Source of the DNA: Myxococcales bacterium
GTDB taxonomy: Bacteria > Myxococcota_A > Polyangia > Polyangiales > Polyangiaceae
Reading direction: 5' to 3'
Length of the DNA stretch: 41,455 nt
Assembly: GCA_013297655.1 (NCBI GenBank)
Contig: JAAFHV010000053.1
Location: forward strand, 1 to 41,455
The notes beneath the pieces were generated by a model that was not told the origin of the DNA, did not search any database, and saw only the letters and a program-made list of their open reading frames with translations. A program made the translations under genes and the position numbers. How positions within the stretch are numbered: the first letter of the stretch is position 1; each line of letters starts with the position of its first letter. Positions 1 through 41,455 of this stretch are shown piece after piece.

Positions 1-575
1 CGGTTCACGACGTCGACGCTAGGAGTCCACATTTTCTCGAGGAGCGCGTCGGCCCTTTTCCCGCGGACCTCCTTGAAGCCGCGGAACGCGTCGGCCGCCG
101 AGTACCTCTGCGCCAGGTCGTACCAGCGAAGGCGCAGGTCGACGGTGCACTCGAACTCGCCCTTGGTGTCGTCGAACGACTTCACTTCGAGGAAGAACAC
201 CGCCACGTGGACCTCGATCGGGAGGCCCTTACCGGTCGGGATCGGGATGTCGTCCTTCTCGGACTCCTTGCCCTTCTCGGTGTCCTTCGGCTTCTCCGGT
301 TTTTCGGCAGGGGGCTCTGCAGCGGCACCCGCGTCGCCGGCGCCCGCGTCGCCGGCGCCCGCGTCTTTGCCTGGGGGTACGGCCTTCACGTGGCCGTGAG
401 CGTCGGGGCGCGCGGGAGGGGCGTGCGCGGCGGGCGCGGAGGTCTTTGCGGCGCCGGCGGCGGGCTCGGCGTGGGCCGTCTTCTGTCCGCGGAGAGGGAA
501 GAAGGCCAACAGCAGCCCGAGGACACCCACGAAGAAGAGGGCGAGCGAGCGGATGCGAAAGAGGGGCCGCTTCAT
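1..575 (-). CDS. Prokaryotic pentameric ligand-gated ion channel (Cys-loop family), N-terminal part
   Basis: Partial: reads from ATG at 575-573 off the left edge (about 191 codons seen). Residues 8-27 form a hydrophobic signal or anchor. Residues about 30-115 are a low-complexity Ala/Pro/Lys/Glu linker. From about residue 117 the chain looks like the start of a pLGIC extracellular domain: LPIEVHVAVFFLEVKSFDD, then GEFECTVDLRLRWYD, then MWTPSVDVVN. This matches, in order and spacing, the GLIC/ELIC strand pattern (xVxxxIYLxxxxSxDD, then F-x-LxLxWxD, then W-x-P-x-x-x-x-N). The family forms cation or anion channels in the inner membrane with a periplasmic ligand domain; the channel half is outside the window. 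The start overlaps the stop of the upstream sensor gene by 4 bp (ATGA), so the two are probably translated together. The long linker before the ligand domain is unusual. The family call rests on motif alignment by eye. Confidence 0.72.
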   Translation of the reverse strand, partial: MKRPLFRIRSLALFFVGVLGLLLAFFPLRGQKTAHAEPAAGAAKTSAPAAHAPPARPDAHGHVKAVPPGKDAGAGDAGAGDAGAAAEPPAEKPEKPKDTEKGKESEKDDIPIPTGKGLPIEVHVAVFFLEVKSFDDTKGEFECTVDLRLRWYDLAQRYSAADAFRGFKEVRGKRADALLEKMWTPSVDVVN

Positions 576-1690
576 GATCCCTTGTTCGAGCGGATCCGCT
601 CGTATTGGGTCGCGAGGGATTGGAGCTCGTCACAGTAGTCTTCCAGCGGCTCCGCCGGCTTCGTCGCGTCGCCTTCGGCGAGGGCCGCCATGCGATCGTT
701 GAGCCCGGCGAGCGGCGCGAGGAGGAGGCCGCGGATGACGACGAACGTCATGCCGGCGCTGAAGAGGATCCCGACGAACGACGCGAGCATGAGCCAGATG
801 CGCGCGCGGCCGGCGAGGGCCTTGTCTTGGTCGAAGCTCGTCGCGAGCGCCACGACGCCGATCTGCTTGTGACCGTAGTCGTAGAGAGGCACGAGCTGCA
901 CACCCCACGGAGCGCCGGCCGAGGTGCGCTCGTAGCTCTTCGGGTTCGTGACCTCGATGTCACGATCGCTCACGAGGGAGGCGATGAGGTCCGGGTGCGT
1001 CGCGTGAAAACGGATGTACTTTCCGACCCGGTTCTTCGGCGTCATCACGTCGCCGGTGAGATCGGTCGCGATGTCGTGGAGGAGCTTCTCGTCGAAAAAC
1101 ACGGCCGCTTCGATGCCGTAAGAGGCCTTGATTCGGTCGAGCATGGGCCCGAACTCGAGTCCCATCTCGAACGTACCGACGAACTTCCCGGCCGCGTCCA
1201 TCATCGGCACGATGCCCGTCACGTTGGGGCCGGATTTCGTGACCACGAGCCCCTTCCGAACCACGTGGTTCTGGTGCACGTCCGCGAGCATCGGGCGGAA
1301 GCTGCGCTCGTCGTCGCCGAACCTCGCTGGCGAATGGAGACGAAGAAACGTGACCCCGGGCGGCGTATGGAACGAGGCGCGGTCGAGGCCGTACTTCTCC
1401 TCTTGCTCCTTGAACATGTCTTGGCATTCGGCGAGCAGCTTCGGGCGGTCGCGTGCCTCGAAGGCCGTGCGAACCGCCGGCATCGCGGAGACGAGCTCGG
1501 CGCGAACGAGCGCCTTGTCCTCCGTGGACGAGAGCACGCTCGCCAGCACTTGGCGCATGAGGACGTAGTCTCCCTCGTGCGCGGTGTGGAGCAGGCTCGA
1601 CGTAAACGAGAGCGCGAGCGCGGTGAGCAAGACGATGATGGTCATGCTCGTACCGATGATGAGGGCGGGGCCACTTCTGCGGAATTTCAC
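572..1690 (-). CDS. Membrane sensor with double-Cache domain and terminal HAMP, no output domain
   Basis: A 372-aa inner-membrane protein. TM1 lies at about residues 9-31, a large periplasmic region at about 35-295, TM2 at about 300-322, and a HAMP-like stretch at about 322-366 (PLAGLNDRMAALAEGD, then DELQSLATQYERI). The periplasmic part carries the FGDDERSFRPMLADVHQN and GIVPMMDAAGKFVGTFEMGL segments typical of double-Cache (dCache_3-like) sensors of chemoreceptors and histidine kinases. The protein stops where a kinase or methyl-accepting domain would normally begin, so it has no obvious catalytic output. Start is GTG at 1690-1688, with AAGG seven bases upstream. The stop overlaps the start of the ion-channel gene. 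I infer that it senses a small periplasmic ligand and may act through the channel or an unlinked partner. Confidence 0.82.
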   Translation of the reverse strand: MKFRRSGPALIIGTSMTIIVLLTALALSFTSSLLHTAHEGDYVLMRQVLASVLSSTEDKALVRAELVSAMPAVRTAFEARDRPKLLAECQDMFKEQEEKYGLDRASFHTPPGVTFLRLHSPARFGDDERSFRPMLADVHQNHVVRKGLVVTKSGPNVTGIVPMMDAAGKFVGTFEMGLEFGPMLDRIKASYGIEAAVFFDEKLLHDIATDLTGDVMTPKNRVGKYIRFHATHPDLIASLVSDRDIEVTNPKSYERTSAGAPWGVQLVPLYDYGHKQIGVVALATSFDQDKALAGRARIWLMLASFVGILFSAGMTFVVIRGLLLAPLAGLNDRMAALAEGDATKPAEPLEDYCDELQSLATQYERIRSNKGS

Positions 1691-1814
1691 GGGCCAACCT
1701 TAGATTAAGGCCCCGTAAACTACGCTCCTCAAAACGTAGGTCCGCGCGCGTTTGTCTTACATCGACGCCTCGTGGCGAGCGCGGAGCCGTGTGCGTCGTT
1801 CGCCTTCCACGCGC

Positions 1815-3296
1815 TCAGCGCGGAACCCACGTCCCATGGAAGCCTGGCGGCACGCCGTGGGGCAGATCGCACACCGCGAGCGTCCGCAGATCGTCCGCGG
1901 ATAGAATGTAGAGTGCACTCTTTTCACGGGCGCCTTCGTAGACCAACGTGAATACGAAGCCTTCTGCACCCGCCCGCGCGGGAGGCACGTAGAGCGGCTC
2001 CCCGGTCAGCGCGTCGCCGAGGTCGACGGTGCGCGCGGTCCCGTCGCGGCGGTCGAAGCGAACGATCCGCGAAAAGTAGGGAGCGATGACGCTCGTGCCC
2101 TCGCGCACCTCTTCGCCCGCGATCGCGAAGACGAGGGAGTGGGCGCGCGAGATCTCGGCGGGGTCGACGGTGGGCAGCTCGCACGGGATGCGGGACACGG
2201 TCTCCTCGCGAGCTTTGCCGGTGCGCGGATCGAGCACGAAGCGCGTGAGGAGCGGCACGGGGTAAAACGCCTCTCCCGTCGCGAGCGCGCGGGCGCCGGG
2301 GAGCGTGGGAAACCGGCTCGTGCGAATGCCCTCGATGACGACCGTGCCGTCGTCGCGTTCGAAGCCGTTGACGAAGTGAAACACGAACGCGCCGGAGACC
2401 TCGAACGTGAGCCTCGGCTGGCGACGGTCACGCGGATAGAGCCGCACGATCGTGGGCTCGTCGCGGAACGTGATCGCCTCGACCGGCGGGACGAGCCCCA
2501 GGAGCGCGCGGCCCACGTCGAAGCTCGCCGGCAAGTCGAAGACGACGCGGTAGCGCGGCGTGAGCACGAAATCGTGGATGAACGTGAGCTTGGGGAGCTC
2601 GATCTCTTCGGGTTCGTCCATCGCCCCATCGGGCCGCACGCGGTAGAGAAAGAGCCGATTCTTGCGGCCGTACGCGGTGCCGAATCCATAGAGGTCTCCC
2701 GTGTCCGGGCATCTCCGCGGGTGGGCGGAGAAGGGGAGGTGAGGAGCCATCGCACGTTCGAGCCAGCCGGCGCGGTTCCGGAGGCGCCCCTCGAAGTCGT
2801 AGGGCCCCAACGTGGCTAGCGTCTCGTCGGCGATCGCGTGCGGCAGGCCGCCCTCCCACAGCGCGAGCAACACCCCCCCGTGGCGCACGATGGAGGTGTT
2901 CGCCGCGTTCTTGAAGCGGGTGCGCAGCAGGTTCGTCGCGAGGCCGCCGGGCAGGTTCGTCCCGAAGCTTCGGTAGAGCATCTTTCCGGCGCGCGCTTCG
3001 TTTTGGAAGAACGTGGTGCGCACGAAACGGTTTCGGTAGCGCACCTTGCCGTCGTCGAAGCAAAACCGAAAGATCATCCCATCGCCGTCGAACGGGTGGG
3101 AGTACGGCACGCCGTGCGCAGACTGCCGCCCCGGTCCGTTGCGAAAGAGAACGCCACGAAGCTCGCGCGGGATCTCGCCTTCGCGCACGGCGAGCTCGAC
3201 GTCGACCTCGTCGGGACACGCGGCGTGGGCCCGCTGGTGGAGGGAAGCGAGGTTGGATTTCGTCACGGCCCCCACGGTAGGGCAACGGCGGCGCAT
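1815..3296 (-). CDS. Carotenoid oxygenase (RPE65/CCD family)
   Basis: About 493 aa. Proteins of this family cleave a double bond of carotenoids or related polyenes using a non-haem Fe(II) held by four histidines in a seven-bladed propeller. Candidate ligands occur in the expected order: FSAHPRRCP, FIHDFVLTPR, VFHFVNGFE and, at the very C-terminus, GFHGTWVPR. The N-terminal ELRGVLFRNGPG and FDGDGMIFRF motifs are also characteristic. Length is normal. The frame stays open upstream to 3464, but those residues are low-complexity Arg-rich and look untranslated. I chose ATG at 3296; GTG at 3266, preceded by a G-rich run, is a good alternative. The gene diverges from the ferritin-like gene at 3463 and lies 124 bp upstream of the sensor gene in the same direction. 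Confidence 0.9.
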   Translation of the reverse strand: MRRRCPTVGAVTKSNLASLHQRAHAACPDEVDVELAVREGEIPRELRGVLFRNGPGRQSAHGVPYSHPFDGDGMIFRFCFDDGKVRYRNRFVRTTFFQNEARAGKMLYRSFGTNLPGGLATNLLRTRFKNAANTSIVRHGGVLLALWEGGLPHAIADETLATLGPYDFEGRLRNRAGWLERAMAPHLPFSAHPRRCPDTGDLYGFGTAYGRKNRLFLYRVRPDGAMDEPEEIELPKLTFIHDFVLTPRYRVVFDLPASFDVGRALLGLVPPVEAITFRDEPTIVRLYPRDRRQPRLTFEVSGAFVFHFVNGFERDDGTVVIEGIRTSRFPTLPGARALATGEAFYPVPLLTRFVLDPRTGKAREETVSRIPCELPTVDPAEISRAHSLVFAIAGEEVREGTSVIAPYFSRIVRFDRRDGTARTVDLGDALTGEPLYVPPARAGAEGFVFTLVYEGAREKSALYILSADDLRTLAVCDLPHGVPPGFHGTWVPR

Positions 3297-3462
3297 GTCG
3301 ATCCGCGGCCAGCGGGGCCGGGCGCGAGCGCCTCTCGCGACCGTCGACCTCGACGGTGGGCGCGACGTCACGGTCGTCACTAAGGCGCTTCCGCCCTGCT
3401 GGCACGATTCACGAACCCTCTCCCGACGACGGTGGCTCCCACGCGTGAAGGAGAAGCGCGTC

Positions 3463-4086
3463 ATGTCCCTCTCGCGGCGTTCGTTTTTGGTCGGTGTCGG
3501 TGCGGCGGCGTTCGTGCCGTCGGTGGGGTGCGTGGCGGAGGTGGCCGCGCCTCTCTCGGCGACCGAATCCGCGGATCTCGCGTTCGTGCGCGAAGAGGAG
3601 AAGCTCGCCCGCGACGTGTACCTCGCGCTCGCGCCGAACGGTGGTCAGCCGTTCGAGAACATCGCGTCGAGCGAGCAGACCCACATGGACCGAATGAAGG
3701 ATTTGCTCGATGCCTACGGGCTCCCCGATCCCGTGAGTGGGCGCGGCTCGGGCGAGTTTCGGAATACGGATCTGAAGGCCCTCCACGACAAGCTCGTCGC
3801 CGCAGGAAAGACGAGCCGCGGTGGCGCGTTGGCGGTAGGGCTCGAGATCGAGGAGCTCGACATCCACGACCTCGACGCGGTCATGGCGAGGAGCACACGC
3901 GACGACGTCCGGGTCGCGCTCGACGAGCTCCTTCGCGGCTCGCGCAACCACCTCCGCGCGTTCTATGGGCAGCTCGTGGCGACGGGCGGCACCTACCTCG
4001 CAAAGCACATCGATCAAGAGACGTTCATGGCGATCGCGACGTCGGCTCAGGAGCAGGGCGAGAACGGTCGGTCCTCGGGCCGCTGA
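3463..4086 (+). CDS. DUF2202 ferritin-like protein with Tat-type signal
   Basis: 207 aa. The N-terminus MSLSRRSFLVGVGAAAF is a twin-arginine-like signal, so export of a folded, probably metal-bound protein is likely. The mature part carries REEEKLARDVYLALA and SSEQTHMDRMKDLLDAYGLPDP, the Glu and ExxH signature of the DUF2202 ferritin-like four-helix fold. A second pair appears in EIEELDIHDLDAV and SRNHLRAFYGQL. The family presumably binds a di-metal site, but the substrate is unknown. ATG at 3463 follows AAGGAGAAG with good spacing, and an in-frame upstream extension has no comparable ribosome-binding site. It diverges from the carotenoid oxygenase and precedes the DUF1592 gene by 225 bp. Confidence 0.85.
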   Translation: MSLSRRSFLVGVGAAAFVPSVGCVAEVAAPLSATESADLAFVREEEKLARDVYLALAPNGGQPFENIASSEQTHMDRMKDLLDAYGLPDPVSGRGSGEFRNTDLKALHDKLVAAGKTSRGGALAVGLEIEELDIHDLDAVMARSTRDDVRVALDELLRGSRNHLRAFYGQLVATGGTYLAKHIDQETFMAIATSAQEQGENGRSSGR

Positions 4087-4273
4087 GTCCACCGTCGGCG
4101 ACGCGTCGCGACGCGGCGGTGAATCGTGGCGACATACCGCGGCGGATAGGACGCGCACGGAGGCGCGGCGCGCAAAATAAAAAATCTGCCTGTCGAAGCC
4201 AAAACGATTCGCGCGGTTGCGTCGATCGTCAGCGCGCTCTGGCGTGGACGCGCGTCCGAATCGTTGCCAACGA

Positions 4274-4295
4274 CGTCACTCTGTTTAGAGTGACG
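4274..4295. promoter_or_regulatory. Inverted repeat just before the DUF1592 ribosome-binding site
   Basis: A perfect 9-bp inverted repeat, CGTCACTCT-GTTT-AGAGTGACG, ends 3 bp before the GGGAGGT ribosome-binding site of the gene at 4312. It could be a protein operator or an RNA hairpin in the leader. It has no T-tract, so it is not a standard terminator. Confidence 0.5.
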
Positions 4296-4311
4296 CGCGG
4301 GAGGTAGTGCC

Positions 4312-6468
4312 ATGCGCGTGCTCGTCTTCTTCGGACTGCTCGGCCTCGTCGCCGCTTCGCAGGCCGCATGCAACGACAAACCGGGCCGAACGACCGCGGC
4401 CGACACCACGCGCGGGCAGGCCCTTTACAAGGATCTCTGCGCGAGCTGCCACGGCGCGAAGGGAGAGGGCGGGGTAGCCCCCGTGCTCCGCGACTGGACG
4501 CGCGGCGAGGAGACCCTCACGCGGATCATCGACGAGCGCATGCCGCAGGGAGCGCCCGAGAAGTGCGACGGCGATTGCCCGCCCTCGATCGCGCGCTACA
4601 TCCTCGACACGTTCAAGGGCGAGGTCGTGTGCGAATCGCCGAAGCCGCTCGCGCGAGGGCTTCGTCTTCTTTCGCGCCGCGAGCTCGAAGCGACGGTGAG
4701 TGACATCCTCGCCGGCACCACGGCCGCACCCGCACCCGCCGCCCCCTGCGGCACGGTGTCGTTCGTCTACGATCCGAAGGGGCGCGCCGTGACCCGCGTG
4801 CACGTGGCGGGCTCGTTCAACGGCTGGCCGGGGACGATCGCAGGCGGCGGTTACCCGCTGACGCGCGCTGGGAACGTGTTCGCGCTCGCGCAGCCCCTCC
4901 CGAACGGCTCCCACTCCTACAAGCTGGTGCTCGACGAGCGCGACTGGATCCCCGATCCGGACAATCCGCGCCGCGGCCCCGATGGCTTCGGCGGCGAGAA
5001 CAGCCTCGTCGACGTGAGCTGCCCAGCCTCTGGGACCGCGCCTCCGGAGAAGGGCGATGACGTCGTCGCCTCCGCGTTCGTGTCGTACCCGAAGGAGGCG
5101 CGTCCCGAGGCTTACCACTTCGACCAGCACGGCCCGTCGCGCGTGACCAGCGCTCCGCTCGCCGAGGCCGTGTTCCGCATCGCCGCCACCGTGAGCCAAG
5201 CGGCCGACGTCCCGAAGATGCTCGCGTGCGGCGCGAACGTCGACGAGGCGTGCACGAAGTCCTTCGTCACGCGCGTCGGCAAGCGCGTCTTCCGGCGGCC
5301 GCTCGAGGCAGACGAGCAAAAGCGCTACGAGGCCCTCGCGCTCGGCGGCGCGGATCGCACGAAGGGGGCGCGGCTCGCGCTCCGGGCGATGCTCACGTCT
5401 CCTGCGTTCCTCTACCGCACCGAGCTCGGGGAAAAGAAGGGCGACACCTTCGTGCTCACCCGCTGGGAGGTCGCGTCGGCGATGTCGTACGGGGTGACCG
5501 GATCGATGCCCGACGACGCGTTGATGGGCGCCGCCGAGCGTGGAGATCTCGCGACCCGCGAGGGCAGGGAGCGCGAGGCGCGGCGCCTCCTCGGGACGCC
5601 ACGCGCGCGCAAGCACCTCGGCGAGTTCGCGGAGCAGTGGCTCGGCGCCGACAAGGTCGCCGAGGTGGAGAAACAATCCGCCCTCTTCCCCGACGACTCC
5701 CCTGCGCTCCGCGCCGCCATGCGCGAAGAGACGCGGCGCTTCTTCACCCACGTCGTCTTCGACGGCTCGCACCGAACGGCCGAGCTGTTCCGTGCAAACT
5801 ACACCTTCGTCGACGCGACCCTCGCGAAGCACTACGGAATGGCGGCGCCGAAGACCCCCTTCGAGAAGCAGGCCTACCCCGATCGCGCGCGGGCGGGTCT
5901 CCTCGGGCACGCGAGCGTGCTCGCGACGACGGCGCACTCGGACCAGTCCTCTCCGATCCGGCGCGGGCTCTTCGTGCGAAGGAACCTGCTTTGCCAGGAG
6001 CTGCCCCCGCCCCCGCCGAACGTAGGGGGCGTGCCGAAGATCGATCCGAACGCGACGACACGGGAGCGCTTCGCGCAGCACACCGCGAACGCGTCCTGCG
6101 CGAGCTGCCATCGCCACATCGATCCGGTCGGCTTCGGGTTCGAGCGCTTCGACGCGATGGGGCGCCTCCGCGATAGCGAGAATGGGAAGCCCATCGACGC
6201 GAAGGGCGACATGACCGACGTCGAGGGCCTCGGAAAGGGGACGAGCGCCCCGTTCGCGGACCTCGCCTCCCTCGGAGAGACGCTCGCCGAGAGCCGAGCG
6301 GCGGAGGCGTGCGTCGCCAAGCAGCTCTACCGTTTCACGCGCGGCGTCCTCGAAGGCGACGCCTGCGTCACTCGCCCGTACGAGACCCGCTTCCGCGACC
6401 GCGGGGGCGACGTCCGCGAGCTCCTCGTCGATCTCGTCTCGTCCGAAGATTTCACGGTGCGCCAATGA
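4312..6468 (+). CDS. Cytochrome c / DUF1592-DUF1588-DUF1585 protein with an inserted CBM48-like domain
   Basis: 718 aa with a lipoprotein-like signal (Cys about residue 20). A haem motif CASCH lies at 43-47 with a possible Met ligand in ERMPQG. A DUF1587-like start (LRLLSRRELEATVSDIL) is then interrupted at about 145-240 by an early-set/CBM48-like module (VTRVHVAGSFNGWPG, then GSHSYKLVLDERDWIPDP), the fold used for glycan binding in branching enzymes and AMPK beta. DUF1595 (KRVFRRPLEADEQKRY), DUF1592 (about 370-495), DUF1588 (GLLGHASVLATTAHSDQSSP) and DUF1585 follow, with a second CASCH at about 595. The DUF1592-1588 set is a widespread uncharacterised envelope family, usually paired with DUF1552 as here. 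GGGAGGT precedes ATG 4312. The stop overlaps the first mini-ORF by ATGA. Biochemical role unknown; redox or glycan work at the envelope is my inference. Confidence 0.85.
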   Translation: MRVLVFFGLLGLVAASQAACNDKPGRTTAADTTRGQALYKDLCASCHGAKGEGGVAPVLRDWTRGEETLTRIIDERMPQGAPEKCDGDCPPSIARYILDTFKGEVVCESPKPLARGLRLLSRRELEATVSDILAGTTAAPAPAAPCGTVSFVYDPKGRAVTRVHVAGSFNGWPGTIAGGGYPLTRAGNVFALAQPLPNGSHSYKLVLDERDWIPDPDNPRRGPDGFGGENSLVDVSCPASGTAPPEKGDDVVASAFVSYPKEARPEAYHFDQHGPSRVTSAPLAEAVFRIAATVSQAADVPKMLACGANVDEACTKSFVTRVGKRVFRRPLEADEQKRYEALALGGADRTKGARLALRAMLTSPAFLYRTELGEKKGDTFVLTRWEVASAMSYGVTGSMPDDALMGAAERGDLATREGREREARRLLGTPRARKHLGEFAEQWLGADKVAEVEKQSALFPDDSPALRAAMREETRRFFTHVVFDGSHRTAELFRANYTFVDATLAKHYGMAAPKTPFEKQAYPDRARAGLLGHASVLATTAHSDQSSPIRRGLFVRRNLLCQELPPPPPNVGGVPKIDPNATTRERFAQHTANASCASCHRHIDPVGFGFERFDAMGRLRDSENGKPIDAKGDMTDVEGLGKGTSAPFADLASLGETLAESRAAEACVAKQLYRFTRGVLEGDACVTRPYETRFRDRGGDVRELLVDLVSSEDFTVRQ

Positions 6469-6533
6469 ACGAACAAGTGAGCCGTAGGCGAACGTCGTGC
6501 ATGAACAAGCAAGTGAGCGGGAGGACGGCATGA
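6465..6533 (+). CDS. 22-aa mini-ORF 1, coupled to the DUF1592 stop
   Basis: ATG overlaps the TGA of the DUF1592 gene (ATGA) and the TGA overlaps the next ATG. The peptide begins MNEQVSRRRTSC and ends SGRTA. Translation is possible by re-initiation, but no homologue is recognised and it may be only a by-product of the repeat. Confidence 0.3.
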   Translation: MNEQVSRRRTSCMNKQVSGRTA

Positions 6534-6598
6534 ACAAGCAAGTGAGCCGCAGGCGAACGTCTTGCCTATGCCAGCCGACCGAAGGGAGGACGGCATGA
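6530..6598 (+). CDS. 22-aa mini-ORF 2
   Basis: Starts after GGGAGGACGGC and overlaps its neighbours by ATGA on both sides. The peptide begins MNKQVSRRRTSC and ends TEGRTA. It is identical at the protein level to mini-ORF 3. Expression is unproven. Confidence 0.35.
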   Translation: MNKQVSRRRTSCLCQPTEGRTA

Positions 6599-6663
6599 AC
6601 AAGCAAGTGAGCCGCAGGCGAACGTCATGCCTATGCCAACCGACCGAAGGGAGGACGGCATGA
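6595..6663 (+). CDS. 22-aa mini-ORF 3, coupled to DUF1552
   Basis: Same peptide as mini-ORF 2; the two base differences (TCT/TCA and CAG/CAA) are both synonymous. Its TGA overlaps the DUF1552 start codon at 6660. Its N-terminus (MNKQVSRRR) resembles the DUF1552 N-terminus (MNVVSRRSLL), suggesting origin by duplication of that gene start. Confidence 0.35.
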   Translation: MNKQVSRRRTSCLCQPTEGRTA

Positions 6664-7988
6664 ACGTCGTATCTCGAAGGTCGCTCCTCCGTGGTCTGCT
6701 CGGCGCCGCGATGCTCTCGCCGTTCGCGGGCCTCTTGCGCACCGCCGCCGCCGACGGCGCGGGCGGCCCGGCCAAGCGCATCTTGTTCTTCTATTTCCCG
6801 GACGGCGTGCCGGATCCGGGCGGAGCGGCGGGCAAGTGGTTCCCGCAGGGGAGCGACACCAACGTGACGCTCTCCGAGAACCTCGCGCCCCTCGCGCGCT
6901 TCGCGAAGGACACGCTCTTCCTCCGCGGGCTCAGCATGGGCGCGACCGACGCGGGCAGCCACCCCGGCGGCGCGAAGAAGCTCCTCACGGCCGTCGACGG
7001 CGGTGGGGGCGAGTCGATCGATCGCTGGCTCGCGCGCAACGTGGGGAGCGCGTCTCCTGTGTCCCACCTCTACCTCGGCGCGATGGCGGCGCAGAACAAC
7101 GCGAGCGGCGACAAGTTCATCTCGTACCCCAGCGCGGGCACCACCGTCGCGCCAGAGGACGACCCTCGCGCCGCCTTCGCGCGCCTCTTCGGGAGCGCCA
7201 CCCCGACACCGGGAGCGAGCAGCGGCCCGGACCCCGACGACACGAGCGTGCTCGACACCGCCTTCGCCGATCTCGAGAGCATGCGCCGCCGCGCCGGAGA
7301 CGTCGAGAAGGCCAAGCTCGATCTGCACCTCGAGGCCCTCCGCGACGTCGAGAAGCGCGTGAAGGGCCTCGGCGCCGTGCCCACCGCGTCGTGCCAGAAC
7401 CCACGCATCGACACGGCCGGGATCACCAGTCAGACCCTCAACGAGGCGGCCACGTTTCCACAGATCCTGCGCGCCCAGAGCGACCTCATGGTCCAGGCGA
7501 TGGCGTGCGGGCTCACCCGCGTCGGTGTGCTCCAGTGCTCGCAGCACACGAGCGAGCTCATCATGAGTCGCTTTGCGGGCACTCCGCTTTATCGGCCATC
7601 GTTCGACATGCGGAGCCACCAGGCTTCGCATTACGGCGATCCGGGCGATTCGAAATTCGCCGACTACACCGCGCAGCGAACGTGGTTCGTCGCTCAAGCC
7701 GCCTACGTGCTCGAGCAGCTCGCGGCGCGGCCGGAGGGATCCGGCACGATGCTCGACCATAGCCTCGTCGTGATCTGTTCGGAGGTCTCCGACGGCAACA
7801 CCCACTCCCACGACAACATGCCTTTCGTCGTCTGCGGGAAGGGGGGAGGCGCCGTACGGACGGGCCGTATCCTCGACGCCGGTGGACGTCGTCACGGAGA
7901 GCTCTGGGTATCTCTCGCGCGCGCGATGGGTGCGAACCTCGGGAGCTTCGGCTCCGGCGGCGGGCCGCTCCCCGGCGTTCTCGTCTGA
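6660..7988 (+). CDS. DUF1552 protein with Tat signal
   Basis: 442 aa. The N-terminus MNVVSRRSLLRGLLGAAM is a twin-arginine signal, so export in a folded state is likely. The body matches the DUF1552 family: RILFFYFPDGVPDPGG near the start, an ARFAKDTLFLRGLSMG region, SHPGGAKKLLTA, then DLMVQAMACGLTRVGVLQCS and a late HSHDNMPFVVCGKGGG segment. Late histidine- and aspartate-rich motifs suggest an alkaline-phosphatase/sulfatase-like fold, but no catalytic role is established. It is encoded directly after the DUF1592 partner, through three coupled mini-ORFs. The start at 6660 follows GGGAGGA at 6649-6655; an in-frame ATG at 6627 inside the repeat is less likely. Confidence 0.87.
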   Translation: MNVVSRRSLLRGLLGAAMLSPFAGLLRTAAADGAGGPAKRILFFYFPDGVPDPGGAAGKWFPQGSDTNVTLSENLAPLARFAKDTLFLRGLSMGATDAGSHPGGAKKLLTAVDGGGGESIDRWLARNVGSASPVSHLYLGAMAAQNNASGDKFISYPSAGTTVAPEDDPRAAFARLFGSATPTPGASSGPDPDDTSVLDTAFADLESMRRRAGDVEKAKLDLHLEALRDVEKRVKGLGAVPTASCQNPRIDTAGITSQTLNEAATFPQILRAQSDLMVQAMACGLTRVGVLQCSQHTSELIMSRFAGTPLYRPSFDMRSHQASHYGDPGDSKFADYTAQRTWFVAQAAYVLEQLAARPEGSGTMLDHSLVVICSEVSDGNTHSHDNMPFVVCGKGGGAVRTGRILDAGGRRHGELWVSLARAMGANLGSFGSGGGPLPGVLV

Positions 7989-8109
7989 GCGCTCGCGCTG
8001 TCGACACATCCGCTCCGTGACGCTGCCGCGCCGTCGAGCGAGGTGGACGACGGGGGCGTCGCTCGCGCGGACCGCCTCCGTTCCGCCCGGCCCCCTGCGC
8101 CAAGATATG

Positions 8110-8123
8110 GTTGCCTAGGAAAC
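8110..8123. promoter_or_regulatory. Candidate MarR operator
   Basis: A near-perfect palindrome, GTTGCCTAGGAAAC (only one symmetric pair mismatched, centred on CCTAGG), lies about 70 bp upstream of the DUF1398-marR pair. Dyads of this size are typical of MarR-family operators, so autoregulation is likely. No clear -35/-10 could be assigned. Confidence 0.5.
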
Positions 8124-8190
8124 TAGTTGGCGCTACGTATCGTCGTCGACACCTGGTCGCGGCGAGCGACCGCCTACGAACGAGCCGAAG

Positions 8191-8592
8191 ATGAACGACA
8201 GTGTGATCGCGATCGCGCAAGGCACCTTGAACGCGGCGTACGACGGAACGCACGACTTTCCTGCCATCGTCCGCACCCTCGCCGAGGCCGGTTTCGAGGG
8301 GTACGCCGTCGACTACCGACGATCGACGGCGACGTACTTCCTCCCGAGCGGGGAGAGCGTGGAGTTGCCGGTCCCGAAGACCGACGGGGTGGTCGCGGCC
8401 GCGTTCGCTCCGAGTGACGTCGAAAAAGCCGTCCGCGAGGCACAGACAAAAGCGCCGGGGTACACCTACGCCGGGTTCTGCGCGAAAGTGAAAGCCGCGG
8501 GATGCGCCGGTTACATGGTCTCCTTCCTGGGGAGGCGCGTCGTTTATTTCGGCCGGACCGCAGAGGTCCATGTCGAGCACTTCCCGTCGTAA
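8191..8592 (+). CDS. DUF1398 family protein
   Basis: 133 aa, soluble, no signal peptide. The pattern of an N-terminal AAYDGTHDFPAIVRTLAEAGFEGYAVDYRRSTATYF, a middle VEKAVREAQ helix, and C-terminal YAGFCAKVKAAGCAGYMVSF and RRVVYFGRTAEVHVEHFP fits the small DUF1398 family of unknown function, at its usual length. It overlaps the downstream marR gene by 23 bp and shares its upstream palindrome, so the two are one operon and DUF1398 is probably a target of that regulator. ATG 8191 was chosen because the matching domain begins right after it. Confidence 0.75.
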   Translation: MNDSVIAIAQGTLNAAYDGTHDFPAIVRTLAEAGFEGYAVDYRRSTATYFLPSGESVELPVPKTDGVVAAAFAPSDVEKAVREAQTKAPGYTYAGFCAKVKAAGCAGYMVSFLGRRVVYFGRTAEVHVEHFPS

Positions 8593-9094
8593 CGCCGCGC
8601 CCAAGCGCGAGTCCGCCGTCGTCGAACCGAAGGCGTCCCGCGAAGGGGGCGTGAGCGCGCTCGAGTCGCACATCGGCTACTGGCTGCGCGTCGTCTCGAA
8701 CCACGTGTCGCACGCCTTCCGGATGAAGGTGGAGCGGCTCGGGGTCACGGTCGCGGAGTGGGTCGTGATGCGAGCGCTGTTCGACGAGGGCGGCATGAAG
8801 CCGAGCGAGCTCGCCGAAAAAATCGGGCTGACGCGTGGCGCGGTGTCGAAGCTCGTCGATCGCCTGGCGACGAAGAGGCTGATCGTCGTCCGCGCCGACC
8901 CGCGTGATGGTCGCGCGCAAGTCGTCGCTCTCAGTGCATCCGGTCGTCGCCTGGTCCCCGAGCTCGCGGCCCTTGCAGACGAGAACGACGCCGAGGCGTT
9001 CGGTCACCTCGCCGCGGAGGACCGAGCGAGCCTCGTCCGTGCGCTCCGGGCCGTCGTCGACCGCCTCGGGCTCACCGAGCCCCCAATCGACTGA
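8570..9094 (+). CDS. MarR family transcriptional regulator
   Basis: 174 aa. After about 30 disordered residues, a helical dimer region (ALESHIGYWLRVVSNHVSHAF) leads to the winged helix-turn-helix: GVTVAEWVVMRALFD, MKPSELAEKIGLTRGAVSKLVDRLATKRLI as the recognition region, and the wing RADPRDGRAQVVALSASGR with the conserved D-x-R-D. A C-terminal dimerisation helix follows. MarR dimers bind palindromic operators and are usually released by a small ligand. The likely operator is the palindrome at 8110-8123. The start lies inside the DUF1398 gene; a later GTG near residue 28 (GVSALESHI) is possible but gives no better context. Confidence 0.9.
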   Translation: MSSTSRRNAAPKRESAVVEPKASREGGVSALESHIGYWLRVVSNHVSHAFRMKVERLGVTVAEWVVMRALFDEGGMKPSELAEKIGLTRGAVSKLVDRLATKRLIVVRADPRDGRAQVVALSASGRRLVPELAALADENDAEAFGHLAAEDRASLVRALRAVVDRLGLTEPPID

Positions 9095-9234
9095 GCCAGC
9101 CGCGCGCGGATATCCAACACTCGGGACCGGCGATTCCCACACCCTCGAGCGCGATGCCGGGCTGGCAAGTCGTTAGGCCCCGCATACTTACGAGATGGGC
9201 GGCAACGAAACTTGCCCACTTGGTGTGTTTCGGG

Positions 9235-9262
9235 TTGACGCGGTAGGATACCCAGCTACATA
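9235..9262 (+). promoter_or_regulatory. Candidate sigma70-type promoter of the Kazal gene
   Basis: TTGACG at 9235-9240 and TACATA at 9257-9262 are separated by 16 bp. This predicts transcription from about 9269 and a leader of about 35 nt holding GGGAGGA before ATG 9303. Confidence 0.4.
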
Positions 9263-9302
9263 AGCCCGCATCCAACTCAAGTCTCTCGGGAGGAGCTTCA
9301 CG

Positions 9303-10550
9303 ATGCGTAACGGATTCTTCGGTCTTGCCACGGTTGCCACTGTTTTCGCGGTCTCGTCTCTCACGGCGTGTGCGGTCGACTCGACCGGCACCGAAGACGG
9401 AATCGAAGAGGAAGTCGCTGGCGAAGCGGAAGACGCGCTCGCGGCGAGCGGCAACACCGGCTACTTCATCGTGACCCGCCGGGACAACCGCCGATGCGTG
9501 TCGCCCCTCTGTGGCGGCGTCTTCGTGAAGCGCGTGAACCAGGCGAAGACCCGCTGCGCTGACGGCACCATGCAGGACGAGTGCTACGTCGCCAGCTACG
9601 ACTTCCGCGGCACCAGCCTGGACGCCAACGAGGCGATCGACTTCGAGAACACGTTCGAGAGCAGCCACGGGCTCGTCCGCGCGACGATGGTGTCGACCCG
9701 CTTCAACGGGCAGAAGCTCGGCAAGCTCCGCGTGAGCGAGGCCTGGAAGGGCGCCGGCGAGGTCACCGCCTCCGGCAACTTCTACCGCGTCGCGGACAAC
9801 GGAATCCGCTGCATCACCGCTCCCTGCCCGAGCCAGAGCGCCTACACGCTCAACACCAACCAGCAGCACCAGATCATCCGCCTCGACATCGACGGCGTCC
9901 CCGCCGATCGCAACGAGGTCGCTGCCGCGCAGCAGGCTCTCGGTACGTCGCAGGGCGTGCTCGTCTCGGGCGGCCTCGCGCTCCCGAAGTGCATGGCCGG
10001 CGCGCGCGACTGCGGTCCGTGGGTCACGGCAGAAGAGTTCTACCTCCGCGCGGTCCACCAGACCGGCCCCAAGGTCTGCGGCGGCCTCATGGGCGCCCAG
10101 TGCGCGGCGGGCCAGTACTGCAGCTACGCCATCGACGCGATGTGCGGCGCGGCCGACCAGACCGGCGTCTGCAAGACCGTCCCGACGGTCTGCACCAAGG
10201 AATACCGCCCCGTCTGCGGCTGCGACGACAAGACCTACGGCAACGCCTGCATGGCCGCCGCCGCGGGTACCTCGGTCGTGAAGGACGGCGCCTGCGTCAC
10301 TGGCCCCACGCCCGGCACCTGCGGAACCCGCGGTGGCGTGCAGTGCGCGGCCGACGAGTTCTGCTCGTTCCCGGCCACCTCGCTCTGCGGCGCGAACGAC
10401 CGTGGCGGCTCCTGCGCCAAGCGCCCCCAGGCGTGCACGATGGTCTACCAGCCCGTCTGCGGCTGCGACGGCCGCACCCACGGCAACGCCTGCTCGGCCG
10501 CCAGCGCCGGCGTCTCGGTCGCCAGCAACGGCGAGTGCGCTCCCCGCTGA
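9303..10550 (+). CDS. Lipoprotein with DUF6748-like region and two Kazal-type inhibitor domains
   Basis: 415 aa with a lipoprotein signal ending LTAC (Cys about residue 22). Residues about 50-245 form a single region with NTGYFIVTRRDNRRCVSPLCGGVF and VADNGIRCITAPCPSQS, like the DUF6748 region found in myxobacterial secreted proteins. The C-terminal part is a duplicated module: a Cys-rich lead (CGGLMGAQCAAGQYCSY and CGTRGGVQCAADEFCSF) followed each time by a Kazal-like core (YRPVCGCDDKTYGNAC and YQPVCGCDGRTHGNAC). Kazal domains inhibit serine proteases with a disulfide-fixed loop. A surface role against the cell's own or competitors' proteases is inferred. GGGAGGA precedes ATG 9303, and a hairpin terminator follows at 10592. 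Confidence 0.87.
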   Translation: MRNGFFGLATVATVFAVSSLTACAVDSTGTEDGIEEEVAGEAEDALAASGNTGYFIVTRRDNRRCVSPLCGGVFVKRVNQAKTRCADGTMQDECYVASYDFRGTSLDANEAIDFENTFESSHGLVRATMVSTRFNGQKLGKLRVSEAWKGAGEVTASGNFYRVADNGIRCITAPCPSQSAYTLNTNQQHQIIRLDIDGVPADRNEVAAAQQALGTSQGVLVSGGLALPKCMAGARDCGPWVTAEEFYLRAVHQTGPKVCGGLMGAQCAAGQYCSYAIDAMCGAADQTGVCKTVPTVCTKEYRPVCGCDDKTYGNACMAAAAGTSVVKDGACVTGPTPGTCGTRGGVQCAADEFCSFPATSLCGANDRGGSCAKRPQACTMVYQPVCGCDGRTHGNACSAASAGVSVASNGECAPR

Positions 10551-10591
10551 AGCCCGCTGAGCTCACGCCCCGCGCGTGAGGCGTGAGACCC

Positions 10592-10621
10592 GAGCCCCGC
10601 ATCCGCAAGGACGTGGGGCTC
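10592..10621 (+). terminator. Hairpin after the Kazal gene
   Basis: GAGCCCC at 10592-10598 pairs with GGGGCTC at 10615-10621, followed by a modest T-rich GTCCGTTTCT. It is a plausible intrinsic terminator about 40 bp after the stop. Confidence 0.5.
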
Positions 10622-10642
10622 GTCCGTTTCTGCCGCCGGATA

Positions 10643-10983
10643 CCAAGTGATTTCAACGGCTTGGCGCCAACGTCGGTCGGGCGTCGCAATTGATTTCAAT
10701 GGGTTGGCGTCAACGTCGGTCGGACAACCCATCGCGTCGCAAGTGATTTCAATGGGTTGGCGTCAACGTCGGTCGGACAATGGGTTGGCGTCAACGTCGG
10801 TCGGACAACCCATCGCGTCGCAAGTGATTTCAATGGGTTGGCGTCAACGTCGGTCGGACAATCCGCCGTTGGACAACCCATCGCGTCGCAAGTGATTTCA
10901 ATGGGTTGGCGTCAACGTCGGTCGGACAACCCATCGCGTCGCAAGTGATTTCGATGGGTTGGCGTCAACGTCGGTCGGACAAT
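10643..10983. repeat. 53-bp tandem repeat array (about seven units)
   Basis: The unit runs from AAGTGATTTCAATGGGTTGG through CGTCAACGTCGGTCGGACAA to CCCATCGCGTCGC. Units start near 10643, 10688, 10740, 10780 (5'-truncated), 10822, 10890 and 10943. The first is diverged, one has a 15-bp insertion, and the rest are nearly identical. Most contain the inverted repeat ATGGGTTG ... CAACCCAT. Units abut with no unique spacers. The array fills most of the gap 10551-11044 between the Kazal gene and the convergent LuxR-type gene, where I see no gene. Confidence 0.9.
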
Positions 10984-11044
10984 CCCCGCCGGGCCGCGGC
11001 CTCTTCCCGGCGCTTGGCTCTCAATCGCCGGCCGACGCGTCGCC

Positions 11045-12295
11045 TCACTCGGGTTTCGTGGAGCGGCGGCGCTGCGCGTAGGCGACCAGCTCTGCGCGTG
11101 AGCTCAACCCGAGCTTCCGAAACACGGAGCTTAGCTGGTTCGTCACCGTGCGCGCGCTGCCCCCGCGCTCGGCCGCGATGCGCGCGTTCGAGTCGCCACG
11201 AACGGCGCGCTCGGCCACGGCGCGCTCCGCCGGGGTCAGCGTCTCCAGGTCGGAGAACGACGCGGCCGCCGCGTCCTTCGAGAACACGATGACGGACGCG
11301 GTGCCTACCTTCACGCGTGTCGCGCGGGTGGCGTCCTCGAGCCGCTCTACCAGCTCTGCTCGTGTGCGCACGCCGAGCTTCGTGAAGATGCGCGCGAGCA
11401 GCCCGCTCACCGTGCCGACCGAGAGCCCGAGCTCGTACGCGATGAGCTTCTGTGCGTGACCACGTCGTGCCCACGCCGCGATCGCCGCTTCGGTCCGCGT
11501 GAGCCCGCGCGGATCACGCACATGAGGCGGGTTCTCGTATGCGACGACGTATTTTCGCCCGTCCGTGTCGAAGCGATCGACGAGCGTGTAGGTGCCATCG
11601 ACGAGCGCGCTCCACGCCGCGAGCACCTCGTCCGCGCTGCCACGAGACGCCTTCACCCGCGCGAGCCGAAGGAGCCGCTCGCGTAGCGCCGCGACGCCCC
11701 CCTCGTGCCCGCGCTCCACGTGCGCGACCTTGCCGTTCGATTCGAATCGCACGTCTGGCTCGGGAGAGCGCGCAGCGTCGTGCCAGCGCCGCGCGCTGGT
11801 AAGGTGCGCCGCCAGCATGGTGAGGCGCCTACGCTCCATCGGCGCGAGGCGACGCGGCTCCGGGATCGTGAGCGACACGAGAACGCCACGATCGTCTGCG
11901 TCGAGCGCGTTTACGTGGATCGCGTCGAGCACCCCGAGCGACGAAGCCTCGCTCGCGCCGAACGTGCTCAGCGTTTGGCCCGTGACGGCGCTGAACGTGC
12001 CCGCCGGTCCGAGGCGTGGGAGCACCGTCGCGCGCGCGGCCGGGCTCGCGGCGACGAAGCTCCGATGGATGTGGGCACCCATCTCGGGCGGCGCCCCGTG
12101 CACGATCGGCAGGGATATTTCCCATGTGTCGGCGGGTCCCGAGATGTCGTACGAGTACGCGAATCCGCCGAGCACGCCGGGCACACACGCGTGGATCGAG
12201 GTGAGCACGTGGCCGAGCCACGCCGATGGCGTGCGGTCGTGGACCTCGTAGATCGCCTGCACCGCGTCGATGACCGTCGCGCGTCGCTTTCCCAT
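11045..12295 (-). CDS. LuxR-type regulator with two C-terminal helix-turn-helix domains
   Basis: 416 aa. The first 230 or so residues have no domain I can name with certainty and may be a sensing region. At about 268-322 lies one LuxR-type HTH (GLTRTEAAIAAWARRGHAQKLIAYELGLSVGTVSGLLARIFTKLGV). A second follows at about 352-405 (LTPAERAVAERAVRGDSNARIAAERGGSARTVTNQLSSVFRKLGLSSRAELV). LuxR-type HTHs bind DNA as dimers; two per chain could allow one polypeptide to span a site. No receiver domain is evident. ATG 12295 has GGAGG just upstream. It diverges from the small lipoprotein at 12397 and converges on the 53-bp repeat array. Confidence 0.82.
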   Translation of the reverse strand: MGKRRATVIDAVQAIYEVHDRTPSAWLGHVLTSIHACVPGVLGGFAYSYDISGPADTWEISLPIVHGAPPEMGAHIHRSFVAASPAARATVLPRLGPAGTFSAVTGQTLSTFGASEASSLGVLDAIHVNALDADDRGVLVSLTIPEPRRLAPMERRRLTMLAAHLTSARRWHDAARSPEPDVRFESNGKVAHVERGHEGGVAALRERLLRLARVKASRGSADEVLAAWSALVDGTYTLVDRFDTDGRKYVVAYENPPHVRDPRGLTRTEAAIAAWARRGHAQKLIAYELGLSVGTVSGLLARIFTKLGVRTRAELVERLEDATRATRVKVGTASVIVFSKDAAAASFSDLETLTPAERAVAERAVRGDSNARIAAERGGSARTVTNQLSSVFRKLGLSSRAELVAYAQRRRSTKPE

Positions 12296-12396
12296 GCGCC
12301 TCCGCTCCCGCCTCGATTTTCAGTCGTATCACGAGGCCCGCGACGAGACATCGCTGGCAGTCGCGGCGGAGCGACCAACCATGCGACGCTCACGGG

Positions 12397-12747
12397 ATGC
12401 GACACATGGTGCTGGTCGTGCTGATGTCGTGCGCGACCGCCGCGTGCGGAGATTCGCGTCCAGCAGGTGCTCCCGCGCCAGTGGGCCCCTCCGCGTCTCC
12501 CTCCTCTACGATTCCCCCTGGGGTCGAAGGGTTGCCGGACACCGCTCCGAGCGCGGCTCCTGCGCCTACCTCGTCGTCGTCCTCGAACGCGGGGGTCGGC
12601 GGCGGCGTGGAAGGCGACGTGTGCGACGGTGCCCATCCTTGCGCCGCGGGCCTCTCGTGCGTGTACCCATGCGGAATTCAAGGGTGCAAACACAAGTGCA
12701 CCTCGTCCCCGCCGCAATCGCCGTACCCGAGCGCACCCCGCCGCTGA
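12397..12747 (+). CDS. Small Cys-containing lipoprotein
   Basis: 116 aa. The signal MRHMVLVVLMSCATAAC ends in a lipobox (TAAC). A Pro/Ser/Ala-rich linker follows (about 20-70), then a short Cys-rich module, GDVCDGAHPCAAGLSCVYPCGIQGCKHKC, with six cysteines probably in disulfides, and a Ser/Pro tail. This lipid anchor, flexible linker and small disulfide knob is common in myxobacterial surface lipoproteins. No function is recognised. It is divergent from the LuxR-type regulator across a 101-bp gap that could hold shared control sites. Confidence 0.7.
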   Translation: MRHMVLVVLMSCATAACGDSRPAGAPAPVGPSASPSSTIPPGVEGLPDTAPSAAPAPTSSSSSNAGVGGGVEGDVCDGAHPCAAGLSCVYPCGIQGCKHKCTSSPPQSPYPSAPRR

Positions 12748-12757
12748 GCCATATGCC

Positions 12758-12778
12758 GCCGTTCGAGCGACGAACGGC
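12758..12778. terminator. Hairpin after the small lipoprotein gene
   Basis: GCCGTTCG at 12758-12765 and CGAACGGC at 12771-12778 form an 8-bp stem with a 5-nt loop, 10 bp after the stop. There is no T-tract, so efficient termination is uncertain. Confidence 0.4.
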
Positions 12779-12897
12779 GCGAGCGTGAACGGAGCTTGGC
12801 CTCCGCGCGCAACGAACGGCGTGAGCTGGTCGATGAGGCTCCTCGAGGGTCGTGTCGACGCGGTGGTCGTGTCGCGGAGCCCTCGCGAGAGAACACC

Positions 12898-13431
12898 ATG
12901 CCCTCCCGGCGTATTTCCAAGGTCTTCGTCCCTCTGTTTCTCTTCATCGGGCTCGGCCTCGTCACGGTCGGTCTCCTCGTCGCCGCGCTCCAAATCGCGA
13001 CGTTTACGGGCCGATTTAGGCTCTCGAGCGCGTTGATCGCGCCGTTCCTCTTCATGCTCGGCGTGGGCCTCGTCGTCGGCTGCTTTCGCGAAGGGTGCAG
13101 TCACTGTCGCGCCGCGCTCGCGCACTCCCACTGCACCCTCGCGCTCGATCTCGCTCCGCACGCGGACCAGGCCGTGCAGCGGGCTGCGAGTGGCGACTTT
13201 CGGCCCCTCTTTGCTCTCATGAGCGCGCCCGTCGCTCGCCACGACGCGCTCGCATCGGTCGCGGCTTCGTATTGCCCCGCGTGTCGCTCCGTCGCCAGGC
13301 TCGTCTCGTCGCAGCAGCGCCCGAACCCCGACGGTACGACGGTCTACCTCGAAACGACGACGGTCTACGTCGCAAGCGCGGAGGTCGGCTCGATCGTCGC
13401 CGCGATGGACGCGCGGTCGACGACGAGGTGA
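12898..13431 (+). CDS. Two-TM membrane protein with two CxxC motifs
   Basis: 177 aa, not recognised. Two hydrophobic segments lie at about residues 9-30 (VFVPLFLFIGLGLVTVGLLV) and 45-62 (IAPFLFMLGVGLVVGC), followed by a soluble tail. The tail begins with CSHCRAAL and later holds CPACRSVARLV, which together could bind one zinc or form a redox pair. The tail then ends in a Thr/Val-rich strand region. ATG 12898 was chosen because hydrophobic segment 1 follows directly; an in-frame start at 12796 would add 34 polar residues. It converges on the LysM-DUF882 gene. Confidence 0.6.
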   Translation: MPSRRISKVFVPLFLFIGLGLVTVGLLVAALQIATFTGRFRLSSALIAPFLFMLGVGLVVGCFREGCSHCRAALAHSHCTLALDLAPHADQAVQRAASGDFRPLFALMSAPVARHDALASVAASYCPACRSVARLVSSQQRPNPDGTTVYLETTTVYVASAEVGSIVAAMDARSTTR

Positions 13432-13440
13432 CGCCTCGGG

Positions 13441-13456
13441 GCTCTCTCGAGAGAGC
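13441..13456. terminator. Perfect 16-bp palindrome between convergent genes
   Basis: GCTCTCTCGAGAGAGC lies in the 30-bp gap between the convergent stops at 13431 and 13462. It could act as a bidirectional transcription stop, although it has no loop or T-tract. Confidence 0.45.
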
Positions 13457-13461
13457 GAAGG

Positions 13462-14628
13462 CTAAGGCCGGCTCGGCGCGCCGGGGCTGGGGGCGGGGAC
13501 CTCGACCTTCGGGGCCTCGAGCTTGGGCGCGTCGACCTTGGGCGCCGCCGGTGTCTCGCTGGGCTTCGTGTCGCGGTCTTGGGGAGCGGTGCTCGCGCTT
13601 GGCGCGGCCGGCGCGGCCGGGCCGTCGCTCGGGGCGGTGGGCTGCTGGCTGTTCAAGCCGGGGTGCTCGGCGTGCACGTCGCTCGTGCCTTCGTCCGCGT
13701 CGACGTTCGGCGCGTGGTAGCGCGGAGCCTCGCCGGGCTTCGAGTAGTCGATCCAAAACGCGGGAGCCTGGCGCACGTCGAGGTGCACGAACACGCTGTT
13801 CGGGTAGTAGCCCACGCCTACGTCGTGGAGGGTGCGGCAGTAGTCGCGGAGCACGGTGTTGGGCACACCCTGAACGCGGAAGTCCATCGCGCGGCCGTGG
13901 TTGTGGTTCGAGTGCGGCGTGTACTGCTTAGGGCTGAAAGGCCTGAAACCACTGATGATTTCGATCTTCTTGCCGCCGAAGTGGTTCGACACGATGCCGA
14001 GGAGCGCGACGAGGCGGGCGTCCGGGGTGTGCGTTTGGCCCGAGCCGGAGTGCATGAGCTTCTTGAACTGATCGAGCGCCGCGTTGGGCACCTTGCCGTG
14101 CGCGCTCACGTTCACGGTGGCCTCTTCGCTCGTGCCGAAACGCACGAGGTGAACCACGTTCGGGTGCTTCGGCTTGCCGGTGTACGCGTCTTTTCCGTGG
14201 GCGGATGCGGCCGCGGGGGCAGGCGTGGTTGTCGCGCCCGCGCTCGCGTGCGCATGGCCTTGCGGGGCGGGGGCGGCCTTCTCACCGGGCTTCGCGGCCT
14301 TCGCTTGGCCCTCGCTCTTGGGCGCGGCTTTTTCGCCGGGCTTCGGCGCGGGCTTGTCGCTCGCTTTCGGCGCGACGCCGGGGATGGTGAGCGTCTCGCC
14401 GATGCGGCGCTTGGGGTTCGCCTTCGGGTTCGCGTCGGTGATGGCCTTCGCGGTGACGTGGTAGCGGCCAGCGATGGTCGCGATGGTGTGGCCCTTGGCG
14501 ACCACGTGGGTCACGTCGGCGGAGGCGGAGAGGGGAAACACGGCAAGCGCGACGGCGAGGCTCGCCCCGACGATGGCCGCTCGTTTCGTGCCCAGACCGC
14601 GCGTCCGCGGATACCGAATGTGCCCCAT
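13462..14628 (-). CDS. LysM plus DUF882 (peptidase M15-like) exported protein
   Basis: About 388 aa. A signal peptide (AAIVGASLAVALAVFPLSASA) precedes a LysM peptidoglycan-binding motif (THVVAKGHTIATIAGRYHVTAKAITDANP). Next comes a Lys/Pro/Ala linker (about 95-150), then a DUF882/M15-like domain with SGFRPFSPKQYTPHSNHNHG, RAMDFRV and NSVFVHLDVR. These match the zinc ligands of D-Ala-D-Ala carboxypeptidase-type folds (HxxGxAxD and HxD). The tail after about 300 is Pro/Ala-rich. A role in cell-wall cutting or anchoring is likely. I chose ATG 14628 because GGAAG precedes it; the ATG at 14649 lacks a ribosome-binding site. It is divergent from pilM. Confidence 0.85.
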   Translation of the reverse strand: MGHIRYPRTRGLGTKRAAIVGASLAVALAVFPLSASADVTHVVAKGHTIATIAGRYHVTAKAITDANPKANPKRRIGETLTIPGVAPKASDKPAPKPGEKAAPKSEGQAKAAKPGEKAAPAPQGHAHASAGATTTPAPAAASAHGKDAYTGKPKHPNVVHLVRFGTSEEATVNVSAHGKVPNAALDQFKKLMHSGSGQTHTPDARLVALLGIVSNHFGGKKIEIISGFRPFSPKQYTPHSNHNHGRAMDFRVQGVPNTVLRDYCRTLHDVGVGYYPNSVFVHLDVRQAPAFWIDYSKPGEAPRYHAPNVDADEGTSDVHAEHPGLNSQQPTAPSDGPAAPAAPSASTAPQDRDTKPSETPAAPKVDAPKLEAPKVEVPAPSPGAPSRP

Positions 14629-14722
14629 AGGCCGGCTTCCATAGCGCATTCAGGAGGGAAGGCTACCCCCGGCGGCCGCCTCGCTCGGAATCTCCTCTGC
14701 CCACCTTCGTTCACCCGCTTTT

Positions 14723-14751
14723 TTGACGCCACGGTGCACGGGTGAAACAAT
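14723..14751 (+). promoter_or_regulatory. Candidate promoter of the pilMNOP operon
   Basis: TTGACG at 14723-14728 and AACAAT at 14746-14751 have a 17-bp spacer. Transcription would begin near 14758, about 80 nt before the pilM start. Confidence 0.45.
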
Positions 14752-14839
14752 TCTGGGGTCCCTCCTCGTCCCCCTGGCGAGTCGGACGACGGGCTCTGTC
14801 CGAGAGCCACTTTTCCCGAGATCGAAGAGGAAGCGAAAC

Positions 14840-15895
14840 ATGGGTGAGGGCAAGAACCTCGTCGGCGTCGACATCGGGGCGAGCTCCATCAAGGTCGTCC
14901 AGCTCAAGGAGTCTCGGAAGAAGTTCCAGGTGATCCGTTACGGGTACGCACCGCTTCCTCCGCAGACCATCGTGGACGGTCACGTGATGAGCCCGGGCGC
15001 CGTCGTCGACGGTCTGCTCAAGATTTTCCAAGACCAGAAAATCTCCCAGAAAGACGTGGCCATCGGCGTCTACGGGCAGTCGGTCATCGTGCGTAAAATC
15101 ACGGTGCCGATGATGACCGCGGCGGAGCTCGAGGAGCAGATCGGCTGGGAAGCGGAGCAGCACATCCCCTTCGACATCAAGGTCATGTCGATCGACTACG
15201 AAGTGCTGCGAAAGCGCCCCGACGCCGGCCAAATGGATCTCCTCCTCGTCGCCGCGAAGAAGGACGAAGTGAACGACTACACCGCGATTTTCCGGGAGGC
15301 GAACCTCCGCCCGGTCGTGGTCGACATCAACGCGTTCACGATCCAGAACATCTTCGAGAACCAGCAAGGGCTGCCCGATCAAGGCACGGTGGCGCTCTTG
15401 AACGTGGGCGCGGCGGTGTCGTCGCTCAACATCATCTCCGGTGGCGTTTCTGCCTTCACGCGCGAGATCGCGAACGCGGGCAACTCGATCACGGAAGAGA
15501 TCCAGAAGCAGTGCAACGTACCGTTCGAGCAGGCCGAGGCCTACAAGTGCGGCGGCGGGCCCACCCAGATCGTGCCGCAAGAGGTGCACGAGGTGATTCA
15601 GTCCGCCTGCGACGGCCTCGCCGGTGAAATCCAGCGGTCGCTCGACTTCTACCTCGCGACGAGCGGCGAGTCCGAGATCGCTCGAATCTATCTCTCGGGT
15701 GGCACCGCCTATCTCGCGCCGCTCTGCAAAGCGATCGAGCGTCGCGCGCGAGTGCCGGTTAGCGTGTTCGACCCGATGGGCAACCTCACGGTCGATCCGA
15801 AATTCGTGAACGAAGCCGAGATGCGTGCACGCGCAGCACAAATGGTCGTGGCCCTCGGCCTCGCCCTCCGCTGCGACAAGGAGCGAAGGGCATGA
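14840..15895 (+). CDS. pilM: Type IV pilus assembly protein PilM
   Basis: 351 aa, cytoplasmic actin-like ATPase fold. It has LVGVDIGASSIKVVQLKE as the phosphate-1 motif, the family segments VAIGVYGQSVIVRKITVPMM and EEQIGWEAEQHIPFDI, NVGAAVSSLNIISGG as phosphate-2, and IYLSGGTAYLAPL near the C-terminus. PilM binds the cytoplasmic N-terminus of PilN and links the PilNOP alignment complex to the pilus motor. ATG 14840 follows GAAGAGGAAGC; the upstream in-frame residues are not family-like. It overlaps pilN by ATGA. Length is normal. Confidence 0.96.
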   Translation: MGEGKNLVGVDIGASSIKVVQLKESRKKFQVIRYGYAPLPPQTIVDGHVMSPGAVVDGLLKIFQDQKISQKDVAIGVYGQSVIVRKITVPMMTAAELEEQIGWEAEQHIPFDIKVMSIDYEVLRKRPDAGQMDLLLVAAKKDEVNDYTAIFREANLRPVVVDINAFTIQNIFENQQGLPDQGTVALLNVGAAVSSLNIISGGVSAFTREIANAGNSITEEIQKQCNVPFEQAEAYKCGGGPTQIVPQEVHEVIQSACDGLAGEIQRSLDFYLATSGESEIARIYLSGGTAYLAPLCKAIERRARVPVSVFDPMGNLTVDPKFVNEAEMRARAAQMVVALGLALRCDKERRA

Positions 15896-16590
15896 TTCGC
15901 GTAAACCTTCTGCCCAACAAAAAGCAGAACCGTAAGACCGACTTCTTCAACTTTTCCTTCGGTGGAAAAGGGGGAGGGAGCAGCGAGTCCTCGTCCGACG
16001 GGCCGAGCCAAGCGTGGCTCGGGGTCGTGCTCGGCGTGGTCCTCGTCGAGGTGTTGGTGCTGCTCCTCGTCTACAAGACGAAGGGCGATCAGCTCGCCAA
16101 AGCGAAGAACAAGAACCTCGAGCACACCACGACGATCAGCACGATCCAGGGCAACATCGCCCAGCACGAGAAGATCAAAGCCGATCTGAAAGAGCTCCGC
16201 GAGCGCGAGGACGCGATCCAAAAGCTGCAAGCTGCACGGACCGGCCCGACCGCGACGTTGCTCGAGCTCTCGAAGATCGTGAGCCACAACCGCGGCCCCA
16301 CCGTCGATCGCGACAAGCTGGAGCAGCTCCGCCGCGACAACCCCACCGCGGTGCCGAACGCGAACTGGGACACGCGCCGCCTCTGGCTCACCACGTACTC
16401 CGAGAAGGAGCGCGCGGTGAAGGTGGGCGGCCTCGCGCGCGACGGCGAGGACGTGTCCGAGTTTTTGAAGCGGCTCTCCCTCAGCGACTATTTTTACGAC
16501 GTTCGTCTCCTCCCGGCGACGAAAGAGATCGATTCGGTCACGAAGCTCGAGCTCGTGAAGTTCGAGTTCAGCGCGAAGGTCAGGTACTGA
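15892..16590 (+). CDS. pilN: Type IV pilus alignment protein PilN
   Basis: 232 aa. It begins MIRVNLLPNKK, the conserved PilN N-terminus that docks into PilM. A Gly/Ser-rich cytoplasmic stretch follows, then one TM at about 43-62 (AWLGVVLGVVLVEVLVLLLVY), a periplasmic coiled coil (about 65-120), and an alpha/beta domain with LWLTTYSEKERAVKVGGLA. It pairs with PilO in the inner-membrane ring. The start overlaps the pilM stop by 4 bp, and pilO begins one base after its stop. Confidence 0.95.
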   Translation: MIRVNLLPNKKQNRKTDFFNFSFGGKGGGSSESSSDGPSQAWLGVVLGVVLVEVLVLLLVYKTKGDQLAKAKNKNLEHTTTISTIQGNIAQHEKIKADLKELREREDAIQKLQAARTGPTATLLELSKIVSHNRGPTVDRDKLEQLRRDNPTAVPNANWDTRRLWLTTYSEKERAVKVGGLARDGEDVSEFLKRLSLSDYFYDVRLLPATKEIDSVTKLELVKFEFSAKVRY

Positions 16591-16591
16591 C

Positions 16592-17242
16592 ATGGCGACC
16601 ACACCTGGTGGGGGCGGAAGCTCTCTCAGTCTCTCGAAGCTCTCCCTCCCCGCCAAGATCGGGTTCGGGCTCTTCCTCGTGATCATCGTCGCGGTCGGTT
16701 ATTACGTGGTGCTCCACACCGACGTGACGGCCAAGATCGAGAGCGAGACGCGCCGCACGAAAGATCTGGAGACCCAGATCGCGTCGCTCCGCCAAGCGGA
16801 GGCGAGCTACATCCAAGACCGCGAAGAGCTCGCGATGCGCCAGCAGAAGCAGCGCGAGCTAAACAAGATCCTCCCCGCCGAGACGGAGGCCGCCGCGTTC
16901 CTCTCCGCGATCCAGACGGTCTCGAACATCAGCGGGATCAACCTGAAGGCCTGGCAGCCGCGCGACGAGATCCCGTCGACCTTCTACGCCAAGGTCCCGA
17001 TGCAGCTCGAGCTGACTGGCAAGTTCCACCAGATCGGCAAGTTCATGTTCGAGATCGGCAAACAAGACCGCATCATCAACCTCGAGAACGTGGAGCTCGC
17101 CGAGCCGAAGGTCGAAGGCGAGGACGTCGTGCTCAAGGCGCGCTGCCTCGCGACCACGTTCCACCTTTTGAAGACGCCGCAGCCAGCTCAACCTGGTCAG
17201 CCGGGCGCGCCCGCCACCAACCCTCAAGGGGCTCCGAAATGA
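16592..17242 (+). CDS. pilO: Type IV pilus alignment protein PilO
   Basis: 216 aa. One TM at about 27-48 (IGFGLFLVIIVAVGYYVVLH) is followed by a periplasmic coiled coil rich in E/R/Q (SETRRTKDLETQIASLRQAE) and a ferredoxin-like domain with AFLSAIQTVSNISGINLKAW and MQLELTGKFHQIGKFMFEIGKQDRI. The C-terminus is a Pro/Gln-rich tail (TPQPAQPGQPGAP). It dimerises with PilN and binds PilP. It lies one base after pilN and overlaps pilP by ATGA. Confidence 0.95.
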   Translation: MATTPGGGGSSLSLSKLSLPAKIGFGLFLVIIVAVGYYVVLHTDVTAKIESETRRTKDLETQIASLRQAEASYIQDREELAMRQQKQRELNKILPAETEAAAFLSAIQTVSNISGINLKAWQPRDEIPSTFYAKVPMQLELTGKFHQIGKFMFEIGKQDRIINLENVELAEPKVEGEDVVLKARCLATTFHLLKTPQPAQPGQPGAPATNPQGAPK

Positions 17243-17853
17243 AAACGACGTCCTTGCTCTTCGCGAGCGCGCTCGGGCTAGGCTTCGGGCTCACGGTGCT
17301 CGGCTGCTCCGAGAAAAAGAACATGCAGCAGGTCCTCAACACCGGACCTACCGGCGTCGGCGACGGAGGCGTGGTCGTCGCCCCCGACGCGAGCCTCCCC
17401 CCGAGCCAGTTCACGAAGGTGCAGTACTCGGAGTCCGATTTCGTCGACTCTGAGGAAAACCGTGACCCTTTCCGCTCTTACGCGAGCCTCTTCGACGACT
17501 CGAAGAAGGACAAAAAGGTCACGAACCAGCGCAACATCCTGCTCTCGCAGTACGGCATCGACGAGCTCAAGCTCGCCGCGATCGTGACGGGAGGCGACTA
17601 CCCCCGCGCGATGGTGATCGATCCGGCCGGCAAGGGCTGGGTCTTGAAGCGCGGCGATTTCCTCGGCCGATCCGACAGCGTGCACGTGGGTGGCGCGAAC
17701 GGTACCGACTACCAGCTCAACTGGCGCGTCGACCGTGTTCGCGACGGCGACGTGGTCCTCGTCCGCGAGGATCCCGCGCAGCCGAACGTGCCACCGTCTA
17801 CCCGCGTGCTCACGCTCCACCCCGAAGGCGAACAGAAGGCTCAGCTCGACTGA
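17239..17853 (+). CDS. pilP: Type IV pilus lipoprotein PilP
   Basis: 204 aa. The lipoprotein signal ends VLGC (about residue 23). A flexible region follows, and then the PilP beta domain: NRDPFRSYASLF, then LLSQYGIDELKLAAIVTGGD, PRAMVIDPAGKGWVLKRGDFLGR and VVLVREDP. The first of these marks the PilN/PilO-binding segment, and the C-terminal beta-sandwich contacts the secretin PilQ. Length and order are normal. A strong hairpin follows at 17880, so pilP may end this transcript. Confidence 0.95.
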   Translation: MKTTSLLFASALGLGFGLTVLGCSEKKNMQQVLNTGPTGVGDGGVVVAPDASLPPSQFTKVQYSESDFVDSEENRDPFRSYASLFDDSKKDKKVTNQRNILLSQYGIDELKLAAIVTGGDYPRAMVIDPAGKGWVLKRGDFLGRSDSVHVGGANGTDYQLNWRVDRVRDGDVVLVREDPAQPNVPPSTRVLTLHPEGEQKAQLD

Positions 17854-17879
17854 GCCGCTCGATCGTCGCTCGCCCCACC

Positions 17880-17913
17880 GAAGCCCCGCTCGCCTCCCCG
17901 CGCGCGGGGCTTC
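17880..17913 (+). terminator. Strong hairpin between pilP and pilQ
   Basis: GAAGCCCCGC at 17880-17889 pairs perfectly with GCGGGGCTTC at 17904-17913 (10 bp, 14-nt loop), followed by GTGCGTTTCG. It resembles a terminator or attenuator 27 bp after the pilP stop and would separate pilQ from pilMNOP. Confidence 0.6.
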
Positions 17914-18235
17914 GTGCGTTTCGTAGAGTCGCCAAGGGGGCCGTCCGCTCCGCGCGCGCGAGCGGCGAATCGATGGCAGCGCGGGTCCGGATCGGGCCCC
18001 GCCTACACCCTCCGCTAAATATGCATAGCGCACGGGTTGACTACGATCGCCGCAAAATATTCCTCTCTTCTTCACGCTCTCCAAAAATCGCACGCCACAA
18101 ATTGGTCCCATTCGGACCCCTCGTTCTACCGTTCCGGCAAGGGTAGGCCTCGTTCGGAGGTCGCCCCGCGGTGGCCCTCCGGCGAGGGTGCCCACGAGCC
18201 TGCGCGGAGCTCATTCCGTGTCGAGGGAGTCCCTG
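17914..18235. other. Spacer upstream of pilQ, with an AT-rich patch
   Basis: No gene is seen. An AT-rich stretch near 18015-18060 (CTAAATATGCATAG, then TTGACT at 18037-18042 and AAAATATTCC) may hold a weak promoter, but -35/-10 spacing is poor (about 15 bp to TATTCC). GAGGGAG at 18223-18229 is a good ribosome-binding site for ATG 18236. Confidence 0.3.
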
Positions 18236-18445
18236 ATGGATCGGTCGAAAACGCGAACCAACCGTGCCAACCGGACGAGCGAAGCTTGGACGGACGGCAC
18301 GATGGACCGTGGGGAGGGAAGTCCTAAGGACCGACCGACGCCGCGAACGTGGCCTACCAACCGGCCGAGCGCAGCTCGGACGTGTGGTCCGCTCGACCAT
18401 GGCGAAGAAGGTCCGAAGGACCGACCGACGCTACGAACGTCCCGA
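18236..18445 (+). repeat. Dispersed-repeat copies at the pilQ 5' end
   Basis: About two and a half units of roughly 85-90 bp begin at the ATG. Shared elements are GTGCCAACCGG at 18264 and a variant at 18349, hairpins GTCC-TAA-GGAC and GGTCC-GAA-GGACC, then GACCGACCGACG and CGCGAACGT, and the small stem CCGAGC-GCA-GCTCGG. The same elements, in reverse orientation, make up the array at 23998-24430. The copies are read through in the pilQ frame. Confidence 0.75.
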
Positions 18446-20755
18446 GCCTTCGGGAGTGGGATCCTAGGAGCGCTCTTCGTGAGCGTGCTCCTCACGTCGG
18501 GCGTCGCGCTCGGTGCAGGATCGGGCGCGCCCAACCACGTCCGTGACGTGTCGCTCGCTCCGCTCACGTCGACCGCGGGCCCGGGCTCGCAGATCGTCGT
18601 CACCGGCACCGAGGCCCCCGTCTTCGCGGTGCGCGTCGAGAACGGCGGCAAGCGCCTCGTCGTCGACTTGTCGAACGCCGACATCGCGGGCGCCAAGGGC
18701 GCGATCGTCGATCCGGTCGGCATGGTCGGTGGTGTGCTCACGCAGAGCTTCCGCACCGACGCGGGGGCGCTCACCCGCGTGACGGTGAACCTCTCGAAGC
18801 CCGCGGCGTACCGCGTCTTCGCGGAGGGCAACGACCTCAAAGTGCAGCTCGCGCCCGCCGCCGTCACCCAGCTCGCGACGCCCGCGCTCTTCGCCACCGC
18901 GGCGGAGCAGAAGGTGCAAGGCCCCGAGCTGGCCGACGTGCGCTTCGAGCAGAAGATGGTCGGCAAGAGCCGCTCGGATCGCGTCGTCATCCAGGCGAGC
19001 GAGGTCCCCGCCTACCAGCTCTCTACCGGCAACGACGGTCGCCTCCGCCTCTCGATCAAGAACGTGCGCGTGCCCGAGAAGCTCGCCCGCGCGCTCGACG
19101 TCGGAGCTTACGGCGGCGCGGTCCGCAAGGTCGCGACGTTCTACGACGCGCGCACGTCGTCTGCGGTCATCGAGATCGAGCGCTCCGGCGACGATCAAGG
19201 TGTGCTCTCGGTCGAGGGCAAGCAAATCGTGTGGAGCTTCGAGGCGAAGGACCTCGCCCGCGAGCGTGTGCAAGCGAAGGCTCCCCCGCGCGACGCCTCC
19301 AAGACGATCACCGTCGCGCGCGAGCGTGATCTTGCCGGCGAGAGCCCCAAGGTCGAGACGAGCATTCGTCAGCCCAACGACGGCCTCGACGTCGAGGTGT
19401 CCGGCGGCGGCGAGGCGGGCTTCACGTCCACCCTCAACGCGCAGGCGGGCCGCTACTCGGGTCGTCGCATCGACCTCGACCTCAAAGACGCCGACATCCA
19501 CAACATCCTCCGCTTGCTCGCGGACGTGGGTCGCGTGAACGTGGTCACCGCCGACGACGTCTCCGGTCAAGTCACGATCCGGATGCGCAACGTGCCGTGG
19601 GACCAGGCGCTCGACGTGGTGCTCCAGGCCAAGGGCCTCGGCATGGTGCGCACCGGCAACCTCATCCGCGTCGCCCCGCTCGCCGCGCTCCAGAAAGAGC
19701 GCGAGCTCCGCCTCGCCGCCGCGAAACAGGAGTACGAGCTCACTCCGCTCGAAACTCGCCTAATTCCGGTTAGTTACGCACGTGCAGACGAGCTCCAGGC
19801 GCGCGCCCGCGACCTCCTCTCGCCGCGCGGAACGATCGCCGTCGACGAGCGCACCAACGTGCTCATCGCGCGCGACATCTCCGGCAGCTTGGACAACATC
19901 GAGCAGCTCGTTCGTGCGCTCGACACGCAGACGCCGCAGGTGCTCATCGAGGCCCGCATCGTAGAGGCCACGAGCCGCTACCAGCGCGACATCGGTATCC
20001 AGTGGGGCGGCGACGCGACCTTCTCGGACGCGACCGGAAACCCGACCGGCATCGCGTTCCCCTCCAGCGTCGGCCTCGCCGGCGGTAACTACGACGGCCA
20101 ATCGCCGACCCAAGGTCTCTCGCCCACGCAGCCCACGGTCGCGACCCCGAACTACGTGGTCAACTTGCCCGCCGCGGTCGGCACCGGGTCCGGCGGTGCT
20201 CTCGGTCTGTCGCTCGGTTCGATCAACAACAACTTCAACCTCGGTGTCCGTCTCTCGGCGGCCGAGGCGAGCGGTCTCCTCCGCATCGTGTCGAGCCCGC
20301 GTATTCTCACGCTCGACAACCGCGAAGCGCGCATCAACCAAGGCACGCTCATCCCGTTCGCGCAGCTCTCCGCGCAGGGTGTTCAGACCACGTTCCAAGA
20401 GGCGAAGCTCCAGCTCCTCGTTCGTCCTCACGTCACCGCCGACGGCTCCGTCTCGATGCACGTGAAGATCAACAGGGACGAGCCCGACTTCAACCAGACC
20501 TCGGCCCGTGGTGACCCCACGATCCTCAAGCGCGAGGCGGAGACCGATCTGCTCGTGATGGATGGACACACCGCGGTCATCGGCGGCATCTTCACGCGCA
20601 ACACCGGTCGAAACCTCGATCAGGTCCCGTTCTTCGGAGACATTCCGATCCTCGGAGTTCTCTTCCAGCGCCGTCGCGCGAGCGACACGCGCAACGAGCT
20701 GGTGATCTTCCTCACCCCCCGTATCGTCAACCGCGCCGAAGCCCTAGGCCGCTGA
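18236..20755 (+). CDS. pilQ: Type IV pilus secretin PilQ
   Basis: About 839 aa from ATG 18236. Outer-membrane channel for the type IV pilus. After the signal-like hydrophobic stretch (AFGSGILGALFVSVLLTSGVALGAG) come one or two AMIN domains (about 90-350, peptidoglycan binding), then an STN/N0 domain (IDLDLKDADIHNILRLLADVGRVN), a secretin N1 domain (ARDLLSPRGTIAVDERTNVLI), and the secretin barrel (PQVLIEARIVEATSRYQRDIGIQWGGD to ELVIFLTPRIVNR). What is odd is the N-terminus: about 65 residues coded by the dispersed repeat precede the signal sequence, and no ATG lies between the repeat and the signal. ATG 18236 has the best ribosome-binding site (GAGGGAG, 6-nt spacing); GTG 18188 and ATG 18302 are alternatives. 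Confidence 0.93.
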   Translation: MDRSKTRTNRANRTSEAWTDGTMDRGEGSPKDRPTPRTWPTNRPSAARTCGPLDHGEEGPKDRPTLRTSRAFGSGILGALFVSVLLTSGVALGAGSGAPNHVRDVSLAPLTSTAGPGSQIVVTGTEAPVFAVRVENGGKRLVVDLSNADIAGAKGAIVDPVGMVGGVLTQSFRTDAGALTRVTVNLSKPAAYRVFAEGNDLKVQLAPAAVTQLATPALFATAAEQKVQGPELADVRFEQKMVGKSRSDRVVIQASEVPAYQLSTGNDGRLRLSIKNVRVPEKLARALDVGAYGGAVRKVATFYDARTSSAVIEIERSGDDQGVLSVEGKQIVWSFEAKDLARERVQAKAPPRDASKTITVARERDLAGESPKVETSIRQPNDGLDVEVSGGGEAGFTSTLNAQAGRYSGRRIDLDLKDADIHNILRLLADVGRVNVVTADDVSGQVTIRMRNVPWDQALDVVLQAKGLGMVRTGNLIRVAPLAALQKERELRLAAAKQEYELTPLETRLIPVSYARADELQARARDLLSPRGTIAVDERTNVLIARDISGSLDNIEQLVRALDTQTPQVLIEARIVEATSRYQRDIGIQWGGDATFSDATGNPTGIAFPSSVGLAGGNYDGQSPTQGLSPTQPTVATPNYVVNLPAAVGTGSGGALGLSLGSINNNFNLGVRLSAAEASGLLRIVSSPRILTLDNREARINQGTLIPFAQLSAQGVQTTFQEAKLQLLVRPHVTADGSVSMHVKINRDEPDFNQTSARGDPTILKREAETDLLVMDGHTAVIGGIFTRNTGRNLDQVPFFGDIPILGVLFQRRRASDTRNELVIFLTPRIVNRAEALGR

Positions 20756-20859
20756 GAAAACCGACGCTTTTCGCCAATACCTTCGCCCAGCCGTCGTCGG
20801 ACGTCCTCACGAACAGGAGTCGGTGGGATGGCTCCTTCGCTACGCTCGGTCGCCAAACG

Positions 20860-20891
20860 TATGCCCGGTCGCCTTCGGCTCCCTGGGCATA
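20860..20891 (+). terminator. Hairpin downstream of pilQ
   Basis: TATGCCC at 20860-20866 pairs with GGGCATA at 20885-20891, with an inner GCC-TTC-GGC. It lies about 105 bp after the pilQ stop. It may be a terminator or another copy of the dispersed repeat; there is no T-tract. Confidence 0.35.
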
Positions 20892-20946
20892 ACCGGGCGA
20901 TCCTCCTTGCCAGGGCTCGGTCTTGACGGAAATCATCCCGCCTGGT

Positions 20947-21182
20947 CGTGAGGCGTCACGGGTGTTCCTTGGGGGGCGCCGTTGCTCGAGGGTTTACGAG
21001 AGGTCTCTCGTGAGTCGGGGCGTCTCGTGAGGCGCCACGGGTTTCCTCGGGGCGCCGTTGTCCAGGGGGCACGAGGACTCTCGTGAGTCGTGAGTCGTGA
21101 GGCGTCACGGGGGGCCTCCGGGTGTTCCTCGGGGGCGTCGGTGCTCTCGGGCTTACGGGAGCATTCGTGTGCCGTCACGGGT
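20947..21182. repeat. Degenerate 70-79 bp repeats in the pilQ-aminopeptidase gap
   Basis: Units start at about 20947, 21026, 21096 and 21166 (the last cut short). Each starts CGTGAGGCGTCACGGG or close to it, and the first three continue TTCCT(C/T)GGGG(G)GCGCCGTTG-like and (A/T)CTCTCGTGAGTC-like. The opening contains the hairpin CGTGA-GGCG-TCACG. No gene is seen in 20756-21324. Confidence 0.65.
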
Positions 21183-21242
21183 CAGCTGGTGAAGCGGCAG
21201 AGCTTCGGGGCGCTACGATCGGCGGGTGAGCAGTGGGTCCCT

Positions 21243-21294
21243 GGGTTCCTTTTTGGGGCTCGGGGATTTTTGTTTGGGGGGCGTGGTAGTGGGG
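21243..21294 (+). other. G-run cluster upstream of the M1 aminopeptidase
   Basis: Five G-runs (GGG 21243, GGGG 21255, GGGG 21262, six G at 21276, GGGG 21291) lie in a T/G-rich strand with loops of 3-10 nt, 30 bp before the start codon. Quadruplex formation is possible but the loops are long. Confidence 0.35.
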
Positions 21295-21324
21295 TTTCTG
21301 GACCTTCGATCGAGGTGAATATCC

Positions 21325-23952
21325 GTGTCGGTTTTTGAACGCGTTCATGCCCGCTGCCGTTGCCACGCGGGGGCTATTTCGGCTCATGAGCATGGGGCTT
21401 CCGGAAGGCCGTTCGCCTTCGCGAATAGCCCTCGAAACTTCGAACGCGATAGACCGTTCCTCGTCGAGCACCTCGCCCTCGACCTCGCCCTCGACTTCGC
21501 GAAAAAATCGGTCGCCGCCACCGCCACGCTGAAGGTGCGGCGCGTGAGCCCGAACGCGAGCGCGATCGCGCTCGACGCGATCGGATTCACGATCGAACGG
21601 GTCGAGGTGAGCGGCAAGTTCGCCGACTACACCTACGACGGTCGCTCGCTGCGTGTGGAGCTCGGAACCGTGGAGGAGGCCTCGGTACGTGTGGTGTACA
21701 CGTGTACGCCGCGGCGCGGGCTCTACTTCATCGAGCCGGACGAGCATCGGCCCCATCTGCCGCGCCAGGTGTGGACCCAGTGCCAAGAAGAAGACGCGCG
21801 CCACTTCGTGCCCTGCCACGACAAGCCGCACGTGAAGATGACGACCGAGCTCTCGGTCGTGGTGCCGGAGACGTGGGAGGCGCTTTCGAATGGTCGCCTC
21901 GCGTCGCGCGATCCGGTGAAGGGCGGCGTGCGCTTCCACTGGAAGATGGACGACCCGCACCCGAGCTACCTGCTCACCCTCGTCGCGGGCGAGCTCACGA
22001 TCCTCGAGGACGACGTCGACGGCGTGCCGCTCACGTATTACGTGCCGCGCGGACGCGAAGAAGATGCACGCCGCACCTTCGCAGAAACGCCCGAAATGCT
22101 TCGGTTTTTTGGGAGGCGGTTCGGCGTCACGTACCCGTGGAACAAGTACGCGCAGGTCGTCGTCTCGGACTTCTTCTTCGGCGGCATGGAGAACACCACC
22201 GCGACCACCCTCTACGAGCACGTGCTGCTCGACGAACGCGCCGCGCTCGACGTCTCGAGCGACGACCTCATCGCTCACGAGCTCGCGCATCAGTGGTTCG
22301 GCGACTACGTCACGTGCCGTGATTGGTCCGAGGGTTGGCTCAACGAGGGCTTCGCGACCTTCTGCGAGCACCTCTTCCGCGAGCACAAGCTCGGCCTCGA
22401 CGAGTACGAGTACGGCCTCAAGACCGACCTCGGGAGCTACGTGTCGGAGGCGCGCGGGCGCTATCGACGTCCGATCGTGTGCCTCGACTACGACGCGCCG
22501 CTCGATCTGTTCGATCGGCACCTCTACGAGAAGGGCGGCCTCGTCCTTCACGCGTTGCGCCGCATCTTGGGCGACGACGCGTTCTTCGCCGGGGTGTCTC
22601 ACTACGTCCGCTCCCACGGGCGCGGGCTGGTCGAGACACGCGATCTGCAACGCTCGCTCGAGCGCGTCTCGGGGAAGAGCCTCGGTCGTGCGTTCGAGGA
22701 GATGATCCACAAGGCCGGTCACCCCGAGCTCGAGGTGGTCGTCTCGTGGGACGACGGGGTGCTCACCCTCGCGACGCGGCAAACCCACGCCGCGACCGAC
22801 GGCGTGCCGCAAGTGTTCGCGGTGCCGCTCGTCGTCGACGTGAAGCACGCGGAGTGGGTCGAGCGCTTCGAGCTCTCCGCGACGCAGCGAACCCAGGTTT
22901 TTTCCTTGCCGTGTACGAAGCGGCCCTCGTTCGTGGTCGTCGATCCGGACATGCGGATCGTGGGCGAGGTCTCGGTCCGCGCGCCGAACGATATGCTCCG
23001 CGCGCAGCTCGCGACGGCGCCGACGTCGCGTGGTCGATGGCTCGCCGCGGCGGGCCTCGCGAAGGTGGCGGACAAGCCCTCGATCGACGCGCTCGCGAGC
23101 CGCCTCGCCGACGAGACCGAGTTTTGGGGCGTGCGCGCCGAGTGCGCCTCCGGCCTCGGGCACACACGTAAGGTCGAGGCCTTCGAGGTGCTCGCGCTCC
23201 ACGTCACGACCGCGCATCCCAAGGTTCGTCGCGCCGTCGTCGACGGACTCGGCGCGTTCCGGACCACCCGCGCAGCCGAGCTCCTCGCGACACGGGCGCG
23301 CTCCGACGCGAGCTACCTCGTCGAGGCAGAAGCAGCGCGCGCCCTCGGTCGAACCCGCACCGGTGCGGCGTTCGAGGATCTGGTCGCGCTGCTCGACCGT
23401 GACTCGTGGGCAGAGGTGGTGCGTGCTGCGGCGATCGACGGCCTCGGCGCTCTCCGAGATCCACGCGCGATCCCGCACCTTCGCGCGAAGACGCGTTATG
23501 GCCAGCCCCCTCGCGCACGCAGGGCCGCCGCGCTCGCCCTCCCGAAGCTCTCCGAGAGCCGCGACGAGCGCGAGCTGCTCGAAGACTTGCTCGACGATCG
23601 TGACCCGATGCTCCGCCTCGACGTCGCCCGCGCGCTCCTCGATTTCGGCGACGCGCGCTCCCGGTCGGCGCTCCGCTCGCGCGAGCAGCTCGAGGACGAC
23701 GTGCGCGTTCGGCGAAAGATTCGTGAGGTCTTGCGCGACCTTACGGGCGATAAAAAGAGCGTCACGGTCGAGCTCGAGGCCGAGGTCGAGAAGCTGCGAG
23801 CGCAAGCGCTGGAGCTCGAGGCGCGACTCCAAAAGCTGGAGGCGAAGGCCACCCCCGCGCGGGACGCTCCGAAGGCGAAGGCCACGCCGAAGCGCGCGCC
23901 GACCCGCGGCCGCGGCGCGAAGGCTGCCCCCCGAGGTACGCGCAAAAGGTGA
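21325..23952 (+). CDS. M1 family aminopeptidase with C-terminal HEAT repeats
   Basis: 875 aa, gluzincin metallopeptidase that removes N-terminal residues from peptides. GGMEN (about 286-290, exopeptidase motif) and HELAHQWFGD starting at about 318, with the third zinc ligand Glu about 19 residues on (WLNEGFATF), are all present, as is the YEKGGLVLHALRR segment. After about 560 the chain changes to HEAT-like helical pairs (VRAECASGLGHTRKVEAFEVL, RRAVVDGLGAF, AARALGR). Next is an E/L-rich coiled coil (about 810-840) and a Lys/Arg/Ala-rich tail. No signal peptide is obvious. The start is uncertain: GTG 21325 is the only usable in-frame codon near the family-like FERDRPFLVEHLALDL. Confidence 0.92.
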   Translation: MSVFERVHARCRCHAGAISAHEHGASGRPFAFANSPRNFERDRPFLVEHLALDLALDFAKKSVAATATLKVRRVSPNASAIALDAIGFTIERVEVSGKFADYTYDGRSLRVELGTVEEASVRVVYTCTPRRGLYFIEPDEHRPHLPRQVWTQCQEEDARHFVPCHDKPHVKMTTELSVVVPETWEALSNGRLASRDPVKGGVRFHWKMDDPHPSYLLTLVAGELTILEDDVDGVPLTYYVPRGREEDARRTFAETPEMLRFFGRRFGVTYPWNKYAQVVVSDFFFGGMENTTATTLYEHVLLDERAALDVSSDDLIAHELAHQWFGDYVTCRDWSEGWLNEGFATFCEHLFREHKLGLDEYEYGLKTDLGSYVSEARGRYRRPIVCLDYDAPLDLFDRHLYEKGGLVLHALRRILGDDAFFAGVSHYVRSHGRGLVETRDLQRSLERVSGKSLGRAFEEMIHKAGHPELEVVVSWDDGVLTLATRQTHAATDGVPQVFAVPLVVDVKHAEWVERFELSATQRTQVFSLPCTKRPSFVVVDPDMRIVGEVSVRAPNDMLRAQLATAPTSRGRWLAAAGLAKVADKPSIDALASRLADETEFWGVRAECASGLGHTRKVEAFEVLALHVTTAHPKVRRAVVDGLGAFRTTRAAELLATRARSDASYLVEAEAARALGRTRTGAAFEDLVALLDRDSWAEVVRAAAIDGLGALRDPRAIPHLRAKTRYGQPPRARRAAALALPKLSESRDERELLEDLLDDRDPMLRLDVARALLDFGDARSRSALRSREQLEDDVRVRRKIREVLRDLTGDKKSVTVELEAEVEKLRAQALELEARLQKLEAKATPARDAPKAKATPKRAPTRGRGAKAAPRGTRKR

Positions 23953-23997
23953 CCGCCCCGCGCGCGGCGAGCACGTTGCGCGCGTCGTTGCCCCCCG

Positions 23998-24430
23998 TCG
24001 GACCTCCCTCCCCATGGTCTATCGATGCCCCCGTACGAGCTGCGCTCGTCCGGTTGGCACGCTCGGTTCGCGGGTCGCTCGGTCCTTCGGACCTCCCTCC
24101 CCATGGTCTATCGTGCCCCCGTACGAGCTGCGCTCGTCCGGTTGGCACGCTCGGTTCGCGGGTCGCTCGGTCCTTCGGACCTCCCTCCCCATGGTCTATC
24201 GTGCCCCCGTACAAGCTGCGCTCGTCCGGTTGGCACGCTCGGTTCGCGGGTCGCTCGGTCCTTCGGACCTCCCTCCCTCCCCATGGTCCATCGTGCCCCC
24301 GTACGAGCTGCGCTCGTCCGGTTGGCACGCTCGGTTCGCGGGTCGCTCGGTCCTTCGGACCTCCCTCCCTCCCCATGGTCCATCGTGCCCCCGTACGAGC
24401 TGCGCTCGTCCGGTTGGCACGCTCGGTTCG
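23998..24430. repeat. Array of five 88-92 bp tandem repeats
   Basis: CCATGGTC recurs with its ATG at 24014, 24103, 24191, 24283 and 24375 (periods 89, 88, 92, 92). The two longer units carry an extra CCCT. Each unit contains two small stems, ACGAGC-TGC-GCTCGT (one copy has CAAGC instead) and GGTCC-TTC-GGACC. The last unit runs to within a few bases of the stop of the gene at 24434. Units are near identical and fill the gap 23953-24433 between convergent genes; I see no gene inside. Confidence 0.92.
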
Positions 24431-24433
24431 TGC

Positions 24434-25696
24434 TCAGTCTTGGCGGCGGAGGGTACCGTCGGGAGCGATCGCGAAGGCGCCGAGAGAGCCCATGTACGAG
24501 GGGTACTCCGCGCACGTGAGCGACTGGCCCTTTTCGGTGCAGAAGCTCGCCCCCGTCACCCCGATCGTCATGAATTTGCCCGCGAGATCGTACGTTCCGC
24601 GATCGCCTTCCGTGACCGCGAGAAAGTGCCCATTTTCGGTCCGCACCGCGCTGATCGCGGACACTCTGACGATGCTCGGGCAGCCCGGATCGAGCTGGTC
24701 GTCCACCGCCCAGGTGATGGGCAATACGAAGAGCCCGCGTACCGTGCCGAGGACCAAGTTCGACGTTGTGCGGATGCCGTCGCTCATACGCACCGCGAGG
24801 ACCTTCTTGTAGGTCGCGTTCGCCGCGAACGGCGGCGCGTTGGGCAGCTCGACGCACGTCGCAGGTTCGAGGGTGAGTCCGTGGCTCTTCGCCGTTTCTT
24901 CGATGTCGGCCTTCGCGGCGGCCACTTTCGCCAGGTATAGCGCGCAAAGCTCGGGGATCGTCGCGGCGGGCCCCACGATTCCACTCGAGGTATCGGAGAG
25001 CGCGTACGACTCCGGCTCCTCGTCGAGGCCACCGATCGAGACGCGGAGGGGCTCGCCCGCCGCGCGGCGCTCTTTGCCGGGAATGCCCACGACGCGGAGC
25101 TCGCTGACGACGAGCTCACGCCACGGCGCTTTGGTGCCGGCCACGGTCGCGAGCACCTTGATCTCGTAATCTCCTCCCGCCGCATCGATGGAAATCGATT
25201 GGAAGCCGCGGACGCTGGTGTCCAACGTGTGCTCGCCGAGCGAGACGCCATTGCGGCTCACGCGAACCTTGGCGATGCGGTGGTTCGCGGCGAAAAGATC
25301 GAGCGCCCCTTTGACCTTGTCGTATCCGGCGGTGAGCTCCACCCGCGTCACGTGGGTGTCGGCCGGCACGCGGAACGCGATCCATCCGCCCGCGAGATCG
25401 TTCGTTTTTCCGTTCCACGCCGTGTCGAGGCGCCCGTCCACGAGGTGCTCTGGGAAGTCGCGCGGGTTTCGCACGGCCGACGACACGGACACCTTCGCTG
25501 GAACCACGTCGAGCAGGTTCACCGGCGTCTTCGGGGCCTCGGGAGGGGTCGCTTTGGGCACCGTCGCGAGCGGCGGTCCCGCGCTCGGGGTGGGCACCCG
25601 CACGTCCGCGGGCGCGCTCGCCACGACGGGCGCCCTCGGGCTGCAACCCGTCACGACGAGAAACAGAAGACTGGGCACTACCGCGAATGCGCGCAT
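24434..25696 (-). CDS. Lipoprotein with discoidin/NADase-type glycan-binding-like domain
   Basis: 420 aa. The signal MRAFAVVPSLLFLVVTGC ends in a lipobox. A Pro/Ala linker follows, then at about 65-205 a galactose-binding-type beta-sandwich: SSAVRNPRDFPEHLVDGRLDTAWNG, GGWIAFRVPADTHVTRVELTAGYD, and APWRELVVSELRVVG. These resemble the discoidin-like glycan-binding domain of many myxobacterial lipoproteins. The second half (about 235-420) is not recognised; it has paired cysteines (CALYL, ATCVELP, DPGCPSI, ASFCTEK, LTCAEYP). ATG 25696 was chosen because it starts the signal peptide. The stop lies directly against the repeat array. Confidence 0.75.
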   Translation of the reverse strand: MRAFAVVPSLLFLVVTGCSPRAPVVASAPADVRVPTPSAGPPLATVPKATPPEAPKTPVNLLDVVPAKVSVSSAVRNPRDFPEHLVDGRLDTAWNGKTNDLAGGWIAFRVPADTHVTRVELTAGYDKVKGALDLFAANHRIAKVRVSRNGVSLGEHTLDTSVRGFQSISIDAAGGDYEIKVLATVAGTKAPWRELVVSELRVVGIPGKERRAAGEPLRVSIGGLDEEPESYALSDTSSGIVGPAATIPELCALYLAKVAAAKADIEETAKSHGLTLEPATCVELPNAPPFAANATYKKVLAVRMSDGIRTTSNLVLGTVRGLFVLPITWAVDDQLDPGCPSIVRVSAISAVRTENGHFLAVTEGDRGTYDLAGKFMTIGVTGASFCTEKGQSLTCAEYPSYMGSLGAFAIAPDGTLRRQD

Positions 25697-25855
25697 GGGA
25701 TACGAACGCTCTACCGCGGTTTTTTCGTTCCGTCCCACCCGCTCGCGGCGCGAGACCTTGCGCCACCGCTCACAATCGCGGAAGTCGCACGAACGAACCG
25801 AGTGCGAACCGCTCGCCGCCCCCGGTCGCGCTCGGCCGCTCCTCGTCGCCGCGGC

Positions 25856-26482
25856 TCAGCCAGGCTCGAGGCCGTGCTCTTTCGCGATCTTGGCGTTGCG
25901 CGCGTCGGCACGTTGGAGCGCGGGGCGCGCTTGGAGCCGCTCCACGTACGCCGTGAAGACGGGACTCGGCGCGATCATCTTGAAACGGAGCATGAAACGA
26001 AGCGTGCCGCCGAAGATCACGTCTGCCATCGAGAACGTGGTGCCGAGCAGGAAGTCGCGGCCTTCGATCGCGGCCTCCATCGCGCGGATCATCGTCTCGT
26101 GGTCGCCCCAGCCTGCCTGGCTCGGCTTGAAGTCCCAGGCCTGCGCCTTCGCGATCGAGCCCGGTTCGATCACCGAAGGAGCGAAGAGCGACCACCGCAA
26201 GTACGTGCCGCGGCTAGGGTCGTCGAGCGCGGGAGCGAGGGTGCCCGGCGCGTAGCGGTCGGCGAGATAAAGGCCAATCGCCGCGGCCTCGGTGACGACC
26301 GTATCGCCGTCGGTGAGCAAAGGCAGTTTGCCCATCGGGTTCAGCGCCACGATGTCAGGCTGCTTGTGGGCCCCCTTCATGATGTCCACGAAGCGGAGCT
26401 CGTAGGGAGCACCGACCTCTTCGAGCATCCAGACGACACCCGACGCACGTGTAAAGGGATGGTGATAGAGCACGATCGACAT
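25856..26482 (-). CDS. Glutathione S-transferase family protein
   Basis: 208 aa, cytoplasmic. The thioredoxin-like N-terminal domain (MSIVLYHHPFTRASGVVWMLEEVGAPYEL, then NPMGKLPLLTDGDTVVTEAAAIGLYLADRY) carries the cis-Pro loop and the E-(A/S) glutathione contact. An all-helical C-terminal domain includes FLLGTTFSMADVIFGGTLRFM, the conserved SMADV motif. GSTs conjugate glutathione to electrophiles or act as thiol oxidoreductases; the substrate is unknown. ATG 26482 has a consensus AAGGAGG seven bases upstream. Its promoter region holds the TACCGCGGTA palindrome, and the divergent TetR gene is a likely regulator. Confidence 0.9.
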   Translation of the reverse strand: MSIVLYHHPFTRASGVVWMLEEVGAPYELRFVDIMKGAHKQPDIVALNPMGKLPLLTDGDTVVTEAAAIGLYLADRYAPGTLAPALDDPSRGTYLRWSLFAPSVIEPGSIAKAQAWDFKPSQAGWGDHETMIRAMEAAIEGRDFLLGTTFSMADVIFGGTLRFMLRFKMIAPSPVFTAYVERLQARPALQRADARNAKIAKEHGLEPG

Positions 26483-26505
26483 GACGTAGCCTCCTTGGGG
26501 GGAAG

Positions 26506-26519
26506 GTTATACCGCGGTA
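26506..26519 (-). promoter_or_regulatory. Candidate -10 and overlapping palindrome upstream of the GST gene
   Basis: On the minus strand TATAAC (26511-26506) fits a -10 element. It overlaps the perfect palindrome TACCGCGGTA (26510-26519), a plausible TetR operator in the divergent GST/tetR gap. No good -35 is visible. Confidence 0.4.
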
Positions 26520-26718
26520 GGCGGAGGTCGTCGGTGCCACTCGCGCCGCGTTCGCTTCCCTAGCGCGTGAGCGCGCGATCCCGCCTGATGAGCGGAAAAT
26601 CGCGAGCGAAGCCTCTGATTGCCGGGGGACTCCGCGCGCCCGGGCGCCCGCACGGCCGAGGCTGCGAGGTCCGAGTCGCTTGACGAGGGCGCGCGCCGCG
26701 GCGCACGGTGACGGCACC

Positions 26719-27459
26719 ATGCCCCCCGCACGAACGCCCGCGCGCGCAGACGAGAAGGTGCCCGTGCCCGAGGTCCGGTCGGGGCGAGCCATCCGTCGCG
26801 AGGCGCTCGTCACCGCCATGATCGACGGCGCGATGGACCTCGTCCGCGAAGGCGGCATCGAGGGGCTCACCCTCCAGAAGCTCGCGAAGTCTCTCGGCTA
26901 CGTCGCGACCGCGGTGTACCGGTATTTTCCCTCGAAGGACGCCCTCGTCGCCGCCCTCCAGCGCACCGCGGTAGGCCAAATCCAGCAGCAGTTCGCGGCC
27001 GAGCTCGGGGCGCGCGCGGAGCGTTTCCAGGGCACCCCCGCCTCGCGCGATCTCGCGAGCCTGCTCGCCGCGGCCGAGATTTACCTCGATCTCCCGGCGA
27101 CGCAGCCGAAGAGCTTCTATCTCGTGGCGGTGCTCCTCGGCGACCCGCAGATCCATCTCTCGGACGAGGAGTCGCTCCGCACGGCTCCCATGTTGCGCGC
27201 GCTGCTCGAGTCCATCGCGGCGATCTTCGTCTCGGCCACCACGACGGGCGCGCTCGAAGCCGGTTCGGCCGAGGAGCGAACCCTCGCGTTCTGGGCCACG
27301 CTCCACGGCGCGACCTGCCTCGAAAAAGCGCGCCGCGTCGTGCCCACGCTGCCCGCGTCGAAGGACGTGGGCATGGTCGCGGTGAAGGCCCTGTTGCGCG
27401 GGTGGGGCGCGCCTCCTGCGGTCCTCGCCGCCGCCGCACGCAAGAGGAAGAGCCCATGA
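26719..27459 (+). CDS. TetR family transcriptional regulator
   Basis: 246 aa. The N-terminal HTH is clear: REALVTAMIDGAMDLVREGGIEGLTLQKLAKSLGYVATAVYRYFPSKDALVAAL. It has the TLQKLAKSLG turn and YRYFPSKDAL recognition-helix signature of TetR proteins. The C-terminal ligand and dimer domain (about 75-235) is helical and variable. I chose ATG 26719; a TTG at 26680 would add 13 residues. The gene diverges from the GST gene and overlaps the metallophosphatase gene by ATGA, so it may control both sides. Confidence 0.88.
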   Translation: MPPARTPARADEKVPVPEVRSGRAIRREALVTAMIDGAMDLVREGGIEGLTLQKLAKSLGYVATAVYRYFPSKDALVAALQRTAVGQIQQQFAAELGARAERFQGTPASRDLASLLAAAEIYLDLPATQPKSFYLVAVLLGDPQIHLSDEESLRTAPMLRALLESIAAIFVSATTTGALEAGSAEERTLAFWATLHGATCLEKARRVVPTLPASKDVGMVAVKALLRGWGAPPAVLAAAARKRKSP

Positions 27460-28400
27460 GCCGCGCGTCGCTCGTCGCATTTCTCGCTCTCTCGATTGGC
27501 AACGTCGCGTGCTCGAAGAAGAACGAAGAGCCCGCGCCGGCCACCGCAGAGCCCGCAAAAACACCGGTCGCGCCGGTCGCCGGGAAGCTCACCGTGCATC
27601 CTGCGGTCGAGCGCCTCGTCGCGATCGGGGACCTCCACGGCGACCTCCAGTCCACGCGGAGGGCGCTCCGCCTCGCGGGCGCGATCGACGAAAAAGATCA
27701 GTGGAAGGGCGGGGCGCTCGTCGTGGTGCAGACGGGCGATCAGATCGATCGTGGCGACGACGACCGCGCGATCGTCGATCTGTTCGACACCCTCCGCGAC
27801 CAGGCAAAAAAGGCCGGCGGCGAGGTCATCGCGATGTCCGGCAACCACGAAATCATGAACGCCCAGGCCGACTTCCGGTACGTCACTCCCGGCGGGTTCC
27901 AGGCGTTCGCCGAGCCCCCGGGGAGCGTGAGCGAGCAAGGCCGCGGCAAGGCCTTCGCGCCCGGTGGTCCCTACGCGAAGCGCCTCGCGGAGCGACCCGT
28001 GGTCCTCGTCGTGGGCGACAACGTATTCGCGCACGGCGGGGTCCTTCCGAAGCACGTCACGTACGGAATCGATCGCATGAACGACGAGGTCGCGGCCTTC
28101 TTTCGCGGGGCCTCTCCCGCCCCCCCGAAGGTGGTCGTCTCGGAAGACGGCCCGGTGTGGACTCGCATGTACTCTGCGGCCCCGGGCCGTGAAGAGTGCC
28201 AAGTGCTCGACCAAGCCCTCCACGCCATCGGCGCGAAGCGCATGGTCGTCGGCCACACCGTGCAGCGTGCAGGCATTTCTCCCGCGTGCGACGACAAGGT
28301 GTTCCGCATCGACACGGGAATGTCGCGCTTCTACCAGGGCCCGATCGAGGTCCTCGCGATCGAAAAGGGGGCGCCGAAGGTCCTCCGCGAGCCCAAGTAA
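27456..28400 (+). CDS. Exported calcineurin-like metallophosphatase
   Basis: 314 aa with a lipoprotein-like signal (IGNVACSKK). All metal-binding motifs of the calcineurin-like fold are present in order: GDLHGD (about 56), GDQIDRG (about 92), GNHE (about 129), AHGG (about 193) and GHTVQ (about 269). The set resembles bacterial Shewanella-like (PPP-type) phosphatases, so a protein or small phosphoester substrate in the periplasm is likely. The start overlaps the tetR stop (ATGA), and the enoyl-CoA hydratase gene follows 40 bp after. Confidence 0.88.
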   Translation: MSRASLVAFLALSIGNVACSKKNEEPAPATAEPAKTPVAPVAGKLTVHPAVERLVAIGDLHGDLQSTRRALRLAGAIDEKDQWKGGALVVVQTGDQIDRGDDDRAIVDLFDTLRDQAKKAGGEVIAMSGNHEIMNAQADFRYVTPGGFQAFAEPPGSVSEQGRGKAFAPGGPYAKRLAERPVVLVVGDNVFAHGGVLPKHVTYGIDRMNDEVAAFFRGASPAPPKVVVSEDGPVWTRMYSAAPGREECQVLDQALHAIGAKRMVVGHTVQRAGISPACDDKVFRIDTGMSRFYQGPIEVLAIEKGAPKVLREPK

Positions 28401-28440
28401 CGCACGTCCCGCGGGCGTCGAATTGGTCTATACGGACCGC

Positions 28441-29256
28441 ATGTCAGACGCCACTCAGGTCTCCGCGACGAACGAGGCTTTCCCGGTCGAGGTCGAGCAA
28501 CGCGGCAACGTGGTCATCTTCACGATCGCGCGCCCCGACCGCATGAACAGCCTCTCGCGGGCCACCCTTCGCGCGCTCGGCAAGCTCACCCGCGAAGCGA
28601 TCGAGAACCCCTCCGTGCGCGCCATCGTCGTCACCGGATCGGGCGAAAAAGCCTTCTGCGCGGGCGCCGACCTGAAAGAGCGTCGTGGCATGAGCGAGAA
28701 CGACGTGCGCCTCCAAGTGGAGCTCTATCGCTCGGAGCTCGGCGTGCTCGACCGCTCACCGAAGCCCGTCGTCGCGGCGCTGAACGGGGTCGCCTTCGGC
28801 GGCGGCCTCGAGCTCGCCCTCATGTGCGACTTGCGGGTCGCCGCAGCGCACGTCGAGGTCGCGCTCCCCGAGACCACCCTCGGCATCATGCCGGGCGCTG
28901 GCGGCACGCAGCGCCTCCCCCGGGTCGTCGGTGAGGCGCGCGCCAAAGAGATGATCCTCCTCGGTCGCCGGGTCGGCGCCACGGAGGCGCTCGCTTGGGG
29001 GCTCGTGAATCGGGTCTCACCGGAAGGCACGAACGTCGTGGACGACGCCGTCGCCTACATCGCCCCCATCGCCGAGGGCGCGCCCATCGCCCAGGCCGCT
29101 GCGCTCGAGGCGATCGATCGTTCGTTCGACACGACGCTGGAGCTCGGCCTCGAGCTCGAAAAGGTGAGCTACGACAAAGTGCTCGTGAGCGAGGATCGCC
29201 GCGAGGCGCTCGTGGCGTTCTCGGAGAAGCGCCGCCCGAGGTTCACTGGCAAGTAG
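28441..29256 (+). CDS. Enoyl-CoA hydratase/isomerase family protein
   Basis: 271 aa, crotonase fold. It shows the oxyanion-hole motifs AFCAGADLKER and GVAFGGGLELALMCDLRVAA. The catalytic region LPETTLGIMPGAGGTQRLPR has the usual PETxLGxxPGxGG(T/S)QRLPR form of active hydratases, including the Glu before TTLG. It is most like short-chain or branched-chain hydratases such as methylglutaconyl-CoA hydratase, but the substrate cannot be fixed from sequence. ATG 28441 follows a short gap, and the reading frame upstream of it is non-homologous. Confidence 0.92.
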   Translation: MSDATQVSATNEAFPVEVEQRGNVVIFTIARPDRMNSLSRATLRALGKLTREAIENPSVRAIVVTGSGEKAFCAGADLKERRGMSENDVRLQVELYRSELGVLDRSPKPVVAALNGVAFGGGLELALMCDLRVAAAHVEVALPETTLGIMPGAGGTQRLPRVVGEARAKEMILLGRRVGATEALAWGLVNRVSPEGTNVVDDAVAYIAPIAEGAPIAQAAALEAIDRSFDTTLELGLELEKVSYDKVLVSEDRREALVAFSEKRRPRFTGK

Positions 29257-29343
29257 GGGCTGGATCGCGGCCATACCTGAGCCGCGGGTTGTCCATCGCG
29301 CGCCTTCCTTGACGGCCAAGGCAAGGGCGGTAACGCTTGTCGT

Positions 29344-30051
29344 ATGCGTGTGAGATCCGTCCTCCACTCGGTCGTCCGTCCTCGCCTCGTGCTCGCTGGC
29401 TGTGTAGCCCTGTCGCTGCTGGGCGCGGGCTGCGGAAAGCAGCTCGATGCGGCGCCTGCCCCGCCTTTCAAAGTGTCGATCAAGATCGACTCGGATCCGA
29501 ACCGTCCGCTCGCGGGGGCGAAGGTTCTTCACCAGGAAAAAGAGGTCGGAACCACCGGCGCCGATGGCCGCGCCCTCGTGGCGCTCAAGGGCAACGAGGG
29601 CGACATCGCGACCCTCACCATCAAGTGCCCGGACACGAACGAGCAGCCCAAGCCATTCCAGGTGGGGCTCCGGCGTTTGGCCGATCAGCGCGTCCCCGAG
29701 TACGCCATTCTTTGCCCGCCGCTCGTTCGGCGCGTGGTGGTCGGGGTCCGGGCCGACAACGGCGCGAACCTCCCCGTGATGTTCCTCGGAAGCGTCGTGG
29801 CCCGCACCGACTCCGCGGGCGCTGCGCATTTTGCCCTCGACGTGAAGCCGGGCGAGCAGTTCGAGGTCCAAATCAAGACCGACGACCAGCCCAAGCTCAA
29901 GCCTCAAAACCCAAGCCGAACCTTCGTGATGCCCGCGCGCGACGAGGTGGTGCTCTTTAGCCAGGGCTTCGCCTTGGACAAGAAGAAGGTTTTCCATGGT
30001 GGGCCGAAAAAGGCGACCGGCCCCACCCAGATCGGACCCGCGAAGCTCTAG
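29344..30051 (+). CDS. Lipoprotein with carboxypeptidase-regulatory-like beta domains
   Basis: 235 aa. The signal VLAGCVALSLLGAGC is lipobox-like. Two Ig-like beta units follow: VSIKIDSDPNRPLAGAKVLHQEKEVGTTGADGRALVALKG, and RVVVGVRADNGANLPVMFLGSVVARTDSAGAAHFAL. Their 'xG-x-T-D-x-x-G-x-A' turns are typical of carboxypeptidase-regulatory-like or PEGA-type surface modules. A Lys/Gly/Pro tail ends the protein. No enzymatic motif is seen. It is convergent with the YdjM-transglutaminase gene, and a long hairpin lies between them. Confidence 0.7.
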   Translation: MRVRSVLHSVVRPRLVLAGCVALSLLGAGCGKQLDAAPAPPFKVSIKIDSDPNRPLAGAKVLHQEKEVGTTGADGRALVALKGNEGDIATLTIKCPDTNEQPKPFQVGLRRLADQRVPEYAILCPPLVRRVVVGVRADNGANLPVMFLGSVVARTDSAGAAHFALDVKPGEQFEVQIKTDDQPKLKPQNPSRTFVMPARDEVVLFSQGFALDKKKVFHGGPKKATGPTQIGPAKL

Positions 30052-30084
30052 AGGACTGAAATCGAGGTGGCCGCGCCGGGCAAC

Positions 30085-30119
30085 GACGCGAGAGTCCAGG
30101 AGTTTCTGGCTCTCGCGTC
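30085..30119. terminator. Long hairpin between convergent genes
   Basis: The stem GACGCGAGAG (30085-30094) with CTCTCGCGTC (30110-30119) continues inside as CCAG/CTGG around GAGTTT, giving about 14 pairs with one bulged T. It can serve as a bidirectional terminator for the genes ending at 30051 and 30123. Confidence 0.7.
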
Positions 30120-30122
30120 ACG

Positions 30123-31985
30123 TCAGCGGCACGACTCGCATGTGCGAAGGTCGAGGACGGGAGGGTCGACCGTGTTCGCGACCGACTTTTTTGCCAACTC
30201 GCGCACGAATGGCCACGGCATCTTGTCCGCGGTGGCAAGTTTGCCTTGGGCGTCGACTTTCGGGCGCGCGGAGAGAAGGATCGCATCGGGGCCGTCGGCA
30301 GGATCTCCAGTGTACCTGCCACCAATCAGCTCGCCGTCGCGGTCGAGCGCGAGCTCCGCCTTATAGACCATCGTGACTGGCACGAGACCGACGCGGCGGT
30401 ATTCACTGCGGTCCTTTCCGCTCGGCTCGAGCACGCTCGCTCGTCGATACGGGAGCGTCGTCGAGCTCAGCAGCAGTTCGATCCGCACATCGACGATGCG
30501 TTCCACTCTTTCGTTCAACACCTTGGCGCGAGGGGTATCGGCGACCGGTCGAGGCGGACCTAGGACCGAGACCGTAGCGCCAGCGACCGCGTAGTACTGC
30601 TTCGCGATCGTGGGGAGTGCGTCGATGAGAAACGAGGTCCGTGCGATACCGAGCCGGTTCGCGAGGGCGAGCACCAGCACTGCCGGGTTCATACTGCACG
30701 TGGCGCCGGAGTCGAAAGCGACCGTTCCGCAATACTCGCCTATCCCGAGCTCGAACTCTGTCTCGTAGTAGGCGACCGAGAGGAGCGACTTGACGTCGTT
30801 CGGATGAAATCGAACCTTGTGCCCTTCCACGCTGACGACGTCGACGACCCGGTACGGCTCGGGCTCGACGAGGGACGCGTTTGCAATCCCGTTGCACCTC
30901 CCGCTCCAGTACCGTGGATGTCCGTTGTGGGAATGCGAGAGCCCTTGCTTGGTGGCCGGGAAATCGAAGTGGCCGAGTGCGATATCGACCTTCTCGGTCG
31001 GAGCCAACGTGAACAACCGCTCGCGCGCGGCGACATCCCCACCCTCCGCGGCGGCTACCCATGCACGTGCCTCAGCTTCTGTCGGCGCCGAAAAGCCGGT
31101 GAGGGTGCGAAGCCCGAGAGTAACCGACCCCTCGCTCCATCTTCCCGCTTCTCCCCCGTACCACGAGGGGAAGAAGCTCGACGACCAAGGGGTCGCCATC
31201 GGCTCCAAACGCCTTCCGAGAAGCCCCAACTTCTCGAGCTCGTCCAGGCGGCTGACCAGTTTCCCGTTAGGTAGATCGTCGTGCGGGATAGCGGCCGGAT
31301 CTCCGGCGAGCGTCGTGCCAACCGGCTCGAGCACCCGTGGAACGACGGCGGCAAAAGTGTCAGGCATTCCGACGCGCGCGGCGATCGCGAGGGTGAGCCA
31401 CGCGCACGCCAATGCGAGAACGCGCCGCTGCGTCGGCTCATTCTCGTCGAGTTGCGGCCTCCTCGCACGAAGCAGGGACGTGACGACCGCGACTGGCGCG
31501 ACCACGAAGAGGACTTCATTGGCGAGCGTGAGCAAACCGAAGTAGCCGAGGAACTCCGTGAGTCCGACTGGGCAGGCGGGCAAGAGCTTCCAAGGCGATG
31601 CAATTCGCGCAAAAGAGAAGGGGGCGAAGAGCGCGACCCCAACCTCCCCTTGAGTGAACACGTCGAGCAGGCCATGGGCCGCCGCCGACGCAAAAAAGAA
31701 CAAGAAGATTCGTTTGCGATGAGGGGACGTTCTCGCGAGGCCGCGAGCCACGAAGAGCGTAGCGAGTGCCGCGACCACCAGCGCGACGAGAAGCGAGTGG
31801 GAAAGCCCCCGATGTCCGAGCGGCTCGGGCGCGCGAACCTCGAGCGCGTACGTGATGACGTCCAAGTCTGGGAGACAACCGCAAAGCGCGCCGACGAGGG
31901 CCGCGCGCCGCCCGTATCCCTTCGGGAAGGCGAACGCCCGCGCAGCCACGAGCGGCAGGACGGCGTGAACGAAGAGGGATGCCAC
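30123..31985 (-). CDS. YdjM-like membrane hydrolase fused to a transglutaminase-elicitor-like domain
   Basis: 620 aa. Residues about 1-215 are a membrane domain of the YdjM/LexA-binding hydrolase family (metal-dependent). Its motifs are CLPDLDVITYAL, GHRGLSHSLLVAL and AHGLLDVFTQG, then several TMs. The second half (about 320-600) resembles the transglutaminase elicitor domain: HPRYWSGRCNGIANASLVEPEP, VRFHPNDVKSLLSVAYYE, and NPAVLVLALANRLGIARTSFLIDA. The Cys of SGRCNG fits the nucleophile. The segment that is usually NPGxFH here reads NPAVLV, so a conserved His may be missing. The frame is continuous and no internal start is needed. The cellular target is unknown. The gene ends in a long shared terminator. 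Confidence 0.7.
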   Translation of the reverse strand: MASLFVHAVLPLVAARAFAFPKGYGRRAALVGALCGCLPDLDVITYALEVRAPEPLGHRGLSHSLLVALVVAALATLFVARGLARTSPHRKRIFLFFFASAAAHGLLDVFTQGEVGVALFAPFSFARIASPWKLLPACPVGLTEFLGYFGLLTLANEVLFVVAPVAVVTSLLRARRPQLDENEPTQRRVLALACAWLTLAIAARVGMPDTFAAVVPRVLEPVGTTLAGDPAAIPHDDLPNGKLVSRLDELEKLGLLGRRLEPMATPWSSSFFPSWYGGEAGRWSEGSVTLGLRTLTGFSAPTEAEARAWVAAAEGGDVAARERLFTLAPTEKVDIALGHFDFPATKQGLSHSHNGHPRYWSGRCNGIANASLVEPEPYRVVDVVSVEGHKVRFHPNDVKSLLSVAYYETEFELGIGEYCGTVAFDSGATCSMNPAVLVLALANRLGIARTSFLIDALPTIAKQYYAVAGATVSVLGPPRPVADTPRAKVLNERVERIVDVRIELLLSSTTLPYRRASVLEPSGKDRSEYRRVGLVPVTMVYKAELALDRDGELIGGRYTGDPADGPDAILLSARPKVDAQGKLATADKMPWPFVRELAKKSVANTVDPPVLDLRTCESCR

Positions 31986-32526
31986 GGGTTAGCGGAAAGT
32001 CCTCATCGTGAGCGTGACACAAATCCAGTGCCGCGCGAAATCACCAGCCGCGAACGTGCCGTCGTCCGCGCCTCGGCACTGCGCCGCCGTCGGCGCCGAG
32101 ACGCGGGCGCAAGAAAGAGCCCTGCCTGATTTCGTACCGTCACGCTGGGAACCTTCGCCCTCCGCAGGCGGAACCGTCCGAAAGCAAACATGCCCATCTC
32201 GCGACTATTCGAGGTCGGGCGGGGTCGGCCGTGGCACGACGCGCAGCCGCGGGGCCGGCGTTCCACGCACACGGTACGAATCCACTGCCACCGGATCGGC
32301 TGGTGCCCACTGGTGAATCCATTCGGATCCGGCGTTTTTTGCCTACATGAGCCGCCATTGGCGACGTTTATGCGAAAAACTTGAATGATTTCAGCGCGGG
32401 CGTAGGCTTGTAGCGGGCTCTACGGCGCGGGATTTCGTTGGCACGAGACGTGGATATAGGTTGTTCGTCGGGCGCTTTCGCTTCGACACCTCCACCGCGA
32501 AAACGCACTCGGAGAGGCCCACATCA
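31986..32526. other. 541-bp divergent spacer before the Flp pilin genes
   Basis: No gene is seen. It separates the minus-strand fusion gene from the plus-strand Tad block. It holds a terminator-like hairpin with a T6 tract (32291-32350) and a TTGGCAC element at 32438, either of which could be part of a pilin leader. Confidence 0.5.
32291..32350 (+). terminator. Terminator-like hairpin with T6, no gene upstream
   Basis: CCGGATC (32291-32297) pairs with GATCCGG (32336-32342) across a 38-nt loop, and CG plus six T follow directly. No plus-strand gene lies upstream in the preceding 300 bp. This suggests a short leader or small RNA, or an attenuator; a chance match is possible. Confidence 0.35.
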
Positions 32527-32694
32527 ATGTCGAACCGAACCGCTCGAAACCGCCGCGCCGCCGTCCTCGTCGAGTACGCGTTGCTGCTGACCTTTGTAGC
32601 GATTCCGACCATGATGGGGATCGCTGCCGGGGGCATCCGAATGCTGCAGAGCTATCGGAATTCGCGAAGTATGATTCTGGCTCCCACGCCGTAA
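32527..32694 (+). CDS. Flp-like small prepilin, divergent copy
   Basis: 55 aa. The hydrophobic core RRAAVLVEYALLLTFVAIP has the Glu-Tyr pair of type IVb (Flp) pilins, and the size is typical. The position before cleavage is Ala, not the usual Gly, if it is aligned with the two neighbours (A/AVLVEY against G/ASMVEY). The C-terminal half (MLQSYRNSRSMILAPTP) is unlike theirs. ATG 32527 is chosen because the positively charged leader MSNRTARNRR starts there. It may be a minor pilin, or a copy that has drifted. Confidence 0.7.
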   Translation: MSNRTARNRRAAVLVEYALLLTFVAIPTMMGIAAGGIRMLQSYRNSRSMILAPTP

Positions 32695-32752
32695 CGGCAC
32701 GGGAGCGTCCGTCTCGAACTCACTCACACACAACCCGCTCGGAGTCTACACC

Positions 32753-32908
32753 ATGAAGAAGCTCACCATTCGCAACAAGTCCCGCGGCGCCTCGATGGTC
32801 GAGTACGCGCTTCTCCTCGTCGCCGTCCTCCTCCTCGCGGCTGCCGCGATCAAGTCGATCGGCCCCAAGGTCTCGGCCGCTGGTACGAACACCGCCGGTC
32901 AGTTCTGA
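32753..32908 (+). CDS. flp: Flp-type pilin 1
   Basis: 51 aa. The short basic leader MKKLTIRNKSRG is cut by a prepilin peptidase after Gly. The mature start ASMVEYALLLVAVLLL has the diagnostic Glu at +5 followed by Tyr, and the protein ends AAGTNTAGQF. Flp pilins polymerise into the thin bundled fibres of the Tad (tight adherence) system. It is nearly identical in its core to the pilin at 32995. A strong hairpin follows at 32934 and may protect or limit this transcript. Confidence 0.88.
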   Translation: MKKLTIRNKSRGASMVEYALLLVAVLLLAAAAIKSIGPKVSAAGTNTAGQF

Positions 32909-32933
32909 TCCGACCGGACCGAGCGTGGGTAGG

Positions 32934-32958
32934 CCTGCCCTGCATCGTGCAGGGCAGG
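32934..32958 (+). promoter_or_regulatory. Perfect 11-bp hairpin between two Flp pilin genes
   Basis: CCTGCCCTGCA (32934-32944), loop TCG, then TGCAGGGCAGG (32948-32958). It lies 25 bp after pilin 1 and 36 bp before pilin 2. With no T-tract, it is more likely an RNA stability or processing element than a terminator. Confidence 0.6.
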
Positions 32959-32994
32959 ACCCGCACGGTCCTACCTTACGCCGAGGAGTCGAAG

Positions 32995-33153
32995 ATGACG
33001 TCCCGAACCATGACTCGCCTCCGGAAACGCGGTGCCTCGATGGTCGAGTACGCGCTCCTCCTCGTAGCGGTTCTGCTGCTCGCAGCTGCTGCCATGAAGT
33101 CAATCGGCCCGAAAGTCGGGCAGGCGGGCACAAACACGGCCGGACAGTTCTGA
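32995..33153 (+). CDS. flp: Flp-type pilin 2
   Basis: 52 aa. The leader MTSRTMTRLRKRG is followed by the mature start ASMVEYALLLVAVLLLAAAA, with Glu at +5. The end KSIGPKVGQAGTNTAGQF is almost the same as pilin 1. GAGGAG precedes ATG 32995. It is a tandem duplicate; one copy may be the main subunit and the other a variant. The cognate peptidase TadV follows 48 bp later. Confidence 0.88.
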   Translation: MTSRTMTRLRKRGASMVEYALLLVAVLLLAAAAMKSIGPKVGQAGTNTAGQF

Positions 33154-33201
33154 GCGCGGCGGTGACGCTTCATCGCCAGAGCGAGCTCAGCTAGCTATAA
33201 A

Positions 33202-33747
33202 ATGATGCCCTTTCTCATCGCCGCAGTGGTCATGTGCTTCCTCGCGGCGATTTTTGATTGGAAAACTGGGCAAATTCCAAACTGGGTTGTCCTCCCGGCG
33301 CTCGTCGTGGCCCCGCTCGCCCACGGCGTCGCGGCATCTGCCAGGGGCCTGGCGGGAGACGAATCGGCCTGGGAGGCTGGTACCTCGGTCGCCGGAGCGA
33401 TGGTCACGGGGCTCGTCCCCATGCTCCTCTATCGACAGAACGCTATCGGTGGGGGAGACCTGAAGCTACTCGCCGCCGTCGGCGCCTTGTGTCAGCCGTC
33501 ACTCGGGCTCGAGGTAGAGCTTTACGGCTTCTTGGCCGCCCTGGTGATCGCCCCCGCCAAGCTGGCGTACGAGGGCAAGCTGTTCAGGACATTCAAGAAC
33601 ACGTTCATGATTGCGGCGAACGCGGTTCTTCCGAAAGAGAAACACCGCGAGGTCGAAGCGGAAGCGATGACCTGGTTCCGCCTCGGTCCATGCATTTTTA
33701 TAGGGGCGCTAGTCACAGTCGCCTTCCACTGGGGAAGTAAGCCATGA
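33202..33747 (+). CDS. tadV: Prepilin peptidase TadV/CpaA (A24 family)
   Basis: 181 aa, an integral-membrane aspartyl protease that removes the leader of Flp pilins and TadE/TadF-like pseudopilins. The two catalytic Asp motifs are present: FDWKTGQIPNWVV (Asp at about 19) and the GGGDLKLLAAVGAL box. Hydrophobic segments surround them. It lacks the N-terminal methyltransferase domain of PilD, as is usual in Tad systems. ATG 33202 has no strong ribosome-binding site and may rely on the pilin transcript. It overlaps tadE by ATGA. Confidence 0.9.
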   Translation: MMPFLIAAVVMCFLAAIFDWKTGQIPNWVVLPALVVAPLAHGVAASARGLAGDESAWEAGTSVAGAMVTGLVPMLLYRQNAIGGGDLKLLAAVGALCQPSLGLEVELYGFLAALVIAPAKLAYEGKLFRTFKNTFMIAANAVLPKEKHREVEAEAMTWFRLGPCIFIGALVTVAFHWGSKP

Positions 33748-34256
33748 ATCAGAGCACCGTGGCTCGCCGAAAAATCAGGGGAGCGGGTCGAAGGGGAGCG
33801 GTCCTCGCCGAGTTCGTCATAGCGGTGGTCCCACTGCTTATGACGTTTTTCGGTTTCCTACAGATCACCAAGTTTTTCAGCGCGGGCTTTGGCGTGCGAC
33901 ACGCGGCTATCGTGGCTGTTCGGGCCGCAGCCGTGTACTCGAACCGCGCCAACAACAACCCCGGCGCCGAAGGTGACGGCGCTACTCAGGCTCGACAGGC
34001 GGCAGGTGCCGCGCTCGCCCCGTGGATTGCCGACGGCTCCATCTCGAGCGTCAATGTCGACATCGAGGATCGCTCGTCGCGCAATGACCCCTACGGACCA
34101 GTACAAGTGCAGGTCAGCGCCACGTACAACTGCCGTGTCCCGATGGTCGGTCGCCTCTTTTGCAGCGGCGGACGAAAGACCATCTCCACGCGCAACATGG
34201 CTGGATTCTCAGCCCAGATGCCTCACCAAGGTGCGAAATACGAGGTGTCCCAGTGA
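33744..34256 (+). CDS. tadE: TadE-like minor pseudopilin
   Basis: 170 aa. The leader MNQSTVARRKIRGAGRRG is followed by AVLAEFVIAVVPLLMTFFGF, with Glu at +5 of the presumed cleavage after Gly. The single N-terminal helix is followed by a periplasmic domain (VNVDIEDRSSRNDPYGPVQV). TadE proteins help Flp fibre assembly. ATGA and GTGA overlaps with its neighbours tie it to tadV and the TadG-like gene. Confidence 0.85.
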   Translation: MNQSTVARRKIRGAGRRGAVLAEFVIAVVPLLMTFFGFLQITKFFSAGFGVRHAAIVAVRAAAVYSNRANNNPGAEGDGATQARQAAGAALAPWIADGSISSVNVDIEDRSSRNDPYGPVQVQVSATYNCRVPMVGRLFCSGGRKTISTRNMAGFSAQMPHQGAKYEVSQ

Positions 34257-35689
34257 GCTCTCAAGCGGCGACCGCTGAACGGCCTGGCCTCCTGAGCGAT
34301 CAGCGAGGGGCGATTATGGTCATGGGCCTCTTCATGGCGACCATGCTCATCGGCGCGATGTGGTTCATGAAGGGGATCGGCGACGCAGTGGTCTTCCGTG
34401 ACCGCATGCAAGAGGCGGCCGACCACGAGGTCTTCAGCTCCGCTGCCGTTCATGCGCGCGGGATGAACCTCATCTCCGTAATCAACCTGGTCATGTACGC
34501 CCTGACGGTCATCCACGTCGTCATTGCCGTTCTCAAGAACGCAGCACTGCTGTGCATTCCGACTCCCGCGATCAAGTTTTGCCTCGCTGCGTGGAAGTTC
34601 CTGCGAACCGTCCTCCGAGCGTACGACACGGGCATGAAAGTCGTCCTCCCCGCCTTGAGCGCGATCGGGACAGGGGCCGCCGTTTTGATGCCGTGGGGCG
34701 GCTCCGGTGCGGCGATGACGGTCGGACAAGATTACCAGTCTATGGGAGTCGCGGTCGGGCCCTCCAACATCCCCGGAGGTTCCATCTCTCTTCCCCTCGG
34801 CAACCTCTTCGGCGGCAAGAAGCCCCCGTCGGGCTCGGGCTCGCAAGCGGGACCACTGGCTCGCAGCGGCTCCGCCGCGACGAAGGGGAATCAGGCATCG
34901 TTCTCGGCTGACCTCAAGCTCGGTCTGCCCGTGACCCTTGCCGAGAACAAAGAGCTCTGCGACCGCGCAATCGGGAAGGTTGCCGACTTGGTGCCGGGCC
35001 CCTTCGGTCTGCTCATCAAGTTCATAGGCGACGCCGCCGACGACTGCGATGGCTTCCCTTGGGAGAACAAGATCGTCGGGTGGAAGAAGTGGTACGGACC
35101 GGCCGAGAACGGCAACGATTGGCTGCAAGTCTGGAGTTTTTCGTTCCCGGAGAAGTATGACGAAGGCCTCGCCGAGAGTCGGGTGGCTCTCGCTCTCGGT
35201 GGCTCTCGCGGGCCGCGCGCCTCTGCAGCCCTCAAGGCCAGCACGGTGTCGCCGCCTACCTACTTCGCGCAGGCTGAGTTCTACTTCGACTGCGAAAAGG
35301 GGTGGAAAGACGCTTCGTGCAACGGCGACGAGACCGAAGCTACTTTCAGCATGAGGTGGCGTGCGCGTCTCCGCTCCGTCAAGAGCCCCAACTTCCTGGG
35401 CATGATCTTGGGGGCACTCGGTGATGGCTTGGTCGGAGGGCTCGTAGACTTCGCTCTCGATGCCGGAGCAGACCGGCTAAAGGGGACCAAGATATTCCGC
35501 GACGCTTCTGCCGTGCTTGCGAGAGCGGGGCGCGGTCTAAGTATCCCCGGTGCGGGACGTCAAGGTGCAGACGTGCTCGGCAACATTCTCGACGACGGGA
35601 AGGACGCCATCGGGGATGCCGTCAAGGGCGCAATCGGTGACGCGATCGGCAGCCCGACCGGATCGAACATGCCCACTGTGCTCCACTGA
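34253..35689 (+). CDS. TadG-like protein
   Basis: 478 aa. LLSDQRGAIMVMGLFMATMLIGAMWFMKGI resembles the TadG N-terminal helix, and VVFRDRMQEAADHEVFSSAAVHARGMN the segment after it. The Glu+5 of true pseudopilins is absent (AIMVMG), as is normal for TadG. The rest is a large periplasmic region with Gly-rich parts (about 195-230) and four or so cysteines; I see no von Willebrand type A motif. GTG 34253 overlaps the tadE stop (GTGA) and is the natural coupled start. Confidence 0.75.
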   Translation: MSSQAATAERPGLLSDQRGAIMVMGLFMATMLIGAMWFMKGIGDAVVFRDRMQEAADHEVFSSAAVHARGMNLISVINLVMYALTVIHVVIAVLKNAALLCIPTPAIKFCLAAWKFLRTVLRAYDTGMKVVLPALSAIGTGAAVLMPWGGSGAAMTVGQDYQSMGVAVGPSNIPGGSISLPLGNLFGGKKPPSGSGSQAGPLARSGSAATKGNQASFSADLKLGLPVTLAENKELCDRAIGKVADLVPGPFGLLIKFIGDAADDCDGFPWENKIVGWKKWYGPAENGNDWLQVWSFSFPEKYDEGLAESRVALALGGSRGPRASAALKASTVSPPTYFAQAEFYFDCEKGWKDASCNGDETEATFSMRWRARLRSVKSPNFLGMILGALGDGLVGGLVDFALDAGADRLKGTKIFRDASAVLARAGRGLSIPGAGRQGADVLGNILDDGKDAIGDAVKGAIGDAIGSPTGSNMPTVLH

Positions 35690-35700
35690 AAGAACTAAAG

Positions 35701-36207
35701 ATGAAGAAGCTCATTCGTTCTCGTGGTGCAGCGATGGTGGAGGCAGCCGTCGTACTCCCCGTGATGGTCTCGTTCCTCGCCATTATCGGCATTATGAAGA
35801 ACGGACACGATCGCAAGCTCCAGCTGAATCAACAAATCCGCTCTCAGGTGTTGGACTACGCATCGCACAACTGCAAGTCGCAGACTATCCAGTACACCGG
35901 TAACGGCCAGTCGACAGGGACGGGCGTGAACACTGGTGGGGCGAGCTCGAGCAACGGTACCGCTCAGGGCGGCCTGAACCAGGTTGGAAGCCCCTCCGTG
36001 TCCGGAATCATGAACAAGACCGAAGTGAACTATTCGGAGACTTCAGTGAGCAGCGTTCGAAGCGGCATCAAGGGCCGCGCTGGTCTCACGCTCCGGCTGA
36101 ATGGCGCGAAGTCGGTCGTCGTCTGCAACGAAGAGCCGCAAGACGGCGACTTCAGTGGCATCCTGAGCTACGCAAGCGGACAAATCGGCACTCTCACTCG
36201 ACGATAG
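35701..36207 (+). CDS. TadE-like minor pseudopilin 2
   Basis: 168 aa. It has the short leader MKKLIRSRG, and the mature start AAMVEAAVVLPVMVSFLAII has Glu at +5. The periplasmic part is Ser/Gly/Asn-rich (about 68-105) and then becomes a beta-rich C-terminus with one Cys pair (HNCKSQ and VVCNEEP). It resembles TadE/TadF minor pilins by architecture. It follows the TadG-like gene by 11 bp. Confidence 0.75.
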   Translation: MKKLIRSRGAAMVEAAVVLPVMVSFLAIIGIMKNGHDRKLQLNQQIRSQVLDYASHNCKSQTIQYTGNGQSTGTGVNTGGASSSNGTAQGGLNQVGSPSVSGIMNKTEVNYSETSVSSVRSGIKGRAGLTLRLNGAKSVVVCNEEPQDGDFSGILSYASGQIGTLTRR

Positions 36208-36227
36208 TCACGAACACGGAGCCTCCG

Positions 36228-37220
36228 ATGCTACCCATTCTCCTCCAGGGTTGGAAAAAGGCTGCTGCCAGCAGCCCCACCGCGCGCAAAGTCACCGGCG
36301 GCCTTCGCGTCGCTGCTTGGCTCTCCGTCGTCGGTATCATCGGGCTCGTAGCAGTGGGCCGCTCGGCCCGCGCCGACGTGAAGAGCAGCTCGCTCAGCTT
36401 CGGGCGCGAGCTCAACCAGCTCATCGACCAAGACGGCACTACGGACAGCATCCATCTCAAGCTGAACGGCCAGTCGATTCATCTTCGACAGGACATTCAG
36501 ACCAAGACGGTTCACGAGGTTATCGCCGAATACGAGTCGTTCTGCCTCAAGAACCCGAGCGCGTTCAACGAGCTCTGGGCCAAGGCACCCTTCAGCGTTC
36601 CGGAGATGCCCACGCCGAACAACCTGCCGCCCGGCCTCGAAGCAGGCGTAGTGAAGGCCGAAGCCGACACCGAGGGGATGCTCATTTGCATCACCAAGGG
36701 CAGCAAGTCCAAGAAGGGCATCATGGAGGCGCTCACTGGCTTCGACGAGACCCAAGATCTCGGAGCGATCGGCCGCTTGCGCTACGTGTACGTGAAGCAG
36801 GCTGGTCAGGCGGGGCGCTCCAAGGTGATGGCGGTCTGGACCGACGACTCGTTCAATATCGGGCAAATCGCGCTCGAGGACGGGAGCGAGGCGCCCGGCG
36901 TCGACACCCAACTTCCGCGGCCCGAGGGCGCTCGCCGCGTCGTGAACGCGGAGGTCGTCGGCACTCCCTATGGCGTGCGCGTGTACGAGGTGAAGCAGAC
37001 CAAGGAAGAAGTCGCTGCCTTCTACGATTCGTGGGCGAAGTCGCACGACTTCCGGTCTATCGGCGGCGAAGTCGACCCTTCTCAAAAGCTCCGTGGATAC
37101 TTCCGCGGCGGCTCGCAGGTCATGATCGGCGTGTACACCAACCCCGACGGAAAGACGTACGCGTCCATCTCCGAGCTGTGGCCCAAGAACGGCAACGTTG
37201 CTCAAAAGGAGATCCCGTGA
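36228..37220 (+). CDS. Unrecognised exported protein of the Tad block
   Basis: 330 aa, no family I can name. A single hydrophobic helix (about 27-48, GLRVAAWLSVVGIIGLVAVG) looks like an uncleaved or cleaved signal. The mature part is soluble: SFGRELNQLIDQDGTTDSIHLKLNGQSIHL, and later TKEEVAAFYDSWAKSHDFRSIGGEV. Residues about 215-300 read like a small alpha/beta sensor-like module, but this is a guess. The gene follows the second TadE-like gene by 20 bp and overlaps the Cys-rich gene by GTGA, so a pilus-related envelope role is likely. Confidence 0.7.
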   Translation: MLPILLQGWKKAAASSPTARKVTGGLRVAAWLSVVGIIGLVAVGRSARADVKSSSLSFGRELNQLIDQDGTTDSIHLKLNGQSIHLRQDIQTKTVHEVIAEYESFCLKNPSAFNELWAKAPFSVPEMPTPNNLPPGLEAGVVKAEADTEGMLICITKGSKSKKGIMEALTGFDETQDLGAIGRLRYVYVKQAGQAGRSKVMAVWTDDSFNIGQIALEDGSEAPGVDTQLPRPEGARRVVNAEVVGTPYGVRVYEVKQTKEEVAAFYDSWAKSHDFRSIGGEVDPSQKLRGYFRGGSQVMIGVYTNPDGKTYASISELWPKNGNVAQKEIP

Positions 37221-37573
37221 GGCGTCGGGTCGTCGTCGCCGGAGTCATCTGCGCGTTGGTCGCCGCCGTCGGTCCGACGGGGGGCGCGCCGGCGAAGGCT
37301 ACCGGGCAAGATGCGGTCTGCGCCGACCGTTGCGAAGGGGTGAGAGACCTCTGCAACGTGAAATGCCAAGAGCCTCCCAAGGACGCAAAGAAGCCCGCGG
37401 AGTCGACGCAGGAGTGCGTGAAGACGTGCAACGTCGACCCGAAGCACGAGTCGATCGCTTCGTGGACGCCGAAAGAGACGGCTTGCATCCAAGCTTGCGT
37501 CCGGAAGCTCAAGCCCTGCATGCAGACCTGCCGCACGCAATATCGCTCCTGCCTTTCGCACTGCCAAAACTGA
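37217..37573 (+). CDS. Secreted protein of six CX3C pairs
   Basis: 118 aa. The signal peptide MRRRVVVAGVICALVAAVGP contains one Cys. The mature chain has 12 cysteines, every one in a C-x3-C pair: CADRC, CNVKC, CVKTC, CIQAC, CMQTC and CLSHC, with 6-residue spacing inside the first and last clusters. This twin-CX3C geometry suits disulfide-locked helical hairpins, as in small Tim-type chaperones, but no homology is claimed. GTG 37217 overlaps the preceding stop (GTGA). It ends the Tad block, 51 bp before the kinase gene. Confidence 0.75.
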   Translation: MRRRVVVAGVICALVAAVGPTGGAPAKATGQDAVCADRCEGVRDLCNVKCQEPPKDAKKPAESTQECVKTCNVDPKHESIASWTPKETACIQACVRKLKPCMQTCRTQYRSCLSHCQN

Positions 37574-37623
37574 GGCGCTTGCCGCTCGTTGAATTCGACT
37601 GACGGGCGGGCTAGGCTTCGAAC

Positions 37624-39156
37624 ATGACCGCTACTGCCGGCAAATATCGCCTTTTGGGCGAGCTCGGACGGGGCGGAATGGCGACCGTGTTCCTCGCCGC
37701 GGTCGAGGGGCCGAGCCGTTTCACGAAGCTCGTCGTCGTCAAGCAGCTCCACCAAGAGCTGTCGGCCGAGCTCGAGTTCCGCGAGATGTTCATGGACGAA
37801 GCCCGCCTCGCCGCGCGGCTCAGCCACCCGAACATCGTGCAGACGTTCGAGGTCATCGAGGGCGACGGCAAGTTCCTCCTCGTCATGGAATACCTCGAGG
37901 GCCAGCCGCTCTCGAACGTGCGCTCGCGCCTCGCGCGAAAGAAGCTCCTCGGCGTCCCCGAGCAAGTGCGCGTCATGGCCGACGTGCTCGAGGGCCTCCA
38001 CGCCGCGCACGAAGCCAAAGACTGGGACGGCACGCCCCTCTCGGTCGTTCACCGCGACGTGAGCCCCCACAACGTGTTCGTCACGTACGAGGGCCTCGTC
38101 AAAGTCGTCGACTTCGGCGTCGCCAAGGCGAGCACCTCGTCGCAGCGCACGCAGACGGGCGTCATCAAGGGCAAAATCTCGTACATGGCCCCCGAGCAGG
38201 CGCTCGGTAAAAAGTGCGATCGCCGCGCCGACGTGTTCGCGGTGGGCATCATGCTTTGGGAAGCGATCGCCGAGCGACGGATCTGGAAAGACATTCCGGA
38301 CCCCGGGATCATGCACTACCTGATCTCGGATCAGGTCCCGAAGCTCGCGGAGCACGCGCCAGATGCGCACCCGATGCTCATCGAGATCTGCAATCGCGCG
38401 CTCGCCGTGAACCCGGAAGAGCGCTTCGCGAGCGCCGCCGAGATGCGAGCCGCGCTCGATCGTTACATGGCCACGCTCCCGAGCCGCCCCGAGGCGCGCA
38501 CCTTCGGAGCCACGATCTCCGAGAATTTCACGGAAGAACGCGCAAAGATCCGCGCTGTCATCGAGCGCCAGCTCACCCAGGGGCCGCTCCTCGCGACGGG
38601 CGAAATTGCGTCGATGGGCCTGCCCCAGCTCCCGAAGACCGAGCTCTCCGGAGCGAGCGGCGCACAAAACCTCACCGCCGCGGCCACCCCCGCCGCACGC
38701 AACGCGAGCTTCCCCCCCGATGCCCCCGGCACCGGCATGACGGGCATGACGGGCCTCTCCATGAGCTCCGCGGTGCACCCGGCCCCGGAGCAAAAGAGCG
38801 CCCGAAACACGCCGCTCGTGGTCTCGATCTCGGCCGCCGCGCTCGGGCTCCTCACCCTCGCCGCGGTGCTCGTTTGGCGAACGATGCCCGCTCCGTCCGC
38901 TGCGAGCACCGAGCCGCCTCCCAGCGCGAAGACCACCGCCGTCGACACGCCGTCCACGACCGCACCGGCGACGGGTGAGCCCGCTCTGTCGGCACCGTCC
39001 GCGTCGCAGAGCGCACAGCCGACGCCGAGCGCGTCGAACGCGAACGCGAACGTGAACGGGAAGGGGCCGAAGGGGCCTGCCCACGTGAAGCCCCCGCCGA
39101 GCGCCACGACCCCGGCGACCACCACGAAGCCGCCGGACATCATCCTGAATCGCTGA
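37624..39156 (+). CDS. Membrane Ser/Thr protein kinase
   Basis: 510 aa. The kinase domain (about 7-283) is complete: Gly-rich loop GRGGMATV (15-22), Lys at 40 (VVVK), Glu at 59, catalytic HRDVSPHN at 143-150, DFGVAK at 163-168 and APEQ at 189-192. HRDVSPHN is characteristic of myxobacterial kinases. A helical segment, then a TM at about 398-419, leads to a Pro/Ser/Thr-rich C-terminal tail outside the membrane without a recognised sensor domain. It presumably phosphorylates Ser/Thr on regulators; the target is unknown. The next gene is a receptor with TPR and PEGA domains, 58 bp on. Confidence 0.93.
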
Positions 39157-39214
39157 TCGCGGGGCGAGGGATTTCCTCGGTCTTTCGCGCGATTGTGCGT
39201 AACGTAGGCGCCGC

Positions 39215-41455
39215 ATGGCAGAGGTCTCGCGCGCGCGTCGTTTGGGCATCACCGGGCTCCTCTTCGCTTCGTTGGCGTTCGCAGGAACGTCACGCGCGGA
39301 CGACGTGGCCGACGAAGCCGATCTCCAGTTTCGTCTCGCAGCCAAGCGCTACGAGGCGAACGATTTCCAAGGTGCGCTCGAGCACTTCCTCGCGTCGAAC
39401 CGGCTCGTTCCGAACAAGAACGTGCTCTTCAACATCGCGCGAACGTACGAGCAACTGAAGCAGCCCGCCGACGCGTACCGCTATTACACGCGCGCGCTCG
39501 AGGGCGAGCCCGACGGCGCGACCCAACGAAAAATCTCGGAGGCCATCGCGCGAATCAAGCCCTCCGTCGCGGTGGTGCGTGTCACGTCGAATCCGCCCGG
39601 CGCCACCGTCTACATCGACCGGAAGGACCTCGGCTCGCGCGGGCAAACTCCGCTCGTCATCGCGCTACCGGCTGGAAAGTACACGTTTCTCGCGGAGCTC
39701 CCGGGCCACGAAGCCGCGAAGATAGAAGGGGCCGACGTTCGCCTCGGCGCGGAGACCGACGTGAACGTGCCACTCCGCCCGCTCTTCGGCACCCTCGCTG
39801 TCGGCGGCGACGTGGGCGCAGAGGTGCGCGACGCGGCCGATCAGAAGCTCGTTTGCACGATCCCGTGCGTCGTGAAGGTGCCCGTCGGCAAGCGCGCGTT
39901 CGTGGTGTCGAAGACCGGCTTCGAGTCGACCGAGATCGTCGTCGATGTCGCCGCGAACGCGACCGTCTCGATCAAGCCGCGCCTCGACGCCGTGTTCGGC
40001 ACGCTCCTCGTCTCCTCCGACGTCCGCGAGGCGCTCGTGACCGTCGACGGGAAGGCGCAAGGGTACACCCCTGCGGTGCTGACGGTGCCTGTCGGAAGCC
40101 ACGACGTGCGCGTGACGAAGGCGGGCTACGAGCCCGTGGTACGCAGCGTCGCGGTCCGCAAAGCTTCACAATCTCCAGTCGAAGTCGAGCTCGTGCAATC
40201 GAACGAGGTCGCCGCCGTTTCACGATCGCTCGAGTCCGCGGAGAGCGCGCCGGCGTCGGTCACGATCATCTCCGGGGCCGAGCTCCGGGCGATGGCGTAC
40301 CCCACGATCGCCGAGGCTGTGCGCGGCGTGCGCGGCATGTACCTGAGCGACGATCGCTCGTACGAAGTGGTCGGCGTGCGTGGGTTCTCGCGCCCTGGCG
40401 ACTACGGCAATCGCATCCTCGTCACGATCGACGGGCAGCCCACCAACGACAACTACGCCGGCTCGTCGCTCGTCGGCTTCGACGGTCGCGTCGACCTCGA
40501 CGACGTCGAGCGAATCGAGATCGTGCGCGGCCCCGGATCGGTGCTCTACGGCACCGGCGCGTTCTTCGGCGTCATCAACCTCGTCACCCGCAGCAGGCAA
40601 GCGCGCACCCACGCCGAGCTCGCGGGCGGCACCTCGCTCAACGGCGTCGGTCGCGCGCGCGCCACCGGCGTCGTGAGGCTCGGTGAGGACGCCGGCGCGT
40701 GGACGAGCGTCGCCATCGCGCGCGCCGCGGGGCGCGATTTCATGTTCCCCGAGTACCGCTCCGATCCGCGCTCGCCGAACCCCGAGCGCGACGCGAACGG
40801 TGTTCCTCTCACCGGCGACGTACGCAACGCCGATGGCTTCAGCGCGGGGACCGTCAACGGCCGCGCGTGGTGGAAGTTCGTCACCGTGCAGGGCTTCTTC
40901 ACCACCCGCGCCAAGTCGGTCCCCACCGGCGCTTTCGAGTCGTTTCCGGGCGATCCGCGCAGCAAGCTCCGCGACTCCCGCGGCTTCGTCGAGCTCCGTG
41001 TCGAGCCCAAAGTCGGATCGCGCGCCGAGAGCCTCACGCGTCTTCAAGCGAACCTCTACGACTTCTACGGCACCTACGCTTCCGCAGCGCCGGTCGGCCT
41101 CGCGACGGAGGTGTTCGCCGGTCGTTGGCTCGGCGCGGAGCAGCGTTTCGTCGTGAGCCCGGTCGATGGCCTGAAGCTCACCGTCGGCGCCGAGGTCGTC
41201 GGCCACGTGCGCGCGAAGCAGACCTCCGCCGACGACAGCGGCGTCTACGCCGATCGCAACGACCCTTACGTGAACGTCGCCGGGTACCTCGTCGGCGACG
41301 TGCTGCCCGCGCGCGGCGTGAAGATCTCCGCCGGAGCGCGCTTCGACTACTACTCGAACGTCACGACCGACCCGCTCGGCGCGACGAACCCACGCCTCGC
41401 GCTCATCTTCGACACGTGGAAAGGTGGGAAAATCAAGCTCCTCGGCGGTAAAGCG
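39215..41455 (+). CDS. TonB-dependent receptor with N-terminal TPR and PEGA domains, partial
   Basis: Reads 747 codons from ATG 39215 to the window edge with no stop. The signal peptide GITGLLFASLAFAGTSRA is followed by a TPR pair (about 32-115, FRLAAKRYEANDFQGALEHF and NIARTYEQLKQPADAYRYY). Three PEGA modules follow at about 120-335, each with a P-G-K/S turn (LPAGKYTFLAEL, VPVGKRAFVVS, VPVGSHDVRVTKAGY). Next come the plug (SVTIISGAELRAM, RILVTIDGQPTNDNY, VERIEIVRGPGSVLYGTGAF) and the start of the beta-barrel. Plug and barrel import a ligand energised by TonB/ExbBD. The PEGA modules occupy the place of the usual carboxypeptidase-like domain. No TonB box is obvious. Confidence 0.88.
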   Translation, partial: MAEVSRARRLGITGLLFASLAFAGTSRADDVADEADLQFRLAAKRYEANDFQGALEHFLASNRLVPNKNVLFNIARTYEQLKQPADAYRYYTRALEGEPDGATQRKISEAIARIKPSVAVVRVTSNPPGATVYIDRKDLGSRGQTPLVIALPAGKYTFLAELPGHEAAKIEGADVRLGAETDVNVPLRPLFGTLAVGGDVGAEVRDAADQKLVCTIPCVVKVPVGKRAFVVSKTGFESTEIVVDVAANATVSIKPRLDAVFGTLLVSSDVREALVTVDGKAQGYTPAVLTVPVGSHDVRVTKAGYEPVVRSVAVRKASQSPVEVELVQSNEVAAVSRSLESAESAPASVTIISGAELRAMAYPTIAEAVRGVRGMYLSDDRSYEVVGVRGFSRPGDYGNRILVTIDGQPTNDNYAGSSLVGFDGRVDLDDVERIEIVRGPGSVLYGTGAFFGVINLVTRSRQARTHAELAGGTSLNGVGRARATGVVRLGEDAGAWTSVAIARAAGRDFMFPEYRSDPRSPNPERDANGVPLTGDVRNADGFSAGTVNGRAWWKFVTVQGFFTTRAKSVPTGAFESFPGDPRSKLRDSRGFVELRVEPKVGSRAESLTRLQANLYDFYGTYASAAPVGLATEVFAGRWLGAEQRFVVSPVDGLKLTVGAEVVGHVRAKQTSADDSGVYADRNDPYVNVAGYLVGDVLPARGVKISAGARFDYYSNVTTDPLGATNPRLALIFDTWKGGKIKLLGGKA

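Follow-up and report, generated by a model that had tools for sequence, protein, structure and literature searches.

A two-gene module, in which a chemoreceptor-type Cache receptor without an output domain immediately precedes a pentameric ligand-gated ion channel (pLGIC), was identified at the left end of the DNA analysed here (the window), an entire contig of 41,455 bp (G000:C479) in a 9.9-Mb assembly whose relatives are Myxococcota. Both are encoded on the minus strand in head-to-tail arrangement, receptor first and channel second. The same order and the same stop/start overlap were found in 30 other genomes from at least four phyla. This conserved adjacency, together with the recovery of a four-helix channel domain, supports well a functional linkage of the two genes, which the first-pass annotation had proposed as a two-gene sensor-channel system. 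The pattern of conservation further suggests that the Cache protein is probably a dedicated regulatory (auxiliary) subunit of the pLGIC. The features of the locus are as follows.

572..1690 (−): gene for the output-less Cache receptor (372 aa, GTG start); TM1, dCache_3, TM2 and HAMP in this order, with the stop after HAMP
1610..1666 (−): Cache receptor TM1, residues 9-27 (hydropathy; AF2 helix 3-68)
842..1546 (−): dCache_3 double Cache domain, residues 49-283, predicted periplasmic (PF14827, E 1.9e-25; AF2; Foldseek)
749..805 (−): Cache receptor TM2, residues 296-314 (hydropathy; AF2 helix 287-338)
596..736 (−): terminal HAMP, residues 319-365 (PF00672 below cut-off, motif, AF2; invariant G321, P326 and E355)
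572..575 (−): ATGA stop/start overlap of 4 nt, read at the junction
1..575 (−): 5′ part of the pLGIC gene, 191 aa seen, cut at the contig end (ORF 575..<1; the 3′ part is C428:1-628, locus L097)
492..548 (−): hydrophobic N-terminal segment of the pLGIC, residues 10-28 (hydropathy; signal peptide or anchor)
246..491 (−): Ala/Pro-rich stretch of varying length that links the signal to the ligand-binding domain (sequence comparison)
3..245 (−): first part of the pLGIC ligand-binding domain (profile positions 1-81 of 332)

The channel ORF begins MKRPLFRIRS, and because the window is a complete contig, its truncation reflects the edge of the assembly. A profile of the channel family located the missing 3′ part at the start of contig C428 of the same genome (profile positions 125-331 of 332). 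The translation of C428:1-628 was 71% identical to the ortholog in genome G066 and contained four hydrophobic segments, M1-M4, near IFIPLFASLLIPLLALWMN, FELANIGIGGLFSVIALSF, LFGLNYATLAISLAVVVLF and VQTAIFNVLLWALPLLTAA, followed by a stop codon. About 43 codons between the two contigs, including the Pro-loop, are absent from the assembly, and the join rests on family membership and the positions of the contig ends rather than on reads. The Pro-loop FPFD, which in the window genome falls in this gap, was present in nearly all complete orthologs (FPFDxQ, for example FPFDRQ; one FPFGKQ).

Assignment of the N-terminal part to the pLGIC family, made in the first-pass annotation from a few motifs, was weakly supported on the window fragment by Neur_chan_LBD (19.1 bits, E 1e-3) and held firmly in full-length relatives, PF02931 being matched by 31 of 32 family members with a best E of 2e-17. 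The Pfam model of the transmembrane domain (Neur_chan_memb, PF02932) matched none of the 32 members and nothing in the window genome, and NCBIfam LGIC_1 spanned both channel parts with a score far below its cut-off. The silence of Neur_chan_memb might suggest that a channel domain is lacking, a reading that the fold model, Foldseek and VIA ruled out. A profile search of the PDB with the channel returned GLIC (1e-21 over the ligand-binding domain and M1), and the AlphaFold model of the G066 ortholog (pLDDT 89.7) contained a beta-sandwich with strands from E10 to E195 and four transmembrane helices (198-220, 233-257, 267-291 and 301-331). Foldseek aligned this model end-to-end with GLIC (E ~1e-22, TM 0.78-0.84), and VIA aligned it with the GABA-A and glycine receptors over 300 residues (Z ~26). 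The four-helix domain expected beyond base 1 was therefore found both on C428 and in the model of the ortholog. From the GLIC profile match, the predicted fold and the structural alignments, the channel is a full member of the pLGIC family whose transmembrane domain has diverged in sequence and not in predicted fold, and it is predicted to form a pentamer with ligand-gated ion flux. GLIC, the proton-gated pLGIC of Gloeobacter, was the best match in both sequence and fold, and has in common with the present channel the beta-sandwich of the ligand-binding domain, the Pro-loop and four transmembrane helices. In contrast to GLIC, the paired clade has a divergent transmembrane domain that Neur_chan_memb does not see, and its M1-M2 loop carries 7-8 more residues than those of other bacterial pLGICs.

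This cytoplasmic loop insertion of 7-8 residues (consensus NKxxxGxFxVEAFELAN) was present in all paired channels and in none of 18 aligned control channels. Within it F229, E235 and N238 (numbering of the G066 ortholog) were almost invariant. Acidic residues were conserved at the inner pore mouth (E/D232 and E235), which, under the known selectivity rules of pLGICs, suggests that the channel passes cations. The window genome also contained a second, distant pLGIC-like match at G000:C17:15320-15742 (−) (locus L100; E 2.7e-10, profile positions 104-245).

The upstream gene was confirmed as a double-Cache and HAMP protein without an output domain. In the window sensor, PF14827 matched residues 49-283; the HAMP at 319-365 was recognizable by motif and scored 17.2 bits against a Pfam cut-off of 25, and the protein ended about seven residues beyond it. 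The same architecture was seen throughout the family, with PF14827 matching all 31 paired sensors and HAMP weakly matching 16 of 31 (best E 5e-4). No kinase, GGDEF, MCP or other output family was found by Pfam after the HAMP of the paired sensors, all of which end 16-27 residues beyond the invariant HAMP residue E355. Although nothing comes after it, the TM2-HAMP junction retained invariant G313, G321, P326 and E355, and conservation of at least 0.9 was found at 36 of 216 Cache positions. The AlphaFold model of the sensor (pLDDT 90.7) showed a long TM1 helix running into the double Cache domain and a second long helix passing through TM2 into HAMP AS1, with HAMP AS2 as the last element. Foldseek searches with this model returned DctB, vpHK1S-Z8, CitA and other Cache sensors in partial alignments only, and a sequence search of the PDB with the Cache profile gave no match; these partial structural matches point to no particular ligand.

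The nearest full-length relatives of the sensor, among those scanned, carried MCPsignal (three complete alphaproteobacterial proteins and one from the Myxococcota sample). These alphaproteobacterial dCache_3-HAMP-MCP chemoreceptors share the order TM-Cache-TM-HAMP with the paired sensor and run on into the MCP signalling domain, whereas the paired sensor stops after HAMP. The next-best Cache relatives in 385 alphaproteobacterial genomes were other, mostly longer proteins. The best reading of these comparisons is that the sensor is an MCP-derived, output-less receptor. A sensor that stops after HAMP need not have a channel partner, because output-less Cache-HAMP proteins occur elsewhere: locus L149 (G161:C28, 2844-5381, −) encodes two tandem stand-alone dCache_3-HAMP proteins with neither an output domain nor a pLGIC, and is perhaps another output-less Cache system. 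This tandem adjoins two divergent genes, one for an OmpA-domain protein (MotA/MotB-like by eye) and one for a membrane protein that matched no Pfam family.

Conservation of the pair was examined by scanning 84,980 species genomes, one per species, with the channel profile, which yielded 30 loci; a scan of genome contigs with the single Cache protein had returned no matches. The Cache gene was the next gene upstream in all 29 loci with room for it, the remaining locus being cut by a contig end. Carriers of the pair (31 genomes) belonged to Myxococcota (Polyangiaceae, Labilithrix, Sandaracinaceae, Myxococcaceae and MAGs), Alphaproteobacteria (Rhizobium, Mesorhizobium, Rhodomicrobium, Magnetospirillum, Pseudorhodobacter and Rhodospirillaceae), Verrucomicrobiota and Riflebacteria, that is, to at least four phyla. 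The ATGA overlap noted in the first-pass annotation at 572-575 proved to be one form of an invariant junction. Among the loci of the scan, the window and two further genomes, all 31 readable junctions were NTGA (21 ATGA, 9 GTGA and 1 TTGA), and the intervening stop codon was kept in all 31 pairs, none of which encodes a fused Cache-channel polypeptide. Overlapping genes in bacterial operons most often share 4 nt. The constancy of this overlap across pairs whose sensors are 33-59% identical to the window copy speaks for selection acting on coupled translation. A frameshift fusion of the two genes was considered and rejected, inspection by eye having shown no shared slippery stretch at the overlap. 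In Rhizobium sp. RCAM05350 (CP087974.1, locus L060), both genes of the pair were frameshifted, as if the module had been lost as a unit.

The two families also occurred exclusively together. Among 97 related genomes both were found in exactly the same seven, and among 379 genomes of the phylum in exactly the same six (naive hypergeometric probabilities of 8e-11 and 3e-13, respectively, which ignore relatedness). The pair was present in one of 385 alphaproteobacterial genomes, and ten further carrier genomes each had one strong Cache copy. Among 102 ORFs neighbouring 20 pLGICs from outside the clade, none matched this Cache family; Cache domains of other types may lie beside these pLGICs. The neighbours of these control pLGICs included, among the 25 of 92 families listed, at least four periplasmic binding proteins (SBP_bac_3), consistent with the survey of Tasneem et al. 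2004 (PMC549065). Apart from the pair itself and its shadow ORFs, flanks of up to 6 kb contained no conserved neighbour, tblastn with the Rhizobium herbae channel found no plasmid copies, and PADLOC gave no defence-family match.

Pairwise distances of sensors and channels were correlated (r 0.80 overall, 0.92 within Myxococcota and 0.96 within Alphaproteobacteria), a result that joint inheritance or transfer would give for any linked genes. Agreement of the two trees across phyla is more telling than this correlation: in both, an alphaproteobacterial pair stood beside the Polyangiaceae group, Verrucomicrobia grouped with Riflebacteria, and Myxococcota were split in several places. From these shared cross-phylum groupings, the pair most likely moved between phyla together.

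The proposed mechanism is that the chemoreceptor-type receptor (TM1, periplasmic double Cache, TM2 and HAMP) would be made first, without an output domain of its own, and the channel would then be translated by coupled re-initiation at the overlapping NTGA. The Cache protein would sit beside the channel in the inner membrane, presumably in physical contact with it. Binding of a small molecule to the Cache domain would shift TM2 and HAMP and thereby bias opening of the pLGIC, control running presumably from sensor to channel, so that the channel would replace the kinase or MCP tip as the output of the receptor. The HAMP is the only cytoplasmic part of the sensor, which must therefore pass its signal to another protein, and the channel is the candidate recipient because it is the only constant partner. 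Contact between the two is supported by the invariance of the HAMP-junction residues and by the M1-M2 insertion specific to paired channels. The M1-M2 loop faces the compartment in which the HAMP sits, and it is conceivable, as a tentative extension of the model, that the HAMP gates the channel from the cytoplasmic side by acting directly on the insertion (xxxGxFxVEAFE), which lies at the inner mouth of the pore. If true, this would be a new input route for the pLGIC superfamily.

Several observations weigh against a regulatory subunit. Receptors with HAMP usually form dimers whereas the channel is a pentamer, and this symmetry mismatch would have to be bridged; the HAMP, scoring below its cut-off, could be decaying; output-less Cache-HAMP proteins exist without a pLGIC, as at L149; and the channel has kept its own ligand-binding domain and may open without its partner. 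It is thus necessary to ask what else the Cache protein might be. Coupled translation in which the Cache protein always comes first would fit equally well a dedicated assembly or stability partner, such as a chaperone or anchor, that is made first and in matched amount and relays no signal. We consider this unlikely, as chaperoning would need neither a HAMP nor a double Cache domain conserved to the extent described (36 of 216 positions), and the sensor has signalling receptors as its nearest full-length relatives. HAMP domains are dimerization modules and could in principle form mixed dimers, by which the Cache-HAMP protein would signal to a kinase or to a different receptor array, the channel responding to the same stimulus on its own and without contact. 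The absence of a conserved kinase, MCP or regulator gene nearby, and of the Cache family without the channel in the sampled genomes, makes such a shared pathway quite unlikely.

In the proposal of Tasneem et al., PBP and Cache domains that are fused to the channel or encoded beside it would concentrate its ligands or sense them beforehand (PMC549065). That the present Cache protein acts only as such a periplasmic concentrator, or that information runs from the channel to the Cache-HAMP protein, is improbable; a concentrator would have no need of a TM2-HAMP on the cytoplasmic side, yet these are conserved. Chance adjacency, or a fragmentary pseudogene at a contig edge, might be suspected from the truncation of the window gene and from the frameshifts of L060, and is refuted by 31 of 31 NTGA junctions in at least four phyla and by the intact 3′ part on C428. 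Regulation of the channel by the Cache protein is thus the reading that we favour.

The pairing has one precedent. Tasneem et al. 2004 reported, in Rhodopseudomonas, one predicted operon of a pLGIC and a stand-alone Cache gene, together with Cache and PBP domains fused to or neighbouring pLGICs, and proposed that they cooperate (PMC549065). Like the present pair, the Rhodopseudomonas palustris operon combines a simple pLGIC with a separate Cache gene; it was a single case in one genome, with no HAMP or overlap described and no family defined. To this the present pair adds 31 paired loci, exclusivity, the NTGA junction, shared history and the channel insertion. It is a new, sharply defined variant of the kind hinted at in 2004, a clade with a separate membrane receptor, a HAMP end, invariant coupling and a remodelled channel. 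Jaiteh et al. 2016 (PMC4795631) mention neither Cache nor operons, and none of the top-ranked papers in a literature search with slight coverage of subscription journals joined pLGICs with dCache. In DeCLIC, a fused N-terminal domain modulates gating (PMC12664993). DeCLIC and other pLGICs with N-terminal accessory domains resemble the present pair in having an extra sensing module upstream of the pLGIC core, but the module of DeCLIC is a fused jelly-roll Ca2+ domain, whereas the one described here is a distinct membrane protein, a receptor with HAMP. The alpha2delta subunit of animal CaV channels, a Cache-bearing auxiliary subunit of an ion channel, resembles the proposed role of the sensor as an analogy of principle only, the channel being of an unrelated type and HAMP being absent.

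If the model is true, the sensor is a chemoreceptor in which an ion channel has taken the place of the lost kinase output, and the pair gives the study of Cys-loop receptors and their auxiliary subunits a natural model in bacteria. Little is known of the physiological role that bacterial pLGICs, relatives of the nicotinic, glycine and GABA-A receptors, play in the cell. The sensor described here, an obligate partner whose ligand-binding domain is of a classical type, offers a handle on this role through the Cache ligand.

Upstream of the sensor gene, about 125 nt away on the same strand, lies a gene for a carotenoid oxygenase of the RPE65 family (1815-3464, −; E 7e-111), which was not conserved beside the other Cache-pLGIC pairs in a comparison of flanks. 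A gene for a DUF2202 domain protein (3046-4086, +) has a listed start that overlaps the RPE65 gene on the opposite strand, and its true start is probably further downstream. The gene at 4312-6468 (+) encodes a 718-aa member of the DUF1592/1588/1585/1595 (Planctomycete-type) group of cytochrome c proteins, in which residues 161-236 form an AMPK1_CBM (glycogen-recognition) domain.

Follow-up and report, generated by a model that had tools for sequence, protein, structure and literature searches.

Rickettsia palindromic elements (RPEs), as portrayed in the excerpts of the source used here, are short dispersed hairpin repeats that reside in protein genes and are compatible with their reading frames (PMC10969869). 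REP/BIME elements and MITEs are likewise short, dispersed, imperfect hairpins that carry no transposase gene of their own. Among engineered systems, the original bicistronic design (BCD) combines an internal Shine-Dalgarno (SD) sequence with a stop/start overlap. Such a design places a short first cistron ahead of the gene of interest (PMC5995908, in part). Termination-reinitiation at ATGA overlaps is established and involves an intragenic SD, and upstream premature stops abolish downstream translation in the pairs tested (PMC6728339, in part). Finally, the 52-nt tandem repeats of Bacillus are described, in passages of PMC8161180, as species-specific and of a constant unit size that is not a multiple of three.

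Here, we find that three mini-genes at a single operon junction belong to a 65-base repeat family spread through one bacterial genome. RPEs would seem its nearest known relatives in spirit, judging by analogy with their partial description; as described there, however, they are about 150 bp long and form in-frame fusions inside proteins, whereas our unit runs up to the start codon, giving a separate leader cistron. The engineered BCD appears, by the same kind of analogy and from a similarly partial source, to be the nearest functional likeness: in our family a short ORF ends on the host-start overlap at 30 of 50 sites and, at most of 33 host sites (not at C446), the SD for the second cistron lies inside the leader, but the unit is natural, repeated and dispersed. 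In the coupled overlapping pairs covered by the excerpts the upstream partner is an ordinary gene, while here it is a repeat-derived leader inserted in such an overlap. The term 'start codon' occurs 0 times in PMC8161180, and its passages give no gene-start placement for the Bacillus repeats; in a 2024 MITE review, a search for the terms 'start codon' and 'ribosome' likewise returned 0 mentions in the text available. Our literature search found no description of a repeat family placed at start codons.

The window analyzed here is a stretch of 41,455 nucleotides whose plus strand carries a gene for a protein with DUF1592, DUF1588, DUF1595, DUF1585 and cytochrome c domains (Pfam; 4312-6468) and, downstream, a DUF1552 (HXXSHH) gene (6660-7988) whose product begins MNVVSRRSLLRG. 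Three 69-nt ORFs with a period of 65 and mutual ATGA overlaps, first reported in the initial annotation, were re-found at 6465-6533, 6530-6598 and 6595-6663. They bridge the TGA that ends DUF1592 (6466-6468) and the ATG that begins DUF1552 (6660) with an ATGA overlap at both ends, and the 6465-6663 array has a Tandem Repeats Finder score of 246. Each of the corresponding units (6465-6529, 6530-6594 and 6595-6659, all on the plus strand) contains the SD sequence GGGAGGA: at 6519-6525 before mini-ORF 2, at 6584-6590 before mini-ORF 3 and at 6649-6655 before the DUF1552 ATG. Units 2 and 3 share the peptide MNKQVSRRRTSCLCQPTEGRTA and differ at two synonymous third-codon positions (TCT/TCA and CAG/CAA); they score 70-73 and 72 bits, respectively, against the family model, and the TGA of the third mini-ORF overlaps the DUF1552 ATG. 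Unit 1 encodes a different peptide, MNEQVSRRRTSCMNKQVSGRTA, and has been rearranged: its first 36 nt and its SD tail are kept, and an 18-nt second ATGAACAAGCAAGTGAGC precedes the SD, replacing the 5' arm of hairpin 2. It is the lowest-scoring of the three (36 bits), yet it too is 65 bp long and in phase.

Used as a DNA query, the array matched 28 places in its own genome (E<=1), and a sequence-only family profile built from 24 units gave at least 116 matches at E<=10 in this 9.9-Mb genome. We analyzed 62 units at 50 sites, comprising 61 units with E<=1e-3 plus C446 (E 0.01, from BLAST) and leaving out 54 weaker matches; since the profile search scored 150 of 14119 first-look candidates, the family's copy number is at least the figure given. 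Ten of the weaker-match loci (L117-L126) are unclassified and contributed to the background starts alone. Sites hold one to three units, and several arrays elsewhere in the genome are internally homogeneous, with two or three near-identical units. Given this dispersal, the proposed likeness of the mini-ORFs to the Tat-signal start of the DUF1552 protein proves superficial, and an origin from that start is not supported.

Among 59 genomes (own included) there is a match at E<=0.01 in nine, the other eight having one each; among 289 genomes of the class (own included), three others have one match each at E<=1e-4, and none of the 288 other class genomes has a second copy at that threshold. The single weak matches in relatives (L079, L081, L082 and L135) look like chance, with G279 a possible exception. 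In G279, one of the three genomes just mentioned and from another genus of the same family, two diverged tandem units (L136; G279:C140:5340-5455, minus strand) lie right before the start, MNIAITFRQMEATES, of a gene that we take from its sequence to be hpf-like, and the second unit's TGA overlaps the ATG. This tandem pair is a lead on the family outside its own genome, not proof. A scan of the genome collection for the hairpin-2 pattern gave 0 matches, and a looser two-hairpin pattern gave seven stretches in four named organisms or bins plus one more (five record sources). None of these stretches was seen to end at a start codon, and similar hairpin pairs are present in unrelated GC-rich genomes; thus the GA/GNA hairpin motif is widespread, while the repeat family is not.

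The copies sit mostly at gene starts. At 33 of the 50 analyzed sites a unit lies at a start codon in sense orientation, and at 30 an element ORF, starting at the unit's left start codon or just before it, ends in a TGA that overlaps the host start. To judge coding frames we trained a codon-usage caller on the window and the loci; its automatic classification found a coding ORF beginning near the element's right end at 31 of 50 sites, 29 of them with xTGA there, and C3, C32, C540 and C132 were added by inspection to reach 33. Besides these 30, five more sites lie near a start: one with an open ORF that starts further upstream (C118), one with a premature stop (C132), one whose GTG start is uncertain (C523), one in-frame fusion (C56) and C14. 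At C14:14685-14745 (L102), an in-phase unit is followed by a start and then only a 15-codon ORF (MKLSLKHLTHPPPKK), possibly a very small gene. Fifteen of the 50 sites are not at gene starts but in intergenic, antisense or degenerate N-terminal positions. A GGAG/GAGG-type motif lies a few nucleotides before the start at most of the 33 host sites (it is absent from C446), and only 11 of 21 left ATGs are preceded by a recognizable native SD. Gene callers may misplace starts at these sites, since the unit often leaves the host frame open.

Two comparisons put this placement in context. As a control we read 13 arrays, from 51 matches at E<=1e-3, of a second dispersed tandem family in this genome, and none of them ends at a start codon. 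Upstream ORFs with an overlapping TGA occur at 29 of the 33 element sites versus 10 of 24 background xTGA starts, which were picked by an SD rule rather than annotated; the stop/start distance allowed was 28-80 nt at element sites and 40-80 nt at background starts, and at 40-80 nt C446 also drops out. Such ORFs are therefore common in this GC-rich genome, and part of the leaders' openness comes free.

The initial annotation held that the arrangement keeps translational coupling intact, and this extends well beyond the locus. In addition to the 30 of 50 sites that end on a stop/start overlap, all ten length-changed arrays with their own left ATGA, none of them a multiple of 65 long, leave a remainder of 2 mod 3, the coupling phase (nine of nine without C14; p ~2e-5 if phase were free), so that within the family unit lengths do not shift the frame freely. 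The lengths concerned are 62 (C140), 62 per unit (C182), 59 (C223:96984), 122 in all (C298), 32 (C446), 194 (C535), 197 (C95) and 56 (C14), together with the second units of C3 (47) and C540 (56). The array that is clearly out of phase, C87 (66+66), does not sit at a gene start: its two 66-bp units (G000, L003; C87:9511-9647) run antisense near the N-terminal end of a lipoprotein-like frame of 142 codons, and a length of 66 keeps this frame open.

We consider it likely that the unit is a dispersed, non-autonomous hairpin repeat, some 65 bp long, that inserted at ATGA(A) start codons across this genome; in the window it would have entered the DUF1592/DUF1552 ATGA overlap and then grown to three units by duplication in place. 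Inside genes such insertion would usually be harmful; at a start codon it would be tolerated, because the repeat brings a complete coupled leader cistron, SD included. Purifying selection would thereby leave start codons as the harmless sites. Each unit opens with ATGA and closes with an SD that lies 5 nt before the following ATGA. Whether they come from the native start or the upstream gene, ribosomes would translate the 22-codon leader, terminate at its TGA and re-initiate at the overlapping ATG using the unit's SD, with leader translation probably opening hairpin 2 to free that SD. Each copy's tiny leader gene and ribosome landing site should in this way keep the host gene translated. The host gene would from then on depend on coupling to an open, in-phase leader, which would explain the retention of phase in diverged copies, and later local duplication would produce the arrays of two or three near-identical units.

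A more active role for the repeat can be envisaged in two forms. We suggest only tentatively, at less than even confidence, that it is a mobile translation-initiation cassette, in which a selfish hairpin repeat targets start codons with a complete coupled leader cistron (start, SD and ATGA). Somewhat more doubtful is a functional cassette under positive selection, kept and spread either because it provides a standard translation start that is proof against structure, as a natural bicistronic design, or because unit number tunes output. In favor of this are the retention of SD, overlap, phase and SD-containing hairpin, copy numbers of one to three depending on the site, and the divergent pair that another genus of the family carries where its hpf-like gene starts. 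The host genes, however, share no common function: their proteins are unrelated, with Pfam matches in 21 of the 30 tested (of the 33, two were too short, one of these cut by a contig end, and DUF1552 was done separately) to families that include FtsJ, acetate kinase, NAD-glycerol-3-phosphate dehydrogenase, FdhD, aldehyde dehydrogenases, GST, inositol monophosphatase and the B3/4 and B5 domains of tRNA synthetase (PheT-like). Moreover, 15 of the 50 sites are away from gene starts, and tolerance of insertion at start codons accounts for the pattern without any benefit to the host. Separately, we observe that in G000:C182 (L092, L107) the repeat occurs at two junctions about 1.5 kb apart, each preceding an aldehyde dehydrogenase gene.

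Each unit comprises two similar hairpins, each built of a stem, a GA/GA mismatch, a second stem and a GNA loop. In unit 2, hairpin 1 (6542-6558, plus strand) reads GT-[GA]-GCC-(GCA)-GGC-[GA]-AC and is supported by family covariation in helices 2 and 3, and hairpin 2 (6568-6596, plus strand) reads ATGCC..CC[GA]CC(GAA)GG[GA]GG..GGCAT, with covariation in helices 4 and 5 and a 3' arm that is the SD. Unit 3 repeats both on the plus strand, with hairpin 1 at 6607-6623 and, at 6633-6661, a hairpin 2 that holds the SD for DUF1552; both show covariation, and minimum-energy folding reproduces the latter only partly. The covariation score, computed over 61 distinct units, is 0.207 versus 0.089 +/- 0.009 for shuffled alignments (0/500), with 84.1% of cells paired versus 24-59% in slid versions, and the leading covarying pairs are CG:30/GC:21, CG:27/GC:17 and UA:20/GC:10/CG:4. 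Two of the five covariation measures are unremarkable (pairs changed on both sides, 42/500; further pair types, 95/500). Minimum-energy RNA folds reproduce hairpin 2 in about half of eight units (z -2.4 to +0.7), and the same hairpin cores also occur at non-start sites; on both counts their role may lie in movement, in translation or in both. Covarying hairpins, one of which holds the SD, might point to a cis-regulatory RNA, a riboswitch or attenuator leader common to a regulon. We regard this as very improbable: the hosts are unrelated, and the cores persist in antisense and intergenic copies. No Rfam covariance model matches the unit, and a known RNA was dropped on that account.

Nor does the encoded peptide seem to be what matters. 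Two window units specify one and the same peptide despite two synonymous differences, and the ORF is open at 30 sites; both would suit a family of tiny-protein genes whose product is the 22-residue peptide MNxxVSRRRTxCLCQPTEGRxA. In a parsimony analysis of 31 units and 212 changes, however, we detected no selection on the leader peptide: there were 57 synonymous and 139 non-synonymous changes versus 52.6 and 143.4 expected, spread over codon positions as 61/65/71, and changes were at neutral expectation in all three frames. With this substitution pattern, and with no Pfam match to the peptide, a peptide gene is very improbable and was dropped. Stop-creating changes numbered 2 versus 5.7 expected in the leader frame, 0 versus 3.6 in the host frame and 9 versus 6.8 in the third, a test that is weak by itself. 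Judged from sequence, a neutral peptide combined with few leader-frame stops suggests that translation through to the overlap is constrained, whereas the peptide sequence appears not to be.

Orthologous junctions in relatives lack the repeat. At relatives' DUF1552 loci the upstream ORF ends in a bare 4-nt GTGA/ATGA overlap with the DUF1552 start in five of nine cases (L023, L024, L027, L030 and L050), where its C-terminal residues resemble those of the window's DUF1592 protein, and none of the nine loci read has a repeat unit at the junction. By this comparison, which covers this one host locus, the window carries exactly 195 bp (3x65) between two copies of ATGA. The array was initially taken for a local duplication, and although near-identical units 2 and 3 and the homogeneous arrays elsewhere indicate that local duplication occurs, an ordinary minisatellite arising by slippage of the DUF1552 start is highly improbable as a full account, being refuted by the same unit at 50 sites beside unrelated genes and by the empty orthologous junctions, and survives only as a step in array growth. 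For another host protein, at C357, 39 genomes hold one distant match at E<=1e-30 besides the query.

The flanks also bear on the insertion target. ATGAA is found at 26 of 33 host starts, whereas 7 of 59 background starts have AA at +4/+5. The left flank at C182:4470 is ATGAAG, like the host start, and the inner unit has ATGAAC, a pattern that fits target duplication. ATGA stands on both sides of the window array and is also the unit's own end, which makes duplicated target and element end inseparable; ATGA is a candidate duplicated target, and an exact duplication beyond ATGA(A) is conjectural.

How the repeat moves can be compared with known mobile families. As in REP/RAYT systems, the unit is a dispersed, imperfect hairpin with covariation; in contrast to them, it is mostly not extragenic, since most copies abut or overlap start codons and 30 of 50 are coupled, and its own genome (97.6% complete) has no match at E<=1 to the Y1 (HUH) transposase family Y1_Tnp (PF01797), the one family searched. 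Mobilization by an IS605/RAYT enzyme was dropped for want of a Y1_Tnp in the genome. A repeat search for terminal inverted repeats of the MITE kind found 0 inverted pairs at 6200-7000, and start-codon placement sets the unit apart from both REP/BIME elements and MITEs. RPE-type in-frame fusion is not the rule here: the main class stops at a TGA overlapping the host start, and the look of an N-terminal fusion is limited to C56, the antisense C87 and a few degenerate copies.

The window holds further repeats. At 20828-20885 (minus strand), a diverged version of the unit's two-hairpin core sits inside a larger, palindrome-like element of about 120 bp with CCCTGG/CCAGGG-like ends (20800-20925, minus strand) that is not at a gene start. 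Similar elements lie near C525:54222, C92:456 and C528:5008, and this element could be a parent or cousin of the 65-bp unit. The second dispersed tandem family, of about 90 bp and with 51 matches in the genome, occupies 23998-24430 and 18267-18440, in the latter case within the N-terminal part of the ORF at 18188-20755; elsewhere it is mostly intergenic. At 10644-10982 there is an intergenic composite tandem array (CAATGGGTTGGCGTCAACGTCGGTCGGA and related units).

If the repeat is indeed a mobile translation-initiation cassette, its insertion would re-wire the initiation of a gene without breaking the gene, and dozens of unrelated genes would share one leader in a single lineage. Mobile repeats would then be able to settle at the start codon, a gene's most constrained site, by bringing along a coupled leader of their own. 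The family would offer a natural counterpart to engineered bicistronic leaders, replicated over some 30 host genes, and with it one could test both how a repeat locates start codons and whether translation of a short leader sets the output of its host gene.
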